Shown here in pieces: positions 1-64,000 of a stretch of 64,000 nucleotides of DNA. Position numbers and translations under genes: made by a program. The notes below the pieces were generated by a model. The model was not told the DNA's origin, did not search any database, and worked only from the letters and a program-made list of their open reading frames with translations. The stretch lies in the NCBI GenBank assembly GCA_018266835.1, contig JAFDZP010000004.1:1-64000 (forward strand). Reading direction: 5' to 3'. This DNA is from Bacteroidota bacterium (GTDB lineage: Bacteria; Bacteroidota; Ignavibacteria; Tepidaquicellales; Tepidaquicellaceae). Position 1 is the stretch's first letter. Each line of letters begins with the position of its first letter.

Positions 1-1
1 A

Positions 2-1594
2 AGCACTAATTATTTTTTTGCAGGTAATTATCCGAGCTCCAGAATAACTACACTGGAAGACGGACATGGTAATTGTTTTACAACTAATAATTTTGGATCA
101 AACATGGACAGCTTTCATGTAAAGTATAATGTCACACTCAGTAATTATACAACACACGTTTACTACACACTGCTTGATTTTAACTGCCCCGGCTCATTTA
201 TGCTGGTTAAAAATAACAGTCAGGAGGATAAAGCAGATGCAAAAGATAAGAAACAAACTGTCCCTGTAAAAACAGAAAATGTGTCAATGACCGGTACAGT
301 ATCGGCAGATGATAAAGAGTTAAGATCTTCAGAGCTTTATGCAGAAATGAAGACAGCATTAAAGAAGAATGATTACTCATCGGCAGCAGATAAATGTAAA
401 AGCATTCTTGAGCTTGGTGTAGAGAACATGTATTCAACTGATGCAGTGAGAAAGTTACTTCATTGTCTAGCAAAGTCTAAAGGTAAACTTGTAAATACCG
501 GGCAGACAATTACAAAGACAAGTAGTGTTCAATCCGACTCAAAAGTAATGAACGGGAGGGTAACTAAACAGGAAAACAAAACTATCAGAGAAGTAAGCAA
601 AACATTGGCAGGTAATACTGTAAGTAGCATGTATGACTTAAAGACATATTATGAATCATACATACAGACTCATCCTGAGAATAAGCTGATAATAAACGAG
701 ATGTTCTATTACATACAGAAATGCAAAGTAATTCTTGGAGAATATGAGTCTGCTTTAAGCGGATATAAAGCAATAATGGAAAAAAATCCGAGCTCAACGG
801 CAGGTCTGGGAGCAAAGTGGGAGTATGTAAATCTTCAGCTGCAAATTTCTGCCAAAGGAACAGGCAAAGGCGGTGGAGAAAGTGAAAATACAGATGAGAT
901 AGAACAATTAAGTGAACTGCAGCAACATGAAAAATTAATGAGTATGATAGAAGATAATATTGAAAATAATGACGGTCCTAAGGGTGGTCCAAAAGACGGT
1001 AAAGATAAAAACAGCGGGAAGAAATTTACAAAGGAAGACAGGAAGGTGATTACAAATAACATTGTAAACTCACTTGAGATAAACGGGCAGAGAGAAAAGA
1101 CGAGACTCAAATCACTTGAAGAGAAAGTACTGAACAACCAGGCAAATCAAAGTGAGACAGTAGAATACAAAAAGATGATGTTATTAAAACAGCTGATAAA
1201 GGCAGAGAAGATAAATAGTATAGATGAGCAGGTAAACATGATGCAGAGTGATTTAAAGAAAATACTTGCTTTGGACAGTCATCCGGCTGATCTGCCTCAG
1301 CAAAAGACTTCACCTGTGATTGCTTATAATTATAAGCTTAACCAGAATTATCCGAACCCGTTCAATCCGACGACTAAGATAAATTATGAGTTGAAGAATG
1401 CAGGGTTTGTAACGATGAAGGTGTATGATCTTCTTGGAAGAGAAATAGCAGAGCTTGTAAATGAAACAAAGGAAGCAGGCAGATATACAATAGACTTTAA
1501 CGCAAGCAAATATATGATGGCAAGCGGAATATATTTTTACCGCATACAAACAGGGGAATTTGTTGATACGAAACGAATGGTACTTGTGAAATAA
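2..1594 (+). CDS. T9SS-sorted secreted protein with TPR-like helices (5' end outside window)
   Basis: The reading frame is open to the left edge, so the gene begins upstream; the first ATG at 104 is internal. The visible 530 residues have a Thr/Asn-rich start, a Lys/Glu-rich helical middle with TPR-like stretches, a Gly/Lys/Asp low-complexity linker, and a C-terminal sorting domain in the last 85 residues (NQNYPNPFNPTTKI, then VYDLLGREIAEL, ASGIYFYRI and a basic KRMVLVK end). That domain is the known signal for export by the type IX secretion system and attachment or release at the outer membrane. The function of the mature part is unknown. A strong terminator follows 38 bases after the stop. 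Confidence 0.8.
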   Translation, partial: STNYFFAGNYPSSRITTLEDGHGNCFTTNNFGSNMDSFHVKYNVTLSNYTTHVYYTLLDFNCPGSFMLVKNNSQEDKADAKDKKQTVPVKTENVSMTGTVSADDKELRSSELYAEMKTALKKNDYSSAADKCKSILELGVENMYSTDAVRKLLHCLAKSKGKLVNTGQTITKTSSVQSDSKVMNGRVTKQENKTIREVSKTLAGNTVSSMYDLKTYYESYIQTHPENKLIINEMFYYIQKCKVILGEYESALSGYKAIMEKNPSSTAGLGAKWEYVNLQLQISAKGTGKGGGESENTDEIEQLSELQQHEKLMSMIEDNIENNDGPKGGPKDGKDKNSGKKFTKEDRKVITNNIVNSLEINGQREKTRLKSLEEKVLNNQANQSETVEYKKMMLLKQLIKAEKINSIDEQVNMMQSDLKKILALDSHPADLPQQKTSPVIAYNYKLNQNYPNPFNPTTKINYELKNAGFVTMKVYDLLGREIAELVNETKEAGRYTIDFNASKYMMASGIYFYRIQTGEFVDTKRMVLVK

Positions 1595-1631
1595 TATTTA
1601 AGCAATAATATTTAAGAAGTAATATTCAAAT

Positions 1632-1666
1632 AACCTGACAGGAGAATTAATCCTGTCAGGTTTTTT
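1632..1666 (+). terminator. Rho-independent terminator after the first T9SS gene
   Basis: Arms AACCTGACAGGA and TCCTGTCAGGTT form a perfect 12-bp stem with a 7-base loop, followed by a run of T. Confidence 0.9.
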
Positions 1667-1769
1667 ATAACTCTGTTTATGTATATCTAAAAAGATAAAT
1701 ACTTAATTTATCAATAATTTTTTCGGAAAGTGAAATGGTAACCATATGAAAAAGCAATGATTTACCCCA

Positions 1770-1793
1770 AAACTTACGAGGGGGCGTAAGTTT
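1770..1793 (-). repeat. 24-base hairpin element, copy 1 (3' of dinB)
   Basis: Arms AAACTTACG and CGTAAGTTT with loop AGGGGG on the plus strand. It lies 15 bases past the dinB stop. In the dinB sense the loop reads CCCCCT, the same sense as the second copy, which lies 3' of ftsK at 59555-59578. It could be a terminator or RNA-stability element, although the T run is short. Confidence 0.75.
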
Positions 1794-1807
1794 CACTCTA
1801 TAAAAAA

Positions 1808-3100
1808 TCAAGTATTTATACCTATTCGGATGATCTTCTCCCCATACCGCGATTTCAGCTTATCCAGCTCATAATAAGGGAATTTCACATCTTTTTTAAA
1901 AAGGTCTAAATTCCGTTCAAAAGTATCTGAATGCAAATCAGAAACGAAGATTCCAAACGTCCTTATCCGGTAATAATCCGAAGGCTGAGGAAGCGTATAA
2001 AAAATCCATTTTGCTGCTTCATAGACTTCATTATCCCGGTTTGTAAAAGCCGGAAATCTATACTCGCCGCCCGTATATCGTAAGTCATCGTACCTGATTG
2101 AAAAATGAATGTTTGAAGCCACCAGCTTCTTGCTTCTCATTTTCCTGCAGATGTACTCGGCAAGGTATCTTATCTCCCGCTCAGCATCTTTGGAATTGGT
2201 TACAGGGTTAAGTACAGTATGGTTATGACCCAGGCATTTTTCCTTTTCGGTTTTAACGAAGATACCTGAGGTATCTTCTCCTCTGGCACATTTGCGGAAA
2301 ACGATGCCGTTGATGCCGAACTCCTTGCGCATTCTTACTTCATTGGATTGGGCAAGTTCTCCGATAGTCGCAATTCCCATAGCTAAAAGTCTCCTGTAAA
2401 TTCTCCGGCCAATTCCCCAAAGTTTTTCAGCGGAGAGATTTAAAATTCTTTCAGTCTTGTTGAATTCTATAGGAGTAAACCCGTCAGGTTTATCAAGCTT
2501 GCTTGCAGCCTTTGCATAAGATTTATTGAATGAAACTCCCAGTGAAATGAAAAGACCTAGTCTTTTCCGGATTTCCTCTTTGACTAATCTTCCTAATTTT
2601 TCACCTTCCTGAAAATTTCTTACTATATCCGAGCCGTCCATAAAGCACTCATCAATACTATATTGCTCAACGCAGTCAGGCGGGAAATGTTCTTTTAAAA
2701 TTGTAATTACATCCAGAAGAGTTCGTTCGTACTTCGGTCCGTTACATGGAAGTGAGATAAGCTCGGGGCAGACTTTTTTTGCATCGATAACAGACATTCC
2801 GGTTTTGACTCCGCGCTTTCTTGCTTCGTAGGAAGAGGTCATAACAATTCCGGCATTTGAATCTTCCCATCCGCCGACGGAAACCGGTTTTCCTTTAAGC
2901 TCGGGATTATCTCTTTGTTCAACCTGTGCAAAGAAGGCATCTAAATCCAGATGGTAAAATACTTTTCTGCTATTGTCTCTGAGATTTAAATCAAACTCCT
3001 TAATATGCGGGAAGGAATACTGAGGTAAAATCCTTACGCGCCGGAAGTTTTCGGCATGTTTTTCACCTTCACGCGGTATAAAAAATTGAGAGCTTATCAT
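1808..3100 (-). CDS. dinB: Y-family DNA polymerase (Pol IV type)
   Basis: A translesion DNA polymerase that copies past damaged template bases with low fidelity. The 430-residue protein carries the catalytic motifs of the family: LDLDAFFA at 51-58 (first acidic pair) and YSIDECF at 147-153 (second acidic pair). The palm and fingers follow, then an HhH-containing thumb near 225-260 and a C-terminal little-finger domain. Pol IV proteins are usually about 350-400 residues; the extra length is an N-terminal extension of about 45 residues before the polymerase core, so the true start could be internal. No SOS box was identified. The gene stands alone, divergent from tRNA-Leu and convergent with the T9SS gene. 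Confidence 0.9.
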   Translation of the reverse strand: MISSQFFIPREGEKHAENFRRVRILPQYSFPHIKEFDLNLRDNSRKVFYHLDLDAFFAQVEQRDNPELKGKPVSVGGWEDSNAGIVMTSSYEARKRGVKTGMSVIDAKKVCPELISLPCNGPKYERTLLDVITILKEHFPPDCVEQYSIDECFMDGSDIVRNFQEGEKLGRLVKEEIRKRLGLFISLGVSFNKSYAKAASKLDKPDGFTPIEFNKTERILNLSAEKLWGIGRRIYRRLLAMGIATIGELAQSNEVRMRKEFGINGIVFRKCARGEDTSGIFVKTEKEKCLGHNHTVLNPVTNSKDAEREIRYLAEYICRKMRSKKLVASNIHFSIRYDDLRYTGGEYRFPAFTNRDNEVYEAAKWIFYTLPQPSDYYRIRTFGIFVSDLHSDTFERNLDLFKKDVKFPYYELDKLKSRYGEKIIRIGINT

Positions 3101-3237
3101 ACCCTTAAATTATATTGGTATAATTATTTAAGCAAGGATAAAAATTGGAAATAGAGTTATTTTCATTAAAAAAATCTGAAATATGCCTTTTATTTTTGAG
3201 GGATTTTTGATAATTTTAATATTCTACCAAATTTGTA

Positions 3238-3323
3238 GCCCGGGTGGCGGAACTGGTAGACGCGCAGGACTTAAAATCCTGTTGCCTGTAAAGGCAGTAT
3301 CGGTTCGATTCCGATCCCGGGCA
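3238..3323 (+). tRNA. tRNA-Leu(UAA)
   Basis: Acceptor arms GCCCGGG and CCCGGGC pair perfectly. The anticodon arm is CAGGA-CTTAAAA-TCCTG with anticodon TAA. The long variable arm (TGCCT/AGGCA) marks a class II tRNA, and the T arm carries TTCGATT. The discriminator is A and CCA is not encoded. A terminator follows six bases later. Confidence 0.97.
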
Positions 3324-3328
3324 CAAAG

Positions 3329-3362
3329 AACCCTTAAAGTTGCAAGATTTTAAGGGTTTTTT
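3329..3362 (+). terminator. Terminator of tRNA-Leu
   Basis: Arms AACCCTTAAA and TTTAAGGGTT are followed by a T run. Confidence 0.9.
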
Positions 3363-3375
3363 ATTTTATATAGAC

Positions 3376-3440
3376 AGACGCGTCCCGCTAAAGCGGGATT
3401 GCCTGTAAAAGCAGTATCGGTTCGATTCCGATCCCGGGCA
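3376..3440 (+). pseudogene. Degenerate partial copy of tRNA-Leu with replaced anticodon arm
   Basis: From GACGCG onward this repeats the tRNA-Leu at 3238-3323: the variable arm has one change and the T arm and 3' acceptor strand are identical. There is no 5' acceptor strand or D arm. Where the real tRNA has its 17-base anticodon arm, the copy has a 16-base palindrome with arms TCCCGCT and AGCGGGA around AA. It cannot fold as a full tRNA and has no anticodon, so it is a remnant of a tandem duplication. Confidence 0.85.
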
Positions 3441-3443
3441 CAT

Positions 3444-3477
3444 AACCCTTGAAGTCATGAGATTTCAAGGGTTTTTT
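3444..3477 (+). terminator. Duplicated tRNA terminator
   Basis: Arms AACCCTTGAA and TTCAAGGGTT followed by a T run. Relative to the tRNA-Leu terminator, one stem pair changed from A-T to G-C on both sides, so the stem is preserved. Confidence 0.85.
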
Positions 3478-3501
3478 ATTCAGTATACATTTGAAGAATG
3501 T

Positions 3502-4269
3502 TCACTCTTCCCTTACCTTATCCGGATTCCAGAACGACTTCATCTTTATCTGGCTTGGATGCCAGCCAAGCTTTCTTGTGAAGAAAGCAGTAAGCTCTGC
3601 ACAAACTCTTGCATCTCCCCCAATGTAAGCTATAAAACTTTCGTTCCTCAAACTGTTTGTATTCTCAGCAGATTTTTGATGAAGTGTATTTAACGTCTCA
3701 GTAATCTTTTCTTTAAGGAATTCTATTGGTGCCGGCAAGTGCTTATCCGAAGGAAGCATGTAAAAATCAAACGGCTTGCTGCCATCTAAATCAGAAAAAA
3801 AATCAGTCTCGTTTCCAGACACAAAACTGAATACTTTTTTATCAGGAGAAAGAGCACGCCTTACTTTATAAAAATGCCCGAGAGTTGAAATATCTCCTAT
3901 GAAAAAATAGTTCCCAGCAGAGTTGTCTGCAACAAGTGTCTTCTTTAAAAAGAAATAAAAATCATCTCCTGCCTCTACTTCTTCAATCCATTTTGAGCCC
4001 AGTCCATTTGAATGAGTACAAACTGCTATATCAATCGTTCCTTTATCGGAATCAAAATCCCATATAGAATACGAACGCAGCTTAACATCCTGCAGTGAAT
4101 CATCCGACCATTGCACTGCGACTTTCATATGCATACCCGGAGTGTAATCTATACTCTTTATATCATCGCCCCGCACTTTAAGATGATATGTATGCCCTGC
4201 GATTTTCTCTTTGCTAATGACGACTGCTTTTAGAAATTTTATCTTTGAATCCGAATTGGTTTGAGACAT
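3502..4269 (-). CDS. Siderophore-interacting / FAD-binding reductase family protein
   Basis: A 255-residue flavoprotein of the ferredoxin-reductase fold, resembling siderophore-interacting proteins that reduce ferric siderophores in the cytoplasm with NAD(P)H. The N-terminal half is a FAD-binding barrel with the flavin motif RSYSIWDF. The C-terminal half is nucleotide-binding, with a GDISTLGHF stretch and a late YIGGDARVC motif, ending in a W-containing tail (SFWNPDK) typical of the family. An upstream ATG at 4317 sits inside the rpmE2 terminator, so the start at 4269 (MSQTNSD) is preferred. No siderophore transport genes are nearby; the physiological substrate is unknown. Confidence 0.75.
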   Translation of the reverse strand: MSQTNSDSKIKFLKAVVISKEKIAGHTYHLKVRGDDIKSIDYTPGMHMKVAVQWSDDSLQDVKLRSYSIWDFDSDKGTIDIAVCTHSNGLGSKWIEEVEAGDDFYFFLKKTLVADNSAGNYFFIGDISTLGHFYKVRRALSPDKKVFSFVSGNETDFFSDLDGSKPFDFYMLPSDKHLPAPIEFLKEKITETLNTLHQKSAENTNSLRNESFIAYIGGDARVCAELTAFFTRKLGWHPSQIKMKSFWNPDKVREE

Positions 4270-4284
4270 ATTTTTATAATAAAA

Positions 4285-4316
4285 ACAAAAAGCCTGACAG
4301 AAAAATCCATCAGGCA
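4285..4316 (-). terminator. Terminator of rpmE2
   Basis: On the minus strand, arms GCCTGA and TCAGGC are followed by a T-rich run. It lies 27 bases after the rpmE2 stop and before the flavin reductase gene. Confidence 0.8.
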
Positions 4317-4343
4317 TTTATAAAATCAATAAAGAATAAAACA

Positions 4344-4607
4344 TTAAGCTGTTGCTTCTGCTTTCTTCTTTCCGAATTTCTTGTTGAATTTCTCAACGCG
4401 TCCTGCAGTATCCATCAGCACTTTTTTGCCTGTGAAGAAAGGATGCGAGCCGCTTGAAATTTCTACTTTGAAAAGCGGATATTCATTTCCGTCTTCCCAT
4501 TTGATAGTTTCTTTGGAATCAGCAGTTGATCTGCTCAAAAATGCAAAATCAGATGTGATATCTTTAAATACAACGGGTCTGTATTGCGGATGAAAGTTCT
4601 TTTTCAT
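4344..4607 (-). CDS. rpmE2: Ribosomal protein L31, type B (cysteine-free)
   Basis: An 87-residue 50S subunit protein. It matches type B L31: [14 protein letters not shown] at the start, [11 protein letters not shown], then SHPFFTGK and [10 protein letters not shown]. The zinc-binding cysteines of type A L31 are absent; there is no cysteine in the whole protein. The frame continues upstream to 4694, but family alignment fixes the start at 4607. In several phyla type B genes are paralogs repressed by Zur and used under zinc shortage; in Bacteroidota type B can be the only L31, so regulation cannot be assumed. The unusual repeat region starting near 4731 lies upstream. Confidence 0.93.
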
Positions 4608-5312
4608 GATATTGTTAATCCTTGTTTTTAATAGTTTTACATCGTTATCTATACGAAGTATAAATAAGGTACTCATTGTGAGTGAGAATTTCAAGGGGGA
4701 AAACCACAGCTAATACCACTCAAATTTAAAATTGTAAAAAGTCAGGAAAAAGTCGGATTCTTTTTACATTAAATTCAACATTAATTGTCACATTATTGTT
4801 ACATTTTGTAATCCGGTATTGTTTTTTCAATATCGATAATTTTTATTTTCTTAAATTTGATGGGTTTTTGATGGATTTCTGCAAAATAAGGCAGACATTT
4901 TTAAATCCGCCACAAAAACTCTAAAACACAAAAATAAAAGTAACATAATTGTAACATTTTTAAATCCTCAGTCTATTCAATTTAAATTTTACAAAAAGTC
5001 GGATTCTTTTAATTTCAGATTTTAGATTTCAAATTGTAACAAAAAAGTAACATTTTTTCTAAACCATTCAATATTTATAAAAGTTGGAAAAAAGTCCTAT
5101 TTCTTATTCAAATGAATTCCGGATATCGCAATTCCAGAGTTATTATTCAAATCTATTCATCTTCATTTTGCCAAAAATCCTTAAGCATAAATTAACAATT
5201 ATATTTTAACAAGTAAAGAAGATGTAACCTATACCTACTAATAGGTAAATATAATAAAGATGGTATTGACTGATTTGAAGTTTTAGAACTGGTTAAGAAA
5301 ACAAACTAACCG
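4608..5312. promoter_or_regulatory. 705-bp AT-rich gene-free region with 11-bp-phased repeat dimers (region A)
   Basis: No coding potential is visible. It contains AGTCAGG/AGTCGG at 4740 and 4751; GTCACA/GTTACA at 4787 and 4798; TGATGG twice at 4858 and 4869; GTAACA twice at 4940 and 4951; a single AGTCGG at 4997; GTAACA twice at 5036 and 5047; and AGTTGG/AGTCC at 5082 and 5093. Every dimer is spaced 11 bp. A CCTAT/ATAGG dyad follows at 5228-5245. The same set recurs in region B (31591-31970). On the minus strand this is the upstream region of rpmE2. Confidence 0.7.
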
Positions 5313-5831
5313 TTAATAGATGTGATACTCTAAAATATTCAGAGTATGTCCTGCGAGAGATTTCATAATTTTCTCTCCGCCAATTTTCCCACCGAGTGAT
5401 TCAGGGATTTTTATGCTTGGGATATTATCTTTATCCACATTATACTTTATATATTTGTAATTCAGATTTTCTTTTGCCCAGTTATACAATGCCGTGATTG
5501 CTTCTTTCCCGTATGCATTTCCCTGCGCTGATTTTTTTACCCATAAGCCAAGAACCGGAATATCAGTTTTCACATCGTTTAATCTGGCCAGCCCAATAAA
5601 TTCATTGGTATTTTTCAAAGTCATAACAACCCGCAAGTCATTACCGGATTTAATTCCTTCTTCGCCTGAACGGATAAACTCTTCAGTCTCTTCGATTATT
5701 ACCGGAGGTTTAGGAAACATGTATTGAGTTATAGATGTATTGAACTCGCGGAATACATCATGCTTGTACTTCATTGATAAAGGAACAAGCACAAGTCGCT
5801 CAGTCGGCAAAGTGAAATTAGTAAAATCCAT
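5313..5831 (-). CDS. GNAT-family N-acetyltransferase (RimJ/RimL-like)
   Basis: A 172-residue acetyl-CoA-dependent N-acetyltransferase; the acceptor is unknown. The start TERLVLVPL is typical of the RimJ/RimL and Acetyltransf_3 group. The acetyl-CoA pyrophosphate loop is visible as KKSAQGNAYGKEA near residues 98-111. The acceptor-specific C-terminus is short and diverges. The start ATG overlaps the stop of the upstream Pmp3 gene by one base (TAATG), suggesting translational coupling at the end of the hflX-to-GNAT run. Confidence 0.82.
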   Translation of the reverse strand: MDFTNFTLPTERLVLVPLSMKYKHDVFREFNTSITQYMFPKPPVIIEETEEFIRSGEEGIKSGNDLRVVMTLKNTNEFIGLARLNDVKTDIPVLGLWVKKSAQGNAYGKEAITALYNWAKENLNYKYIKYNVDKDNIPSIKIPESLGGKIGGEKIMKSLAGHTLNILEYHIY

Positions 5832-5986
5832 TAATCGTTTTTATTTAAAATAATTAATGCTGCTATTACTCCGGGCACCCAGCCTGCAACAGTAAGAATA
5901 AGTACTATTACAATAGAGCCGCAGCCTTTATCAAAAACTGCTAAAGGCGGGAGAATAATCGCAAGTATAACTCTCCACAAAGACAT
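5831..5986 (-). CDS. Pmp3/YqaE (UPF0057) small membrane protein
   Basis: A 51-residue protein found by reading the gap between ispH and the GNAT gene. It has two transmembrane helices with the family signature LAIILPPLAVF, a short KGCGS turn, then a second helix with GWVPGVIAAL. Pmp3 proteins are small inner-membrane proteins linked to membrane potential and cation or stress tolerance; the molecular role is unclear. It starts 5 bases after ispH ends, and its TAA stop shares a base with the ATG of the next gene, so the three genes are probably co-transcribed. Confidence 0.9.
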   Translation of the reverse strand: MSLWRVILAIILPPLAVFDKGCGSIVIVLILTVAGWVPGVIAALIILNKND

Positions 5987-5991
5987 AATTT

Positions 5992-7212
5992 TTAATTGAA
6001 GTTTTGGATTATCTCATCAATGGTCTTTGCTCCCGGATAGTATGATAACAGTTTTTGCAAAACATCATCTACTATTGCATCGGGACAGGAAGCTCCGCTT
6101 GTGAGAATTATCCTTGATGGATGTTTACGTGGTAAATAATCTTTTGTTACCAGCTCTTCATGAGTGTGATAATTGAAATGTGAAATTATTTCATCCGAAA
6201 TAATTTTATCGGCAGATGAAATAAAATAAGTGGGCAGCTTTTCTTCACAGAGCTCTACTATATGTGATGTGTTCGAGCTGTTATATCCTCCAACAACTAC
6301 AGCTATATCAGCCTGCTCTTCAAGTAGACCTAACGTTGCCCTTTGGTTATCGTGAGTTGCATAACACAGCGTGTCGCGGGTATCGGCGAAGTGATTTTTT
6401 AAATGCGCTTCGCCGTGTTTCTGAATCATAATATTTTTAAGATAATCCGCGATTGCCTGAGTCTCTGTTGCAAGCATAGTAGTCTGGTTCACAACTCCTA
6501 TTTTTATAAAATCGGTGAGCGGATCAAAATTCTTAGATAACCTTCCTTCGAAGTATTTATTAAATTCATCCAGAGAGATTTTACCAAGAATATAATCGCC
6601 GAGTATCTTCGTCTCTTCCATATCACGTACAATCATTGTCGGGGCATTTTCTTTGCTGTGGGAAAAAGTTGCCTTAGTCTCTTCGTGTTTGTATTTTCCG
6701 TGAACGACGATAGTATAGTCCTGCATACCGAGCGTCTCTGCTCTGTTCCAGACTTTCTCCACAAAGGGACAGGTTGAATTATATCTTAATGGATCAATGC
6801 CCAGCGATGAAAGCTTATCTTCGATTTCAAGTGTAGTACCAAAGGCAGGAATAATAACAATGTCGTTGGGAGATAATTCTTCCCATGGAATAATCTGCCG
6901 CCCGTTAGTTTCCATTATGAACTTAACTCCGCGGCGGATGAGGTCATTATTTACTTCGGGATTGTGAATCATTTCAGAAAGAAGAAAAATTCTTTTATCG
7001 GGATTTTCTTCAACTGCCTTGTAGGAAATTTCTATTGCATTCTCAACTCCGTAACAGAAACCGAAATGCCTCGCAATTAAAAACTGCACAGGCCCAAAAT
7101 CCAAAACCGTCGGAGAATAATCTTTTTTCCGTGGATCAGAAACTTTGCGCGCGTTTTTAATTTTGGATATAACCGGGCTCCGGTAGAATATAGGTATCTC
7201 GAATGTCTTCAA
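5992..7212 (-). CDS. ispH: 4-hydroxy-3-methylbut-2-enyl diphosphate reductase
   Basis: The last enzyme of the MEP pathway: it reduces HMBPP to IPP and DMAPP with a [4Fe-4S] cluster in the cytoplasm. The three cluster cysteines are visible at 53 (FGFCYGVE), 148 (STCPFVEKVW) and 376 (GASCPDAIV), with the conserved EMIHNPEV near 80-87. At 406 residues it is the long form seen in Bacteroidota and cyanobacteria, longer than the E. coli enzyme of about 316, with an extra N-terminal segment and insertions. It lies 21 bases after the HupE-like gene and 5 before pmp3. Confidence 0.95.
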   Translation of the reverse strand: MKTFEIPIFYRSPVISKIKNARKVSDPRKKDYSPTVLDFGPVQFLIARHFGFCYGVENAIEISYKAVEENPDKRIFLLSEMIHNPEVNNDLIRRGVKFIMETNGRQIIPWEELSPNDIVIIPAFGTTLEIEDKLSSLGIDPLRYNSTCPFVEKVWNRAETLGMQDYTIVVHGKYKHEETKATFSHSKENAPTMIVRDMEETKILGDYILGKISLDEFNKYFEGRLSKNFDPLTDFIKIGVVNQTTMLATETQAIADYLKNIMIQKHGEAHLKNHFADTRDTLCYATHDNQRATLGLLEEQADIAVVVGGYNSSNTSHIVELCEEKLPTYFISSADKIISDEIISHFNYHTHEELVTKDYLPRKHPSRIILTSGASCPDAIVDDVLQKLLSYYPGAKTIDEIIQNFN

Positions 7213-7233
7213 TAGAAATTATTAATAAAAAAT

Positions 7234-7821
7234 TTATTGTATAAAATAATTATAGGATAAAAATAATCCGGCTAGTGCAATCATCGCTCCTGAGAATTTA
7301 ACAATCTTCTCGTTTGCAATTTTATTTACTGCCGTGCCAAAACCAATGCCTGATAAATGCAGAACGATAGTAGTCAAAACAAAACCGGCTGCATACATAA
7401 CTCCGCTAGCTGCTGCAGGAAGTTCAGTTCCGTGAGTATGTCCGTGGCATAAGGCAAAAACACCGACAAGTATTGAAGAAACTAATATTGGTAATCTTAC
7501 ACCGGCAAGTATTAATACTCCTAACACGACAACTGAAACAAGAATTCCAATTTCAGCGAAAGGAAGACTTATGTTATTCATTCCAAGCACTCCGCCGATA
7601 GACATAAGCCCGACGAAGGAGAGTGGTATAATCCATTTTGCTTTTCCGCCCATCTGTGCTGCCCAGATACCGACGGCCAGCATTGCAAGAATGTGGTCAA
7701 GCCCGGAAAGCGGGTGGAAAAAACCGTTTGAAAATCCTGATTGCGTTCCGAGTAAAGGATGCGCAAATAAATTTGTAGAACTAAGTAATAAAGCTAACAA
7801 TAAAAGTATTTTCGTTTTCAT
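7234..7821 (-). CDS. HupE/UreJ family metal transporter
   Basis: A 195-residue membrane protein with a signal-like first helix and about six further helices. The family motifs are present: HPLSGLDH at 36-43 and HGHTHG at 126-131, histidine clusters thought to bind nickel or cobalt. HupE/UreJ proteins import Ni2+ for hydrogenase or urease, but neither enzyme is encoded in this window, so the metal and client are unknown. It sits between gcdH and ispH in the same-strand run. Confidence 0.88.
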   Translation of the reverse strand: MKTKILLLLALLLSSTNLFAHPLLGTQSGFSNGFFHPLSGLDHILAMLAVGIWAAQMGGKAKWIIPLSFVGLMSIGGVLGMNNISLPFAEIGILVSVVVLGVLILAGVRLPILVSSILVGVFALCHGHTHGTELPAAASGVMYAAGFVLTTIVLHLSGIGFGTAVNKIANEKIVKFSGAMIALAGLFLSYNYFIQ

Positions 7822-7863
7822 GAGAATGGGTCATTAAGTTAACAAATTAATTTGTAAAACTTT

Positions 7864-9039
7864 TTATTCAAATGCTGCAAAACCTGTAACGTCTTCACCG
7901 AGAATCAACGAATGCATTTCATGTGTGCCTTCATATGTTTTTACGGATTCAATATTATTAAGATGCCTCATAATCGGATATTCATCAAGTATTCCGTTTG
8001 CTCCCATCATTTCGCGAGCCATGCTTGCGATGTTTTTTGCAATCTCACAGTTGTTTCTCTTAGCTAAAGAAACATGTTGAGGTCTTAATTTATTTTCATC
8101 TTTTATTTTTGCAAGTCTCCAGTTCAATAACTGAGCTTTTGTAATTTCTGTAAGCATGTAAGCAAGCTTATCCTGTGTAAGCTGGAATGCAGCAAGAGGC
8201 TTGCCGAACATAATTCTGCTCTTTGTATAGTTCAATACTGTATCATAGCAACCCATTGCCATACCCGTTACGCCCCAAGCAATACCATATCTTGCCTGTG
8301 TTAAACAGCTAAGAGGTGATTTCAATCCGCCTGAGTTTGGTAAAATATTTTCTTCGGGAATCAAACAGTCTTCAAATACCAACTCAGAAGTTACTGATGC
8401 TCTGAGTGAAAGTTTACCCTTCATTTCAGGTGCGGAGAATCCTTTAGTTCCTTTTTCAACTAAGAAGCCTCTTACTTTGCCGTCGAGCTTAGCCCATACA
8501 ACTGCAACATCTGAAACTGTTCCGTTTGTAATCCACATCTTTGCGCCGTTCAATAAATATCCGCCGTCAACTTTTTCTGCTTTAGTTATCATTCCACCGG
8601 GATTGCTTCCGAAGTCAGGCTCCGTTAATCCGAAGCATCCGATAGCTGAACCGTTTGCAAGTCTTGGCAGCCAGTTTTTCTTCTGCTCTTCACTTCCGAA
8701 TGAATATATGGGATACATTACGAGTGAAGACTGAACCGATGCAAAGCTTCTCACGCCGCTATCGCCGCGTTCAAGCTCCTGCATTATAAGTCCGTATGCA
8801 ACATTATTTACACCCATTCCGCCGTATTCTACGGGGAGAGTTGGTCCGAAAATTCCCAGCTCAGCCATTTTAGGCACAAGCTTAGAGGGGAATTTCATAT
8901 CCTGATTGTATTTTTCAATTATTGGAATTACTTCGTTACTAACAAAATCACGAACTGTATCTCTTATAGATTTTTCTTCATCGGTTAACAGGTCATCTAT
9001 GAGATAGTAATCAACGCCCTTGTAATTTTCTGCTGCCAT
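7864..9039 (-). CDS. gcdH: Acyl-CoA dehydrogenase, glutaryl-CoA dehydrogenase type
   Basis: A 391-residue FAD enzyme. It carries acyl-CoA dehydrogenase signatures: GCFGLTEPDFGSNPGG, an MWITNG strand near 168-173, a KLSLRASVTSEL segment, ARYGIAWG, and the catalytic glutamate E370 in TYEGTHEMH. The ARYGIAWG and YEGTHEMH segments match glutaryl-CoA dehydrogenase, which oxidises and decarboxylates glutaryl-CoA to crotonyl-CoA in Lys/Trp breakdown. No other gene of that pathway is nearby, so the exact acyl-CoA is inferred from similarity. It lies 32 bases downstream of the DUF6483-like gene. Confidence 0.85.
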   Translation of the reverse strand: MAAENYKGVDYYLIDDLLTDEEKSIRDTVRDFVSNEVIPIIEKYNQDMKFPSKLVPKMAELGIFGPTLPVEYGGMGVNNVAYGLIMQELERGDSGVRSFASVQSSLVMYPIYSFGSEEQKKNWLPRLANGSAIGCFGLTEPDFGSNPGGMITKAEKVDGGYLLNGAKMWITNGTVSDVAVVWAKLDGKVRGFLVEKGTKGFSAPEMKGKLSLRASVTSELVFEDCLIPEENILPNSGGLKSPLSCLTQARYGIAWGVTGMAMGCYDTVLNYTKSRIMFGKPLAAFQLTQDKLAYMLTEITKAQLLNWRLAKIKDENKLRPQHVSLAKRNNCEIAKNIASMAREMMGANGILDEYPIMRHLNNIESVKTYEGTHEMHSLILGEDVTGFAAFE

Positions 9040-9071
9040 AGTTGTATATTAATTAAGTTAAGGATTAAATT

Positions 9072-9506
9072 TTAATTTTGATTTTCTGCTTCGAGAGCAT
9101 CTAGCTCTTTATCTATTTTTTCATACTCCGCTTCTATTTCTTTTTTCAGATCGTGATACTCATCATCATTTGTATCGGAAAGAATTGCATCATACAAATA
9201 AGATGCTTTTATTTTCAGTTTCACTTTCTCTTCTTTATCTTCTGCATCAGAAGCAAGATTGAATAACTTTGCTGCTATTAAAGTTTTTACTACATCAAGC
9301 TTTCCTGAAATACTGAAGAAACTTACTAACTGCTGAACGGGAAGATTATTTATAAAATTATAATCGAGCCCAATTAAAGTCTTGCATCCGTTGGCAATTT
9401 CTTTTCTTATCTCATCTTTTACACCTATATCTTTTTTAAAAAGAATCTTTGCTATTACTTCAGTCAGTGTTTCCAGCTGACGCATTAAAAAATCTTTACT
9501 AATCAT
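9072..9506 (-). CDS. All-helical conserved protein (DUF6483-like)
   Basis: A 144-residue acidic, all-alpha protein without signal or membrane segments. The start (DFLMRQLETLTEVIAKIL) and a later helical hairpin rich in Leu and Lys resemble DUF6483, a small family of unknown function; this match is from memory of the pattern. The C-terminal third is a charged coiled coil. It follows hflX by 2 bases, so the two are probably translated from one message. Confidence 0.6.
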   Translation of the reverse strand: MISKDFLMRQLETLTEVIAKILFKKDIGVKDEIRKEIANGCKTLIGLDYNFINNLPVQQLVSFFSISGKLDVVKTLIAAKLFNLASDAEDKEEKVKLKIKASYLYDAILSDTNDDEYHDLKKEIEAEYEKIDKELDALEAENQN

Positions 9507-9508
9507 TT

Positions 9509-10801
9509 TTACGAGTACATTTTTTCTATTTTATCAAAATTCTTTTCAGTTGTGTTCATTTTTACTTTTATCATTGTCTTAAGGTATTCAACTTTTTTCA
9601 CTTCGCCGAGATTGTATAGTTCGCTAAGACCTTTATAATCTCCTGCTTTTAATCTTACAAGCGTTTCTTTGTTATTATGCGAAAGCAAATCAAGAATCTT
9701 CTCCATCAGATACTTTATATTCATCCCTTTTTCAGCAGAGATGAATACTGAATGCTCATACTTATCTTTTACGGCTGCCATCATATCTTTGTTTTCAAGC
9801 GCATCGACTTTATTAAATACGTGCACAATAATTTTATTTTCTGCTCCTATTTCTTTCAGCGTTTCTTCTACTACATCAATCTGCTCTTCGAAATTTGGAT
9901 TTGAAATATCTATCACGTGAAGAAGGATGTCTGATTCAATTACTTCAGCCAATGTAGATTTGAACGATTCAATCAGTCCGTGCGGCAGATTTTTTATAAA
10001 TCCTACTGTATCGGAAATTAAAACCTTCTTCGGAATTTTCGGAACGGATTCTTTTTTATTTACTGAGTTAAAACTTAAAACTCGCGTAGAAGTATCAAGC
10101 GTAGCAAATAATTTGTTTTCAACCAGAACATCTGAATCTGTGAGTAAGTTCAGTAAGGTTGATTTTCCTACGTTCGTATATCCTACCAGTGAAATTCTAT
10201 AGAAATTTTTTCTTTCCTGAGATTGTGTCTGCTGCTGCCTGTCAATTTTTACAAGTTTCTCTTTAAGCATGGCAATGCGTGTACCGATAAGACGTCTATC
10301 CGTTTCAATCTGTGTTTCACCGGGACCTCTTGCTCCTATACCGCCGAACTGCTTAGATAAGTGAGTCCATTGGCGTGTCAGTCTCGGCAATAAATATTCA
10401 AGCTGTGCAAGCTCCACCTGCAATTTTGCCTGTGAAGTTCTTGCGTTAGATGCAAAGATATCAAGGATAAGATTTGACTTATCCATTATCTTGCATTTTA
10501 TTTTTTGTTCAAGATTTCTTATCTGCGTGAAGGCAAGCTCATTCTCAAAAATTACGAGAGCGATTTTGTTATCGTTAACATACTCGGCAATCTCGTTTAC
10601 TTTTCCTTTACCTATCATATAGCGCGAGTCATACGTATTATTCGACTGATAATACATTTTCATAACAACTGCGCCTGCAGTTTCAGCAAGAAATTTTAAT
10701 TCGATAAGTGAATCTTCTGAATGGTAATTTTCTTTGTCGCTTTTATTTGAATAACATACAAGAACAGTTTTCTCAAGTTCCTTTGCGGTTTCTAGCATCA
10801 T
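9509..10801 (-). CDS. hflX: Ribosome-associated GTPase HflX
   Basis: A 430-residue GTPase that binds the 50S subunit and splits or rescues stalled ribosomes. The N-terminal HflX domain contains GIGARGPGETQIE and a coiled linker. The G domain has G1 GYTNVGKST (207-215), G2 within ATLDTSTR, G3 DTVGFI and G4 NKVD. The frame extends to a TTG at 10843, but the ATG at 10801 (or 10798) fits the family better. A phased AGTGGG/AGTCCG repeat lies 46-61 bases upstream of the ATG. It heads the seven-gene minus-strand run. Confidence 0.93.
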   Translation of the reverse strand: MMLETAKELEKTVLVCYSNKSDKENYHSEDSLIELKFLAETAGAVVMKMYYQSNNTYDSRYMIGKGKVNEIAEYVNDNKIALVIFENELAFTQIRNLEQKIKCKIMDKSNLILDIFASNARTSQAKLQVELAQLEYLLPRLTRQWTHLSKQFGGIGARGPGETQIETDRRLIGTRIAMLKEKLVKIDRQQQTQSQERKNFYRISLVGYTNVGKSTLLNLLTDSDVLVENKLFATLDTSTRVLSFNSVNKKESVPKIPKKVLISDTVGFIKNLPHGLIESFKSTLAEVIESDILLHVIDISNPNFEEQIDVVEETLKEIGAENKIIVHVFNKVDALENKDMMAAVKDKYEHSVFISAEKGMNIKYLMEKILDLLSHNNKETLVRLKAGDYKGLSELYNLGEVKKVEYLKTMIKVKMNTTEKNFDKIEKMYS

Positions 10802-10846
10802 ATAGTTATAAATTACCCAAATTTCAAACGAATTTAAAGGCAATAA

Positions 10847-10862
10847 AGTGGGAATAAGTCCG
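10847..10862. promoter_or_regulatory. AGTGGG/AGTCCG dimer upstream of hflX
   Basis: AGTGGG at 10847 and AGTCCG at 10857 resemble the AGTCGG dimers of regions A and B, here spaced 10 rather than 11 bp. It lies in the hflX/sulP divergent gap. Confidence 0.4.
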
Positions 10863-10952
10863 AATTTAACAGCAATATATTGCGCTTAGGACTGAAATTA
10901 AGAAAACTATCTGAATTGTTAATAGAACTCAAAATGACGATTTTAAAAAATC

Positions 10953-12653
10953 ATGTTCGTTCCTAAGCTCTTTACTACACTAAAAAGCTACAACAAAAAG
11001 TTATTTGTTTCCGATGCAATCTCGGGCGTGATTGTCGGAATAGTAGCTCTTCCTCTCGCTATAGCATTTGCAATCGCATCGGGTGTCTCACCTGAAAAAG
11101 GATTAATCACAGCAGTCATTGCCGGATTTATAATTTCATTCCTTGGCGGAAGCAGAGTGCAGATTGGCGGACCCACGGGCGCATTTATAATTATCGTTTA
11201 CGGAATAATTCAGAAGTACGGTATGGACGGCCTTATGATTGCTACAATCATGGCAGGTATTTTTCTGGTATTGATGGGATTTTTCAAACTCGGCACTCTG
11301 ATACAATTTATTCCGCTTCCAATCATTACAGGTTTTACCTCAGGCATAGCATTAATAATTTTTACTACTCAGATAAAGGATCTCTTCGGTCTTCAGATAG
11401 ATAAAATCCCTGCAGACTTCGTCGAAAAAATCCCTGTGCTCTTCGGAAATCTGAATTTACTTAATCCAAGTACGGTTTTTGTTTCAGCGTTATCGTTATT
11501 TATAATAATCATCATTCCCCGTTATACAAGAAAAATTCCGGGAACGTTTGTTGCTCTGATTGTCGGAACTCTGGTTGTATATTTTTTCAATCTGAACGTT
11601 GAAACAATCAGCACAAAGTTCGGAGTTATCTCAAGCAGCATTCCTCCGCTTACATTTCCTGTTATCACCTATGAAAAAGTTGCGGGATTAATTTCCCCGG
11701 CTTTTACAATTGCTATGCTCGGCGCAATTGAATCATTACTATCAGCAGTTGTTGCAGATGGTATGACGGGAAACAGACACCGTTCAAACATGGAACTGAT
11801 TGCGCAGGGAACTGCGAATATTATTACTCCGCTGTTTGGGGGAATTCCCGCTACAGGCGCAATTGCAAGAACTGTTACGAATATAAAGAACGGCGGTAAG
11901 ACTCCCGTTGCAGGATTAATTCATGCAGTTGTGCTATTAATGATTATGCTTTTCTTCGGAAAGTACGCAGGAATGATTCCGCTTTGTGTGCTTGGTTCTA
12001 TACTTGCTGTTGTTGCATATAATATGAGTGAGTGGCGTGAGTTCAAAGCGCAGCTTAAAATGCCCAAGAGCGATGTGGTGGTTTTGCTGACAACTTTTTT
12101 CCTGACCGTTGTGTTTGATTTAACAGTGGCAATTGAAATAGGAATGGTGCTTTCGGCATTTTTATTTATGAGACGAATGGCAAGCGTAACTAATATGGGG
12201 ATCGTAACAAGAGAATTTGATGAAGAAGGCGCAGAAGAAACAGGAGATAATTCCATTGCAGGAAAAGATATTCCGAAATATGTTCTGATATACGAAGTAA
12301 ACGGACCGTTCTTCTTCGGTGCAGCAAGTAAATTCAAGGAAGCTGCAAGAGTAATTGAAGGCAGAGTGAAAATATTTATAATGCGGTTGAGAAATGTGCC
12401 GGCAATCGATTCTACGGGTATATCTACAATTGAAGATTTTTATGAAGACTGCAAAAAGAATAAAATAATTTTACTGCTTTCCGGAATTCACGCACAGCCA
12501 TTATTTGCCGCTGAAAAAGCAGGACTGATTGAAAAAATAGGAATAGATAACTGCTGCGGAAATATTGACGATGCATTGAATAGAGCGAGAGAAATTTTGG
12601 GACTGGAAAAGCAGGAAGTAAAAGCAGCGAAAGAAAGCTCAATTGAGAGGTAA
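10953..12653 (+). CDS. SulP family anion transporter with STAS domain
   Basis: A 566-residue inner-membrane transporter for sulfate, bicarbonate or another anion. The N-terminal 420 residues hold 10-12 membrane helices, including GVIVGIVALPLAIAFAIASG and the SulP signature GGSRVQIGGPTGAF. A cytoplasmic STAS domain spans about 455-550 (FIMRLRNVPAIDSTGI). Substrate cannot be told from the sequence; no carbonic anhydrase or sulfate-assimilation gene is adjacent. It is divergent from hflX with a 150-bp shared upstream region. Confidence 0.9.
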   Translation: MFVPKLFTTLKSYNKKLFVSDAISGVIVGIVALPLAIAFAIASGVSPEKGLITAVIAGFIISFLGGSRVQIGGPTGAFIIIVYGIIQKYGMDGLMIATIMAGIFLVLMGFFKLGTLIQFIPLPIITGFTSGIALIIFTTQIKDLFGLQIDKIPADFVEKIPVLFGNLNLLNPSTVFVSALSLFIIIIIPRYTRKIPGTFVALIVGTLVVYFFNLNVETISTKFGVISSSIPPLTFPVITYEKVAGLISPAFTIAMLGAIESLLSAVVADGMTGNRHRSNMELIAQGTANIITPLFGGIPATGAIARTVTNIKNGGKTPVAGLIHAVVLLMIMLFFGKYAGMIPLCVLGSILAVVAYNMSEWREFKAQLKMPKSDVVVLLTTFFLTVVFDLTVAIEIGMVLSAFLFMRRMASVTNMGIVTREFDEEGAEETGDNSIAGKDIPKYVLIYEVNGPFFFGAASKFKEAARVIEGRVKIFIMRLRNVPAIDSTGISTIEDFYEDCKKNKIILLLSGIHAQPLFAAEKAGLIEKIGIDNCCGNIDDALNRAREILGLEKQEVKAAKESSIER

Positions 12654-12774
12654 AATGAGAGATAAAACAAGGATTAATTCGGAAATAAAGTGAACTGTAA
12701 AGCCACAATTTTGTTTACTTTAATTTAATCTAAAAGTTATATATTTGTTAAAGTTCTTTAATTAAACTGAGCGT

Positions 12775-13752
12775 ATTAAATCCAAAAGACTCATATTAGC
12801 CGCACTGATAATAAGTGAAATTGTTACGGCCGTTCTCTTAACATATCTCAGATATAAGAATCAGGACCTGCCTGTTCGCAGCTTTGATTTAACGAAAACG
12901 GGCAATATGATTTCGTTGTTCTTTTTTGGTGTACCTATCCTCATACAATTAGTTTTATTCTTCAAAAAATACCCTCTGAATAACGGAGCGTTATTCGTTT
13001 TATTTTTTCTTTCTATCCTTTCCAATGTTTTTGTTGTAACTGCATTTTATTTTTATCAGAAAGATTTAAAAATTCTTTTATACTCTTTCGCTCTTCTTCT
13101 TAATTTTATCGTCACATCAGGTTCAATAGTAATAATAACATCGCGATTAAAAAAGTTGTATGTGTTCAGAACGATTTGGTTCAATCTTTTTCTGATACCG
13201 ATTCTTCTGCTTGTCGTCTTCTTCAAAGTTTATACTTTCAAAGATGATGCGGGAGAATATGCAGACGGAGAGAAGAAGGCTGATGCAGGAGTAATTCTCG
13301 GCGCGGCAGTATGGGGAGGAAACAGACCTTCACCCGTGCTTCGTGAAAGAATAAACAAAGGGTTTGAAATTTATGACAGGAAGAATGTAAGAAAGCTTGT
13401 GCTTACAGGAGGCGGCTCACCAAATGAAATGACTGAAGGTGACGTTGCAAAAAATGAGCTTATAAAGTACGGAGTTGACCCGAAGAATTTAATTGTAGAG
13501 AATAATTCAAACTCCACTATGGAGCAGCTTCAGTTCGTAAGAGATTTTCTTTACAAGACTATGAACTGGAAAAAAATTATACTGATATCCGATAACTATC
13601 ATTTGTTCCGGTGCAAACAGATATGTTCGTTTAATAATATAAGCGCTGATGCAATTTCATCCGATACACCGCTCTCAACTGAAGGAGGAGTTACTTTCTG
13701 CATTAAAGAAAGTTTTGCTCTTGTTGAGTTCTGGTTTTTCGGAATAGGTTAA
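12775..13752 (+). CDS. DUF218 (YdcF/SanA/ElyC-like) membrane protein with apparent ATT start
   Basis: The C-terminal part is a DUF218 domain (GVILGAAVWGG, LVLTGGG, then SNSTMEQL and SDNYHLFRC), a Rossmann-like fold linked to envelope and peptidoglycan-precursor functions. The N-terminal part has four membrane helices. The first ATG is at 12907, but the frame upstream encodes a convincing basic start and membrane helix (KSKRLILAALIISE) back to an in-frame TAA at 12763. The only start-like codon placed to include it is ATT at 12775, giving 325 residues. Either a rare ATT start or a changed start codon is involved; the ATG form has 281 residues. Confidence 0.75.
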   Translation: MKSKRLILAALIISEIVTAVLLTYLRYKNQDLPVRSFDLTKTGNMISLFFFGVPILIQLVLFFKKYPLNNGALFVLFFLSILSNVFVVTAFYFYQKDLKILLYSFALLLNFIVTSGSIVIITSRLKKLYVFRTIWFNLFLIPILLLVVFFKVYTFKDDAGEYADGEKKADAGVILGAAVWGGNRPSPVLRERINKGFEIYDRKNVRKLVLTGGGSPNEMTEGDVAKNELIKYGVDPKNLIVENNSNSTMEQLQFVRDFLYKTMNWKKIILISDNYHLFRCKQICSFNNISADAISSDTPLSTEGGVTFCIKESFALVEFWFFGIG

Positions 13753-13799
13753 AAAAATAATATAACTCATAATATAAATACTTAATACAAAACAAAAAA

Positions 13800-14273
13800 A
13801 TGCCGCAAACCCGAAGACATATCAGAATTAAAGTGATGCAGATTTTATACGCGCAATCTATGAACGGTGACCCGATTGAGATGGTGATGAAAGATTTATT
13901 ATCCGATGTAGAGGACAAGGAGAACAAACAATTTGCAGAGGACCTTATTCACTACATTCTTGATAATCTGAAAACGATTGAAGAAATAGTTGATAAAAAA
14001 GTTGAGAACTGGGAAGCGGAAAGAATGGCTTATCTGGATAAGGTGATTTTGAAAATCGGTGTGGCCGAGCTGTTAAATTTTCCTGAAATCCCTCCGAAAG
14101 TAACTATCAATGAAGCGATTGAAATTGCAAAGGATTTTTCTTCCAAAAGCAGCGGGAAATTTGTGAACGGAGTGCTTGATGCAATACTTGAAGATCTTAA
14201 AAAAGAAGACAAGCTGAACAAGACAGGCAGGGGATTATTAAATCTTGAGAAGAAGGGCGGAGGTAAGAAGTAA
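13800..14273 (+). CDS. nusB: Transcription antitermination factor NusB
   Basis: A 157-residue all-helical RNA-binding protein which, with NusE/S10, binds boxA in rRNA operons and prevents premature termination. The start (RRHIRIKVMQILYAQ) and the C-terminal INEAIEIAKDFSSKSSGKFV followed by NGVLDAI are the NusB signature. A basic, Gly-rich tail (KKGGGKK) extends the usual length of about 140. The start is preceded by an A-rich stretch, not a Shine-Dalgarno. The palindrome island begins 15 bases after the stop. Confidence 0.95.
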   Translation: MPQTRRHIRIKVMQILYAQSMNGDPIEMVMKDLLSDVEDKENKQFAEDLIHYILDNLKTIEEIVDKKVENWEAERMAYLDKVILKIGVAELLNFPEIPPKVTINEAIEIAKDFSSKSSGKFVNGVLDAILEDLKKEDKLNKTGRGLLNLEKKGGGKK

Positions 14274-14288
14274 TAAAGTTTCAGGTTC

Positions 14289-14434
14289 TCCTTACAAAGC
14301 TCCAGCTTTGTAAGGATACATTTACCAAGCTTGAGCTTGGGAAATAGTTAGTAATATTTTTTTTCGCTTTCAGCGAATTGTTCTTTTTGTCTTGATACAA
14401 AAAGAATCAAAAAAATCAATCCGCCATGGCGGAT
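14289..14434. repeat. Island of five different palindromes
   Basis: Five inverted repeats lie in 146 bases: 14289-14316 (arms TCCTTACAAAGCT/AGCTTTGTAAGGA, CC centre); 14325-14340 (CCAAGCT/AGCTTGG, TG centre); 14363-14377 (TTCGCT/AGCGAA, TTC centre); 14381-14406 (TTCTTTTTGT/ACAAAAAGAA, 6-base centre); 14419-14434 (perfect palindrome ATCCGCCATGGCGGAT). The first three share a GCT-NN(N)-AGC core also seen in the tRNA remnant. None is followed by a good T run in the nusB sense. Confidence 0.85.
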
Positions 14435-14521
14435 ATAAATTTAATATATCGCAGCACTGTTCAGATGTTGATTTGGAGTTTTTAAGAAGTAATTTTATTT
14501 TTTATCACCTCATCCATAGCT

Positions 14522-15739
14522 ATGAAAAATAAAAAACAGATTTTCTACTGGTCGCTATTTGATTTTGCAAATTCGACTTATGCGGTTATTGTTCTTGCAT
14601 TCGTGTTTGCAATTTATTTTACCAGTACTATTGCAGAAGGAAAGCCCATTGGCGATTTCTACTGGTCGCTGGGAATAAATATTGCGATGATAATTTCTGC
14701 AGTGCTGAATCCTGTATGCGGCGCGCTGGCAGATTACTCAAACAGCAAAAAAAAGTTTTTATTGTTTTTCACTATCCTTGCAGTTGTTCCGACTGCTTTA
14801 ATGTACTTCACAGGTCCGGGCACAATTGTTTTCGCATTGGTGCTTCTGATTTTCTCAAATATAGGATTTCAAACAGGACTTACATTTTATGATGCCTTCA
14901 TAAAAGAAATAACAGAAGAAAAGTATTACAACAAAGTTTCGGGCATAGGATATGCAGTAGGATATGCAGGGTCGCTGCTTTCAGTTGCATTGGTTTTTCC
15001 TCTGAAAGATAATCCGAATTTGTTATTCCTTGTCTGCGCGATAATGTTTTTTGTTTTTTCGCTCCCGTTATTTTTATTTCTGAAAGAAAAAAGACCTGTA
15101 AGAGAAGAGAAAGAAATAAATTATTTTACCTACGGCTTTTCAAAAACAAAAGCTGCGCTTATTGAAGTCGGAAGATACAGTAACCTGAAATATTTTTTAA
15201 TTTCGTATTTCTTTTTCATTGATGCAGTAAACACAATAATATTTTTCTCGGGTATTTATGCAAAGAAAACACTGGAGTTCACTGTTACTGAGCTCGCAAT
15301 ATTTTTTCTTTTAGTTCAAATAACTGCGCTGCTGGGCTCGTTGCTGTTTGGTTTTATCGGAGATAAAATCGGAATAAAAAAATCATTAGTATTTACTATT
15401 GTAATGTGGATACTTATCACAGGGGCTGTATTTGTAACTGATGACAAAAATTCATTTTTTATAATCGGTGCCTTTGCAGGAACATTTCTTGGAGCAACAC
15501 AAAGCCTTTCACGAACTATGATGGCAAAGCTGACACCGGATAATTTAAAGACAACTTTCTTCGGGCTTTATGCATTACTGGAGAAGTCTTCAACCCTGCT
15601 CGGACCTTTAACATTCGGGCTGGTATCATGGCTTTCAGGCTCGCAAAAAATGGCAGTTCTTTCAGTTGGATTTTTTTTCCTTCTCGGAATGTTACTGATA
15701 AGGAAGGTTAAAGTAGAAAATAAAATTGTAACAATTTAA
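14522..15739 (+). CDS. MFS transporter, UMF1 / Atg22-like family
   Basis: A 405-residue membrane protein with about 12 helices. The opening (FYWSLFDFANSTYAVIV) and the NPVCGALADYSNSKK loop are typical of the UMF1 (Atg22-like) group of the major facilitator superfamily, found in many Bacteroidota; bacterial substrates are unknown. It is followed 4 bases later by the SirB1-like gene, suggesting co-transcription. Confidence 0.85.
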   Translation: MKNKKQIFYWSLFDFANSTYAVIVLAFVFAIYFTSTIAEGKPIGDFYWSLGINIAMIISAVLNPVCGALADYSNSKKKFLLFFTILAVVPTALMYFTGPGTIVFALVLLIFSNIGFQTGLTFYDAFIKEITEEKYYNKVSGIGYAVGYAGSLLSVALVFPLKDNPNLLFLVCAIMFFVFSLPLFLFLKEKRPVREEKEINYFTYGFSKTKAALIEVGRYSNLKYFLISYFFFIDAVNTIIFFSGIYAKKTLEFTVTELAIFFLLVQITALLGSLLFGFIGDKIGIKKSLVFTIVMWILITGAVFVTDDKNSFFIIGAFAGTFLGATQSLSRTMMAKLTPDNLKTTFFGLYALLEKSSTLLGPLTFGLVSWLSGSQKMAVLSVGFFFLLGMLLIRKVKVENKIVTI

Positions 15740-15743
15740 AAAG

Positions 15744-16610
15744 ATGACAGAAATAAAAGACACAGAGAATCTTATAAAGCTTTTAGATGATAACGACGAG
15801 TATGTTTATCAACATGTAAGAGGCAAGCTGATGGAACTGGGCAATGATGCGCTCCCTGCATTATTGATGAGTCTTACGAATGATAATCCGTTATTAAATG
15901 AAAGAATAAAGAACATAATAGATGAGATTTATTTTTCTGAAGTAGATGCTAAGTTTAAAGCGCTTTCAGAGAAAAAAGAAAATATTTTGGAGGAAGCTGT
16001 TTTTCTCATTGCAAACTATGGCTATCCTGAAATGGATATGAATAAATATAAGAACGAGCTTGATGAAATGAGCACCAAGCTGAACTTATCAATTGATAAA
16101 ATGAAAACAAATCCGCTGATACCGCATGATGACCCGCTTCAGATTATAAAAATAATAAATCATTTTTTATTTTATCAGCAGGGATATAAAGGCAATACTG
16201 AGAATTTTTATGAACCGGAGAACACGTTCTTTAATGATGTAATGGACAGGAAGAAGGGAATTCCTATCAGCTTATCTATTCTTTATCTTCTTGTATGCAA
16301 AAGGTTAAACCTGCCGACTTACGGAGTAAATCTGCCCGCACATTTTATTATAAAATATGTCGACGAGCGAGACGAGTTTTATATAGATCCCTACAATAAT
16401 GGTATAGTGATCTCGAAAAGTGAGGCAGTAAAATTTTTAAGCAGAATTGGATTAACAAAAGAAGATTTTGATAGTATCTCATTTTTGAAGATTGCTGATG
16501 ATAAAGATATTATTAAAAGGTCACTGAATAATCTTGTTAATATTTATACCCGCTCAGGCGATACTCAAAAAACGGAGCAGCTTAAAAAAATAATGAGCTA
16601 TTTTGAATAG
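15744..16610 (+). CDS. SirB1 / transglutaminase-like family protein
   Basis: A 288-residue soluble protein. Residues about 1-60 resemble a HEAT-like helical repeat (LIKLLDDNDEYVYQHVR). The centre and C-terminus are a Transglut_core2/SirB1 domain: FFNDVMDRKKGIPISLSILY, YGVNLPAHFIIKY and FYIDPYNNG. The usual catalytic Cys is not visible at its expected place in the GIPISLS segment, so enzymatic activity is doubtful. The role is unknown. It forms a pair with the upstream UMF1 transporter. Confidence 0.75.
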   Translation: MTEIKDTENLIKLLDDNDEYVYQHVRGKLMELGNDALPALLMSLTNDNPLLNERIKNIIDEIYFSEVDAKFKALSEKKENILEEAVFLIANYGYPEMDMNKYKNELDEMSTKLNLSIDKMKTNPLIPHDDPLQIIKIINHFLFYQQGYKGNTENFYEPENTFFNDVMDRKKGIPISLSILYLLVCKRLNLPTYGVNLPAHFIIKYVDERDEFYIDPYNNGIVISKSEAVKFLSRIGLTKEDFDSISFLKIADDKDIIKRSLNNLVNIYTRSGDTQKTEQLKKIMSYFE

Positions 16611-16643
16611 CGGCTATTGTTACTGCTCCCTTGTAATAGCCGC
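16610..16643. terminator. Hairpin between convergent genes
   Basis: Arms GCGGCTATT and AATAGCCGC with a 16-base loop. The stem starts at the last base of the SirB1-like stop codon. It has no T run and could act in both directions. Confidence 0.5.
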
Positions 16644-16658
16644 CATGGAGAAAGGAAT

Positions 16659-16958
16659 CTATTTTTTGTAAATCTTTGCGAAAATTATACCAAGCAAATA
16701 ACCAATCAGACCTGCTGCAAAAACATGAAATGCAATGAGAGTAAGAATTGCAGAAAGGTTAAAGTTCTCTTCCCTGATATCATACTTTACAAATAAATTA
16801 TACGCACCTACGATTATTCCCAGCACTGCGCCGGTCTTTACATAGGAGAAAATGAAGTTTTGCCTTACTGTTATCAGCAGAGCTTTTTCTTCTACTGTCG
16901 GGGCTTTTGGCATTTCCCATCCGGGGTAAACCTGAGTTTCATTTAATATCTTTGACAT
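16659..16958 (-). CDS. Small two-helix membrane protein, unknown
   Basis: A 99-residue protein not recognised. An N-terminal soluble stretch of about 28 residues is followed by two membrane helices, one near 33-51 and one near 68-92 (LIGYLLGIIFAKI), and a basic end. It is the only gene between the SirB1-like gene and the BNR-repeat T9SS gene. Confidence 0.6.
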   Translation of the reverse strand: MSKILNETQVYPGWEMPKAPTVEEKALLITVRQNFIFSYVKTGAVLGIIVGAYNLFVKYDIREENFNLSAILTLIAFHVFAAGLIGYLLGIIFAKIYKK

Positions 16959-16996
16959 AACTTATTTTTAAAATTTAGAGGATAATTTTTAAAATA

Positions 16997-17025
16997 CCTC
17001 TCACGGAGGAGATAACCGTGAGAGG
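16997..17025 (-). terminator. Terminator of the BNR-repeat T9SS gene
   Basis: On the minus strand, arms CCTCTCACGG and CCGTGAGAGG with a 9-base loop, then a T-rich stretch. Confidence 0.75.
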
Positions 17026-17034
17026 GCTGTTGAA

Positions 17035-19662
17035 TTATTTTATCAATACCATTTTCCTGATGGCGTTGTTTTCGTTAGTTGTCAATTTATAAAAATAAAC
17101 TCCGGATGAAAGCGCTGATGCGTTGAATTCTACTGTGTAATATCCTGCGTTATAGAACTTATCTGAAATTAATTCCGATACCATTCTTCCTGTAACATCA
17201 TACACAGCAAGCTTAACATTTGTATTCAACGGCAGTTCAAAGTTAATTTTTGTAACCGGATTGAACGGATTTGGGTAATTTTGCGCAAGATTAAATTTAC
17301 CCGGCACTCCGATTATAACTTCATTTGTGAGATAATAATATTTAAAGTTTCCGTTGTAATCTTTTTGTTTTAATCTGTAAGAGTATCTTCCTGTTGCAAG
17401 ATTATTATCGGAATATGTATAAGTTATTTCATGGTTCGCTGTTCCGCTGCCTTTTACAAATCCAATTTTATTCCAGTCGTTTGAAGCCGATTTTCTTTCT
17501 ATGTCGTAGCCTTCATTGTTTTGTTCACCTTGTGTTCTCCAGTTAAGCTCTACATTTGTTTCTGAAACTGCAGAGGTAAATGAAGCCAGTTCAACAGGTA
17601 AAACAAATTCTGAAGAGATAGCATATAGCCCTGTTTCCAGTCCTATAATTAACTCATCATAGTATAATACATTTATTTCCGTTCCTGTTGGAAATGTATA
17701 TCCGGTATGCCACGTAGCAGAAGAGTAGTTTCCTGTTAAATAGTATACTATGTTGTCCGCTGCAACAAAAACAGTATCAGGTCCCACAGTAATAGATTTG
17801 CCTTCCATACCGGGAGTAATCGGGAAACCTGTTACGGAAAAAGCTGACCATTTATTTGTACCGGAAATAATTTTGTAGTATGCAATAGGATGATTTGCTC
17901 CGGCATCTGTACCGCATGCATAAACAGTATCACCTGTAACACTAACCGCTACGTCAATTATAGTGGCTACTATCTGATATCCGACTGTTGTATGTGTGCC
18001 GTCCATATTTTGAGCGGCAGTCCAGTTATTTCCTGATTTTGTAAGTCTGTATAAAGCGACTCCCTGAGGTGAAGACAGGTCATAGGATACGCCGACGTAT
18101 GCGACTGTATCAGTTCCTTCGATAGAAAAAACTATATCGTTTACATCAACGTCCTGACCTGTAGAAGCCGCTTCAAGTAATATCTGGTTCCAGTTTGAAC
18201 CTGAATTTGTTGTATAAAATAATCCGCCTTTGCTTGTAGATGTCTGTGTATATCCAGCAAATACAATTTTTGAATCATAAGGACATACTTCAATTGCTTC
18301 AACTGAACTTGAACTTGTGAAATTATACGGTGCATCTTCTGCAGTAAATACTCTGTTCCATGCGCTTCCGTTATTCGTTGTTTTATAAACTCTTACATTG
18401 CCCACATATGCAGTACTTGTATCATTGATGTTCATATCGGCAGAGTAATAAGGTGAGCCGTCGCCGTTAGGGAACATTGCACTGGACCAAACAGGAGTTG
18501 TCTGGTAGTTATATACTTTTCTTACTCCCGATTTGCATGCTATCCATGCATTTGTTTTTGAAACATTCATGTCTAAATCATTTACCTGAACCGCTTCAAC
18601 TCCGTTATCTATTTCAAAAATTGTTGCGCCTGAATTTGTGGATGCAGCAATTCCCTGATCAGATGTTAAATAAATTAAAGATGATTTGTTCGGGTCAACT
18701 AAGTTAGTTCCGTCATTTGAGTGAGTTTCCAGTCCGGTGTTTCCGAAGTTTACCCATGTAGTACCCATGTTTGCACTGTAGCATGAGGCAAAGTAAACAT
18801 AGTAGCTTGATGAAGTTCCTGCGCATACAATATTAGGACCAAATGTACCTGTGATTCCTGTACTTACTGTAGTCCATGTAGTTCCGTCATTAGTTGAATT
18901 GGCTACACTTTTACCGGAGGAAGCCCCCCCTACAAATAGTTTTCCATCCGGACCTATCCCAAAAGCTTTCCAGGTAAGGGAGGCTGATAACGTTGCTAAA
19001 GATATTGTTGAAAATGTTGTTGCTCCGGTAAATGCATTATAATCAGTTGATGATTTTACTAATCCCGGAGTAGTGCCTTCACCAAAAACATAAATTCTGT
19101 TATTGGTTTTGTTTATTGCAATTGTCGGATTTGAAAGAGGTGTAATTGTTACTGAACCGCTTTCTGTATAAACCCCTGCTGAACTGATTGTTCCATAATG
19201 GAATTGTGTTGAGTTCTTTATAAAAAACATATATGACCTATAAACAAGTAAACAGTTAATGTTTCCCGATGAGATAGTATTAACAGTTGAAGAAGAAGGG
19301 TGCGAAGAAAGCAAACCGGTCTGATGAATAAAGAATAAATATCCTGAGGCGCTATCTGCGGCAATTTTTTGAATATCGCTTCCATAGTTTGCTGTGGAAT
19401 TGAGACCGGGCATTACTGTGAAATTTCCGAAAGTTGTAGTTCCGCTTCCGCTGTAAACATCAGCGTAGAATACAGAGTTTGCGCTTTCTGTGGAAATAAA
19501 TACGCGTGTTGTATCTGTCGTTTTGGCATATGAGGAAATACAATTAATTCTTCCGCCGTATATGCTTTGAACTTCAGGTGTTGAAAGTTGTGCGAATGAG
19601 AACGAGTTCGCAATCAGTGCTAATAGAATCGCCAGAAATCCTTTTGTAAGTGTTATTTTCAT
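17035..19662 (-). CDS. Secreted BNR/Asp-box repeat protein with T9SS sorting domain
   Basis: An 875-residue exported protein. It has an N-terminal signal peptide (TKGFLAILLALIANSFSFAQ). A long beta-propeller-like body contains Asp-box style repeats such as SNDGTTWT, TNNGSAWNRV and TNSGSNWNQI, as in sortilin- or sialidase-type propellers. A fibronectin-like segment (VELNWRTQGEQNNEGYDIER) and a T9SS sorting domain at the end (AQNYPNPFNPVTKI, VYDVTGRMV, SSGVYFYKL, RKMVLIK) follow. No catalytic residues can be assigned. The start has a clear Shine-Dalgarno (AAGGAG) 11 bases upstream, unusual in this window. Confidence 0.85.
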   Translation of the reverse strand: MKITLTKGFLAILLALIANSFSFAQLSTPEVQSIYGGRINCISSYAKTTDTTRVFISTESANSVFYADVYSGSGTTTFGNFTVMPGLNSTANYGSDIQKIAADSASGYLFFIHQTGLLSSHPSSSTVNTISSGNINCLLVYRSYMFFIKNSTQFHYGTISSAGVYTESGSVTITPLSNPTIAINKTNNRIYVFGEGTTPGLVKSSTDYNAFTGATTFSTISLATLSASLTWKAFGIGPDGKLFVGGASSGKSVANSTNDGTTWTTVSTGITGTFGPNIVCAGTSSSYYVYFASCYSANMGTTWVNFGNTGLETHSNDGTNLVDPNKSSLIYLTSDQGIAASTNSGATIFEIDNGVEAVQVNDLDMNVSKTNAWIACKSGVRKVYNYQTTPVWSSAMFPNGDGSPYYSADMNINDTSTAYVGNVRVYKTTNNGSAWNRVFTAEDAPYNFTSSSSVEAIEVCPYDSKIVFAGYTQTSTSKGGLFYTTNSGSNWNQILLEAASTGQDVDVNDIVFSIEGTDTVAYVGVSYDLSSPQGVALYRLTKSGNNWTAAQNMDGTHTTVGYQIVATIIDVAVSVTGDTVYACGTDAGANHPIAYYKIISGTNKWSAFSVTGFPITPGMEGKSITVGPDTVFVAADNIVYYLTGNYSSATWHTGYTFPTGTEINVLYYDELIIGLETGLYAISSEFVLPVELASFTSAVSETNVELNWRTQGEQNNEGYDIERKSASNDWNKIGFVKGSGTANHEITYTYSDNNLATGRYSYRLKQKDYNGNFKYYYLTNEVIIGVPGKFNLAQNYPNPFNPVTKINFELPLNTNVKLAVYDVTGRMVSELISDKFYNAGYYTVEFNASALSSGVYFYKLTTNENNAIRKMVLIK

Positions 19663-20050
19663 TTTGTTGTTGCTCCTTAGTTAGAAAGTTTTCAAATTAT
19701 TTTTGTTTTAGCATTACCCAAAGCCATTCGGGTTAAAAATAAATCCGAAAATTTCTATGATTTCAGTTTAAGATGCCCCGGGCGGCGGGGAATTAAGATG
19801 CCGCCAGTGCGGAGCCGTGCCCTGTGCGTATCCGTTGTTGTGCCGCCCGGTACAAACTTTCTTTGGTGATTTGATTGATGCAGATTTCCATGGGAGGTGA
19901 AAATTCTGTAATCCTGCAGTGATTGATTTGTTAATTGTTCGAAAATCATTTGGCCCCTTAATTTTATTTAGTTGTTACAAAGTTATATGCATTACACTTG
20001 CATATCTAAGTCAAATAAATTATTTTTCTTGCATGTAAATTTTATATAAT
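19663..20050. promoter_or_regulatory. Divergent 388-bp gene-free region with a GC-rich structured element and a dyad
   Basis: It separates the BNR gene from the helical protein at 20051. A GC-rich island (about 19771-19855) contains CCGGGCGGC at 19778-19786 and its complement GCCGCCCGG at 19842-19850, plus an inner CCCCG/CGGGG stem. A second signal is the dyad ATATGCA/TGCATAT at 19985-20005 with a 7-base centre. The flanks are strongly AT-rich. A 64-residue minus-strand frame across the island has no recognisable product. Confidence 0.55.
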
Positions 20051-21748
20051 TTGATTAAACAATATAATAATAGTTATTCAGTAGCGGATTTTAACTTTAT
20101 TCTGCAATATAAAGCGATTCCTGAAGAAATAAGGAAAAAGTATTATTATGAGCTGAAATGGAAAAATGCAAAGAAATCGGAAAAGAGATTAAAGTTTATA
20201 GAGATTCTAGAAAGATATATTTCAATAAAAATTAAACCAACCTGGAATAATGATGAAATAATAAAGAAACTCAGGATTAATAAAGCTTCCTATTTTTGTT
20301 TAAAATCACGTTTGTTGAAATCAGTCAGAGAATATTATTTCAATTTTAATAGTAATTTCGAAACCAACCACAAATCATATGAAATAATATCTAAAGTAAG
20401 AAAGCTGATTTCAAAAGGAATGATACGTGAAGCAAAATCTTTACTCTATAGATGTGAATACCATATTTTGAAAAAAGAATCGAAATCAGCCGACGATATA
20501 GTAATTCTTTCCGAAGTTTACGAATATCTTCTTGTCTATTATCACAGACAAAGAAATAAGGCGCGTTTCAACATTGTTTTTAAAAAACTAAATCAATTAT
20601 TATATAAAGAACTAAAACTCACTGATGAGCAGAAAACTTTAATCGCAATAAGAAAAAATATTGCTGAAGCATTTTCAGAAATATTTTTAGTGCGCTCCGA
20701 TAAAAGTAATCAGATTGCTCTTCAGAATTATCTGAAAGCGTCACGGCTTGCGAAAAAAATAAACAAAGATAAATATTATCTGAAAATGCTCTTTTATGCC
20801 GGAAATATTCAGCATGAAACGGGAAAAGTTGAGCAGGCTTATAAAACTTTCAGTGAAGCTTATAATTTTTCTGTTATTAAAAACTTAAAAAGCGAAAAAA
20901 ATATTTTTCATACTAAGCTGATGCTTCTGGATTTTTTAAAAGATAACAGCAAAGCTAACGATTATATGGTTCTTACCGAGAAATATTATAAGGAAGTTTT
21001 AAAAAATCCTTATGATGTAGATTACACTATGCATATACTTTTTCATGATTTGCGTTTTACATCATTCTGCGGATACGGAGAAAAATTTAAAGCGCTTGGT
21101 GAAGAACTTGTGAACAGGTTATTTCTTTATTCAAGAAAAGCAGACGCAGTATTCAGGTGGTATGCGCTTGAAGCAGATAAGTACATTGAAGATATGTATT
21201 ACTGGTATGAAAAAGACGGAGATATAAAAGTTAAGATTGTTGAACACGTTCATAATTCGTTTGAAAACTTTAACTACAGCGCTTTACTTCAGTTTGGAAA
21301 GTTTTATAGTTACGACCAGCTTGCATTCTTATATGTTACTCAGGTTGAGCTAGAGTTCTGGAAAGGGAAAAACTGTAACTTTGAGAACGCCGGTTACTAT
21401 ATAGAAAAGCTGAAACGAATAGGAAAAAAAATCAGTTCATATTCCAATACGGATATGCCTGAATTGCTTAGGCTATGTCTTAAAATTACGGAAGAAAGTT
21501 TGTATAGGAAATCTGAAGATGTATTTATAAAGTATTTACCAGAGCTAAAGATTATTTTCAATAAACTGCAGAGTAAAGAGAAAAACTACAACCTGAGTAA
21601 CGAATATTCTTTCCTATATTTTACTTCGGAAATATTGAACGTGAATGAGTTTTCATCTATGATAAAATCTTTTGAAAAATGGATACGCGTTAACCAGCCG
21701 GGAATATTTGAAGAGTTGCTGAAAATAAATATGAAGAAGGCAGTTTAG
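20051..21748 (+). CDS. Large helical protein with possible HTH and TPR-like repeats, unknown
   Basis: A 565-residue, Lys-rich soluble protein starting at TTG. Residues about 60-110 (NDEIIKKLRINKASYFCLKS) look like a short helix-turn-helix segment. The rest is a run of helix pairs with TPR-like spacing (for example KYYLKMLFYAGNIQHETGKV followed by EQAYKTFSEAY). No enzyme motif, signal peptide or membrane helix is seen. It is divergent from a T9SS cargo gene, as is the other large helical protein at 29423. A regulatory role is conceivable but not shown. Confidence 0.65.
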   Translation: MIKQYNNSYSVADFNFILQYKAIPEEIRKKYYYELKWKNAKKSEKRLKFIEILERYISIKIKPTWNNDEIIKKLRINKASYFCLKSRLLKSVREYYFNFNSNFETNHKSYEIISKVRKLISKGMIREAKSLLYRCEYHILKKESKSADDIVILSEVYEYLLVYYHRQRNKARFNIVFKKLNQLLYKELKLTDEQKTLIAIRKNIAEAFSEIFLVRSDKSNQIALQNYLKASRLAKKINKDKYYLKMLFYAGNIQHETGKVEQAYKTFSEAYNFSVIKNLKSEKNIFHTKLMLLDFLKDNSKANDYMVLTEKYYKEVLKNPYDVDYTMHILFHDLRFTSFCGYGEKFKALGEELVNRLFLYSRKADAVFRWYALEADKYIEDMYYWYEKDGDIKVKIVEHVHNSFENFNYSALLQFGKFYSYDQLAFLYVTQVELEFWKGKNCNFENAGYYIEKLKRIGKKISSYSNTDMPELLRLCLKITEESLYRKSEDVFIKYLPELKIIFNKLQSKEKNYNLSNEYSFLYFTSEILNVNEFSSMIKSFEKWIRVNQPGIFEELLKINMKKAV

Positions 21749-21819
21749 AATTAATCACAAAATAGACTTGAATATAGAAGTTCAAAAATATTATTTTCAA
21801 CCGTAAACTAAATAGATAC

Positions 21820-22659
21820 ATGAAAACATTTCTTATCGTGCTCTTCTCAATTCTGCCAATGATTTTTATTAACGCACAGGAAAACCACTCCTGCTGCGAT
21901 GAAGATGCAGTAACAAAGTTCTCAAGACTTGGAAATGACAAAAACTTTGTTGCTGTGCATAATGAACCCGGCGGATTTAAATTAACAAATCCCGCCGGAA
22001 CAATGATAACATTTAACACTCCCGATGGAAAAACAGGAAACGGCTACGAAGTTAAAGCAAGCACACCAACCAATAAATATCTTTTAGTATTTCATGAATG
22101 GTACGGACTAAACGATTATATAAAACAGGAGTGCGAATCATGGGCAGCAGATCTTGGTGTTAATGTAATAGGAGTAGATTTATACGACGGCAAAGTTGCA
22201 AAGAATAATCAGGAGGCATCACAATATGTTCAGAGTGTTGAAACAGAAAGAGGATTAAATGTTATTGCAGGCGCAAGAGATTATGCTCCTGCTGATGCAA
22301 TCTTCGGAACTATAGGCTGGTGTTTCGGCGGCGGCTGGTCATGTCAGGCAGCAATATTACTGGGAGACAGATGCAAAGCTTGCGTAATGTATTACGGAAT
22401 GCCTGAAGAAAATTTAGACAGGCTTGCAAAACTGACTGCTCCTGTTTACGGAATATTTGCTTTACAGGATGCTCATATAAATCAGGATATTGTTAAAAAA
22501 TTTGAAGCTAATATGAATTCACTCGGAAAAAAAATCACAACAAAGAGTTACGATGCAGTTCATGGATTTGCAAATCCTTCAAATCCCAAGCATGATGCAG
22601 CAGCTACTGCGGATGCACGGGCGCTGGTAACGGCTTTCTTTAATGAAAATTTTAAATAA
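21820..22659 (+). CDS. Exported dienelactone hydrolase family protein
   Basis: A 279-residue alpha/beta hydrolase. A signal peptide (TFLIVLFSILPMIFINAQ) sends it to the periplasm or beyond. The DLH catalytic triad is visible: nucleophile C168 in GWCFGGGW, D217 in LQDAHIN and H248 in AVHGFAN. Family members hydrolyse dienelactone or other small esters and lactones; the substrate here is unknown. A CC pair after the signal peptide (HSCCDE) could be a metal or disulfide site. Confidence 0.88.
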   Translation: MKTFLIVLFSILPMIFINAQENHSCCDEDAVTKFSRLGNDKNFVAVHNEPGGFKLTNPAGTMITFNTPDGKTGNGYEVKASTPTNKYLLVFHEWYGLNDYIKQECESWAADLGVNVIGVDLYDGKVAKNNQEASQYVQSVETERGLNVIAGARDYAPADAIFGTIGWCFGGGWSCQAAILLGDRCKACVMYYGMPEENLDRLAKLTAPVYGIFALQDAHINQDIVKKFEANMNSLGKKITTKSYDAVHGFANPSNPKHDAAATADARALVTAFFNENFK

Positions 22660-22684
22660 GACTACTTAAATAATTTATAAAGTC

Positions 22685-23935
22685 ATGAAAAGATTCTTCT
22701 CACTCACAGTACTGATATTTTTGTTTTCATCGGCAAGTATTTTTGCTCAGGATACAATTAAAATAATGGCCTGGAATTTACTGGGATATAAAGCAGCCCC
22801 AAGCTCTCGTGACCAGTATTTCCGGAAAGTAATCAAAGCTGTCAACCCTGATATTATAGTAGTAAATGAAATTGACGGACAAAGCACTGTTACAGGATTT
22901 TTAAACAACTGCGCAAATTATTACACTCCGGGATTATATACTGCAACTACTTATATAAACGGATTTGATACTGATAATGCGCTGTATTTCAAATCTACAA
23001 AGCTGCAATTTATCTTGAACTATGCAATCAGTACTCCGCAGGGAAGAGATATAAATCTTTTTGTAATGAAAGACATTGTACAGAATGTCACTTTTAACGT
23101 TCTTGGCTGCCACTTAAAAGCCGGCTCTACAGCAACTGATTATACTCGCAGAGCAGGAGAAGTAACGGCATTAAGAACCTTCACAAATTCACAAGCTCCG
23201 GGAACTTACAATATTATTGTCGGCGATTTTAATATGTATGCTTCAACCGATTCTGCATATAAAGTACTTACTGCTGTAACTCCGGGAAATACAGGACATT
23301 TTATTGACCCAGACCCCCTGACAGGCACATGGAATAATTTTAATTATCGGGCTCACCATACACAATCTACAAGAACACGACAGCTTTCGGATTCGGGTTC
23401 GACAGGAGGAATGGATGATAAATTTGACTTAGTTTTGTTTTCTAAAGGAATTGCAGACGGAACAGGTTCTGTAACTTACATTCCAAACTCATATAAGGGA
23501 TACGGTAATGACGGCAACCATTACAATGATTCTATAAATAAGCGGCCAAATACTGCCGTGCCCGATTCGATTGCAGATGCTTTATACTATGCATCGGATC
23601 ACCTGCCGAGCGTATCGCAGTTCAGAATTTATGCGGGAGTTTCAGTAAGTCAGATTAGTTCAATTGTGCCCGATAAAATTGAACTGAAGCAGAATTATCC
23701 TAACCCTTTCAATCCCGAAACAAAGATAAAATTTGATATTCCTCAAAACGGATATGTAAGACTAAGTGTTTATAATTCACTGGGGCAAAAGATAACAGAC
23801 CTGGTTAGTCAGAATTTATCAGCTGGGGAATATGAATCTGACTGGAATGCAAAAGATTTTGCCAGCGGAATTTATATTTACAGACTGGAGACTGAAAATT
23901 TTACCCAGACTAAACAGATGCTTTTAATAAAGTAA
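22685..23935 (+). CDS. Secreted endonuclease/exonuclease/phosphatase family protein with T9SS sorting domain
   Basis: A 416-residue protein. It has a signal peptide (FSLTVLIFLFSSASIFAQ); an EEP domain at about 23-315 with IMAWNLLGYK, IIVVNEIDGQ, IIVGDFNMY and SDHLPSV (the Asn, Glu, Asp-x-Asn and Asp-His catalytic positions); and a T9SS sorting domain (KQNYPNPFNPETKI, YNSLGQKI, KQMLLIK). It would act outside the cell on nucleic acids or phosphoesters, perhaps for phosphate or nucleotide scavenging. It begins 26 bases after the dienelactone hydrolase gene. Confidence 0.88.
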   Translation: MKRFFSLTVLIFLFSSASIFAQDTIKIMAWNLLGYKAAPSSRDQYFRKVIKAVNPDIIVVNEIDGQSTVTGFLNNCANYYTPGLYTATTYINGFDTDNALYFKSTKLQFILNYAISTPQGRDINLFVMKDIVQNVTFNVLGCHLKAGSTATDYTRRAGEVTALRTFTNSQAPGTYNIIVGDFNMYASTDSAYKVLTAVTPGNTGHFIDPDPLTGTWNNFNYRAHHTQSTRTRQLSDSGSTGGMDDKFDLVLFSKGIADGTGSVTYIPNSYKGYGNDGNHYNDSINKRPNTAVPDSIADALYYASDHLPSVSQFRIYAGVSVSQISSIVPDKIELKQNYPNPFNPETKIKFDIPQNGYVRLSVYNSLGQKITDLVSQNLSAGEYESDWNAKDFASGIYIYRLETENFTQTKQMLLIK

Positions 23936-23953
23936 TTACGAATTACTTCTTCA

Positions 23954-23974
23954 CCCCTCCTTGAAAAGGAGGGG
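23954..23974. repeat. GC-rich hairpin after the endonuclease gene
   Basis: Arms CCCCTCCTT and AAGGAGGGG around GAA, 18 bases past the stop, followed by a weak T run. It may act as a terminator or be a dispersed repeat. Confidence 0.6.
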
Positions 23975-24080
23975 GAATTTTATCATAAATAATTCATTTC
24001 ATTTTACCTTTCCGCCTTTCCTTGCTCCTTAAAATCATTCTTACGATATTTAACTCACTTCAATAAACATTTATATAAAA

Positions 24081-24521
24081 ATGAAAAACTTATTTGATGA
24101 CGGACCGCGTCAGGAAATAATTGAAAGAATAAATAAATTAACTCCGGAATCTAAGCAGCTTTGGGGCAAAATGAGTGTTTCGCAGATGCTTGCTCATAAT
24201 GTAATTCCTATGGAACTTGCATTGCAAAATCCTAAACCTGCCAGGCAATTCATGGGAAAGATTTTCGGGGGAATGGTGAAGAAAAAGTTATTAAGTCCCG
24301 AGCCATTTAAGAAAAACGGATTTACTCCGAAGGAATTCCGGATAGACTCCCCAAAAGAATTTAACGAGCAAAAAGAAAAATTACTTTCAACTGTAAACAG
24401 ATTTAAGAGGGGAGCAATAAAGGATACCGTACATCCATTCTTCGGAAACATGACTGAAGACCAATGGGGTCAGCTTCAATACAAACATCTGGACCATCAC
24501 TTACAGCAGTTTGGAGTATAA
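24081..24521 (+). CDS. DUF1569 (DinB-like fold) protein
   Basis: A 146-residue soluble protein matching DUF1569: a start of helices with LTPESKQLWGKMSVSQMLAH, a central PKEFRIDSPKEFNEQ stretch, and a C-terminal HPFFGNMTEDQWGQL then KHLDHHLQQFGV. The spaced histidines (AHN, HPF, HLDHH) fit a DinB/YfiT-type metal-binding four-helix bundle. No function is established for the family. The gene stands alone, convergent with the M48 protease. Confidence 0.82.
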   Translation: MKNLFDDGPRQEIIERINKLTPESKQLWGKMSVSQMLAHNVIPMELALQNPKPARQFMGKIFGGMVKKKLLSPEPFKKNGFTPKEFRIDSPKEFNEQKEKLLSTVNRFKRGAIKDTVHPFFGNMTEDQWGQLQYKHLDHHLQQFGV

Positions 24522-24540
24522 AAAAAAATTGCGTTAAGCT

Positions 24541-25308
24541 TTATTTCTTGTATTGCTGAATATATTCTTTTATTTTTTGAATCCTGTTCTCGGGATTCGG
24601 ATGCGTGCTGAGGAATTCCGGTGAACGGTTTTTGCCCGATGCTTCGTTCAGTATTTCCATTACTTCTATCATGGCTTCAGGTTTATATCCGCTTTGTATT
24701 AAATATTTTACTCCGTATTTATCTGATTCTGTTTCGTCGTCTCTTCCATATTTTAAATTTGCCATTTGCCCGACATACTGAGCAACCATTCCGGCATTAT
24801 AACCTCCGCTTGCAACCTGGGTTGCCTGAACTAACTGCTGAGTAAGCTCCTGCTTAGCCATTTGTTCCGATGCATGACGATTGATAACATGTCCGATTTC
24901 GTGACCTAGAACTCCTGCCAGCTGGTCTTCTGATTTTAACAATTTATAAAGACCCGTTGTAATGAAAATCTGTCCTCCAGGTAATGCAAAAGCGTTGATG
25001 GTTTTTGAATCTGCAAGCAGATAAAACTCAAATTTGAAAGGTGACTTTCCCGCTTCAGTTTTTGTAACTACATTATTTCCTACTTTATCTATAAAGGCAT
25101 TTGCTTTTGAGTCCCTCGCTTCTCCGCCCATTTCCTGAATCATCTGCGGTGCAGCCTGCAAACCCAGAGTTATTTCCTGTTCAACGCTTAGGTTTACTCT
25201 CTGTTTTTCTCCGGTTACTGGATTGGTTTCAGTTTTACTGAAGTATGTTACAACTCCTATCAGTGCTACAACTACAGCTATTAAGAGACGGCCTTTAAAA
25301 TTAGACAT
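24541..25308 (-). CDS. M48 family zinc metalloprotease (periplasmic)
   Basis: A 255-residue protease anchored or secreted by an N-terminal helix (LLIAVVVALIGVVTYF). The zinc motif HEIGH is at 136-140 and the downstream acidic ligand lies in DDETESDKYG. The C-terminal THPNPENRI is typical of BepA/LoiP/Oma1-like proteases. These degrade misfolded envelope proteins and help outer-membrane assembly. It has no TPR tail, so it is closer to the short LoiP type. The cupin gene lies 59 bases upstream on the same strand. Confidence 0.88.
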   Translation of the reverse strand: MSNFKGRLLIAVVVALIGVVTYFSKTETNPVTGEKQRVNLSVEQEITLGLQAAPQMIQEMGGEARDSKANAFIDKVGNNVVTKTEAGKSPFKFEFYLLADSKTINAFALPGGQIFITTGLYKLLKSEDQLAGVLGHEIGHVINRHASEQMAKQELTQQLVQATQVASGGYNAGMVAQYVGQMANLKYGRDDETESDKYGVKYLIQSGYKPEAMIEVMEILNEASGKNRSPEFLSTHPNPENRIQKIKEYIQQYKK

Positions 25309-25367
25309 AAGTATTTTTATATGTTAGCTTTTCTAACTTTCAGAATCCGTTTTACGTTCCATAAAAT

Positions 25368-25751
25368 TCAATCGCCTGTTGAGATTATGCCGTCATTTTC
25401 AAAAAGCATTATTACAGTTTTTTGAGGAGCGCGCGGACAATGCATAACACCTTTTGATATTGTAATTCCCTGCATAGGATTTAATTCAACCGTTCTTCTC
25501 TCACCGTTCTCTTCTATATCCATTAATAATTGTCCTTCAAGCACAAAGAAAAACTCGTCTTCGTTATCATGTTTATGCCAGTGAAACTCTCCTTCAATAA
25601 TTGCAAGTCTAACTAAACCGTTGTTTACTTTTGTCAGAGTATGGTTAATCCATTTCTCTTTATTCTCAGAAACAATTTTTGATACATCAATTGTTTCCAG
25701 ATGCTGAAATTTTACACCGGGTAAAATATTATAATTATTTTGTTCGCTCAT
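25368..25751 (-). CDS. Single-domain cupin protein
   Basis: A 127-residue beta-barrel protein. The first cupin motif is complete (GEFHWHKHDNEDEFFFVLEG, with His/His/Glu metal ligands) and the second is GITISKGVMHCPRA. Such small cupins bind a metal and a sugar or small acid, as enzyme or sensor; the ligand is unknown. The terminator of the Omp28-like gene separates it from upstream transcription. Confidence 0.82.
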   Translation of the reverse strand: MSEQNNYNILPGVKFQHLETIDVSKIVSENKEKWINHTLTKVNNGLVRLAIIEGEFHWHKHDNEDEFFFVLEGQLLMDIEENGERRTVELNPMQGITISKGVMHCPRAPQKTVIMLFENDGIISTGD

Positions 25752-25763
25752 ATTTTGTTTAAT

Positions 25764-25801
25764 ATAAAAAAATGCCGTAAATGATTCTCACTTACGGCAT
25801 T
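25764..25801 (-). terminator. Terminator of the Omp28-like gene
   Basis: On the minus strand, arms AATGCCGTAA and TTACGGCATT followed by seven T. Confidence 0.9.
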
Positions 25802-25835
25802 AATTAATATCAACTGAAACGCTTTCAGCTGACAA

Positions 25836-27743
25836 CTATTTTACTAAGTTCATCTTTTTGGTCTCGACAAAATTGCTTGTTTTAAGAGTATAAAAATAAA
25901 CTCCACTGGCAAGGCTTGCTCCGTCGATCTGAGCATTATAAAATCCTGCTTTTACATATCCGTCTAAATACGTTCCGACTAACTGTCCGAGCGTATTATA
26001 AACCTTTAAGCTTGCGAATCCGTCCTTAGGGATTGCAAAATTAATATTTGTTGTTGGGTTAAAAGGATTAGGGAAATTTTGTGAAAGTTCGTACTTCTCG
26101 GGTACTTCACTTCCCTGATTTCCTATTGCTGTTGTAACAACAGGAGCGCTGATACCCTGTTCCATTTCAGAGGTATTTAGTACTCCGCTATCTTTAAAAA
26201 TCACAACATTGAATTTGCAGTTAGCTGCTACCCATGCAGGATCTAAAGTAACATTAAAAGTTAACGGAATTGCCTGCCCGTTACTCCATGCGCCTGAGTT
26301 TACGTTATCTCCTGCCATAGTGTTAACAATATTTCTTACGGTCCAGTTGTGAACCCATGTAGAGCTTCCTGTGCAATAAGAATTTCCGGTCTGAGCATAT
26401 ACCATATTATCTTCTGTGATAATATAGTTTACTTTATATTGTCCTGTTAAATTTGCAAGAGCAGTTGCGTTCAGATTAACAGTAAGCTGTCTTGTTCCCG
26501 CGTTGTATGTAGTGTTTGTAACTGCGATTGCAACATCTGAAGCAGGTTTCTGTGCATATCTGTATTCACCATCTGTAAACATTGAACCCCAGCCGTTGTT
26601 AACACCAAGTCTTCTATCCACTAATCCTGACGGATAGCCTGAAAAACCGAGAGCGGAAATTATTCCGTTACCATTGAACGTTTTCCAGGGGTCTGTACTT
26701 GCTCCGTGATAAGCAAACATTACTGTATTAGGATAAGCTTCCTTTAGATTATGTGCTTCGTTATCTCCGCAAGGGCACCACTGGCACCATGTACCTGTAC
26801 AGAACTCAAGCACTGCGTTTCTTAAGTTTGTTGTAACTACAAGATTATTTGATATTGTATCGTTGCTTCTGTTCAGATCACCTGCTGCAGTTGTATAGGC
26901 TTTTATTGTATAATTACCTGCAGCTGCAAAAGTATAATTACTGAATGTTACAGTCTGAGATGTGCCCGGTGCAAGGTTAGTAACGGATTGTGTATTGGTA
27001 AATCCTCCGGGATTAATAGATAAAGTTACATTAAAAGACTGTGCTGTAGTTCCGAAGTTTTTAACAGTTGCTTTTACCCCTTTTGATTGCGGAGTCATTC
27101 CCCACTTAGGATCGAATACACTGTTAACCCCGACATCTGCAGTGTATCTTGTTCCCATTCTGATGTTATCAAGATAGAGATTATTTCCGAATGCAGATAT
27201 AGCAGTGAACTTTACTTTATTAGTTCCTGCAGGAAGAGCATAAGTTTTTGTTGCCCATTCAGATGCAGTCGGTACATATAAATGCTGAGTAGGAGCGCCT
27301 GTTCTTAAAGGACCTGAAGAACCGCCGTTCAATGTTATAAGAACTGTCCACGTCGCTCCGTTATCTGTGGAAGTAGAAATCTGAAGCTGATCGTTCTCCG
27401 ATGTTGCAGGAGCGTAAGCGTGATCAAACTTCAAAGAGTCTCCTGTAATTGCCAGGGGCAATGTAGGAGTAATTAAATCAAAACTTCCGCTTGCGTAATC
27501 ATAAAAATCAAACATTGCGCAGGAGGTTCCTTGCCCGTAACCGCTTGCGTAAGAAGTTCTTATCCAGTCATAAGCTGCTGTGTGTGCCAGTGTCCAGCCG
27601 GCAGGAGGAAAAGAGGTGTTATCAAAATCCTGATTCAGGCTTAATGCCTCGGCATAAGTTTTTCCTGAATTGAAAATTATTAGAAAAGCTGTCATTAAGA
27701 GAAAGGTCTTAACAGCAGATCCAATGGTAAGTTTAGTTTCCAT
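25836..27743 (-). CDS. Secreted Omp28-like protein with T9SS sorting domain
   Basis: A 635-residue exported protein. In order: a signal peptide; a choice-of-anchor/MAM-like beta domain (about 38-197); a CARDB-like beta sandwich (about 200-300, VKATVKNFGTTAQSFNV); an Omp28-related thioredoxin-like domain beginning near 307, with CxxC at C320-C323 (FCTGTWCQWCPCG); and a T9SS sorting domain (SQNFPNPFNPTTNI, VYNTLGQLV, KKMNLVK). Omp28 proteins are surface or outer-membrane proteins of Bacteroidota; the CxxC suggests redox activity or only a structural disulfide. Confidence 0.85.
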   Translation of the reverse strand: METKLTIGSAVKTFLLMTAFLIIFNSGKTYAEALSLNQDFDNTSFPPAGWTLAHTAAYDWIRTSYASGYGQGTSCAMFDFYDYASGSFDLITPTLPLAITGDSLKFDHAYAPATSENDQLQISTSTDNGATWTVLITLNGGSSGPLRTGAPTQHLYVPTASEWATKTYALPAGTNKVKFTAISAFGNNLYLDNIRMGTRYTADVGVNSVFDPKWGMTPQSKGVKATVKNFGTTAQSFNVTLSINPGGFTNTQSVTNLAPGTSQTVTFSNYTFAAAGNYTIKAYTTAAGDLNRSNDTISNNLVVTTNLRNAVLEFCTGTWCQWCPCGDNEAHNLKEAYPNTVMFAYHGASTDPWKTFNGNGIISALGFSGYPSGLVDRRLGVNNGWGSMFTDGEYRYAQKPASDVAIAVTNTTYNAGTRQLTVNLNATALANLTGQYKVNYIITEDNMVYAQTGNSYCTGSSTWVHNWTVRNIVNTMAGDNVNSGAWSNGQAIPLTFNVTLDPAWVAANCKFNVVIFKDSGVLNTSEMEQGISAPVVTTAIGNQGSEVPEKYELSQNFPNPFNPTTNINFAIPKDGFASLKVYNTLGQLVGTYLDGYVKAGFYNAQIDGASLASGVYFYTLKTSNFVETKKMNLVK

Positions 27744-27828
27744 TATTGTTCCCGCATTTAAATTGTCTTCAATTATACAAGTATTCTTTCTTAATTGAAA
27801 GAAAAAATTGAATGGGCAATAATAAAAA

Positions 27829-29166
27829 CTACTTCAAAAGAAGCATTTTTCTTGTCTCGGTAAATTCTCCTGCTGTTAATTTATAATAGTAAGTTCCCGC
27901 AGATAAGTTATCAGCAATGAAATTTATCCGGTAGCTTCCTGCAGTATAAAAATTATTTATAAGCGTTTGAATTTTTTTTCCGAGATTATCGAACAATTGT
28001 ATTTTAACATTACCTGATTTATTAACTTCAAAATTTATAATTGTTGAAGGATTGAAAGGATTAGGATAATTTTGCTCCAATCTGAAATTTTTAACATTTG
28101 ATGTAACTTCATTTATTCCTATTGAACCCGGCGAAAATATTCTTGCAAAGTTTTTTGCAAATTCATATCGGGTAGTATGGCATGTTGTTGTGTTATCCCA
28201 GTTGATTGACCATGTCATCATTCCCCGCAGGTTCGGATAAGTGCTTACTCTTGTGTAATTACCCGGCTTTGGTCCCGTTCCCATTAAATATTTAATAGCA
28301 GCTTTCACTGTATCGGGATGAATGAACGAACCTGCACCCGCTGCACCGACGCAGGCAGGCAAACCGACTGCAACATGATTTGCATTAAATCCTGTAAACT
28401 GTCCGCCTGCAGTATTGAACCCGTGAATAACGGCTTCAGTCATAGCAACAATAAAATCAGCTGTACCCTGGAAATACCCATGTCCGTCAATGCCGAACAT
28501 GCTTCCGCTGTTGTATAATTGAACTTGAAGAATATCTATCGAATCTCTCAATGCATGCAGAACAGGAAGATATGCTCCGAAAATTCCACCGTATGCCGAC
28601 ATTCCTCCCTGCACATAGGCAGTCTCGGGAGCAAAGGTCAGATACATTTTTTTATGATAAGTTGTGCGGTAATTATTCATCAATTGTTTAATGCCGTTTA
28701 TAAGATTTATTACCCAGGCATCTGTGGGATTTGAAATAGTTCCTCCGGTTAGAACGGTAGAGTTTTCCAGGTCAATATCTATTCCGTCGAAATGATATGT
28801 GTTTATGATTGTGGTCATTGAACTTACAAATGTATTCATCTGAGTTACATCATTGAGTTTTACCTGCGCATTTGCCCCTCCAATGGAAATAACAACTTTT
28901 TTACCTTTGGCTTTCATACTATCAATCTGCGCAATGAGAGTTGCCTGCGGTACGGCATCGGGTGTAAAAGTCATATTATAAGTAGTGCCTTCTGAAGGAA
29001 TAGCGAACGAAACTTCGAGTACGTTGTAAGTGGTATCGACCTGAGTTAAATGAATGTAAGGACTTGCTGCGTCTTGCCAGTTTTGCCAGTAGCCGACTAA
29101 GGCGGGAGATTGAGCAAAGAGACAGTTTCCTAAAATTAAAAATAAAAAGAGTGATAATCTTTTCAT
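27829..29166 (-). CDS. Secreted GH18 chitinase with T9SS sorting domain
   Basis: A 445-residue secreted glycoside hydrolase. It has a signal peptide (RLSLFLFLILGNCLFAQ); a GH18 barrel from about 21 to 350 with SIGG at 94-97, catalytic motif DGIDIDLE at 127-134 (acid E134) and a late MMTWSINWD strand; and a T9SS sorting domain (EQNYPNPFNPSTII, TRKMLLLK). It should hydrolyse beta-1,4-N-acetylglucosamine chains outside the cell, giving the organism access to chitin or related glycans. No chitobiose uptake gene is adjacent. Confidence 0.93.
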   Translation of the reverse strand: MKRLSLFLFLILGNCLFAQSPALVGYWQNWQDAASPYIHLTQVDTTYNVLEVSFAIPSEGTTYNMTFTPDAVPQATLIAQIDSMKAKGKKVVISIGGANAQVKLNDVTQMNTFVSSMTTIINTYHFDGIDIDLENSTVLTGGTISNPTDAWVINLINGIKQLMNNYRTTYHKKMYLTFAPETAYVQGGMSAYGGIFGAYLPVLHALRDSIDILQVQLYNSGSMFGIDGHGYFQGTADFIVAMTEAVIHGFNTAGGQFTGFNANHVAVGLPACVGAAGAGSFIHPDTVKAAIKYLMGTGPKPGNYTRVSTYPNLRGMMTWSINWDNTTTCHTTRYEFAKNFARIFSPGSIGINEVTSNVKNFRLEQNYPNPFNPSTIINFEVNKSGNVKIQLFDNLGKKIQTLINNFYTAGSYRINFIADNLSAGTYYYKLTAGEFTETRKMLLLK

Positions 29167-29422
29167 ATATAATTTGAAATTAATTTTCTTAAATATAAAA
29201 TCGGATTATTTATTCTGCTGTAAGAAATTTATCAATTATACCCGGAATTTTTTAAAATTATAACCCGAAGTATCGGTTTTAGTAATTGATAATTATTCAG
29301 TTTACCTATGCGATTCAATACTTAAAAAGATATTTAGATTAATTTAATTATAATTAAAAAACGATTATATTTAAGCATTAAACTTTATCCCTCTGAAATT
29401 CATTTTTAGAATGAATGTGTAA

Positions 29423-30868
29423 ATGAAAAACAGTAAACTTGCCTCGCTGCTTTCAAAGCTCTCCCTGAAAGAATTCAAAGAATTTGGAAAATTTGTAAAG
29501 TCACCTTACTTCAATTCAAATTCGAATATTATATCTTTATACGAGCTCATTGCAAAAGCTTTTCCTGATTTTGATTCCCCCAAACTTGTAAAAGAAAACA
29601 TTTACGAACATATATATCCCGGAGAAAAATATAACGACAGCACCGTAAGAGGGCTGCTTGCTGCTGCTTTGAAACTTGCTGAAGAATTTCTTGCAGTGCA
29701 TCGGCTCAGAGAAAATGAGTTTGCATATAAAGAATTTCTAATGAGTGAATTATGCGACAGGAAAATATTTGACCTTTTCAATATTCATCTTAAAAAGAAC
29801 AGAACTGAGTTAGAAAATCTTAATACTAAACATGAAGATTATTTTTACCTCACTTACAAAATGGAAACATTAATCAATTCCATTGACAGTAAGTCTTACA
29901 TTCCACTTACCCAGAAAGATGTTCCGGGAGATATAAATACCAAGGATACTGAAAGCCTGATAAATTATTTCCTTATTTCTATTTTAAAGAGATATAATTA
30001 TTTGCTTACTAAGACCGGAAGCCTTAATGTTTCACTCGAATTGAATTTCATGGATGAAATGATTACATACCTTGAAAAAGCAAATCTGAGAGAAATTCCC
30101 ATTCTTAACTTCCATTATAACCGCGCAATGCTTTATAAAAGCAATATGGAGGAAAAGTACTTTTTAGAGTTAAGAAGGATTTTCTTTGATAAAAAAAACA
30201 GTCTGGATGAATCTGAACTCTATAACTTAATGGGCGTTCTTTCAAATTATTGTGTCCGAAAAAATAATATTACAGGCGAAGAAGCACCTGTTGCCCAATA
30301 TGAAATCTACAAATATGCGATTGAAAATGACATTCTTGCTTTAAATCCTACTGAACCGATTAATCCTGTTCTATACTCGAATATTGTAGCTGCATCACTT
30401 TATCTTGGGAAAACAGATGAAGCTGTTGAGTTTATCGAAAAGTACAAAGACCGAATAGCACCGGAACGAAGAGAGAGCGCAGTTAATTTTAATCTAGCAA
30501 AAGTTCATTTCAAAAATAAAAATTATAATGAGGCGTTAAGCTCTCTTGCTTTAGTACAGAATGAAGATGTATTTTATAAAGTTGCTATTAAAAATCTTTA
30601 TGCTATGATATACTATGAAATGAACTTGGTTGAGGAATTAATTTTGCTTTTGGATTCTTATAAAAGTTTTTTACAGAGTAACGTTGTTTTAGGACCAAGG
30701 CTGAAAGAAAATCATAATAACTTTGTATCTGCATTAACTAAGCTGTTAAAGTTAAAAGACTTCAAAGATAAACCTGAACTGGAATACCTGAAGCATGAAA
30801 TCAATTTATTGCCTACCACTGTAAGTATGGACTGGCTTATAAGCAAAATTGATAGTCTGCTCAAATAA
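29423..30868 (+). CDS. Large helical/TPR-like protein, unknown
   Basis: A 481-residue soluble, helical protein. The start (SLLSKLSLKEFKEFGKFVKS then PYFNSNSNII) is a distinctive N-terminal module that I recall from Ignavibacteria-type hypothetical proteins. The centre and C-terminus contain TPR-like helix pairs (AVNFNLAKVHFKNKNYNEAL). No signal, membrane helix or catalytic motif is seen. It is divergent from the chitinase gene and ends 3 bases before the convergent DUF4159 gene. Confidence 0.65.
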   Translation: MKNSKLASLLSKLSLKEFKEFGKFVKSPYFNSNSNIISLYELIAKAFPDFDSPKLVKENIYEHIYPGEKYNDSTVRGLLAAALKLAEEFLAVHRLRENEFAYKEFLMSELCDRKIFDLFNIHLKKNRTELENLNTKHEDYFYLTYKMETLINSIDSKSYIPLTQKDVPGDINTKDTESLINYFLISILKRYNYLLTKTGSLNVSLELNFMDEMITYLEKANLREIPILNFHYNRAMLYKSNMEEKYFLELRRIFFDKKNSLDESELYNLMGVLSNYCVRKNNITGEEAPVAQYEIYKYAIENDILALNPTEPINPVLYSNIVAASLYLGKTDEAVEFIEKYKDRIAPERRESAVNFNLAKVHFKNKNYNEALSSLALVQNEDVFYKVAIKNLYAMIYYEMNLVEELILLLDSYKSFLQSNVVLGPRLKENHNNFVSALTKLLKLKDFKDKPELEYLKHEINLLPTTVSMDWLISKIDSLLK

Positions 30869-30871
30869 ATT

Positions 30872-31552
30872 TTAATTGCTCAGCATATAAACTATAATGT
30901 TGGTACCCATCTTAAATGACTCTTCCTTTTTTTCCGGCGGGTCGTTATGCTCCTTTGTATCTGCCCATCCGTCAGAAATATTTGTTTCATATGTATAGTA
31001 CATGCAGAGCCTTCCGTTTTTATAAATTCCGAATCCCTGCGCAGGCTTGCCGTCATGCTCGTGGATTTTCGGAAGTCCGTTAGGGAATTTAAACTGTGAA
31101 TTGTAAATCGGATGAGAGAAAGGAAGCTCTTTCATTTCCTCGTTAGAAAAAACTTTTTTTATCTCTCGCCTGAACGCCTCGTCCATTCCGTAGTCATCAT
31201 CTGCATATAAAAATCCGCCGCTCTCACAATACTTTCTTAAACGCGCAGCTTCATTATCAGAAAAGGAAATATTTCCGTGTCCTGTAATTAAAATAAACGG
31301 GTAGTTAAAGATATCATCGGAGGCAATATCGACTGAATAGAACTTAGGTTCATCAACATCTACTGTTGTATTCTTTTTCAGATAGTCCATCATGTTTATT
31401 TCTGCAGATGGGTCGTTATACCAGTCACCCCCGCCTGAGTATTTCAGACGCGCAATTTTAAACGGCGAAGAATTTTTATTTACGCCGTCTGTCTGCGCAA
31501 AAATATTTGTACCTACTAGTAGTAATAATATTATACTTGCAAAAATTTTCAT
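30872..31552 (-). CDS. Exported DUF4159 protein
   Basis: A 226-residue protein with a signal peptide (FASIILLLLVGTNIFAQ). The body is a DUF4159 domain: FKIARLKYSGGGDWYNDPS, PFILITGHGNISFSD, LRKYCESGGFLYADDD and a late HPIYNSQF. The fold is related to class-I glutamine amidotransferase/ThuA-like domains, but no catalytic cysteine is obvious. Function unknown. The frame extends to 31588, but the start at 31552 gives a proper signal peptide. Repeat region B begins about 40 bases upstream. Confidence 0.82.
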   Translation of the reverse strand: MKIFASIILLLLVGTNIFAQTDGVNKNSSPFKIARLKYSGGGDWYNDPSAEINMMDYLKKNTTVDVDEPKFYSVDIASDDIFNYPFILITGHGNISFSDNEAARLRKYCESGGFLYADDDYGMDEAFRREIKKVFSNEEMKELPFSHPIYNSQFKFPNGLPKIHEHDGKPAQGFGIYKNGRLCMYYTYETNISDGWADTKEHNDPPEKKEESFKMGTNIIVYMLSN

Positions 31553-31590
31553 ATTAAATTTTACTTCTTCATTAATAATTTGTTTCATTT

Positions 31591-31970
31591 GTAAAAAAGT
31601 CGGGAAATAGTCGGATTTTATTTTGTTATAATTACTCTATTATATATTGCAACATTATTGTCACATTTTAATTTCAAATTGTTCAAATGATGGATTTTTG
31701 ACGGATTTTTCTTTCGGCGCTCAACTCAGTGTTTTTCGGAATTCTTAAAAAAAGTAACATTATTGTCACATTTTGATTTCACATTGTTCAAATGATGGAT
31801 TTTTGACGAATTCTTCATTTGTGGCTCAACTCAACGTTTTTCGGAATCCTAAAAAAGTAACATTATTGTCACATTTTAATTTCTGTAACTCATAACTCAT
31901 AATTCTCAAAGATACTCATTCCATAATTTCTTATCAAACAAGTTCTCCCTATTCCTTCTAATAGGTAAAT
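31591..31970. promoter_or_regulatory. Region B: 11-bp-phased repeat dimers and CCTATT/AATAGG dyad
   Basis: This is the non-coding gap (31553-32026) between the DUF4159 gene and the ABC operon. It holds AGTCGG twice at 31598 and 31609; GCAACA/GTCACA at 31649 and 31660; TGATGG/TGACGG at 31688 and 31699; GTAACA/GTCACA at 31754 and 31765; TGATGG/TGACGA at 31793 and 31804; and GTAACA/GTCACA at 31857 and 31868. All are spaced 11 bp. The dyad CCTATT/AATAGG follows at 31948-31965, 61 bases before the ABC start. Order and motifs match region A. Confidence 0.75.
31651..31883. repeat. Tandem repeat, about 104 bp x 2.2
   Basis: Unit 1 starts at 31651, unit 2 at 31756 and a partial third at 31859 (spacings 105 and 103). 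Each full unit carries the GTNACA dimer, the TGAYGG dimer, GCTCAACTCA and GTTTTTCGGAAT. There are scattered substitutions but no spacers, so it is not a CRISPR array. Confidence 0.9.
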
Positions 31971-32026
31971 TTTAGTGAATTCCTTTTTGCAAATGATTTG
32001 TATAAATTACATTACAATTTTTATTT

Positions 32027-32692
32027 ATGCTGAAGATTCAGAATCTAAGAAAAACGTTTAAAAATGCCGATGCAGAGGTTTCTGATGTGATTAACATACC
32101 GGATTTTTCGTTACAGGAAAATTTTCAGCTTGCTGTTTCGGGCAAAAGCGGCTCAGGCAAGAGCACGTTTTTAAATCTTATTGCAGGAATAATTTCTCAG
32201 GATAATGGCGAGATATTTTTCAACGATGAAAAAATTTCTTCCCTATCTGAATCAAAGCGCGATGCCTTCCGCTCAAAAAATATCGGATACATTTTCCAGA
32301 CATTCAACTTACTGCAGGGATTTACAGCGATAGAAAATGTTATGCTAGGAATGATGTTTGCTAACAATCACGACAGAAATAAAGCAGAAGTTCTTTTAAA
32401 TAAAGTCGGACTTGCAAAAAAGATGAACAATAAGCCCTCTGAGTTATCAGTCGGCGAGCAGCAGCGTGTAGCAATTGCCCGCGCAGTTGCTAATTCACCT
32501 AAACTCATTTTAGCAGATGAACCCACTGCAAACCTTGATGCAAAGAATGGCGAGCTTGCCATCGACCTTATAAAAAATATCTGCGAAGAAAATAAAATCT
32601 CTTTGCTGCTTGTTTCACATGAAGCCGATATAATAAATAAGTTTGAGAATAAAATTAATTTTGAAGATATAAATAAGACGGCAACCATATGA
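32027..32692 (+). CDS. ABC transporter ATP-binding protein (LolD/MacB type)
   Basis: A 221-residue ATPase. Walker A GKSGSGKST, Q-loop FQTFNL, signature LSVGEQQR (S-V-G-E in place of the canonical LSGGQ start) and Walker B LILADEPTANLD are all present. It resembles LolD/MacB/FtsE ATPases that power FtsX-like permeases without moving substrate through the membrane in the usual way. Its stop overlaps the start of the permease gene (ATGA). It is the first gene of a four-gene cluster whose make-up resembles Zur-controlled zinc operons of Pseudomonas and Vibrio. Confidence 0.92.
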   Translation: MLKIQNLRKTFKNADAEVSDVINIPDFSLQENFQLAVSGKSGSGKSTFLNLIAGIISQDNGEIFFNDEKISSLSESKRDAFRSKNIGYIFQTFNLLQGFTAIENVMLGMMFANNHDRNKAEVLLNKVGLAKKMNNKPSELSVGEQQRVAIARAVANSPKLILADEPTANLDAKNGELAIDLIKNICEENKISLLLVSHEADIINKFENKINFEDINKTATI

Positions 32693-33948
32693 GTATCTTC
32701 AGAATCGTTTGGAAAAATATTAAGCAGAGAAGTCTGGCGTCAGTACTGACAATGTTCTCTATAATGCTTGGAGTAGCCCTCGTTGTTTCAATTTTAATTT
32801 TAAAGCAGGAAAGTCAGGATGCGTTTAATCAGACAGCAACAGGCTACGAAATAATCGTCGGACCCAAAGGTAGTTCATTACAATTAACACTCAATACAAT
32901 TTACCAAATAGGTGTACCGATACAAAATATGCCCTATGATACCTATGATAAATTAAAGAATGATAAGAGAGTAAAGCTTGCTATTCCTTATGTACTGGGA
33001 GATAATTTTAAAAATCACAGATTTATCGGCACAACTCCCGAAATTTTTTCTGACTTCTCTTATCAGAAAGATAAAAAATATAGTTTAAAAGAAGGTAAGT
33101 TCTTTACAAAAGATTTTGAAGTTGTAATAGGAAATGAAACTGCGCAGAAAACCGGACTGAAAATCGGAGATGCATTTTCCGGCTCGCACGGAGTAGAAAA
33201 TTACGAAGGCAGTGAGGGAATGTTTGAACATGCCGAGTTCAAATTTACTGTCGTCGGAATTTTAGAAAAGACATTTACACCAATAGATAAAGTAATATTT
33301 ACTTCGATGAATTCCATCTGGGAAATTCATCACCATGAAGCAGAAGAAAAATATGCAGAGCGAAAAGACACGACTCATCACGAATTTGAAAAATCAGTAA
33401 CTGCAATTTTAGTCAGTTTAAAAAGTCCGGTTTATTTTGATTTACTAAGAAGGCAAATCAACGAAAATAAATACGAAGGAATAAACGCTCAGGCAGTAAT
33501 ACCGGTTTTCGAAATAAAGCAATTGTTCGATATAATAGGGAATATAAATTCAATTTTAATAATCATTGCTTACTTAGTTGTCTTCGTTGCAGTGATTTCA
33601 ATATTAGTTTCGATTTACAATTCTATGAACGAAAGAAAAAGAGATATTGCAATTATGCGTTCATTAGGAGCAAGAAAGCAAACTATTCTGAATATAATTC
33701 TTATAGAAGGATTTATCATAAGTTTCATAGGAGGAATTCTTGGAATTATAATCTCGCACTTATTGATTTTTATTTTTAAAGATACAATTTCAAACATAGC
33801 GGGTATTCAGATAAGCGGAACGGTATTTAATGTATTCGAGTTTTATATCCTCACAGGAACAGTTTTACTGGGTTTAATAGTTACAATTATTCCTGCACTA
33901 AAGGCATATAACACTGATGTGGCAAGCAATCTTGCTCCGGTCAGTTAA
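32689..33948 (+). CDS. FtsX/MacB-like ABC permease
   Basis: A 419-residue inner-membrane permease with the MacB topology: one N-terminal helix (LASVLTMFSIMLGVALVVSI), a large periplasmic domain (about 45-285), then three C-terminal helices with the FtsX-domain loop ERKRDIAIMRSLGARKQTI. The periplasmic domain is rich in His and acidic residues in one segment (IHHHEAEEKYAERKDTTHHE), which could bind metal. Such permeases couple ATP hydrolysis to work on periplasmic proteins or ligands. Start ATG overlaps the ATPase stop by 4 bases. Confidence 0.9.
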   Translation: MSIFRIVWKNIKQRSLASVLTMFSIMLGVALVVSILILKQESQDAFNQTATGYEIIVGPKGSSLQLTLNTIYQIGVPIQNMPYDTYDKLKNDKRVKLAIPYVLGDNFKNHRFIGTTPEIFSDFSYQKDKKYSLKEGKFFTKDFEVVIGNETAQKTGLKIGDAFSGSHGVENYEGSEGMFEHAEFKFTVVGILEKTFTPIDKVIFTSMNSIWEIHHHEAEEKYAERKDTTHHEFEKSVTAILVSLKSPVYFDLLRRQINENKYEGINAQAVIPVFEIKQLFDIIGNINSILIIIAYLVVFVAVISILVSIYNSMNERKRDIAIMRSLGARKQTILNIILIEGFIISFIGGILGIIISHLLIFIFKDTISNIAGIQISGTVFNVFEFYILTGTVLLGLIVTIIPALKAYNTDVASNLAPVS

Positions 33949-33966
33949 CAGATAAAGTTTAAAGTT

Positions 33967-34587
33967 ATGAAAAAATTAAAATCAAAATTTGCAAACAATA
34001 TTCCTTATTTAGGATATGCAGTTTTTATAATAGCAGTATGCACAAGTATTTTTTCCAATAAAGATACGAGCGGAAAAAGCTATGTGTACAATACTAAAGG
34101 TGAAAAAGTTGAGCTTAGTAAAATTAATTTTACTGCTAATACTAAAAGTGACTCAAGCAAAAAAGGTTCGCTAGATGGCACTCAGCAGATAAATGCTCCT
34201 AAAACAGATTTTGTACCTGTAGATACAACAAAGCCGTTTAATAAAATTACATTCAGACAGTTGCGTACATATGTGCCGGGACAAACGGTTCCGCAGGAAA
34301 TAAAAGATATGGATGGCAAGAATGTAAATATAATCGGCTTCATGACTCCCCTGAACGCATTGGAAAAAATGGATGAGTTTTTATTGTGCTCCGCACCTCC
34401 ACTTAGCTGTTATTGCGCGCCACCGATTTTTATAAATGAAATAATATACGTAAAGCTTACAAACGGAGTGAAGACGGACTTCAAAACAGGCGTCGTAAAA
34501 ATCAGCGGAAGATTTAAAGTTAATATGGATGTAAAGGATGAGTACTCCGATATAATTTACTCAATAGACGGCGTTTCAATAGAATAA
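33967..34587 (+). CDS. Exported DUF3299-like protein
   Basis: A 206-residue protein with an N-terminal signal/anchor helix (YLGYAVFIIAVCTSIF), a polar linker and a C-terminal beta-rich DUF3299-like domain (KNVNIIGFMTPL, DEFLLCSAPP, then CYCAPPIF and GVVKISGRFKV). Three cysteines lie close together (C-x7-C-x-C), a possible metal site. In Pseudomonas aeruginosa (PA4063-PA4066) and in Vibrio zrg-type loci, related proteins sit beside a MacB-type ABC transporter under Zur control. Function at the molecular level is unknown. Confidence 0.68.
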   Translation: MKKLKSKFANNIPYLGYAVFIIAVCTSIFSNKDTSGKSYVYNTKGEKVELSKINFTANTKSDSSKKGSLDGTQQINAPKTDFVPVDTTKPFNKITFRQLRTYVPGQTVPQEIKDMDGKNVNIIGFMTPLNALEKMDEFLLCSAPPLSCYCAPPIFINEIIYVKLTNGVKTDFKTGVVKISGRFKVNMDVKDEYSDIIYSIDGVSIE

Positions 34588-35297
34588 AATATTATAAAAC
34601 TCTGGCAAAAATCCTGGATAAAAACAGATTAAATATCGTTAAAGAAGAAGTCTCCGAGCATCTGAAGTTCACTATAATATCTGTGCTTTTATGTCTCACT
34701 TCAGTTCTTATTGTTAATAAATATGTGCACGGCTATATGAATGAAGGCTTGTTCAGCAAAATTCATTATGTGCATCTATTTCTTGCAACAATTACTCCCG
34801 TGGCAATTTATTATGCTTTTAATAAAGATGCAGTCAGGGCAATTGGAGTAGGTATATTATCATCTTCCATCGGCTGTACGGTCAGTGATTCCGTTTTCCC
34901 ATATATTGGCGGTCATTTGTTCGGATATAATATGACTCTGCATATCTGCATTTTAGATGAACCGCAGTTTGCATGGTCGGCCATTTTCATAGGGGGATTT
35001 GCAGGAATTTTCCTTCCGCGCCTCTTCAAAAAAATTACACATGTTACTCACTTTGTTCATACATTTGCAGCTACTATGGCAGCAATTGTGTATCTGCTGA
35101 CGTTCGGATTTACAGGAAGCGATACAGTGCAGATAATTTACCTCATAATCATTTTATTTGTCTCAGTTTTAGTACCATGTTTATTGAGTGATATTGTAAT
35201 TCCAAGTTTAGTATTTTCTGAATCAAGCTTTAATGAGATTATGGAGCACCATCACGGTCACAGCCATAGCCACGCTCATTCACACACAAAAGACTGA
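34584..35297 (+). CDS. His-rich-tailed membrane protein, unknown family
   Basis: A 237-residue protein if counted from ATA at 34584; a GTG at 34683 gives 204 residues but cuts into the first membrane helix. The upstream frame encodes a natural-looking lysine-rich start (KYYKTLAKILDKNR) and overlaps the stop of the DUF3299 gene. About six membrane helices follow, with conserved-looking His/Cys/Asp residues inside (SIGCTVSDSVFPYIGGHLFG), then a cytoplasmic or periplasmic tail EHHHGHSHSHAHSH, a likely zinc, nickel or copper binder. I do not recognise the family. The carB gene starts 11 bases later. Confidence 0.72.
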   Translation: MKYYKTLAKILDKNRLNIVKEEVSEHLKFTIISVLLCLTSVLIVNKYVHGYMNEGLFSKIHYVHLFLATITPVAIYYAFNKDAVRAIGVGILSSSIGCTVSDSVFPYIGGHLFGYNMTLHICILDEPQFAWSAIFIGGFAGIFLPRLFKKITHVTHFVHTFAATMAAIVYLLTFGFTGSDTVQIIYLIIILFVSVLVPCLLSDIVIPSLVFSESSFNEIMEHHHGHSHSHAHSHTKD

Positions 35298-35308
35298 TAA
35301 AATTCTAA

Positions 35309-37102
35309 ATGCCAAAATCAAAAAAAATAAATCCTGACCTCTTTTTAAAAGCAAAGAAGTTCGGATTTTCAGATAAGCAGCTCGCCCATATTTTAAATGC
35401 CACAGAAGAAAAAATAAGAAACTACAGGGATAAAAATAAAATTTACCCTGTGTATAAAACTGTTGATACATGCGCAGCAGAGTTTGATGCAAATACACCT
35501 TATCATTACTCCACTTACGAAAAATATAATGAAGTAAAATCCTCAGATAAAGAAAAGATTATTATCTTGGGCGGAGGACCTAACCGCATAGGACAGGGAA
35601 TTGAATTTGATTACTGCTGCGTTCGCTGTGTAAAAGCTCTTCGCGCAGAAGGATATGAAGTAATAATGATTAACTGTAATCCCGAAACAGTCTCAACAGA
35701 TTACGATATAACAGATAAATTATATTTTGAACCGCTGACAGTAGAAGATGTTTTGAATATTATAAGATATGAAAAAAATGTAAAAGGAATAATTGTCAGC
35801 TTCGGAGGACAGACTCCGTTAAAGCTCTCTAAGGAATTAGAGAAAAACGGATTAAAAGTATTAGGAACGTCATCGGAAAATATTGATGTAGCAGAGGATA
35901 GGAAGAAATTTGGTAAACTGTTAGATGAATTAAAAATTCCGAAGCCTGAGTACGGAACTGCATTAAGTTTAAAAGAAGCAATTAAGATTGCAAATAAAAT
36001 CGGTTACCCTGTATTGGTGAGACCTTCGTATGTATTAGGCGGGAGAGCAATGCAGATAGTTTATAATGATGAACAGCTCACGGAATTTTTCTTTGAGGCA
36101 GCAAAGCTTTCGGGAAAACATCCTGTATTAATTGACAAATTTTTAGAAGAGGCGCGTGAGATTGACGTTGATGCAATCGGCGACGGGAAAGATGTTTACA
36201 TAGGAGGAATTATGCAGCATATAGAGGAAGCGGGGATTCACTCAGGCGATAGCACGTCTATACTTCCTCCCATTTCTTTATCTGCGAAAAATCTTAAAGA
36301 GATAAAAGATTATACTAAAAAGCTTGCAATTGCTCTTGAAGTAAAAGGACTGCTGAATATTCAATATGCAATTAAGGACAACGTTGTATATGTTATCGAA
36401 GCGAATCCGAGAGCATCGCGGACAGTTCCGTTTGTAAGCAAGACAACAGGCGTTCAGCTTGCAACTATTGCAGCGCAGGTAATTGCAGGAAAGAAATTAA
36501 AAGATTTTAGGCTGAAGAAGTTTGACGATATAAAATATATCGGAGTGAAGGAATCGGTTTTTCCGTTCCAGAAATTCCCGAAAGTAAAAATGTTTTTAGG
36601 ACCGGAGATGCGCTCAACAGGAGAAGTTATGGGCATCGGCGCAACGTTCGGAGAAGCTATGTTAAAAGCGCAGACATCGACAGGAAATTTATTGCCTACA
36701 GAAGGAAATGTATTTGTGAGCCTTAACAACAATGATAAGAAGTCTAAGTCGTTAAAGATCGTCAAAGAATTTGTTGACATGGGATTTGGAATTATAGGAA
36801 CAATCGGCACAGCAAAATACTTGAACGAAAACGGAATAAAAGCAGAGCCTGTATTTAAAGTCCTGGAAGGAAGACCTAACGTAGTTGACAGAATTAAGAA
36901 CGGAGATATAAAACTTGTAATAAATACTCCATTGGGAAAGGAATCACGTTATGATGAGTATGCAATCGGATGGGCAGCAGTGCAGCAGAAGATACCGTTT
37001 ATTACAACGCTTTCTGCAGCTGACTCAGTTGTACAGGGAATTAAAGAATTAAAATCAGGCAGAGTGAATGTAAAAAGCCTGCAGGAATATTATGTGGAAT
37101 AG
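35309..37102 (+). CDS. carB: Carbamoyl-phosphate synthase large subunit, C-terminal half (split CarB)
   Basis: A 597-residue protein matching only the second half of CarB (about 1070 residues elsewhere). It begins inside the oligomerisation domain (KAKKFGFSDKQLAHIL, VDTCAAEFDANTPYHYSTYE), then has the second ATP-grasp synthetase unit with GGGPNRIGQGIEFDYC, VRPSYVLGGRAM and EANPRASRTVPF, and the C-terminal MGS-like regulatory domain from about 465 (GIIGTIGTAKYLNENG). It should phosphorylate carbamate with ATP. The N-terminal half is not in this window. An in-frame stop lies directly before the ATG, so this is a genuine separate gene, as in Aquifex and some archaea. Confidence 0.9.
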   Translation: MPKSKKINPDLFLKAKKFGFSDKQLAHILNATEEKIRNYRDKNKIYPVYKTVDTCAAEFDANTPYHYSTYEKYNEVKSSDKEKIIILGGGPNRIGQGIEFDYCCVRCVKALRAEGYEVIMINCNPETVSTDYDITDKLYFEPLTVEDVLNIIRYEKNVKGIIVSFGGQTPLKLSKELEKNGLKVLGTSSENIDVAEDRKKFGKLLDELKIPKPEYGTALSLKEAIKIANKIGYPVLVRPSYVLGGRAMQIVYNDEQLTEFFFEAAKLSGKHPVLIDKFLEEAREIDVDAIGDGKDVYIGGIMQHIEEAGIHSGDSTSILPPISLSAKNLKEIKDYTKKLAIALEVKGLLNIQYAIKDNVVYVIEANPRASRTVPFVSKTTGVQLATIAAQVIAGKKLKDFRLKKFDDIKYIGVKESVFPFQKFPKVKMFLGPEMRSTGEVMGIGATFGEAMLKAQTSTGNLLPTEGNVFVSLNNNDKKSKSLKIVKEFVDMGFGIIGTIGTAKYLNENGIKAEPVFKVLEGRPNVVDRIKNGDIKLVINTPLGKESRYDEYAIGWAAVQQKIPFITTLSAADSVVQGIKELKSGRVNVKSLQEYYVE

Positions 37103-37495
37103 TTAAACTAAGATATCACTAGTTAAATAAAATCTTCCAATCTTCGCATCAATCTTTTCGCCGTTATCTTTTTCAAAAGTATAATGGCCTTCCATTGTGC
37201 CCCATTCAGTATCAAGCGGAGTAAAGCTTGAGTATTCAAAATTTTGCCCGGGTTTCAGATACGGAAACTGACCTACAACGCCTTCGCCTTTAACTTCATT
37301 TTCATCTCCGTCAGCATTGATAATTAACCAATAACGTGAAAGCAACTGCAAGTTCTCCTCACTGTTATTTGTAATACGGATGTTATAGATAAAAAAGAAA
37401 AGTTTTTTATCGGGCTCTGAGCGCTCGGGAATAAATTCGGGAGTCACCTCTATTCTTATTCCCTCTGTTGTTGTATCTGAATTTGGATTTGTCAT
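37103..37495 (-). CDS. apaG: ApaG domain protein
   Basis: A 130-residue all-beta protein of the ApaG/DUF525 family: IRIEVTPEFIPERS, FIYNIRITNNSEENLQLLSRYW and GVVGQFPYLKPG, EYSSFTPLDTEWGTMEGHY. ApaG is a small fibronectin-like protein linked to stress tolerance and cation handling in gammaproteobacteria; its role is unclear. Its stop codon directly abuts the carB stop codon with no base between the two convergent genes. Confidence 0.93.
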   Translation of the reverse strand: MTNPNSDTTTEGIRIEVTPEFIPERSEPDKKLFFFIYNIRITNNSEENLQLLSRYWLIINADGDENEVKGEGVVGQFPYLKPGQNFEYSSFTPLDTEWGTMEGHYTFEKDNGEKIDAKIGRFYLTSDILV

Positions 37496-37516
37496 AGTCT
37501 TGCTAATATATTAATT

Positions 37517-39778
37517 CTATTTTTTAAACTTTTCAAGTAACATTTTTAGCTTATCCTCTTTTTCTTCCATCTTGCTCTGCTGCTTTGCTTTAAAAGCATT
37601 CGGGTCAACCTTTGTGTTAGTATTTTTAACTACAGGTTTCGCTCCGGGTTCCTTCATGCTTAATTGAATTCTTTTTCTTGCTAAATCGACTTCAACTACG
37701 GTAACGTCAACCTTTTGCGCAACCTTTAAAACTTCGGCAGGATTTTTTATAAATCTATCCGTTATCTGACTGATGTGAACAAGCCCGTCCTGATGAACTC
37801 CTATATCAACGAATGCGCCGAAAGCAGTTAAGTTTGTTACAATGCCCGGCAGTTTCATTCCCGGCTTTAAGTCTTCCATCTTCTCGATTCCTTCAGCAAA
37901 TTTGAACAGCTCGAATTTTTGTCGGGGGTCGCGTCCCGGCTTTGCAAGTTCGTCCATTATATCATTTAATGTTGGTAAGCCGACTGTATCCGATACATAT
38001 TTATTTATATTAATTTTTTTTCTGAGTTCATCTGAATGCATTAATTCTTCTACAGTGCAGCCAACATCCTTTGCCATCTGATAAACAATGTCGTAGCTTT
38101 CAGGGTGAACAGCAGATGAATCCAACGGATTTTTTGCATCGCGGATTCTTAAAAATCCTGCTGCCTGCTCAAATGCTTTGTTGCCGAGTCTCGGTACTTT
38201 TAAAACTTCATCGCGTGATTTGAACGCACCTTTATCATTTCTATAATCTATAATACTTTTTGCAAGCTTGGGTCCGAGTCCTGAAACGTATGTCAACAAC
38301 TCTTTGCTAGCAGTGTTTAACTCAACACCAACTTTATTCACGCAGCTAATTACAACATCATCAAGTTTTTCTTTCAGTGCTTTCTGGTCAACATCATGCT
38401 GATACTGTCCTACGCCGATCGACTTCGCATCAATTTTCACAAGCTCAGCAAGCGGGTCCATAAGTCTTCTTCCTATAGAAACTGAGCCTCTTACTGTAAC
38501 ATCGTAATCGGGAAATTCCTCTCTCGCAACTTCCGATGCAGAGTAAATAGATGCTCCGGATTCGTTTACCATTATAGTAGGAATATCTCTTCCGAAATCC
38601 ACTGTCTTAACAAAAGCTTCTGTCTCTCTGCTTGCAGTTCCGTTGCCGATTGCAATTACGTCCGGTTTATATTCTTCAGCAAGCTTTATTAATTTTTCCG
38701 CAGCAAGTTTCTTCATCGCATCGGATTGTGTCGGATAAATATTATCGTTCTTTAAAAGCTTTCCATTCTCATCAAGGCATACGACTTTGCAGCCTGTTCT
38801 GAATCCCGGGTCAATCGCCAAAACTCTTTTTTCTCCCAATGGAGCAGCAAGTAAAAGCTGACGTAAATTATCCGCGAATACTGCAATCGCTTCTTTATCG
38901 GCAGTCTCTTTGCTGATAACTCTTGCTTCAGTTTCCATTGAAGGACCGAGCAGTCTTTTATACGAATCATCTATTGCAATCTTTACCTGAGCAGCAGAAT
39001 CATTATTTCCTTTTACAAAAATACTTTGCATTAAATTAATTGCTTCTTCCGTTTCAGGCTCTGCCTTCAATGATAAAAATCCTTCGTTCTCTCCGCGTCT
39101 CATTGCTAGAACTCTGTGAGAAGGAGCTGATGAAATCGGCTCGCGCCATTCGTAATAATCTTTATACTTAATTCCTTCTTCTTCTTTTCCTGAAACAACT
39201 TTTGAAATGAAAACGCCTTTTTTCTGATAAAGGTCACGCATCTTTTCGCGCGCTTCCTGATTTTCGCTTACCCACTCCGCTATAATATCTCTTGCGCCCT
39301 GCAAAGCTTCTTCGATTGTGTTAACGCCTTTCTCTGCATCGATATATTTTTCCGCTTCGGCAATTATATCAATATCTCCCTGCGCGAAAATAGATTCACC
39401 CAATGGTTCCAGTCCTTTTTCTTTTGCAACCGTAGCCTTCGTTCTTCTCTTTGGTCTGTAGGGCAAATAAATATCTTCAAGCTCGGTAAGAGTTATTGCA
39501 GCTTCTATTTTTTCTTTTAATTCGTCGGTGAGTAATTTTCTTTCTTCAAGCGAGTTAAGTATTGCAGCTCTGCGTTTATCTAATTCTTCTAACTGGGAAA
39601 TTCTGTCTCTTACAGCTGCGATTACAACTTCATCAAGACTGCCTGTAACTTCTTTTCTGTATCGTGCAATGAACGGCACAGTTGCATCTTCGTTTAATAA
39701 CTGCGCAACTGCAAGCACCTGTTTCTGTGTTATGGAAAGTTCGTTAGCAATTTGTTTTGTGTGTAAGGGATTCATCAT
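37517..39778 (-). CDS. tex: Tex-family S1 RNA-binding protein
   Basis: A 753-residue protein with the Tex architecture: helical N-terminal domain (SITQKQVLAVAQLLNE, VPFIARYRKE), a YqgF/RuvC-like domain (VLAIDPGFRTGCKVVCLDE), HhH motifs (ELLTYVSGLGPKLAKSI) and a C-terminal S1 domain at about 640-715 (GIVTNLTAFGAFVDIGVHQDG), then a Lys-rich tail. Tex binds nucleic acids and associates with transcription and ribosomes; it affects stress resistance in several bacteria. It lies 22 bases upstream of apaG on the same strand. Confidence 0.95.
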   Translation of the reverse strand: MMNPLHTKQIANELSITQKQVLAVAQLLNEDATVPFIARYRKEVTGSLDEVVIAAVRDRISQLEELDKRRAAILNSLEERKLLTDELKEKIEAAITLTELEDIYLPYRPKRRTKATVAKEKGLEPLGESIFAQGDIDIIAEAEKYIDAEKGVNTIEEALQGARDIIAEWVSENQEAREKMRDLYQKKGVFISKVVSGKEEEGIKYKDYYEWREPISSAPSHRVLAMRRGENEGFLSLKAEPETEEAINLMQSIFVKGNNDSAAQVKIAIDDSYKRLLGPSMETEARVISKETADKEAIAVFADNLRQLLLAAPLGEKRVLAIDPGFRTGCKVVCLDENGKLLKNDNIYPTQSDAMKKLAAEKLIKLAEEYKPDVIAIGNGTASRETEAFVKTVDFGRDIPTIMVNESGASIYSASEVAREEFPDYDVTVRGSVSIGRRLMDPLAELVKIDAKSIGVGQYQHDVDQKALKEKLDDVVISCVNKVGVELNTASKELLTYVSGLGPKLAKSIIDYRNDKGAFKSRDEVLKVPRLGNKAFEQAAGFLRIRDAKNPLDSSAVHPESYDIVYQMAKDVGCTVEELMHSDELRKKININKYVSDTVGLPTLNDIMDELAKPGRDPRQKFELFKFAEGIEKMEDLKPGMKLPGIVTNLTAFGAFVDIGVHQDGLVHISQITDRFIKNPAEVLKVAQKVDVTVVEVDLARKRIQLSMKEPGAKPVVKNTNTKVDPNAFKAKQQSKMEEKEDKLKMLLEKFKK

Positions 39779-39945
39779 TATCTGTATTCTAAATTTTTAT
39801 ATAAATAAATATGCCACCTTTAACTAAATAAGCTGCAAGATGGCATTCAGTTGTAAAATTGTAAATGCAAAATAATTTTAAAAAGAAGTAATTATAATAC
39901 AGAAAAATTTATATTGCGTAATATTTAAAATTCAGAAAATCTCAC

Positions 39946-40521
39946 TCATTCTCTTTTTACTCCGTTTCGAATTAATCTTTTTAATATTTCAAATTTCTTT
40001 TGACGGTTGTATTTAGAGATATCAAGTGTTTCATATTCCTTTACGGGAATACTGATTATAATACCAATAAGAGTAGTTGGAATTGCAAGTGCTGTCCCGA
40101 ACAGAAATCCTGTTCCCACATGATCAGCAAAATCAGGTTTTCTGCTTCCATCTCCTACAGGATTAAATTTTCCTTCTATTGCGCCCAGAACGAATCCGAG
40201 ACCAAATCCTATTAGTGCGCTTGTACCTATAATTGAACCTTTGCTAGGACCTATCTTGTATCCGAACTTATCTATCCTGTCAAAAACAATTTTCTTGCTC
40301 ACATATTTATTCATGTTTGAGTTCTGACCGTAAATGATTTGTTCAAAAGTCAGAGAAATCGAATCAATATCGGTAAGGCACACATCGTCTAATTTTTCAA
40401 TTTCTTTGTTATAATTCAGATAAGAGATATAAAAGATTTTGTCGGTTTTATATGAACTGTCAGTTTGAGAAAATACTTTTGCAGTAAAGATAATAAGTAG
40501 ACATAAAATTATTTTTTTCAT
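39946..40521 (-). CDS. Exported protein of unknown function
   Basis: A 191-residue protein with a signal peptide (IILCLLIIFTAKVFSQ). The mature part has a short beta region, then two hydrophobic Gly-rich segments (IIGTSALIGFGLGFVLGAIE and LFGTALAIPTTLIGIIISIP). No family recognised. The open frame extends to 40569, but the start at 40521 gives the signal peptide and avoids overlap with the upstream gene. It pairs with the gene at 40535-40891. Confidence 0.6.
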   Translation of the reverse strand: MKKIILCLLIIFTAKVFSQTDSSYKTDKIFYISYLNYNKEIEKLDDVCLTDIDSISLTFEQIIYGQNSNMNKYVSKKIVFDRIDKFGYKIGPSKGSIIGTSALIGFGLGFVLGAIEGKFNPVGDGSRKPDFADHVGTGFLFGTALAIPTTLIGIIISIPVKEYETLDISKYNRQKKFEILKRLIRNGVKRE

Positions 40522-40534
40522 ATCGGAGCCTGAT

Positions 40535-40891
40535 TTATTTTTCGGAGGCAATGCCGCCAATAATTGCACCTACCAATGCCCCTGCTACTCCTCCAACTAG
40601 TACTGCAGGGAATGAAATTTTAGTATCTGAGTGCGGCTCCAATGAAAAACTGCTTGCTAAAACTCCTATTAAAATTCCGCTGCATCCGCCGACCACAGCA
40701 CCTATTAACATTCCTGAATCTTTGTCTGAAGTTTGTTCTGTGGAATCTTTTGTGAGTGATTTAATTGATTTGTTAGATTTGTAAAGAGTGTTTGTAGAAA
40801 GTGATGTATCTGTGATTGAAGCACTTGATTGTGCGAAAAGATTCCAGCTTAGAAATGAAAACAATAGAGACAAAACAATGAGGATTTTCAT
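40535..40891 (-). CDS. Exported glycine-zipper-like small protein
   Basis: A 118-residue protein with a signal peptide (ILIVLSLLFSFLSWNLFAQ), a Ser/Thr/Lys-rich middle and two Gly/Ala-rich hydrophobic segments (MLIGAVVGGCSGILIGVLAS and VGGVAGALVGAIIGGIAS) with glycine-zipper spacing. Such segments pack tightly in membranes. It lies 13 bases before the next exported protein gene, which has a similar Gly-rich hydrophobic pattern, so they may work together. Confidence 0.65.
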   Translation of the reverse strand: MKILIVLSLLFSFLSWNLFAQSSASITDTSLSTNTLYKSNKSIKSLTKDSTEQTSDKDSGMLIGAVVGGCSGILIGVLASSFSLEPHSDTKISFPAVLVGGVAGALVGAIIGGIASEK

Positions 40892-40902
40892 TACAATAAA
40901 GT

Positions 40903-42537
40903 TTAAGTTGCTGCAGCGATTGCCTTAGCTACATTCTGCCCGTCCAGAGCGGCAGAAATAATTCCTCCGGCATATCCCGCACCTTCACCGCAGGGGTAAA
41001 GTCTACTTACTTTAATGTGCTGATAATCAGTTTTGTTCCGCGGAATTTTTACAGGCGAGCTTGTACGTGACTCAATCCCCACCATCATTCCTTCATTTGA
41101 AAAATATCCTTTCATTTTTTTACCGTAATCCACGAAAGCCGATTTTAATTTTATTGAAAAAAATTCCGGAAGCAATAAATCAAAATCATGAGAGTAAACT
41201 CCCGGTATATAGGAAGTGTCATTTAATTCTAAAGATGTTATCCCTTTTACAAAATCTGTTATCTTCTGTGCGGGGGCAGCCTGAGTTTCTTTTCCTGATG
41301 CATTAAAAAATCTTTTTTCTATTAAGGATTGTATAAGCAAACCGTCAAAATCAGGGCTTAACACATCAAGATTATTGTTTACTCTGAACTCTTCCTTTAA
41401 ATTTTTCACTTCGTTTGGATTTTCTTTTTTTATCTCATCTAAAATAATTTTGTAATCATCTGTTTCCAGAGCAACTACAATTCCTGAGTTCGCAAATTTT
41501 GAATCTCTGCGGGACATGGACATTCCGTTAACAACTAACTCTTTAGGTGCTGTTGCAGCAGGCACAATCAGTCCGCCCGGACACATGCAAAATGAAAAAA
41601 CTCCTCTGCCGTCTGTCTGTGTAACAAGTTTATAGCTTGATGCAGGTAAATATTTATCGCGTGGATTTTGTTTGTATTGAATTTCATCTATCAGTTCCTG
41701 CGGATGCTCTGCCCTCACTCCTATTGCATACGGCTTTGCTTCCAGATATACATTTCTTTTCTGCAAAAGAAAAAATATGTCCCGTGCAGAATGACCCGTT
41801 GCAAGTATAACTGCATCGGCTGTATGTTCTTCTTTATCATTTACAATTACACCCTTCATCACTTCATTATCAATTATGAAGTCCGTTACTTTAGAATCAA
41901 AATGAATCTCTCCTCCGAATTCCAAAATTGTATCTCTTAACTTCTGCACAACTCCCGGCAATTTGTTTGAACCGATATGAGGATGTGACTCAACTAAAAT
42001 GTTTTTATCTGCGCCATGCTCAACTAAAATCCGTAACGCCTTATCAATGTCTCCGCGTTTATGTGAGCGGGTATAAAGCTTGCCGTCGGAATATGTTCCT
42101 GCGCCGCCTTCACCAAAGCAATAATTTGAATCGGGATTTACAATGCTGAACTGCTGTATGGCTCTTAAATCTTTTCTGCGTTCCCTTACATCTTTTCCTC
42201 TGTCAAAAATAACAGGTTTGATTCCATGTTCGATTAACTCAAGCGCGGCGAAATATCCTGCAGGACCTGCGCCCACAATAATTACTTTCTTTTTATCGGA
42301 AGTTTTTTTGTATGATGATTTAACGGGAGGAGTTTTTTTCGGGACTTCATTTATATAAACATTGACAAGGAGATTTATTCGGGGATATCTTGAACGCGCA
42401 TCAATTGAACTGCGGTCTTTTTGAATGTGTAATGTATCACTTTTTTTTAGAGATAATTTGCTTCTTACAAGCTCTTCGATGAATTTATCATCGGTTGATT
42501 CCTTCGGTGAAAGAATCAGTTCAATTCTTTTAATCAT
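40903..42537 (-). CDS. FAD-dependent dehydrogenase (COG2509 type)
   Basis: A 544-residue flavoprotein. A small N-terminal domain (about 1-75) precedes the FAD-binding Rossmann motif VIIVGAGPAGYFAALEL near 90-106. Then come FGEGGAGTYSDGKLYTR, ADAVILATGHSARDIF, FSFCMCPGG and a C-terminal GEGAGYAGGIISAALDG. These are the signatures of the COG2509 group of uncharacterised FAD dehydrogenases. The substrate is unknown. Confidence 0.88.
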   Translation of the reverse strand: MIKRIELILSPKESTDDKFIEELVRSKLSLKKSDTLHIQKDRSSIDARSRYPRINLLVNVYINEVPKKTPPVKSSYKKTSDKKKVIIVGAGPAGYFAALELIEHGIKPVIFDRGKDVRERRKDLRAIQQFSIVNPDSNYCFGEGGAGTYSDGKLYTRSHKRGDIDKALRILVEHGADKNILVESHPHIGSNKLPGVVQKLRDTILEFGGEIHFDSKVTDFIIDNEVMKGVIVNDKEEHTADAVILATGHSARDIFFLLQKRNVYLEAKPYAIGVRAEHPQELIDEIQYKQNPRDKYLPASSYKLVTQTDGRGVFSFCMCPGGLIVPAATAPKELVVNGMSMSRRDSKFANSGIVVALETDDYKIILDEIKKENPNEVKNLKEEFRVNNNLDVLSPDFDGLLIQSLIEKRFFNASGKETQAAPAQKITDFVKGITSLELNDTSYIPGVYSHDFDLLLPEFFSIKLKSAFVDYGKKMKGYFSNEGMMVGIESRTSSPVKIPRNKTDYQHIKVSRLYPCGEGAGYAGGIISAALDGQNVAKAIAAAT

Positions 42538-42593
42538 TTAATAAAAAGTTCACTATTTATGTGAAAAAATTTAAGAGGTATAAATTAATCCGG

Positions 42594-43136
42594 TTACTGT
42601 TTTATTTTTTCTGCAAGCTCTTTACCGAGCAGGATGAGTTTATTTTGTGTGGATTCATCTTTACAGCTGCCGTCTTCATTGAAAATATTCTGAGCAAGCG
42701 GAATATAAATCTGTGTTGGCAAAACATGTGCTGCAAGCACACGGAATACCGGAAGGAATGCAAGCTGCGCACGGACTGTGCCCCATAAACTTGTTGAAGC
42801 TCCCGCTAATGCAATCCACTTTCCTTTGAAGGGCTGGTCTTTAAAACGTGAGAGCCAGTCAATAACATTTTTGAATCCGCCGGGAAGAGAGTGATTGTAT
42901 TCAGGTGTGCAGATTAAAATTCCCTTAGCCTCTGCAATTTTTTCTTTTAGTATAAGAACGTTTTCAGGTTTGCCCGCTTTATCAATATCTTCATCATAAA
43001 TTGGCATCGGGTAGTCACGCAAATCTATTTCTTCAACAATAGCGCCCGCATCGCGAGCGCCTTGTATCATAAATTTCAAAGCCATTTTGTTGTAGGATTT
43101 CTCCCTGAAACTGCCTGCAATGGCAATGATTTTCAT
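42594..43136 (-). CDS. NADPH-dependent FMN reductase family protein
   Basis: A 180-residue flavodoxin-like protein: IIAIAGSFREKSYNKMAL (FMN phosphate loop), DLRDYPMPIYDEDI, then ICTPEYNHSLPGGFKNVIDW, the family's main signature, and LAGASTSLWGTVRAQ. Family members reduce FMN, quinones, azo dyes or chromate with NAD(P)H in the cytoplasm. It follows the outer-membrane barrel gene by 10 bases. Confidence 0.92.
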   Translation of the reverse strand: MKIIAIAGSFREKSYNKMALKFMIQGARDAGAIVEEIDLRDYPMPIYDEDIDKAGKPENVLILKEKIAEAKGILICTPEYNHSLPGGFKNVIDWLSRFKDQPFKGKWIALAGASTSLWGTVRAQLAFLPVFRVLAAHVLPTQIYIPLAQNIFNEDGSCKDESTQNKLILLGKELAEKIKQ

Positions 43137-43146
43137 TCCGAAAATT

Positions 43147-43794
43147 TTAGAATTTTACACCGAAGGTCATCTGAAAACCTGTAAGGTTGCTTATATTTTT
43201 ATCATACAAGCTGTTAACATCTTTTCCTATTGGAGTGACGTATGAGTAATTTACATTGAATGAGAATGCAACGGATTGTGTCTCGCTGAATTCAAGACCT
43301 GCGCCTGCATATCCGCCCATGGCAAATGCTGCCTGGAAATATCCCATTGCATTGAAGTACTCTCTTGAATATGGATTAGTTAAAACTAACGAGGGTGAAA
43401 TACCAAAGTTTACTATTGGTCTTATGCTGCCTTCAATATCGTCTCCGAAAATTTGTTTTTTAATTCCGATGTTGACGGGAATTAAAAATATTCTGTTCTC
43501 TTTATTTGGAGTATTTTTCTGGCCGTAAATATCGTACTGCTCAAACTCACGTGTATCAGAAACGCTCATTAAAGAAATTCCTGCAATGAGCTGAGTATTT
43601 CTGTTTAAACTTGAATAATGATTTAGTGTTGGTCCGAATCCGTTTTCAGAGTAAGTAAATGAGAGTCCCCAGGGATTGGGTTTTTCAACTTTAGGTTTAA
43701 CTTTTGTTTTTGATGTTAATGAATCTGAGGCATTTGCTGATGTAAAACATAGGGGTAATAGAACAAGGGCTAAAATAACACTTAATTTCTTCAT
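43147..43794 (-). CDS. Outer-membrane beta-barrel-like protein, unknown
   Basis: A 215-residue protein with a signal peptide (LSVILALVLLPLCFTSANA). The mature part alternates polar and hydrophobic residues in strand-length segments and ends with TGFQMTFGVKF, a terminal aromatic as in outer-membrane barrels. The predicted fold is an 8-10 stranded porin-like barrel. No specific family recognised. Confidence 0.7.
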   Translation of the reverse strand: MKKLSVILALVLLPLCFTSANASDSLTSKTKVKPKVEKPNPWGLSFTYSENGFGPTLNHYSSLNRNTQLIAGISLMSVSDTREFEQYDIYGQKNTPNKENRIFLIPVNIGIKKQIFGDDIEGSIRPIVNFGISPSLVLTNPYSREYFNAMGYFQAAFAMGGYAGAGLEFSETQSVAFSFNVNYSYVTPIGKDVNSLYDKNISNLTGFQMTFGVKF

Positions 43795-43930
43795 CTATGA
43801 TTTAATTTTTTATATTAATAGAAAATAGAATTTTTGGGAATAAAATTCCATCAGATTATATATGCGGAAATAACTCAATTGTAATACCTAACATAATTGT
43901 TTAATTTTTAACTTGAAATAGCAATTTCTA

Positions 43931-44512
43931 TTGACTGAAAAAAGATATAATAAGTTAGCAAAAGTAATAAGTCACAGGCAGGAAGATTTGACGGTTGTTT
44001 TAGAAAATATCCATGACCCCCACAATGTCAGCGCTATTTTCAGAAGTGTGGAATCAATCGGAGTTGATAAAGTTTACTTAGTCTATAATACAAATAAATT
44101 CCCAAGAATCGGGAAATTTTCCTCTGCAAGCGCTAAAAAATGGGTAAAAACAGAGAAATTTTCTACTGCTGAAGCATGTTTTAAAGTATTGAGGGAGCAG
44201 GGCTTTAAAATTTATACCACACATTTATCTGAAGAAGTTGAAAATGTCTCATTATATGATTTAGACCTTACTGAAAAATGTGCAATTGTAGTAGGCAATG
44301 AGCATGCAGGAGTATCGGATGAAGCAGTGCAATTATCAGATAAAAATTTTGTTATTCCTATGTATGGAATGATACAATCGCTGAATGTTTCCGTCTCCGC
44401 CGCAATTTGTGTCTATGAAGCGTTAAGACAGCGTGAGAAGAAAGGCATGTACAGGAAAGAATATACTCACGAACAAATTTTACAAAAAATTGAACAAATC
44501 ACTAAAAAATAA
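43931..44512 (+). CDS. trmH: tRNA/rRNA 2'-O-methyltransferase, TrmH type
   Basis: A 193-residue SPOUT methyltransferase starting at TTG. The three motifs of the TrmH group are present: NIHDPHNVSAIFRSVESIG (motif 1), IVVGNEHAGVS (motif 2) and IPMYGMIQSLNVSVSAAI (motif 3, SAM knot). The start TEKRYNKLAKVISHRQEDL matches TrmH, which methylates Gm18 in tRNA, better than RlmB. The kdsA gene follows 2 bases later. Confidence 0.9.
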   Translation: MTEKRYNKLAKVISHRQEDLTVVLENIHDPHNVSAIFRSVESIGVDKVYLVYNTNKFPRIGKFSSASAKKWVKTEKFSTAEACFKVLREQGFKIYTTHLSEEVENVSLYDLDLTEKCAIVVGNEHAGVSDEAVQLSDKNFVIPMYGMIQSLNVSVSAAICVYEALRQREKKGMYRKEYTHEQILQKIEQITKK

Positions 44513-44514
44513 TT

Positions 44515-45333
44515 ATGCTTCCCGATTATCTAAGTAAAGAATTAGGGCTAAAAAATCTTAATAATTTTCTTTTAATTTCCGGTCCCTGCGTTGTAGAGAG
44601 CAGAAGTAATATTTTCAGAACTTGCGAGAAACTAAAAGAGATTACCACTAAACTAAAGATTCCTTTTATATTCAAATCCTCCTATATAAAAGCTAACAGA
44701 ACTTCATCTGAATCATTCAGAACAATAGGAATAGATAAATCACTTCGCATTCTGGCAGAAGTAAAAAAAGAATTCAGCGTTCCAATTATTACCGACGTTC
44801 ACTCGGAAATAGATGTTGAGATTGCAGCAGAAGTAGCCGACGTTCTGCAAATTCCTGCATTCCTTTGCAGGCAGACTGAGCTTCTTGAAGCGGCGGGAGA
44901 GACGGGAAGAATTGTTAATATAAAAAAGGGACAGTTCCTTGCTCCGCAGGATATGATCTATCAGGCAGAGAAGGTGAAGGCAACAGGAAATAATAAAATT
45001 ATGCTGACGGAAAGAGGGAGCACGTTCGGATACAATAATTTAGTTGTAGATATGCGCGGACTTGTAATAATGAAGAAGACTGGATATCCTGTAATTTTCG
45101 ATGCAACGCATTCAGTGCAGATGCCCTCCAATGAAAAGGGAGTAACAGGCGGACTTCCGGAGTTTATTGAGCCGCTTGCAAGATGCGCAGCTTCTGTTAA
45201 TGTGGCGGGATTTTTTATTGAGACACATCCGAATCCTGCAAAAGCATTAAGTGATGCTAAAAGTATGCTCCCTCTTGATAAAATGGATGATTTACTGACG
45301 AAACTGATGAAAATCTATAAGGCAGCGGAGTAA
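44515..45333 (+). CDS. kdsA: 2-dehydro-3-deoxyphosphooctonate aldolase (KDO8P synthase)
   Basis: A 272-residue TIM-barrel enzyme joining PEP and arabinose-5-phosphate to make KDO-8-phosphate for lipopolysaccharide. Signatures include LISGPCVVESR, FKSSYIKANRTS, PIITDVHSEIDVE, IPAFLCRQTELLEAAGETG, KKGQFLAPQDM and IFDATHSVQMPSNEKG. The N-terminal-side metal Cys is absent here (KANRTS as in both classes), so the metal class is not decided. Its presence supports an LPS-bearing outer membrane. Confidence 0.96.
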   Translation: MLPDYLSKELGLKNLNNFLLISGPCVVESRSNIFRTCEKLKEITTKLKIPFIFKSSYIKANRTSSESFRTIGIDKSLRILAEVKKEFSVPIITDVHSEIDVEIAAEVADVLQIPAFLCRQTELLEAAGETGRIVNIKKGQFLAPQDMIYQAEKVKATGNNKIMLTERGSTFGYNNLVVDMRGLVIMKKTGYPVIFDATHSVQMPSNEKGVTGGLPEFIEPLARCAASVNVAGFFIETHPNPAKALSDAKSMLPLDKMDDLLTKLMKIYKAAE

Positions 45334-45424
45334 GTTTTCACTTTTAAATAGCTTAATAATACCCTTTAAAGATTTTTGTAAAATGGGTATTTTATAGAAC
45401 TAACATTTTTCTTATAAAATCCCG

Positions 45425-45850
45425 ATGACTGAACAAGAAAAACCGGCAGAGCAGCCAAAATTAGGACATTCAATTCCGCTTCATATATTAATTGCAGAAG
45501 ATAATCTTATTAATCAAAAATTGATTGCGAAGATTTTCAACAGTATGGGATATGAAGTTGATGTGGCTGATAACGGTGTGATTGCATTAGAACACCTTGA
45601 GAAAAAAAATTATGAGCTTGTAACACTTGATATACAGATGCCTGAGATGGACGGAATAACATGCGCAAAAGAAATACATAAAAAGTTTGGAGAGCAACGA
45701 CCTGTACTAATTTCAATCACTGCTAATATTCAATTGCTCAATCCCGAAGGATTTCATAAGGACGGTATGGATGACGTATTGACAAAACCTTTTAAAGCAG
45801 AAGATTTGAAAAATATGATTTTGAAATGGTTCGGAAACAAACAGAATTAA
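45425..45850 (+). CDS. Stand-alone response regulator receiver domain
   Basis: A 141-residue protein that is one receiver domain: acidic pocket AEDN, phosphorylation Asp in VTLDIQMPEMDG, switch Thr/Ser region ISITAN and KPFKAEDL with the conserved Lys. There is no output domain. The sequence resembles receivers of hybrid histidine kinases, so it may act by protein contact in a phosphorelay. No kinase is nearby; the spermidine-synthase-like gene begins 10 bases later. Confidence 0.92.
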   Translation: MTEQEKPAEQPKLGHSIPLHILIAEDNLINQKLIAKIFNSMGYEVDVADNGVIALEHLEKKNYELVTLDIQMPEMDGITCAKEIHKKFGEQRPVLISITANIQLLNPEGFHKDGMDDVLTKPFKAEDLKNMILKWFGNKQN

Positions 45851-45860
45851 ATACATTTTT

Positions 45861-48293
45861 TTGGCAAAGCAAAACAGTTTTAAATCAATATATTTCACAG
45901 GAATTTTCCTCACTGCACTAAGTACTCTTCTATTAGAATTTACTCTTACCCGAATATTATCCGTCTCGCTCTGGTATCACTTTGCCTTCATGGTTATAAG
46001 TGTTGCGCTGCTTGGCTTTGGTGTAAGCGGAGTATTTTTATCCGTCAATGAGAAAATAAAAAAAATAAATACCGATAAGCTGCTTACCTGGCTTTCAATG
46101 CTGTTCGGTATTTCCACACTCGCTTCATTTGCAATTATAAATCAGATTCCGTTTGATCCGTTCAGTTTACTCACTGATAAAATTCAGTTCTTATATTTAC
46201 CGATATATTATTTACTCATAACTATTCCGTTTTTCTTTTCAGGATTAATAATCTCAATCCTACTTTCATACTTTAAGAATCAAATTTCAAAATTATATTT
46301 CTTTGATTTAATCGGCGCAGGTGCAGCATGTTTTGCATTCGTTATCTTTGTTCCTATGTTTGGCGGTAACGGAACTATTGTAATTATATCAGCTCTGGCT
46401 TTTGTGAATGCAATAGTTTTCAGTTATAAAGAGTACAAAGTACTATCAATGATTGCTTTTGTATTGGGAGCGTTGAGCCTTACTTTTTTAATGAACGTAA
46501 ACTCAAGCCTTCCGATTAACTCTTCTCCAAATAAAATCTACGGAAATTATATTAAACAGAGACCTGACCTTAATCTTTTCTCTGGATGGAATATTTTTTC
46601 CAAAATAGATGTAATGAAAGAAGAAGAAGCACAGGAAGACGGATATGATATCGCACTTGCAATTATTGATGACGGAAATGCAACTACTAATATACCTAAC
46701 GTTAAGAAATTCCCGTTGGAGAGCAAACCTGCAGATGCATCTAATCTTGCATTTGCTCCAAAGGATACTGTTAACAATGTGTTTATAGTCGGCTCTGCAG
46801 GCGGGGGAGAGATTTTATCGAGCTTATATAATAATGCAAAGAATGTTACGGCAGTTGAGATAAACGGAATACTGAACGATTTGATCTCTCAGAAGATGTC
46901 TTACTGGACAGGTCCGCTTGTAAAAAATAATCCTAAAGTGAATCTGATTACAGATGATGCAAGAAATGTAATCACTAACAGCAAAGATAAGTTTGACGTA
47001 ATAATTTCTGCACATACAATCTCAGCATCCGCTGTATCAAGCGGAGCGATGAGTATGGTTGAAAATTATATTTTAACCAAAGAAGCAGTAGATGAGTATA
47101 TAAATCATTTAAGTAACAGCGGAGTGTTGTATGTTTCAAGACCTGAAACTCAGATGCCTAAGCTGATTACCACTCTGAAAAAATCTATAACGGGAATTAC
47201 GGACGGTAAAGATAACGGTAAGAACGATATAATTGTATTCAGAAGACCTCCGAATGATTTTGAAACCGGAAAAAGTTTTCTTGCAGGTGTGTTGTTCAAG
47301 AAGAACGGATTTACACCTGAAGAAGTAATAAAAATTAAAAACGAAGCTGCAAAGCTGAGCCTTGATGTAGACTATGACCCCGTATCAAAACAGGATGGCT
47401 ATTATAAGCAGTTAATTGAATCAGACAATATTGATAACGAGATTAGCAATGCCAAGCTGAACATTACTCCCGCAACCGATGATAAACCTTTCTTCGATAA
47501 AAATATCGGCTTCTCAAATTTAACATTTGACGGAATAAAAGAAACATTTTCACAGGATGATAAGGCAATCCTTGCTTTAAAAGATAAGCCTGTTGCAGAA
47601 ACTACTTTGCTTGCAATTTTAGTGCAGACAGTTTTAGTTTCGTTCGTGCTTATACTTTTACCGCTCAGAATTTTCAGCAAGAAGAAAGTAAACGTTAAAG
47701 ATAAAAACATTCAGCCTGAAAAACCTTTCGACAGAAAATTTTTAATTTACTTTGCATGTCTTGGTTTTGGTTATATAATGCTTCAGATATGTATGATACA
47801 GAAATTTACGCTTCTGCTCGGGCAGCCTGTATTTACTCTACTTACAGTTGTATCCACAATGTTAGTTGCTTCGGGAATCGGAAGTTTTTATTCAACAAAA
47901 TTATTCGCAAACAAAAAAACAATTTTCATAGTTATAGCAGTATATGCAGTTGCGCTGGGATTATTAAATCCCATTTTATTCAAAGCGTTTGCAAGCTATG
48001 ACCTGTCAATCAGAATTATAATATCAGTAATACTTATTTTTCCATTAGGATTTTTTATGGGTATGCCATTTCCCACGGGCTTGGGATTGATAAACGATGA
48101 GCAGAAAAAATTTATTCCTCTTGCATGGGGAGTGAACGGTTTCTTTTCAGTCATAGGCACAGTATGCGCAATGATACTTGCCATGACTATCGGCTTTAAA
48201 TTTGTGTTTATTCTATCGGGAATAATTTATCTTCTGGCAATGATGCTCATAAGCAAAAAGTTTAATAAGGAACATGAATTGAAAACGCTTTAA
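45861..48293 (+). CDS. Membrane-bound spermidine-synthase-like protein
   Basis: An 810-residue protein starting at TTG. Residues about 10-225 hold seven membrane helices (opening FTGIFLTALSTLLLEFTLTR). About 300-450 is a spermine/spermidine-synthase-like Rossmann domain (VFIVGSAGGGEILSSL, AVEINGILNDL, VNLITDDARNVI). From about 590 to the end lie further helices (FPLGFFMGMPFPTGLGL). Such proteins are widespread; the reaction of the membrane-fused type is not established, and polyamine synthesis is only one possibility. Confidence 0.85.
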   Translation: MAKQNSFKSIYFTGIFLTALSTLLLEFTLTRILSVSLWYHFAFMVISVALLGFGVSGVFLSVNEKIKKINTDKLLTWLSMLFGISTLASFAIINQIPFDPFSLLTDKIQFLYLPIYYLLITIPFFFSGLIISILLSYFKNQISKLYFFDLIGAGAACFAFVIFVPMFGGNGTIVIISALAFVNAIVFSYKEYKVLSMIAFVLGALSLTFLMNVNSSLPINSSPNKIYGNYIKQRPDLNLFSGWNIFSKIDVMKEEEAQEDGYDIALAIIDDGNATTNIPNVKKFPLESKPADASNLAFAPKDTVNNVFIVGSAGGGEILSSLYNNAKNVTAVEINGILNDLISQKMSYWTGPLVKNNPKVNLITDDARNVITNSKDKFDVIISAHTISASAVSSGAMSMVENYILTKEAVDEYINHLSNSGVLYVSRPETQMPKLITTLKKSITGITDGKDNGKNDIIVFRRPPNDFETGKSFLAGVLFKKNGFTPEEVIKIKNEAAKLSLDVDYDPVSKQDGYYKQLIESDNIDNEISNAKLNITPATDDKPFFDKNIGFSNLTFDGIKETFSQDDKAILALKDKPVAETTLLAILVQTVLVSFVLILLPLRIFSKKKVNVKDKNIQPEKPFDRKFLIYFACLGFGYIMLQICMIQKFTLLLGQPVFTLLTVVSTMLVASGIGSFYSTKLFANKKTIFIVIAVYAVALGLLNPILFKAFASYDLSIRIIISVILIFPLGFFMGMPFPTGLGLINDEQKKFIPLAWGVNGFFSVIGTVCAMILAMTIGFKFVFILSGIIYLLAMMLISKKFNKEHELKTL

Positions 48294-48304
48294 ACCACAC
48301 TACA

Positions 48305-49597
48305 ATGAAAGATGCACAATATCACAAAAAGAACTTAGCAATAGTTGTCGGCGGCGGTCCTGCGCCGGGAATAAACGGAGTTATCCGTTCAGTTACTATT
48401 GAAGCAATTAATTCAGGACTTAATGTAATAGGAGTATACGACGGCTTCGAATGGCTTGCAAAAGGTGACCATACTCACGTAACAGAACTAAGAATAGATG
48501 ATGTATCCCGCATTCACTTTTCAGGCGGAAGTATTTTAAGAACTTCCCGTGAAAATCCCGCGTCAAGCAAGGAAAAACTCGAAGCAACCATCAAGGCGCT
48601 CACACAATTATCAGTAGATTATTTAGTAACAATCGGCGGAGACGACACTGCAACAAGCGCATATAAAATTGACGAGCTTACAAAGGGACAAATAGAAGTT
48701 GCGCACGTTCCGAAAACAATCGATAACGATTTACCTCTTCCGGGAAACATGCCTACATTCGGATATCAGACTGCAAGACATCACGGAGTGAAAATTGTTC
48801 AGTCTTTAATGATGGATGCAGCTACAACGAAGCGCTGGTATTACGTTGTTACCATGGGAAGAAAAGCTGGTCACTTAGCTCTTGGTATCGGTAAAGCAGC
48901 AGGCGCTACACTTACTATCATAGGAGAAGAATTCAGAAATCAGGAAGTCAGCTTTAACACGATCTGTGATATACTTGAAGTCTCAATTATAAAAAGACTT
49001 GCTTCGGGACATCCGTACGGCGTTGCAATTCTGGCCGAAGGCATTATACATAAGATTGATTTGGAGGAATTGAAATCAAATCCCTATGTAAATCTTGAGC
49101 TGGATACACACGGCAACATAAGATTATCTGAAATAGATATCGGTAAAGTTACGAAAGAAGAAGTAAGGAGAAGACTAAAAGCCCGTGGCATCGATGCAAC
49201 AATTGTAAATAAAGATATCGGTTATGAACTAAGATGCGCTGATCCGATTCCTTATGACTGTGAATACACTCAGGATTTAGGTTACGCAGCAGTCCGTTAT
49301 TTATTATCCGGCAACAGCGGAGCAATTGTAACTGTTGATAAAGGACAGTTAATACCTATAAAATTCCATGATATCATAGGAGATAATAATAAAATCCAGA
49401 CAAGGGAAGTTGATGTGGATTCTGACGGATATAAAGTTGCCAGAAAGTATATGATAAGAATGGAAAATAATGATTTCGAAGAAGTAAAAAATATTGCAAG
49501 ACTGGCACTGATTGGAAACATGAAGACGGAAGAGTTCATAGATAAATTTCAGTATTTAACAAACGATCCACCAATAAAAGAACAGAAAGAAAATTGA
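48305..49597 (+). CDS. 6-phosphofructokinase family, PPi-type active site
   Basis: A 430-residue phosphofructokinase. GGGPAPGINGVIRS is the phosphate-binding start. GGDDT at 111-115 and PKTIDND at 136-142 carry Asp and Lys where ATP enzymes of the E. coli type have Gly and Gly; this pair is the known mark of pyrophosphate-dependent PFKs. It should interconvert fructose-6-phosphate and fructose-1,6-bisphosphate using PPi, reversibly. A second PFK gene of different type overlaps its 3' end. Confidence 0.88.
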   Translation: MKDAQYHKKNLAIVVGGGPAPGINGVIRSVTIEAINSGLNVIGVYDGFEWLAKGDHTHVTELRIDDVSRIHFSGGSILRTSRENPASSKEKLEATIKALTQLSVDYLVTIGGDDTATSAYKIDELTKGQIEVAHVPKTIDNDLPLPGNMPTFGYQTARHHGVKIVQSLMMDAATTKRWYYVVTMGRKAGHLALGIGKAAGATLTIIGEEFRNQEVSFNTICDILEVSIIKRLASGHPYGVAILAEGIIHKIDLEELKSNPYVNLELDTHGNIRLSEIDIGKVTKEEVRRRLKARGIDATIVNKDIGYELRCADPIPYDCEYTQDLGYAAVRYLLSGNSGAIVTVDKGQLIPIKFHDIIGDNNKIQTREVDVDSDGYKVARKYMIRMENNDFEEVKNIARLALIGNMKTEEFIDKFQYLTNDPPIKEQKEN

Positions 49598-50637
49598 AGA
49601 TAGGAATTTTGACAAGCGGCGGTGACTGCCCGGGACTTAATGCAGTGATAAGAGCTATCGTGAGAAAAGCCTCATTGCATAACTATACTACGATGGGAAT
49701 TTATAACGGGTGGAAAGGTCTCTTCGATGAACATTACAGAGAGCTTGATACAAAAGGAATTGCAGGAATTATAAACAGAGGCGGAACGATACTTGGGACG
49801 TCAAGATTTAATCCTTTCACTCAGCAGCATGGCAAAGAAACTCTGCTGCATAAAGTTGCTAAAGACGAATTTGATGCTCTCATCGCCATTGGCGGTGAGG
49901 GCTCAATGCATATCGCTCAGCAGGCATATGAGCTTGGTATAAATGTTATCGGAGTTCCGAAGACAATCGACAACGATATATCAGGAACAGATGTAACATT
50001 CGGCTTTGATACAGCAGTGACTGTTGCAACAGAAGCAATTGACAGACTACATACAACTGCAGAGTCGCATCACAGAATTATGATTCTTGAAGTAATGGGA
50101 AGGCATGCAGGATGGATTGCGCTGCACTCGGGAATTGCCGGCGGCGCAGATATTATTCTTCTGCCTGAATTCAAAATGTCTATCAATGAAGTAATTGAAA
50201 TAATTATGAAACGTTACAGCCGCGGAAAATTATTTTCAATTATTGTCATTGCAGAAGGCGCAGATTATATAGCAGATGAAATGATTGCTATGGATAAAGA
50301 AAGATTAGGCAATATAAAATATGATGACTTCGGCAGAAAAAGATTAGGCGGTATAGGTAATCTTCTTGCAGAAGTTGTCGAAGAGAAAAGCGGATTTGAA
50401 ACACGCGCAACAATCCTTGGCTATGTACAAAGAGGCGGAGTGCCAACTGCATACGACAGAATGCTTGGTACAAGACTTGGTATTCATGCAGTTGAAATGG
50501 TGACAGAAAAAAAATTCGGAAGAATGTCGGCGTTAAGAGGAAGCGAGATAGTTGATATTCCTATTGCTGATGCAATTAAAGTTTTAAAAACAGTCCCACC
50601 TGAATTATACGAAGAAGCAAAAGTCTTTTTTAATTAA
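49594..50637 (+). CDS. pfkA: 6-phosphofructokinase, ATP-type (group III-like)
   Basis: A 347-residue phosphofructokinase starting at TTG, which overlaps the TGA of the previous gene (ATTGA). ILTSGGDCPGLNAVIR opens the protein. GGEGS at 100-104 has Gly at the position where PPi enzymes carry Asp, so ATP should fit; PKTIDND at 122-128 keeps Lys. GGEG with Lys is typical of the group III enzymes of actinobacteria. EVMGRHAGW and YVQRGGVPTAYDR are the sugar-binding signatures. Confidence 0.9.
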   Translation: MKIGILTSGGDCPGLNAVIRAIVRKASLHNYTTMGIYNGWKGLFDEHYRELDTKGIAGIINRGGTILGTSRFNPFTQQHGKETLLHKVAKDEFDALIAIGGEGSMHIAQQAYELGINVIGVPKTIDNDISGTDVTFGFDTAVTVATEAIDRLHTTAESHHRIMILEVMGRHAGWIALHSGIAGGADIILLPEFKMSINEVIEIIMKRYSRGKLFSIIVIAEGADYIADEMIAMDKERLGNIKYDDFGRKRLGGIGNLLAEVVEEKSGFETRATILGYVQRGGVPTAYDRMLGTRLGIHAVEMVTEKKFGRMSALRGSEIVDIPIADAIKVLKTVPPELYEEAKVFFN

Positions 50638-50781
50638 TTCTGCAATTAGTCCTTAAGTTCGTTTAAGTTCTTCAATTAAAATTAATTAATATTTCATATT
50701 CATTATTATTATATTACAGCGTTTGTTGTAAAATGAATTTTATTAGTTAGTTTTAATTTGAAAATTTAAGCACCTTTCATA

Positions 50782-52245
50782 ATGAAAGAAACATTACCGG
50801 ATAATGCTGACCAGCATCACTCAGGTCTACTCAGGCGTCTCGGCTTAACCACAGCCATATTAATAGTAATAAGTTCAATGATAGGTTCCGGCGTTTTTAA
50901 AAAAGCAGCGCCGATGTCTCTCGAGTTACACTCCAGCGGTCTAATATTGATTGCATGGCTCATCGCAGGTATAATCACTCTCTTCGGTTCAATTACTAAT
51001 GCGGAAATTGCGGGACTCATTGCTGAGCCTGGGGGACAATATGTTTACTTCAAGCACATGTACGGAAAGTTTTTTGCGTTTATGTACGGATGGTCATGCT
51101 TTTCAGTTATTCAGACTGCTTCGATAGCTTCTATTGCGTATGTGTTTGCCGAGTCGGTTAACTCCGTAATTCCGTTATTCCATTTAAGTGATGTTGCGGA
51201 AAAGTTTACTCTGTTCGGGATTTTTAATCCGCTTGATAACTTCGGAGTAAAATTATTAACAATAGGCACGATTGTATTTTTAACAGGAGCAAATTATCTA
51301 GGAGTAATTTTCGGAGGTATCATCAATAATGTTTTCACAGTTCTCAAAGTTTTAGCAATCATTACAATTATAATTCTTGCTCTGACAATCAGCGGGGGAA
51401 GCGCATCAAATGTGCAGCCGATGTTTGCCGCTCCCGGAGCGACATACAATTCTTCACTCGGACTTTTCGGTGCTATGTTCGCAGCAATGCTTGGCGCATT
51501 CTGGGCATATGACGGTTGGAATAATATCGGATACCTCGGAGGAGAAATTAAAAATCCGAAGAGAACTATTCCGCTTTCATTATTTATCGGAGTGGGACTT
51601 GTAACAACAATCTACCTCCTCGTAAATTACGCTTACTTATATGTTCTTCCTTTGAATGAACTTCTCGGAATTGCCAATACAGAAAATACAATTGTAGCTG
51701 TAGAAGTTATGAGGAAATTCATGGGTAATAACGGAGCGTTATTTATTTCCGTTTTGATTATGGTCTCTACATTCGGAACGACTAACGGGACTATACTTGC
51801 TTCATCAAGAATTTATTTCGCAATGGCAAAGGATAATTTATTCTTTAAATCGGCTGCAAATGTACATCCTAAATTCAGGACTCCTTACACTTCATTATTG
51901 ATGCAGGGATTGTGGTCAAGTCTGCTTGTTCTATCGGGAACATTCGACCAGCTTACAGATATGCTTATCTTTGCTTCATTTATTTTTTACGGCGCAGGCG
52001 CGCTGGGAGTATTTGTATTAAGAAAGAAAATGAAGGATGCGCACAGGCCGTTTAAAGCAGTCGGTTATCCCATAGTGCCGGCAGTATTTATTTTATTCTG
52101 CGCTACACTTGTGATAGTAACAATTATTCAGAATCCAAGAGATGCAGGTATCGGACTTGCTTTGGTATTAATAGGTATTCCATTTTTCAGAAACTGGAAT
52201 AATAAAATAAAGAAAGAACTGCCGCCTGTAGATGTTATACCTTAG
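50782..52245 (+). CDS. APC-family amino acid permease
   Basis: A 487-residue inner-membrane transporter with about 12 helices. The LRRLGLTTAILIVISSMIGS start and GSGVFKKAAP form the helix-1 substrate-binding break; TNAEIAGLIAEPGGQYVYF, GAFWAYDGWNNIGYLGGEIK and NGTILASSRIYFAMA follow. This places it in the APC superfamily near the LAT group. The exact amino acid is unknown. It is followed by a strong bidirectional terminator. Confidence 0.9.
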   Translation: MKETLPDNADQHHSGLLRRLGLTTAILIVISSMIGSGVFKKAAPMSLELHSSGLILIAWLIAGIITLFGSITNAEIAGLIAEPGGQYVYFKHMYGKFFAFMYGWSCFSVIQTASIASIAYVFAESVNSVIPLFHLSDVAEKFTLFGIFNPLDNFGVKLLTIGTIVFLTGANYLGVIFGGIINNVFTVLKVLAIITIIILALTISGGSASNVQPMFAAPGATYNSSLGLFGAMFAAMLGAFWAYDGWNNIGYLGGEIKNPKRTIPLSLFIGVGLVTTIYLLVNYAYLYVLPLNELLGIANTENTIVAVEVMRKFMGNNGALFISVLIMVSTFGTTNGTILASSRIYFAMAKDNLFFKSAANVHPKFRTPYTSLLMQGLWSSLLVLSGTFDQLTDMLIFASFIFYGAGALGVFVLRKKMKDAHRPFKAVGYPIVPAVFILFCATLVIVTIIQNPRDAGIGLALVLIGIPFFRNWNNKIKKELPPVDVIP

Positions 52246-52272
52246 GTAATTTTTTTATTAATTAAATTGTGG

Positions 52273-52308
52273 AATATTAACCCCGTTATTCACGGCGGGG
52301 TTAATATT
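52273..52308. terminator. Bidirectional terminator between permease and MGMT-like genes
   Basis: Arms AATATTAACCCCG and CGGGGTTAATATT form a perfect 13-bp stem with a 10-base loop, located in the convergent gap. Confidence 0.85.
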
Positions 52309-52325
52309 AAAGTATTATAGTCTAT

Positions 52326-52835
52326 TCACTTCACCACCTTATACTTCTTTCCTTTTTTCACAATCTCATGTCCTTCTGCCTGCAGAGCTCTTTTGTGTGC
52401 TAAAATTCCTCCGGGATATTTTTCATTCAGTTCACCGGTTGATTTTATCGTGCGCCAGTAAGGAGTAATTTTTTTCTTTCCCCCTTTTCTCTCTTCTTCG
52501 GCAGCGTGAGATGCAATCCACGCGAATATTCCTGTCGTTATCGGGCAGGCAGTTTCTGTTGAGTGTTTCTCTGAAAGCTGTTTGCGTATATCATTTATCG
52601 TAATAACTTTTCCCTTCTTAACAGTTTTCATTACTGCATCTACTTCAATGGGCGCAGGGATTACCATTGTTTTGCCGCCCCATCTTTTTTCTGCCTCTGC
52701 ATTTAAGTTAATTACTCGCGGTAAGTCCTTTGAATCGTTTAATTTTTCTTTCCAGGATTTCTTTGCTGCTCTTTTTAATGATTTTTTTAGTGATTTATTA
52801 GATGATTTTTCGGAGGTTTTCTTTTCTGTTTTCAT
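52326..52835 (-). CDS. MGMT/ATL-like DNA-binding protein without the alkyl-acceptor cysteine
   Basis: A 169-residue protein. The first 37 residues are Lys/Ser-rich. The rest resembles the C-terminal DNA-binding domain of O6-alkylguanine transferases and their ATL relatives: KGKVITINDIRKQL, then TPYWRTIKSTGELNEKYPGG and HKRALQAEGHEIVKKGKKYKV. Where MGMT has PCHR, the sequence reads PYWR, so the acceptor Cys is replaced and no transferase activity is expected. It may flag alkylated bases as ATLs do, but the divergence is large. Confidence 0.6.
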   Translation of the reverse strand: MKTEKKTSEKSSNKSLKKSLKRAAKKSWKEKLNDSKDLPRVINLNAEAEKRWGGKTMVIPAPIEVDAVMKTVKKGKVITINDIRKQLSEKHSTETACPITTGIFAWIASHAAEEERKGGKKKITPYWRTIKSTGELNEKYPGGILAHKRALQAEGHEIVKKGKKYKVVK

Positions 52836-52923
52836 TTTTTTTCTTCGTTTTACTTTTTCTTATTTCATTTCTCTTTTGTCATCATTAAATTAACTACACT
52901 GTTTCTAAATTATAATTCAAAAA

Positions 52924-53739
52924 ATGAGTGAAGAAAAAAACGCCGAGTATATCTTAGGCGTTAATCTTAAAGAATTAAAACGTCTTGAATTCCAGAACGG
53001 AGTATGGCGCAATGTAACAACTGATTTTATTTCACGCAGTGGTGTGTCAAATGGCATGAAGTGTCTTGATGTTGGCTCAGGTCCGGGATTTGTCAGCATG
53101 GATTTACTAAACTACGTCGGTCCGGAAGGCGAAGTTACTGCATTAGAACCCTCAGAACTTTATCTAAACCATTTCAGAGATTACTGTTCAAAAAATTCAA
53201 TCACAAATGTAAGGTTCATCAATTCAATTGTTGAAGAAGCCGAGCTTCCTGAAAATTATTATGATTTCATTTTTGCGCGTTGGGTTATTTCGTTCGTACC
53301 TGACCCGGAACTTTTTCTCTCGAAATTATACAAAGCATTGAAACCCGGCGGAGTCATCGCTTTGCAGGATTATAATTACGAAGGCATTACACGTCATCCG
53401 ATGACGGAAGTATTTAAAGAAGTCCCCGAAGCAGTAAGAAAATACTGGCTTAAGGGCGGTGGTGACCCGTATATTGCTTTGAAAATCCCCGAACTTTATA
53501 AAAAAGTTGGTTTGAAATTGACTGATTACAAACCTACAGTTCTTGCAGGGGATAAGGAAAGCGCCGTTTTTGAATGGGCTCATAAGTTTTTCTCAGTACA
53601 CTTTGATGTAATGGCAAAAATGGGAGCGATTTCATCGCGTGAAGCAGATGAAATGCTTCAGGACTGGCTGGAACATCGTTACGATTCTAACGCAATTTTC
53701 TACTCGCCGATAGTTGTTGATATGGCAGGAAGAAAATAA
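52924..53739 (+). CDS. SAM-dependent class I methyltransferase
   Basis: A 271-residue cytoplasmic methyltransferase. SAM motif I is CLDVGSGPGFVSMDLL at about 48-63; ALEPS is motif II; YDFIFARWVISFVPDPELFL and ALKPGGVIALQDYNYEG are the post-motif strands. The acceptor substrate cannot be told. Its C-terminal 80 residues are helical. It stands alone, divergent from the MGMT-like gene. Confidence 0.9.
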   Translation: MSEEKNAEYILGVNLKELKRLEFQNGVWRNVTTDFISRSGVSNGMKCLDVGSGPGFVSMDLLNYVGPEGEVTALEPSELYLNHFRDYCSKNSITNVRFINSIVEEAELPENYYDFIFARWVISFVPDPELFLSKLYKALKPGGVIALQDYNYEGITRHPMTEVFKEVPEAVRKYWLKGGGDPYIALKIPELYKKVGLKLTDYKPTVLAGDKESAVFEWAHKFFSVHFDVMAKMGAISSREADEMLQDWLEHRYDSNAIFYSPIVVDMAGRK

Positions 53740-53857
53740 AACTAATCTTTATTTTGCAGAATGGGATTTTAAATTTTATGCATTTATTTTCCATTTAATT
53801 AAACCTTTAATTTAGCTATTTTTCCTAAATTTATTTTAAACATATTATTTACGAATT

Positions 53858-54511
53858 ATGAAGATTTTCATAGATACAGCAAACCTAAATGAAATTAAAG
53901 AAGCAAACGACATGGGTTTGCTTGACGGTGTAACCACAAATCCATCTCTTGTAGCAAAAGAAGGGCATAAAGATTTTAAATCGATGCTTGAATCGATCTG
54001 TAAAATTGTAAACGGTGATATTTCCGCTGAAGTTGTTTCAACAGAATATGATGCAATTGTTAAAGAAGGAAGAGAGCTCGCAAAAATCCACCCGAATATT
54101 GTAGTTAAAGTCCCATTAATAAAAGAAGGTCTCAAAGCAGTCCGCACATTTGCTGATGAAGGTATCAGAACAAATGTAACGTTGTGCTTCTCGGCTTCGC
54201 AGGCAGTTCTTGCTGCCAAAGCAGGCGCATATATCATTAGTCCTTTCGTAGGAAGATTAGACGACATTTCACAAAACGGTATGGAACTGATCGCACAGAT
54301 GGTAAATATTTACAGAAACTATGATTACCAAACAAAAATTCTTGTTGCATCAGTAAGACATCCGCTGCATTTTGTTGATTCATGCATGCTCGGTGCAGAT
54401 ATTGCAACAATGCCGTTCAAAGTTATCGAACAGCTTGCAAAACATCCTTTAACAGATATCGGGCTTTCAAATTTCCTTAAAGACTGGGATAAACTGAACG
54501 CAGCTAAATAA
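53858..54511 (+). CDS. tal: Transaldolase (small TalC/FSA type)
   Basis: A 217-residue TIM-barrel aldolase. [42 protein letters not shown] (the Schiff-base Lys in KVPL) and [20 protein letters not shown] match the small transaldolases. These move dihydroxyacetone units in the pentose phosphate pathway; fructose-6-phosphate aldolase activity is an alternative. First gene of a run tal-VOC-gcvT-comB-ftsK with short gaps. Confidence 0.93.
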
Positions 54512-54518
54512 ATTTATA

Positions 54519-54896
54519 ATGAATTTAAATCAGGTCACAATTTCAGTAAATGATTTTGATGCCTCGTTTGAGTTTTATAAAAAATTAGGGTTAGTCCCGA
54601 TAGTAAAGAGCGAACATTATGCAAGATTTGTTGCTGAAGGAAACGAAGCAACATTTTCTATTCACAAAAAAGATGAACACTTTTCAGGAACAGTAATTTA
54701 TTTTGAGTGCGATAGTTCGGAAAAGTTAGATGAAAAAGTGAGTGAGTTAAAATCCAAAGGATTTGAATTCACTGATGAGCTTGAAAACAAGCAATGGCTA
54801 TGGAGAGAGACACATTTAAAAGATCCTGACGGCAATGTTCTTTGTTTGTATTATGCGGGGGAAAATCGAGTCAATCCTCCCTGGAAATTAAAATAA
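54519..54896 (+). CDS. VOC (glyoxalase/bleomycin-resistance) family protein
   Basis: A 125-residue protein with the paired beta-alpha-beta repeats of the VOC fold: VTISVNDFDASFEFYKKLGL at the start and RETHLKDPDGNVLCLYYAG at the end, the latter with the usual metal-binding Asp-Pro-Asp-Gly turn region. The ligand is unknown. It lies 7 bases after tal and 19 before gcvT. Confidence 0.88.
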   Translation: MNLNQVTISVNDFDASFEFYKKLGLVPIVKSEHYARFVAEGNEATFSIHKKDEHFSGTVIYFECDSSEKLDEKVSELKSKGFEFTDELENKQWLWRETHLKDPDGNVLCLYYAGENRVNPPWKLK

Positions 54897-54915
54897 AAAT
54901 TAAATTCATAGATAA

Positions 54916-55998
54916 TTGAAAAAAACCACGTTCAATAATATTCATAAGAAGCTTGGCGCAAAGCTTGTTGAGTTTGCAGGATATGAAATGCCGATTCAGT
55001 ACGAAGGTATTATTGCAGAGCATAAGGCAGTGCGTGATTCAGTCGGAGTATTCGACGTATCACACATGGGTGAAGTTGAAGTAAGAGGTAAAGATGCATT
55101 TGCGTTTGTTCAGAAGTTAACTACCAATGATGTATCGAAACTTGAGAAAGGAAAAGTTCAGTATTCATCAATGTGTCTTGAGAACGGCGGAGTAATAGAC
55201 GACCTGCTAGTTTATCACTGCGGAGATTATTTTATGCTCGTTATCAATGCATCTAATATTGAAAAAGATCTAGAGTGGATGTCGAAGAATACATTCGGAG
55301 ATGTTGAGTTGAAAAATGTTTCCGATGAAGTTTCTCTTCTTGCAATACAGGGAAAGAACTCTTTACCAACACTGCAGAAATTAACAGATACAGATTTATC
55401 AAAGATAGAATATTATAATTTTGAATTCGGAAAGATTGCAGGAATCGACTGCATAATTTCTCACACAGGTTATACAGGTGAAAAAATCTGTTTTGAGATT
55501 TATTCAAAAACAGATATTCCGACATCGGAAAAATTATGGAATGAAATTTTCAAAGCCGGTGAAGAGTTTAATATAAAACCTATCGGCTTGGGCGCAAGAG
55601 ATACACTCAGACTTGAATATGCGTTCAGATTATACGGAAACGATATGGATGAAAATTACAATCCGCTTGAAGCAGGACTTGGATGGATTACCAAACTTGA
55701 TAAAGGCGAATTCAATGGACGCGAAGCTATGCAAAAATGCAAAGCCGAAGGACTGAAGAAAAAACTTGTAGGATTTATAGTTGATGACAGAATGGTTGCA
55801 AGGCACGGAGCAGAAGTTTATGCGGGCGATGAAAAAATCGGAGTTGTAACAAGCGGAAGCATGTCACCTATGCTTCAAAAAAATATCGGCCTCGCATATA
55901 TAAATGAAGGCCATAACAAAATCGGAACCCCAATAGAAATATTAATACGCGATAAGAAAATAAAAGCAACTATCGTTAAGACACCATTTTTAAATTAA
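54916..55998 (+). CDS. gcvT: Glycine cleavage system T protein (aminomethyltransferase)
   Basis: A 360-residue folate enzyme starting at TTG. It transfers the methylene of aminomethyl-lipoyl-H protein to tetrahydrofolate, releasing ammonia. FAGYEMPIQYEGIIAEH, GVFDVSHMGEVEVRG, YSSMCLENGGVIDDLLVY, LGARDTLRLEYAFRLYG and a C-terminal barrel with GVVTSGSMSPMLQKNIGLAY are GcvT signatures. The other glycine-cleavage genes (gcvH, gcvP) are not in this window. Confidence 0.95.
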   Translation: MKKTTFNNIHKKLGAKLVEFAGYEMPIQYEGIIAEHKAVRDSVGVFDVSHMGEVEVRGKDAFAFVQKLTTNDVSKLEKGKVQYSSMCLENGGVIDDLLVYHCGDYFMLVINASNIEKDLEWMSKNTFGDVELKNVSDEVSLLAIQGKNSLPTLQKLTDTDLSKIEYYNFEFGKIAGIDCIISHTGYTGEKICFEIYSKTDIPTSEKLWNEIFKAGEEFNIKPIGLGARDTLRLEYAFRLYGNDMDENYNPLEAGLGWITKLDKGEFNGREAMQKCKAEGLKKKLVGFIVDDRMVARHGAEVYAGDEKIGVVTSGSMSPMLQKNIGLAYINEGHNKIGTPIEILIRDKKIKATIVKTPFLN

Positions 55999-56021
55999 TT
56001 AAAACAGAAAGTTCTTAGTAC

Positions 56022-56864
56022 ATGATAAATATAACCGTATATCTTACTCATTCACTGGTTACAGATGAGCTGACTTTAAAAGGTAAAAATGTAATTATAA
56101 TAGATGCGCTTCGTGCAACTTCTACAATTCCCACTGCACTTGTAAACGGCGCGAAGGAAGTAATTCCTACTGAGAATGCAGCTACTGCAGTCCGTGTTGC
56201 AAAGGGTTCTGCCAACGCATTGTTATGCGGAGAGCGAGGCGGAAAAATAATTGAAGGATTTAATCTTGGCAATTCTCCTCTGGAATATACTCCTGAAGTT
56301 ATAAAAGATAAATCGCTTGTGTTCTCCACAACAAACGGAACAGTTGCAATATCAAAAGCTAAGTATTCGAAGAACTGCATCATTGCAAGCTTTGTAAATC
56401 TTAAAGCAGTTGTAGAGTATCTGAAAGAACTTAATGAAGACTTCGTAATAATCTGCTCAGGCAAACTGAATAACTTCTGTATAGAAGATGCAGTCTGCGC
56501 AGGAATGATTGTAAATAAGCTTATCGATAAGCACGAAGAAAATTATTTTTTAAGCGACCCTGAAAACGCAGTTTTAACTTTAGCTAAATCATTTGCATAT
56601 GAGAAGAGCAAAATCTCTTCAACGAAAGTTTTGAACATGATGAAGATTTCAGAGCATGGAAAATATTTAGTCGAGCTTGGATTTGAAAAAGATTTAGAAT
56701 TCTGTTCTACCATAGACAGCATACCAAGTATTCCGATGCTTAAAGGCGGAATAATAAAATTAAAAGAACAGTTCGAAGGTGAATCAAACCAGAAAGCACA
56801 GATGAAAAAGCTTAGTCTGACTACCGATAAAGAGGAAGCCGGCACTGCAAAAGACGTCGCATAA
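56022..56864 (+). CDS. comB: 2-phosphosulfolactate phosphatase family protein
   Basis: A 280-residue protein with ComB motifs: IIIDALRATSTIPTAL, LLCGERGGKIIEGFNLGNSP, STTNGTVAI and CSGKLNNFCIEDAVCAG. ComB removes phosphate from 2-phosphosulfolactate in coenzyme M synthesis of methanogens; many bacteria carry it without that pathway, where it may make sulfolactate or another product. No comA or comC partner is adjacent. It is 23 bases after gcvT and 43 before ftsK. Confidence 0.9.
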   Translation: MINITVYLTHSLVTDELTLKGKNVIIIDALRATSTIPTALVNGAKEVIPTENAATAVRVAKGSANALLCGERGGKIIEGFNLGNSPLEYTPEVIKDKSLVFSTTNGTVAISKAKYSKNCIIASFVNLKAVVEYLKELNEDFVIICSGKLNNFCIEDAVCAGMIVNKLIDKHEENYFLSDPENAVLTLAKSFAYEKSKISSTKVLNMMKISEHGKYLVELGFEKDLEFCSTIDSIPSIPMLKGGIIKLKEQFEGESNQKAQMKKLSLTTDKEEAGTAKDVA

Positions 56865-56907
56865 AAAGTATTAAGAAGATATAAAGAACGGATAAAAGAT
56901 AATCACT

Positions 56908-59526
56908 ATGGCACGCACTGCGAAAATAAAAGCAAAAGAATCCCGACGCTCTAAAACTCAAAAAGAGGATTTTGAGATCTCTGCCGACGCTAAAAAGCAG
57001 ATGCTGGGATTTTTATTAATTGTCCTCAGTATTTTACTTTTTCTTTCGCTTGTAACATTCTCACCAAAAGATTCCACATTAATAGATACATTCGAGTTCA
57101 GAAAATTATTTAACTTCAAAAGTCCCGAACAGTGCTTTAACTGGCTCGGCATCGGCGGAGCATATGTATCCGCTTTCTTCATAAAAGATTTCTTCGGTTA
57201 TTATTCAATATTTATTCCTGTAATTTTATTTGCTCTCGGCTTTCCACTTCTATGGAAAAAGCCATTGGGAAGATATATTCAGTTCAGTATTTTTGCATTT
57301 TTTATGATGGTAATACTTGGTGTATCAACAGGATTATTAAAAATTTTAGCAGGAACAAATACAGGATTTTTACAATACGCCGGCGGAGCAGGTGATACAT
57401 GGGCAACAATTTTTTATAAGATACTCGGAGGAGTAGGGGCATCAGTAGTATTTTTCTTTTTGTTCGTGCTTGATGCATTCTTAATGATTGACGGAAGCAT
57501 TGTAAAAACTCTTGCCAGAATTAAATTATTATTCTTAAGATTTATTGAAAGCTTTAAGAAGCATGAAGAAGATCTGACAACTCAGCAGGAGACGAAAAAC
57601 AATTTAAGAAAAGCTGCGGATGAAGATAAAATAAAATTGGGATTTATACCTGCGGAGCAGGACCCTATTAAAGCAGAGAAGGACAGAATAAAAAAATTAC
57701 GAGGCGCAAAAACACTTCCGATTCAGGAAGTTGATTTAATTAAAGAGACTGAAATTAATCGCCCAAAAGAAATTGAGTCGGCATTTATAAATGTAGAAAG
57801 AGATCCGTTTGAAGTTATACCGAAAGATGAAATAATTGATACTAAGGATGATATTAAAGAAGAACCGAAACTTAAGCAAAGAGTAAAATCCGAAAGGCTT
57901 AAGAAAAAAGAAGCGCCTAATTTTGAAGATGCATTTGTAGGGACAGAGATAAATAAAGGTGATAAAACTGAAATAGATATAAATCCCGAGAACTCCAATG
58001 AGCTTGAAGGACTTATGGGAAAAGATGAAGATGATTTCGTTGAAGAAAAACTTGAAGGATATAAATTTCCGGGTATAGATTTACTAATAGAGCAGACGAA
58101 AGAAGAGCTTGAAGTTATTCCCGATGAAGAATTAACAGGCAACGGAAGATTATTACAGGAAAAATTGTTAAAGTTCGGAATTGAAATTGAAAAAGTTTTT
58201 GCAACTCCCGGACCGGTTGTAACATTATACGAACTTGTACCGGCAGCAGATGTAAAACTTTCAAAGATTGAATCCTTACAGGATGATATTGCCCTTGCTA
58301 TGAAGGCCAAAGGAATAAGATTAATTATTCCTATTCCCGGCAAAGGAACCGTGGGTGTTGAAATCCCGAATCGCAAAGCGCAGATGGTAAGAATTAGAAG
58401 CTTAGTTTCTTCACAACGATATGCTTCCACTGAAAAGCTTCTGCCAATTGCTATGGGTAAAACTATCGATGGTGAAGTGTTCATTGATGACCTTGCGAAG
58501 ATGCCTCACGTTTTAATTGCAGGAGCAACTGGTTCAGGTAAGTCAGTCGGTATTAACACAATTATTGCCAGCCTGATTTATAAAATGCATCCGTCCGACT
58601 TGAAGTTCGTAATGATTGACCCGAAGAAAATTGAACTTAACTTATATTCAAAATTAAAGAAACATTATCTTGCATCTTCAAGTGATATTAATGAAAGCAT
58701 TGTTACTAGTCCCCAGAATGCAGTGAGCATTTTAAAAAGTCTTACAGTGGAAATGGATAACCGTTACGATAAACTTGCCAATGCAGGAGTAAGAAATATA
58801 GAAGCATATAATGCTAAGTACAAAGAAGGAAAGCTGACCAGCACAGAATTTATCCGTCACAAAAAAATGCCGTACATAGTAGTTATCATTGATGAGCTTG
58901 CCGATCTTATGATTACAGCTAAGAAAGATATTGAAGAGCCGATTGCACGTCTTGCGCAGATGGCAAGAGCAGTTGGTATTCACTTAGTCGTTGCGACACA
59001 AAGACCTTCGACTGACGTTATCACAGGTGTCATAAAAGCAAATTTCCCTGTGAGAATTGCATATCAGGTAGCTTCGCAGATTGACTCCCGTACCATTATG
59101 GATATGAAAGGCGCAGAGCAGTTACTGAGAAACGGCGACATGCTTTATATGTCATCTTCATCACAGAAACCGATAAGAATCCAGAATGCATTTATCTCCA
59201 CTGAAGAGTGTGAGCTTATTGCAGAATTCGTCGATGCTCAGGTAGGATTTAAAAAACCTTATCTGCTTCCTTCACTTGTTGAACGAAGAACTTTCAACGG
59301 AGAAGATGAGGAGAGAGATGAGCTCTTTGAAGAAGCAGCAAGACTTGTAGTAAAGCTTGGGCAGTGTTCTACATCAACATTACAGAGAAGATTGAAACTT
59401 GGTTATGCCAGAGCAGCCCGTATAGTTGATCAGATGGAGCTTGCAGGAATTGTCGGCAGCGGCAACGGAGCTAAGGGCAGAGAGATACTTGTAGGAGAAG
59501 AGGATTTAGAAGGGATATTTTATTAG
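56908..59526 (+). CDS. ftsK: DNA translocase FtsK/SpoIIIE
   Basis: An 872-residue septal DNA pump that moves chromosome ends apart during division. The N-terminal 200 residues hold four membrane helices. A charged linker (about 210-400) follows, then the alpha/beta motor with Walker A GATGSGKSVG near 540 and Walker B-like YIVVIIDELADLM, then a C-terminal gamma winged-helix domain (STSTLQRRLKLGYARAARIV) that reads KOPS-type sequences. Length and order are normal for the family. The hairpin element copy 2 lies 28 bases after the stop. Confidence 0.97.
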   Translation: MARTAKIKAKESRRSKTQKEDFEISADAKKQMLGFLLIVLSILLFLSLVTFSPKDSTLIDTFEFRKLFNFKSPEQCFNWLGIGGAYVSAFFIKDFFGYYSIFIPVILFALGFPLLWKKPLGRYIQFSIFAFFMMVILGVSTGLLKILAGTNTGFLQYAGGAGDTWATIFYKILGGVGASVVFFFLFVLDAFLMIDGSIVKTLARIKLLFLRFIESFKKHEEDLTTQQETKNNLRKAADEDKIKLGFIPAEQDPIKAEKDRIKKLRGAKTLPIQEVDLIKETEINRPKEIESAFINVERDPFEVIPKDEIIDTKDDIKEEPKLKQRVKSERLKKKEAPNFEDAFVGTEINKGDKTEIDINPENSNELEGLMGKDEDDFVEEKLEGYKFPGIDLLIEQTKEELEVIPDEELTGNGRLLQEKLLKFGIEIEKVFATPGPVVTLYELVPAADVKLSKIESLQDDIALAMKAKGIRLIIPIPGKGTVGVEIPNRKAQMVRIRSLVSSQRYASTEKLLPIAMGKTIDGEVFIDDLAKMPHVLIAGATGSGKSVGINTIIASLIYKMHPSDLKFVMIDPKKIELNLYSKLKKHYLASSSDINESIVTSPQNAVSILKSLTVEMDNRYDKLANAGVRNIEAYNAKYKEGKLTSTEFIRHKKMPYIVVIIDELADLMITAKKDIEEPIARLAQMARAVGIHLVVATQRPSTDVITGVIKANFPVRIAYQVASQIDSRTIMDMKGAEQLLRNGDMLYMSSSSQKPIRIQNAFISTEECELIAEFVDAQVGFKKPYLLPSLVERRTFNGEDEERDELFEEAARLVVKLGQCSTSTLQRRLKLGYARAARIVDQMELAGIVGSGNGAKGREILVGEEDLEGIFY

Positions 59527-59876
59527 TCTTATATCACTAATAAAACATAGGACAAAACTTACGCCCCCTCGTAAGTTTTACAATAAATCTTTGAAAAAAT
59601 AAGCATTTAAAACGAAGTTGTCGTATCTGCATTTGATTTATCATTAATTTACAATTCTTATTAGCTAAAAACTTTACACACCAGCTTCTTAGTTTAAATT
59701 CATCCCTTTATTAATCCTTAACAGTATTGTCATCTGACTCTAAGAAAAATTCTTTCAGTTATTCCATAATTACTTTTCCATTGAAAACGGAAATTATTTT
59801 GATAATATTGTTAGATTCATTACATCATAATTTTGGAAGGAGATTGCAATTTTTAAAAAATAAACCTAACAAAGCT
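59527..59876. other. 350-bp gene-free region with hairpin element
   Basis: Apart from the hairpin at 59555-59578 nothing clear is visible. A TTG-started extension of the downstream subtilase frame begins at 59727 but has no protein-like family match and is treated as untranslated. A GGAAGGAG-like stretch at 59834-59842 is too far from the chosen ATG to be its ribosome site. Confidence 0.5.
59555..59578 (+). repeat. 24-base hairpin element, copy 2 (3' of ftsK)
   Basis: Arms AAACTTACG and CGTAAGTTT with loop CCCCCT. It is the exact reverse complement of copy 1 on the plus strand, so both read the same way relative to their upstream genes (ftsK and dinB). Confidence 0.75.
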
Positions 59877-62765
59877 ATGAGAAGCAAAAAATTATTATTT
59901 CCGCTATTTCTTTTCCTTTCTTTAACTCTATTCAGTTTTAATTCTACAGAGAAGTTCGAATATCTTGCCGGCGGTAAAGTTATTAAACGCTTATCGGACG
60001 GAGCAAAATATCAGTCAGGTGTTGTCAACATCAAATTTAAAAGCGCTCAGTTTTCTTTCGGAGAAAAAAGATTTGGTATTGCAGGCATCGATAATATTTT
60101 ATCATCTTACTCTGTAAACAAAGTTCTGCAAATGTTTCCTTTGAAACATGACTACAAAAAATGGACTATCGGAGATGACGACCTTGCGAGAATTTTCAGA
60201 TTTACCTATGATAACTCAACTGATCCTGCAGAGCTATCTAAAATTCTTATGGAGAAAAACAGAGACATTATAGAGTGGGTTGAACCGGCTTACATCTATG
60301 ACCCTGACTACACTCCGAACGACCCTACCTTAGCAGCTCAGTATCATATTTCAAAAATTAACGCAATCCAGGCATGGGATATTACTAAAGGTGATACAAC
60401 CATGATAATCGGAATTGTTGATACAGGAAGTGATTTAGACCATCCCGATTTAGCTGCGAATATTTATCATAATCCCGGAGAGAATGGATTAGACGGACTA
60501 GGACATGACAAACGAACTAACGGAATTGATGACGACGGCAACGGTTATATTGATGACTGGCAGGGATGGGATGTGAGAATGGGAGATAACGACCCGAACG
60601 TTGTAATCGGTGGTGACGGCTCTCATGGCTCGCACGTATCAGGCTGCGCAGCACAGGTAACGGATAACGGAATAAACGGCGCAGGAGTCGGATTCAAGTG
60701 TAAGCTTCTTATAACAAAACACTGGGATGATAACTCAAACACAGGTCTGTGGGATACAGATAACGGGATTGTTTATGCATATCAGAACGGAGCAAAAGTA
60801 ATCAACTGTTCATTCGGCTCTTCAACATTCAGCGCATTTTCACAAAACGTCTGTAACAATGCATGGAATGCAGGTGCTGTTATCTGCGGTTCAGCAGGTA
60901 ACGGAGATGCAAACGGAGTCGGTCAGAACTGGGCAAGATATCCTGCATCATACGATAACGTAGTTTCAGTCGCTGCAACAACATCAGGTGACGTCAAAAC
61001 AGGATTTTCAAATTTCCATACTACTGTAGATATCTCTGCTCCCGGGCAGGGAATAAACAGCACTTATTTCAATAATTCTTATTCTGCGTTAGACGGTACT
61101 TCCATGTCTTCGCCTATTACTGCCGGAACAACTGCATTAATAAGATGCGTTCATCCTGAATGGACACCTGCTCAGGTAGTGGACAGATTGAAATTAGGTG
61201 TAGACAGTATCTATAATTTAAATCCAACTTACGTCGGGCTTCTTGGCACAGGAAGAGTTAATGCTTTTAAGTGTGTTACAGAGAAACCGATTGTTACAAT
61301 TTCATCTTTTGCTTCAAGTGATTCACTATACGGCAACAACGATAAGATTTATGATATTAATGAAAAAGTAACCGTTGTATTAAATTATAAGAACACATGG
61401 CTTGCAGGAAATAATGTATCACTGAGATTAACAACTACTGACCCTAATATAGAAATTACAAAAGATTCGGTTTTTGTGGGTAACCTTGCTGCATATGGTT
61501 CTTACGCTACATCGCTTGCAAATACTTTTGAAATAAAAGCAAAGCCGGGATGTCCGTTTGATAGAAATGTAACTTTCAAATTAGCTTACTCAAATACTGC
61601 TTACTCGGATAACTCCGCAAATACTTTTACAATAAAATTCAGAGAAGGAATTGCAGTACATAACTCCAATAATCTGACTTTATCAGTGACAAAAGATGGA
61701 GCTATTGGCAAAAAAGCACAGGCATACGGCAACGGATTATTTATAAATAACGGAAGCCTCAATCAGATTTTTGAAGCGGGACTTATGATAGGTACAGGCA
61801 ATACAAAAGTCTCTGACGTCTGTAGAAAAGGAACTACACCTGCAAATGCATCGGATACAGATTTTGTTGCTACATCAACATATATAGTAAACAAGGTTGG
61901 TAACGACCAGTTCGGTTACGGTTCATTTAATGATGAAGGAGCGGGTGATAATAAAATAGGCGTAGAAGTAATTCAGAAAAGTTTTTCTTTTGCTGAGCCG
62001 AACAATGCTAATGCAGTTCTTTTCAGATACAAACTGAAGAATAACAGCGGAGCTCCTATATCAAATTTATATTTCGGAATTTATTCATTCTTCTCTCCTG
62101 ATAATCTTTTAGGCGGTAACACAACAGGACTTGAGCAGGATTTGAAATTAGCTTATACATTTAACAGTCCGTCATCACCTTATCTTGGAATTGCATTGTT
62201 GACAGGTCAGACTTTAAGTTACAAACCGCTAAACGGAACAGATGTTATAAACGGATTTACAACTCAGGAGAAATGGGATGCTCTTTCAAACGGAATCAAC
62301 ACAACAACTCTGGGACCGGGGAATGTATGTTTTGTAATTTCTGCCGGTGCGCTTACCCTTGCTGCAGGTGATACAACAACAATAGGATTTGCTTTGGTGA
62401 AGGGCAGCAGTCTGGCTGATTTAAGGACAAACACTCAGAACGCGAAAGAAAAATTTTTTACATCTACAGATGTAAAAAATGTAAGCCAGATAATTCCATC
62501 AAAGTATGAATTGCTTCAGAATTATCCGAATCCTTTTAACCCGACTACTAAGATTAGATTTAATCTTACAAAATCAGATTTCGTTTCTCTGAAAGTGTTT
62601 GATATCACAGGAAAACAAGTTGCATCACTTGTAAACCAGATTTTACAGCCGGGAGAATTCGAGACTGAGTTTAACGGTGCGAACTTATCCAGCGGAGTAT
62701 ATTATTACAGATTAGAGTCGGCCGCTTTGGGAATTCAGACCAGGACGATGATGCTTATAAAATAA
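59877..62765 (+). CDS. Secreted subtilisin-like (S8) protease with T9SS sorting domain
   Basis: A 962-residue exported serine protease. It has a signal peptide (KLLFPLFLFLSLTLFSFN), a propeptide-like region to about 145, and an S8 catalytic domain with D182 in GIVDTGSDLDHPDL, H250 in SHGSHVSG and S409 in GTSMSSPITAG. A long beta-sandwich region (about 480-870) and a T9SS sorting domain (LQNYPNPFNPTTKI, VFDITGKQVA, SSGVYYYRL) follow. The frame extends to a TTG at 59727, but the ATG at 59877 gives the signal peptide. It likely digests extracellular protein. Confidence 0.92.
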   Translation: MRSKKLLFPLFLFLSLTLFSFNSTEKFEYLAGGKVIKRLSDGAKYQSGVVNIKFKSAQFSFGEKRFGIAGIDNILSSYSVNKVLQMFPLKHDYKKWTIGDDDLARIFRFTYDNSTDPAELSKILMEKNRDIIEWVEPAYIYDPDYTPNDPTLAAQYHISKINAIQAWDITKGDTTMIIGIVDTGSDLDHPDLAANIYHNPGENGLDGLGHDKRTNGIDDDGNGYIDDWQGWDVRMGDNDPNVVIGGDGSHGSHVSGCAAQVTDNGINGAGVGFKCKLLITKHWDDNSNTGLWDTDNGIVYAYQNGAKVINCSFGSSTFSAFSQNVCNNAWNAGAVICGSAGNGDANGVGQNWARYPASYDNVVSVAATTSGDVKTGFSNFHTTVDISAPGQGINSTYFNNSYSALDGTSMSSPITAGTTALIRCVHPEWTPAQVVDRLKLGVDSIYNLNPTYVGLLGTGRVNAFKCVTEKPIVTISSFASSDSLYGNNDKIYDINEKVTVVLNYKNTWLAGNNVSLRLTTTDPNIEITKDSVFVGNLAAYGSYATSLANTFEIKAKPGCPFDRNVTFKLAYSNTAYSDNSANTFTIKFREGIAVHNSNNLTLSVTKDGAIGKKAQAYGNGLFINNGSLNQIFEAGLMIGTGNTKVSDVCRKGTTPANASDTDFVATSTYIVNKVGNDQFGYGSFNDEGAGDNKIGVEVIQKSFSFAEPNNANAVLFRYKLKNNSGAPISNLYFGIYSFFSPDNLLGGNTTGLEQDLKLAYTFNSPSSPYLGIALLTGQTLSYKPLNGTDVINGFTTQEKWDALSNGINTTTLGPGNVCFVISAGALTLAAGDTTTIGFALVKGSSLADLRTNTQNAKEKFFTSTDVKNVSQIIPSKYELLQNYPNPFNPTTKIRFNLTKSDFVSLKVFDITGKQVASLVNQILQPGEFETEFNGANLSSGVYYYRLESAALGIQTRTMMLIK

Positions 62766-62779
62766 GATTAATAAATTTT

Positions 62780-62819
62780 AGCTTACGGAATATACAATTG
62801 TTCCGTAAGCTGATTTTTT
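62780..62819 (+). terminator. Terminator of the subtilase gene
   Basis: Arms AGCTTACGGAA and TTCCGTAAGCT, 10-base loop, then six T. Confidence 0.92.
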
Positions 62820-62882
62820 CAAATAAAATTTTATACTTTAATTTAATAATACCACTTATTAGTTTAGGATTGATAATACTAA

Positions 62883-63227
62883 GTGAAAAAAATTACCCCA
62901 ATCATATTATTAACCGCTCTGCTCTTTAATGTATCAGGATTCTTAATTGCATGTCATTATTTTCCTGTAGATGAAACCTCAGAGTTTACAAAAATATTTA
63001 AAACTGAAAACAGTTTAGAAAATATTATCATTGAAATAAACGAATCCGAAGACAATTCAAATAATGATTATTCTGATGTTCAGTTTCAGAATTTTTTATT
63101 CCATTCTAATAAACGGCAAAATTTAATTAAGCAGACAATTTGTCTGGCTTCAATAATAGATATTCCCCCTGTTTTACAATCTCAATGTATTTCACCTGAC
63201 GGAGTTCCTCCAAAGAGCATAATCTAA
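62883..63227 (+). CDS. Small membrane-anchored or exported protein, unknown
   Basis: A 114-residue frame starting at GTG. An N-terminal hydrophobic helix (ITPIILLTALLFNVSGFLIA) precedes an acidic, Asn/Ser-rich region and a C-terminal stretch with two Cys (KQTICLASI and QSQCISPDG). The organisation resembles small Bacteroidota membrane proteins, but no family is recognised. A 66-residue frame on the opposite strand overlaps it and is less convincing. Confidence 0.5.
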   Translation: MKKITPIILLTALLFNVSGFLIACHYFPVDETSEFTKIFKTENSLENIIIEINESEDNSNNDYSDVQFQNFLFHSNKRQNLIKQTICLASIIDIPPVLQSQCISPDGVPPKSII

Positions 63228-63336
63228 GCTTAAAATTCCAAATTAAATTTTTTTTAAAAAAATCGAAAGGGATATTTTCTTTCGGTGACCAAATAGCATT
63301 TGACGGCTTAAAATTCCTCCAAATCAAATTAAAAAA

Positions 63337-63525
63337 ATGATTTCATTATTTAATGTAAAACCATTGTTAACAGTTTTTGTTTCAGAACAGTCCGTTCGTT
63401 CTTATTCGGAAGATAAGGGGAGTACTGAAGCAGGAGAAAGTTCAGAAGAGCAGTATATAGTATCTGCTGAAGATACAGAGAACTACGGAAAGATTTACAA
63501 AAATATCAACAGGTCAACTAAGTAA
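63337..63525 (+). CDS. Possible small protein, unknown
   Basis: A 62-residue frame with ATG after an A-rich stretch. It has a short hydrophobic start (FNVKPLLTVFVSEQ) and an acidic Ser/Glu-rich remainder. Codon use looks like that of neighbouring genes, but there is no homology to rely on. Confidence 0.4.
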   Translation: MISLFNVKPLLTVFVSEQSVRSYSEDKGSTEAGESSEEQYIVSAEDTENYGKIYKNINRSTK

Positions 63526-63534
63526 AAAGATTTT

Positions 63535-63615
63535 TGTGAGCACGGGAAGGATTGCCGGATTTAGCCGGTTTTAAAACGGGAGTAGGGTACTGTCTCAATC
63601 AATACTGTGCTCACA
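63535..63615. other. 81-bp structured element with 9-bp terminal inverted repeats
   Basis: Ends TGTGAGCAC and GTGCTCACA are complementary. Inside are GCCGG/CCGGT and the palindrome GTTTTAAAAC, and the base composition is less AT-rich than the surroundings. It lies between two convergent genes; terminator, small RNA or MITE-like remnant are all possible. Confidence 0.55.
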
Positions 63616-63631
63616 TATTTATTTACAGAAA

Positions 63632-64000
63632 TTATTTTTTATCGAGGTTCGGCTGTTTAGTCATTCTCAGATAGGGTTTAATCACATCGAATCCGCCCGG
63701 GAATTTTGCGGCAAGCTCGGCAGGATCCTGAATAGCAGGAGCTATTACAACATCATCTCCGTGTTTCCAGTCAGCCGGCGTTGCAACACTGTGATATGCA
63801 GTAAGCTGAAGCGAATCAATAACTCTTAACAACTCAAGGAAATTTCTTCCTGTTGAGGCAGGATATGTAAAGATTAATTTTATTTTTTTATCCGGTCCGA
63901 TAATAAAGACTGAACGCACAGTTGTTTTCTCGTTTGCTTCAGGGTGAATCATATCATAAAGAACAGCAACTTTTCTATCGGCATCTGCAAGGATAGGGAA
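63632..64000 (-). CDS. 1-Cys peroxiredoxin (Prx6 type), 5' end outside window
   Basis: The C-terminal 122 residues of a Prx6-type peroxiredoxin, continuing past the right edge (the frame is open to 64000). FPILADADRKVAVLYDMIHP, VRSVFIIGPDKKIKL, TYPASTGRNFLELLRVIDSL and PGGFDVIKPYLRMTKQP are family signatures. The N-terminal half with the peroxidatic Cys lies outside. It reduces peroxides in the cytoplasm. Confidence 0.93.
   Translation of the reverse strand, partial: FPILADADRKVAVLYDMIHPEANEKTTVRSVFIIGPDKKIKLIFTYPASTGRNFLELLRVIDSLQLTAYHSVATPADWKHGDDVVIAPAIQDPAELAAKFPGGFDVIKPYLRMTKQPNLDKK

Follow-up and report, generated by a model that had tools for sequence, protein, structure and literature searches.

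Region B, i.e. the gap at positions 31598-31965 between a DUF4159 gene and an ABC transporter ATPase gene, is likely to be a gene-control device. It belongs to a family of 83 arrays of short double boxes, and we favour, at a probability of roughly 0.4, the interpretation that these arrays represent a promoter-operator cassette, dispersed and under selection, with boxes that are bound head-to-tail by DNA-binding regulators. The window (the whole stretch of DNA that was analysed, 64,000 nucleotides in length) corresponds to bases 1-64000 of contig 4 in a genome of 4.0 Mb and eight contigs. The bacterium is probably a member of the Ignavibacteria, a class deduced from the nearest named matches to the DUF4159 protein, most of which come from Ignavibacteria metagenome bins. 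Region B contains one S, three A and two D dimers in addition to a dyad, each dimer being composed of two hexamers with a five-base spacer (11-base pitch), and its features are as follows:

30872-31588, minus strand: DUF4159 gene (PF13709), left neighbour of region B
31598-31619, plus strand: S box, AGTCGGGAAATAGTCGGATTTT, AGTCGG N5 AGTCGG dimer with 0 mismatches to the S pattern
31649-31669, plus strand: A box 1, GCAACA N5 GTCACA (left half GCAACA), pattern match
31651-31883, plus strand: 105-bp tandem duplication within region B, 2.2 copies, holding A and D boxes
31688-31709, plus strand: D box 1, TGATGG N5 TGACGG, pattern match
31754-31774, plus strand: A box 2, GTAACA N5 GTCACA, pattern match
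31793-31814, plus strand: D box 2, TGATGG N5 TGACGA, pattern match
31857-31877, plus strand: A box 3, GTAACA N5 GTCACA, pattern match
31907-31914, minus strand: predicted -7 box, TATCTTTG, directed leftward into the boxes (TAnnTT at the matching dyad offset, as for 55 of 61 dyads near arrays)
31935-31938, minus strand: predicted -33 box, TTTG, 20 bases from the -7 box
31948-31965, no strand: 18-bp dyad Y, CCTATTCCTTCTAATAGG, upstream of the predicted promoter
31978-32009, plus strand: 32-bp block before the ABC gene, identical in the sister species
32027-32692, plus strand: ABC transporter ATPase gene (PF00005), right neighbour of region B

The combination TTTG-N20-TATCTTTG in region B is the window's sole minus-strand match to TTTG-N19/20-TAnnTTTG, its TTTG lying one base closer to the dyad than in the family consensus. 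On the plus strand of the window there is likewise one match only, at 46332. The true start of the DUF4159 gene is probably at 31552, which gives a signal peptide-like N terminus.

Genome-wide searches at up to three mismatches located the A, S and D patterns at 119, 90 and 70 places, respectively, against 4, 0 and 0 for the reversed-pattern controls, and the dyad pattern at 73 places against 4, the patterns having been built from the very genome in which they were counted. The stretches analysed around these places (80 merged blocks amounting to 676 kb, window included) were grouped into the 83 arrays, which carry 294 boxes at one to ten each, with 17 single-box arrays. The 281 typed dimers consist of direct 6-bp half-sites at an 11-bp pitch, and an exact-repeat peak at lag 11 is present in both species of the genus. 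The hexamers form one network, linking GTCGGG/A, GTCGCA, GTCACA, GTAACA and GACGGA. Sixty arrays have at least two boxes at up to two mismatches, and 225 of their 226 boxes agree in strand, the exception being a near-palindromic A box in region A that is readable on the majority strand too. The dyad is similarly ordered: at up to three mismatches 58 of 60 dyads lie on the 3' side of the boxes, with one before and one inside them, and at up to four mismatches a dyad is present in 66 of the 83 arrays (on the 3' side in 64) and missing from 17. Four dyad-less arrays display a shortened CCTATTAGTAGG core on the dyad side, such cores numbering seven in all versus three for the reversed control; furthermore, 12 of the 73 dyads are isolated, with no box within 700 bp.

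Within the arrays, D boxes are often located 49-50 bp past an A or S box, even with unlike bases between, and this interval often holds an inverted repeat such as CAGTATTGTTTTTACAATACTG. Helical phasing between boxes returned p-values of 0.007, 0.3 and 0.06 for periods of 10, 10.5 and 11, respectively, and, as to the replication strand, a weak link to local GC skew was noted (p=0.02). A coding origin of the arrays was rejected, as box distances are even modulo 3 (68:64:63) and the longest open stretches on the two strands are 51 and 57 codons versus 44 for shuffles. A phage origin was equally discarded, viral contigs yielding two with one A match each and none with an S match. G+C-rich palindromic repeats of other families are found between boxes (L043, L051, L061 and others), for example CTGACAGG...CCTGTCAG and runs of GGAGGGGG.

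The block to the left of the dyad, viewed in box orientation, is conserved for either direction of the dyad (39 same, 22 opposite). Read leftward, it consists of TTT, 20 bases and TATWTT, and in 37 of 61 cases the base at the expected start is G. TAnnTT stands at a near-fixed distance from 55 of 61 dyads (six being without it), TTT is present at -33 in 39 and missing in 22, and the two occur together at 35 of 61 dyads as against 26 of the 22,753 remaining positions of the stretches concerned, a background that excludes the aligned dyad-block positions. This arrangement agrees with the Bacteroides promoter consensus of -33 TTTG and -7 TAnnTTTG, as given in PMC7366714 and PMC2483708. Full boxes are rarer across the family (TTTG in 16/61, TAnnTTTG in 13/61), and region B has both. 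In the upstream regions of genes without arrays, TTG-N19/20-TAnnTT is commoner on the sense strand (23/157) than on the antisense strand (7/157) and so looks like an ordinary promoter form of this genome. Relative to a start position derived from the consensus, the region B dyad would lie approximately 46 to 63 bases upstream, and we infer from these sequence features that the dyad-linked promoter would be active. A role of the dyad as an RNA hairpin or terminator was assessed and rejected: its eight flank pairs display no clear covariation (p=0.03 for pair 1, 0.075 for pair 7 and at least 0.39 for the others), and a run of at least four T residues follows it in 30 of 61 cases rightward and 22 of 61 leftward. 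The palindrome itself folds, at a mean of -7.1 versus -3.5 kcal/mol for shuffles.

Among the genomes searched, the cassette is restricted to one genus. Of 44 genomes in the order, two have A boxes (up to one mismatch), both belonging to the same genus, and the dyad stands out in these two only among 30 genomes, with 155 and 62 matches as opposed to 0 to 10 in the others (both strands counted). The A-pattern matches of the sister species (G001) are nearly all GTAACA N5 GTAACA. Twenty of its loci were fetched by the A pattern, and a reading of the resulting table indicates that ten have neighbours matching an array-bearing gap here, seven of them on both sides; the comparison was made with array-bearing stretches only, and the other ten loci therefore do not equate to absences. 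In the reverse test of three gaps, the cassette was present in the sister species at the region B and lexA gaps and absent at the seryl-tRNA synthetase (SerRS) gap. The region B cassette sits between the same two genes in both species, and its alignment reveals conservation in the left leader and in the dyad zone, separated by a middle part that aligns poorly, with boxes that persist among spacers that are diverged or unalignable. The leftmost box retains its position, albeit as an S box here and an A-like dimer in the sister species.

Twenty-two sister-species loci were examined, of which eight end in the dyad described above, 12 in another and two in neither. TAnnTT is present at the same offset in all eight loci with this dyad, and TTT in six. 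The second dyad class (CCATAATAAATTATGG-like) is accompanied by TTT-N20-TAnnTT reading into the boxes in 11 of 12 cases, a count that is descriptive, as the same loci had served to define this dyad by eye. The CCATAATAAATTATGG-like dyad overlaps the predicted -7 box (L124, L125, L127, L128, L130 and L131).

An earlier note on this DNA had drawn attention to a second region of the window, region A, as carrying the same motifs in the same order as region B. Its features are as follows, with S-like remnants near 4998 and 5082 in addition:

4740-5056, plus strand: boxes of region A, namely S at 4740, A at 4787, D at 4858, A at 4940 and A at 5036
5228-5245, no strand: dyad of region A, CCTATACCTACTAATAGG, adjoined by TTTA-N19-TAATTTAT, leftward

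The shared set was borne out, both regions having AGTCGG, GTNACA and TGAYGG dimers at an 11-bp pitch and, in B, the 18-bp dyad thereafter. Their order agrees in part: the first occurrences of S, A, D and dyad follow the same succession, and the orders diverge past the fourth box. Alignment of A with B against shuffled sequences, the check proposed in the earlier note, gave a local score of 58 versus a mean of 25.8 (SD 3.1) for 500 dinucleotide shuffles, the maximum of which was 38, so that none of the 500 reached 58. Motif sharing is nevertheless no evidence of a special link between A and B, because the 83 arrays form a family. Ranked against 60 other arrays (each with at least two boxes and below 1 kb), B is 26th for A and A is 13th for B, which speaks against the two being a duplicated pair. 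Of the alternatives offered, a regulatory cassette or a duplicated control region, the former is supported by the single polarity, the dyad-promoter spacing and the orthologous gaps, and the latter is contradicted by the ranks. The S-A-D opening is found in A and B only among the 83 arrays and is read as chance, box order being variable throughout. The L31 gene of region A has a best sister-species match of 48% identity.

The note had further suggested that region B serves either the DUF4159 gene or the ABC operon, and each side retains some support: the predicted promoter by the dyad faces the DUF4159 gene, and the identical 32-bp block, which may be the ABC gene's own promoter, adjoins the latter. 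Region B could act on both neighbours, and the firing direction of the predicted promoter favours DUF4159. Across the 66 arrays with a dyad, the flanking genes (in box orientation) are arranged as (-,+) in 25, (-,-) in 20, (+,+) in 17 and (+,-) in four. In tandem gaps, array direction is unbiased toward the gene that it would drive (20 versus 17), and the left genes have their own promoter form near the start in 11 of 56 cases in sense and five in antisense orientation, compared to 23 of 157 for other genes. A simple model in which each array is the leader of one gene fails because tandem direction is unbiased and the left genes possess such promoter forms at about the usual rate. Motif-bearing gaps are less often convergent than other gaps (8/103 versus 48/252, p=0.01), a comparison that rests on simple ORF calls. 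Of 31 neighbours scanned, 27 have Pfam matches, with no single pathway evident by eye, and cassettes adjoin core genes including those for LexA, citrate synthase, trigger factor and seryl-tRNA synthetase. At the array upstream of lexA (L065:3434-5560), an extra gene, similar to one beyond, separates the array from the dyad; boxes and dyad are adjacent at the lexA locus of the sister species (L267). Gene capture between array and dyad was considered for lexA and one other locus with neighbour-like genes and was dismissed by eye in favour of tandem gene duplication.

The promoter-operator interpretation combines what is observed at region B, i.e. boxes of a single polarity, a dyad at promoter-like spacing and retention at the orthologous gap of the sister species, with a proposed mode of action. 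The 18-bp dyad keeps a near-fixed distance to a predicted promoter of Bacteroidota type, which would fire into one to ten same-strand double boxes, and the dyad would bind a dimeric regulator just upstream of -33. The boxes would act on DNA, winged-helix (OmpR/PhoB-type) regulators being the likely occupants in a head-to-tail arrangement that gates transcription through them. A transcript started at region B would cross the six boxes leftward and enter DUF4159, and for arrays whose left gene faces the other way the transcript would be non-coding. This reading is favoured because direct repeats of six-five-six bases with AT-rich spacers have the geometry of OmpR/PhoB-family sites. It is weakened because OmpR-type regulators (PF00486) are few and unexpanded, with two here, two in the sister species and one to four in 16 other genomes; an expansion in the genus was sought and none was found. 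Furthermore, several box flavours per array suit one specific protein poorly, and the strictness of box polarity counts against it as well: in our judgement DNA operators seldom keep one polarity across long distances, a feature that suits RNA or descent from one copy equally. Incomplete cassettes (dyads without TAnnTT, without TTT or without a nearby box, and arrays without a dyad) speak against it too, as does the unbiased array direction in tandem gaps.

It is possible, albeit rather unlikely, that the arrays instead function at the RNA level, as a small untranslated RNA (stand-alone or leader) in which the boxes are oriented RNA motifs, e.g. a multi-site sponge for an RNA-binding protein. 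Whatever their distance, the boxes do keep to a single strand with respect to the promoter form, each of the two dyad classes of the sister species is accompanied by a promoter form that reads into the boxes, array direction is independent of tandem neighbours and box spacing is non-coding. Against this, an Rfam search over the window and ten loci returned one tRNA each in the window and L049 and nothing in the arrays, and no common terminator was seen by eye at the far end of 27 arrays. The independence from tandem gene direction would also suit a family of dispersed repeats or mobile elements, whereby one ancestral cassette was copied into gaps and grew by local duplication, its polarity reflecting descent only. 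We regard this as unlikely, and slightly more so than an RNA device. It would account for the tandem duplication within region B, for other repeats being embedded in arrays, for the array that occupies the SerRS gap here and not in the sister species, and for arrays being known from one genus of the order; no structure was seen at the far ends, however, positions are shared with the sister species (10/20 loci, and the B and lexA gaps), and region B has kept its boxes and promoter zone among diverged spacers.

Least probable, and in our estimation very improbable, is that region B and its relatives control the rightward gene only, the boxes being an oriented activator array toward that gene. 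In 42 of the 66 arrays that have a dyad, the right neighbour faces away from it, the promoter form between dyad and gene is rightward in 15 of 40 and leftward in 7 of 40, and the sister species has the same 32 bp, letter for letter, ahead of the ABC gene; yet 24 of the 66 arrays are without a rightward gene, and the conserved promoter block faces the opposite way.

The promoter-operator interpretation finds its closest relatives in OmpR/PhoB-family sites. KdpE half-sites are TTTATA and TTTACA five bases apart (PMC3264566), and ArcA repeats lie 11 bp apart, often as three to five (PMC3798270). The KdpE, ArcA and PhoB boxes share with the present arrays direct 6-bp half-sites, a 5-bp AT-rich spacer and an 11-bp pitch, and sometimes occur several per region. 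The present arrays differ from them in having interchangeable flavours, up to ten widely spaced double boxes and one polarity, and in mostly ending at a dyad-linked promoter form in a genome that encodes few such regulators. With the Bacteroidota housekeeping promoter (-33 TTTG, -7 TAnnTTTG) they share boxes and spacing, in full at region B and in part across the family; in the family the G of -33 is often absent, and a dyad stands near-fixed just upstream, as a regulated promoter would have. REP and MITE-like elements are dispersed intergenic repeats with many copies, a narrow host range and variable presence. The cassettes resemble them in all these respects, being intergenic, numerous, narrow in host range and variably present, but have no single repeated sequence, and at region B the boxes and promoter zone are kept where spacers differ. 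In the paper library searched, Ignavibacteria in combination with both intergenic and direct repeats, with both repetitive and noncoding DNA, or with promoter motifs retrieved no report.

A broader and rather doubtful proposition is that the arrays constitute an undescribed class of dispersed transcription units, in which a dyad-controlled promoter gives rise to an untranslated RNA with oriented double boxes at an 11-nt pitch, the hexamers being swappable in place between species such that geometry and direction are conserved, and not letters. Were the cassettes indeed control devices, one genus would have distributed about 80 copies of a single such cassette among its genes, core genes included, and rewired them by in-place change of box type, which would amount to an enhancer-like turnover in bacteria; the cassettes would also offer promoters and operators that are open to direct testing.

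Outside the genus, five other genera were examined at their lexA and SerRS loci, where neither a box of type A, S or D (up to three mismatches) nor a dyad (up to two) was found; upstream of lexA in G009, two AGTCGG hexamers 15 bases apart form a lookalike without the 11-bp pitch. The lag-11 peak is absent from samples of G014, G008, G011, G002 and G007 (36.8 to 120 kb each). In G025 the lag-11 rate is 20.8 per 10,000, with three short clusters seen, and another genus of the family contains a long tandem repeat with a 9-bp period (L236:7084-7350).
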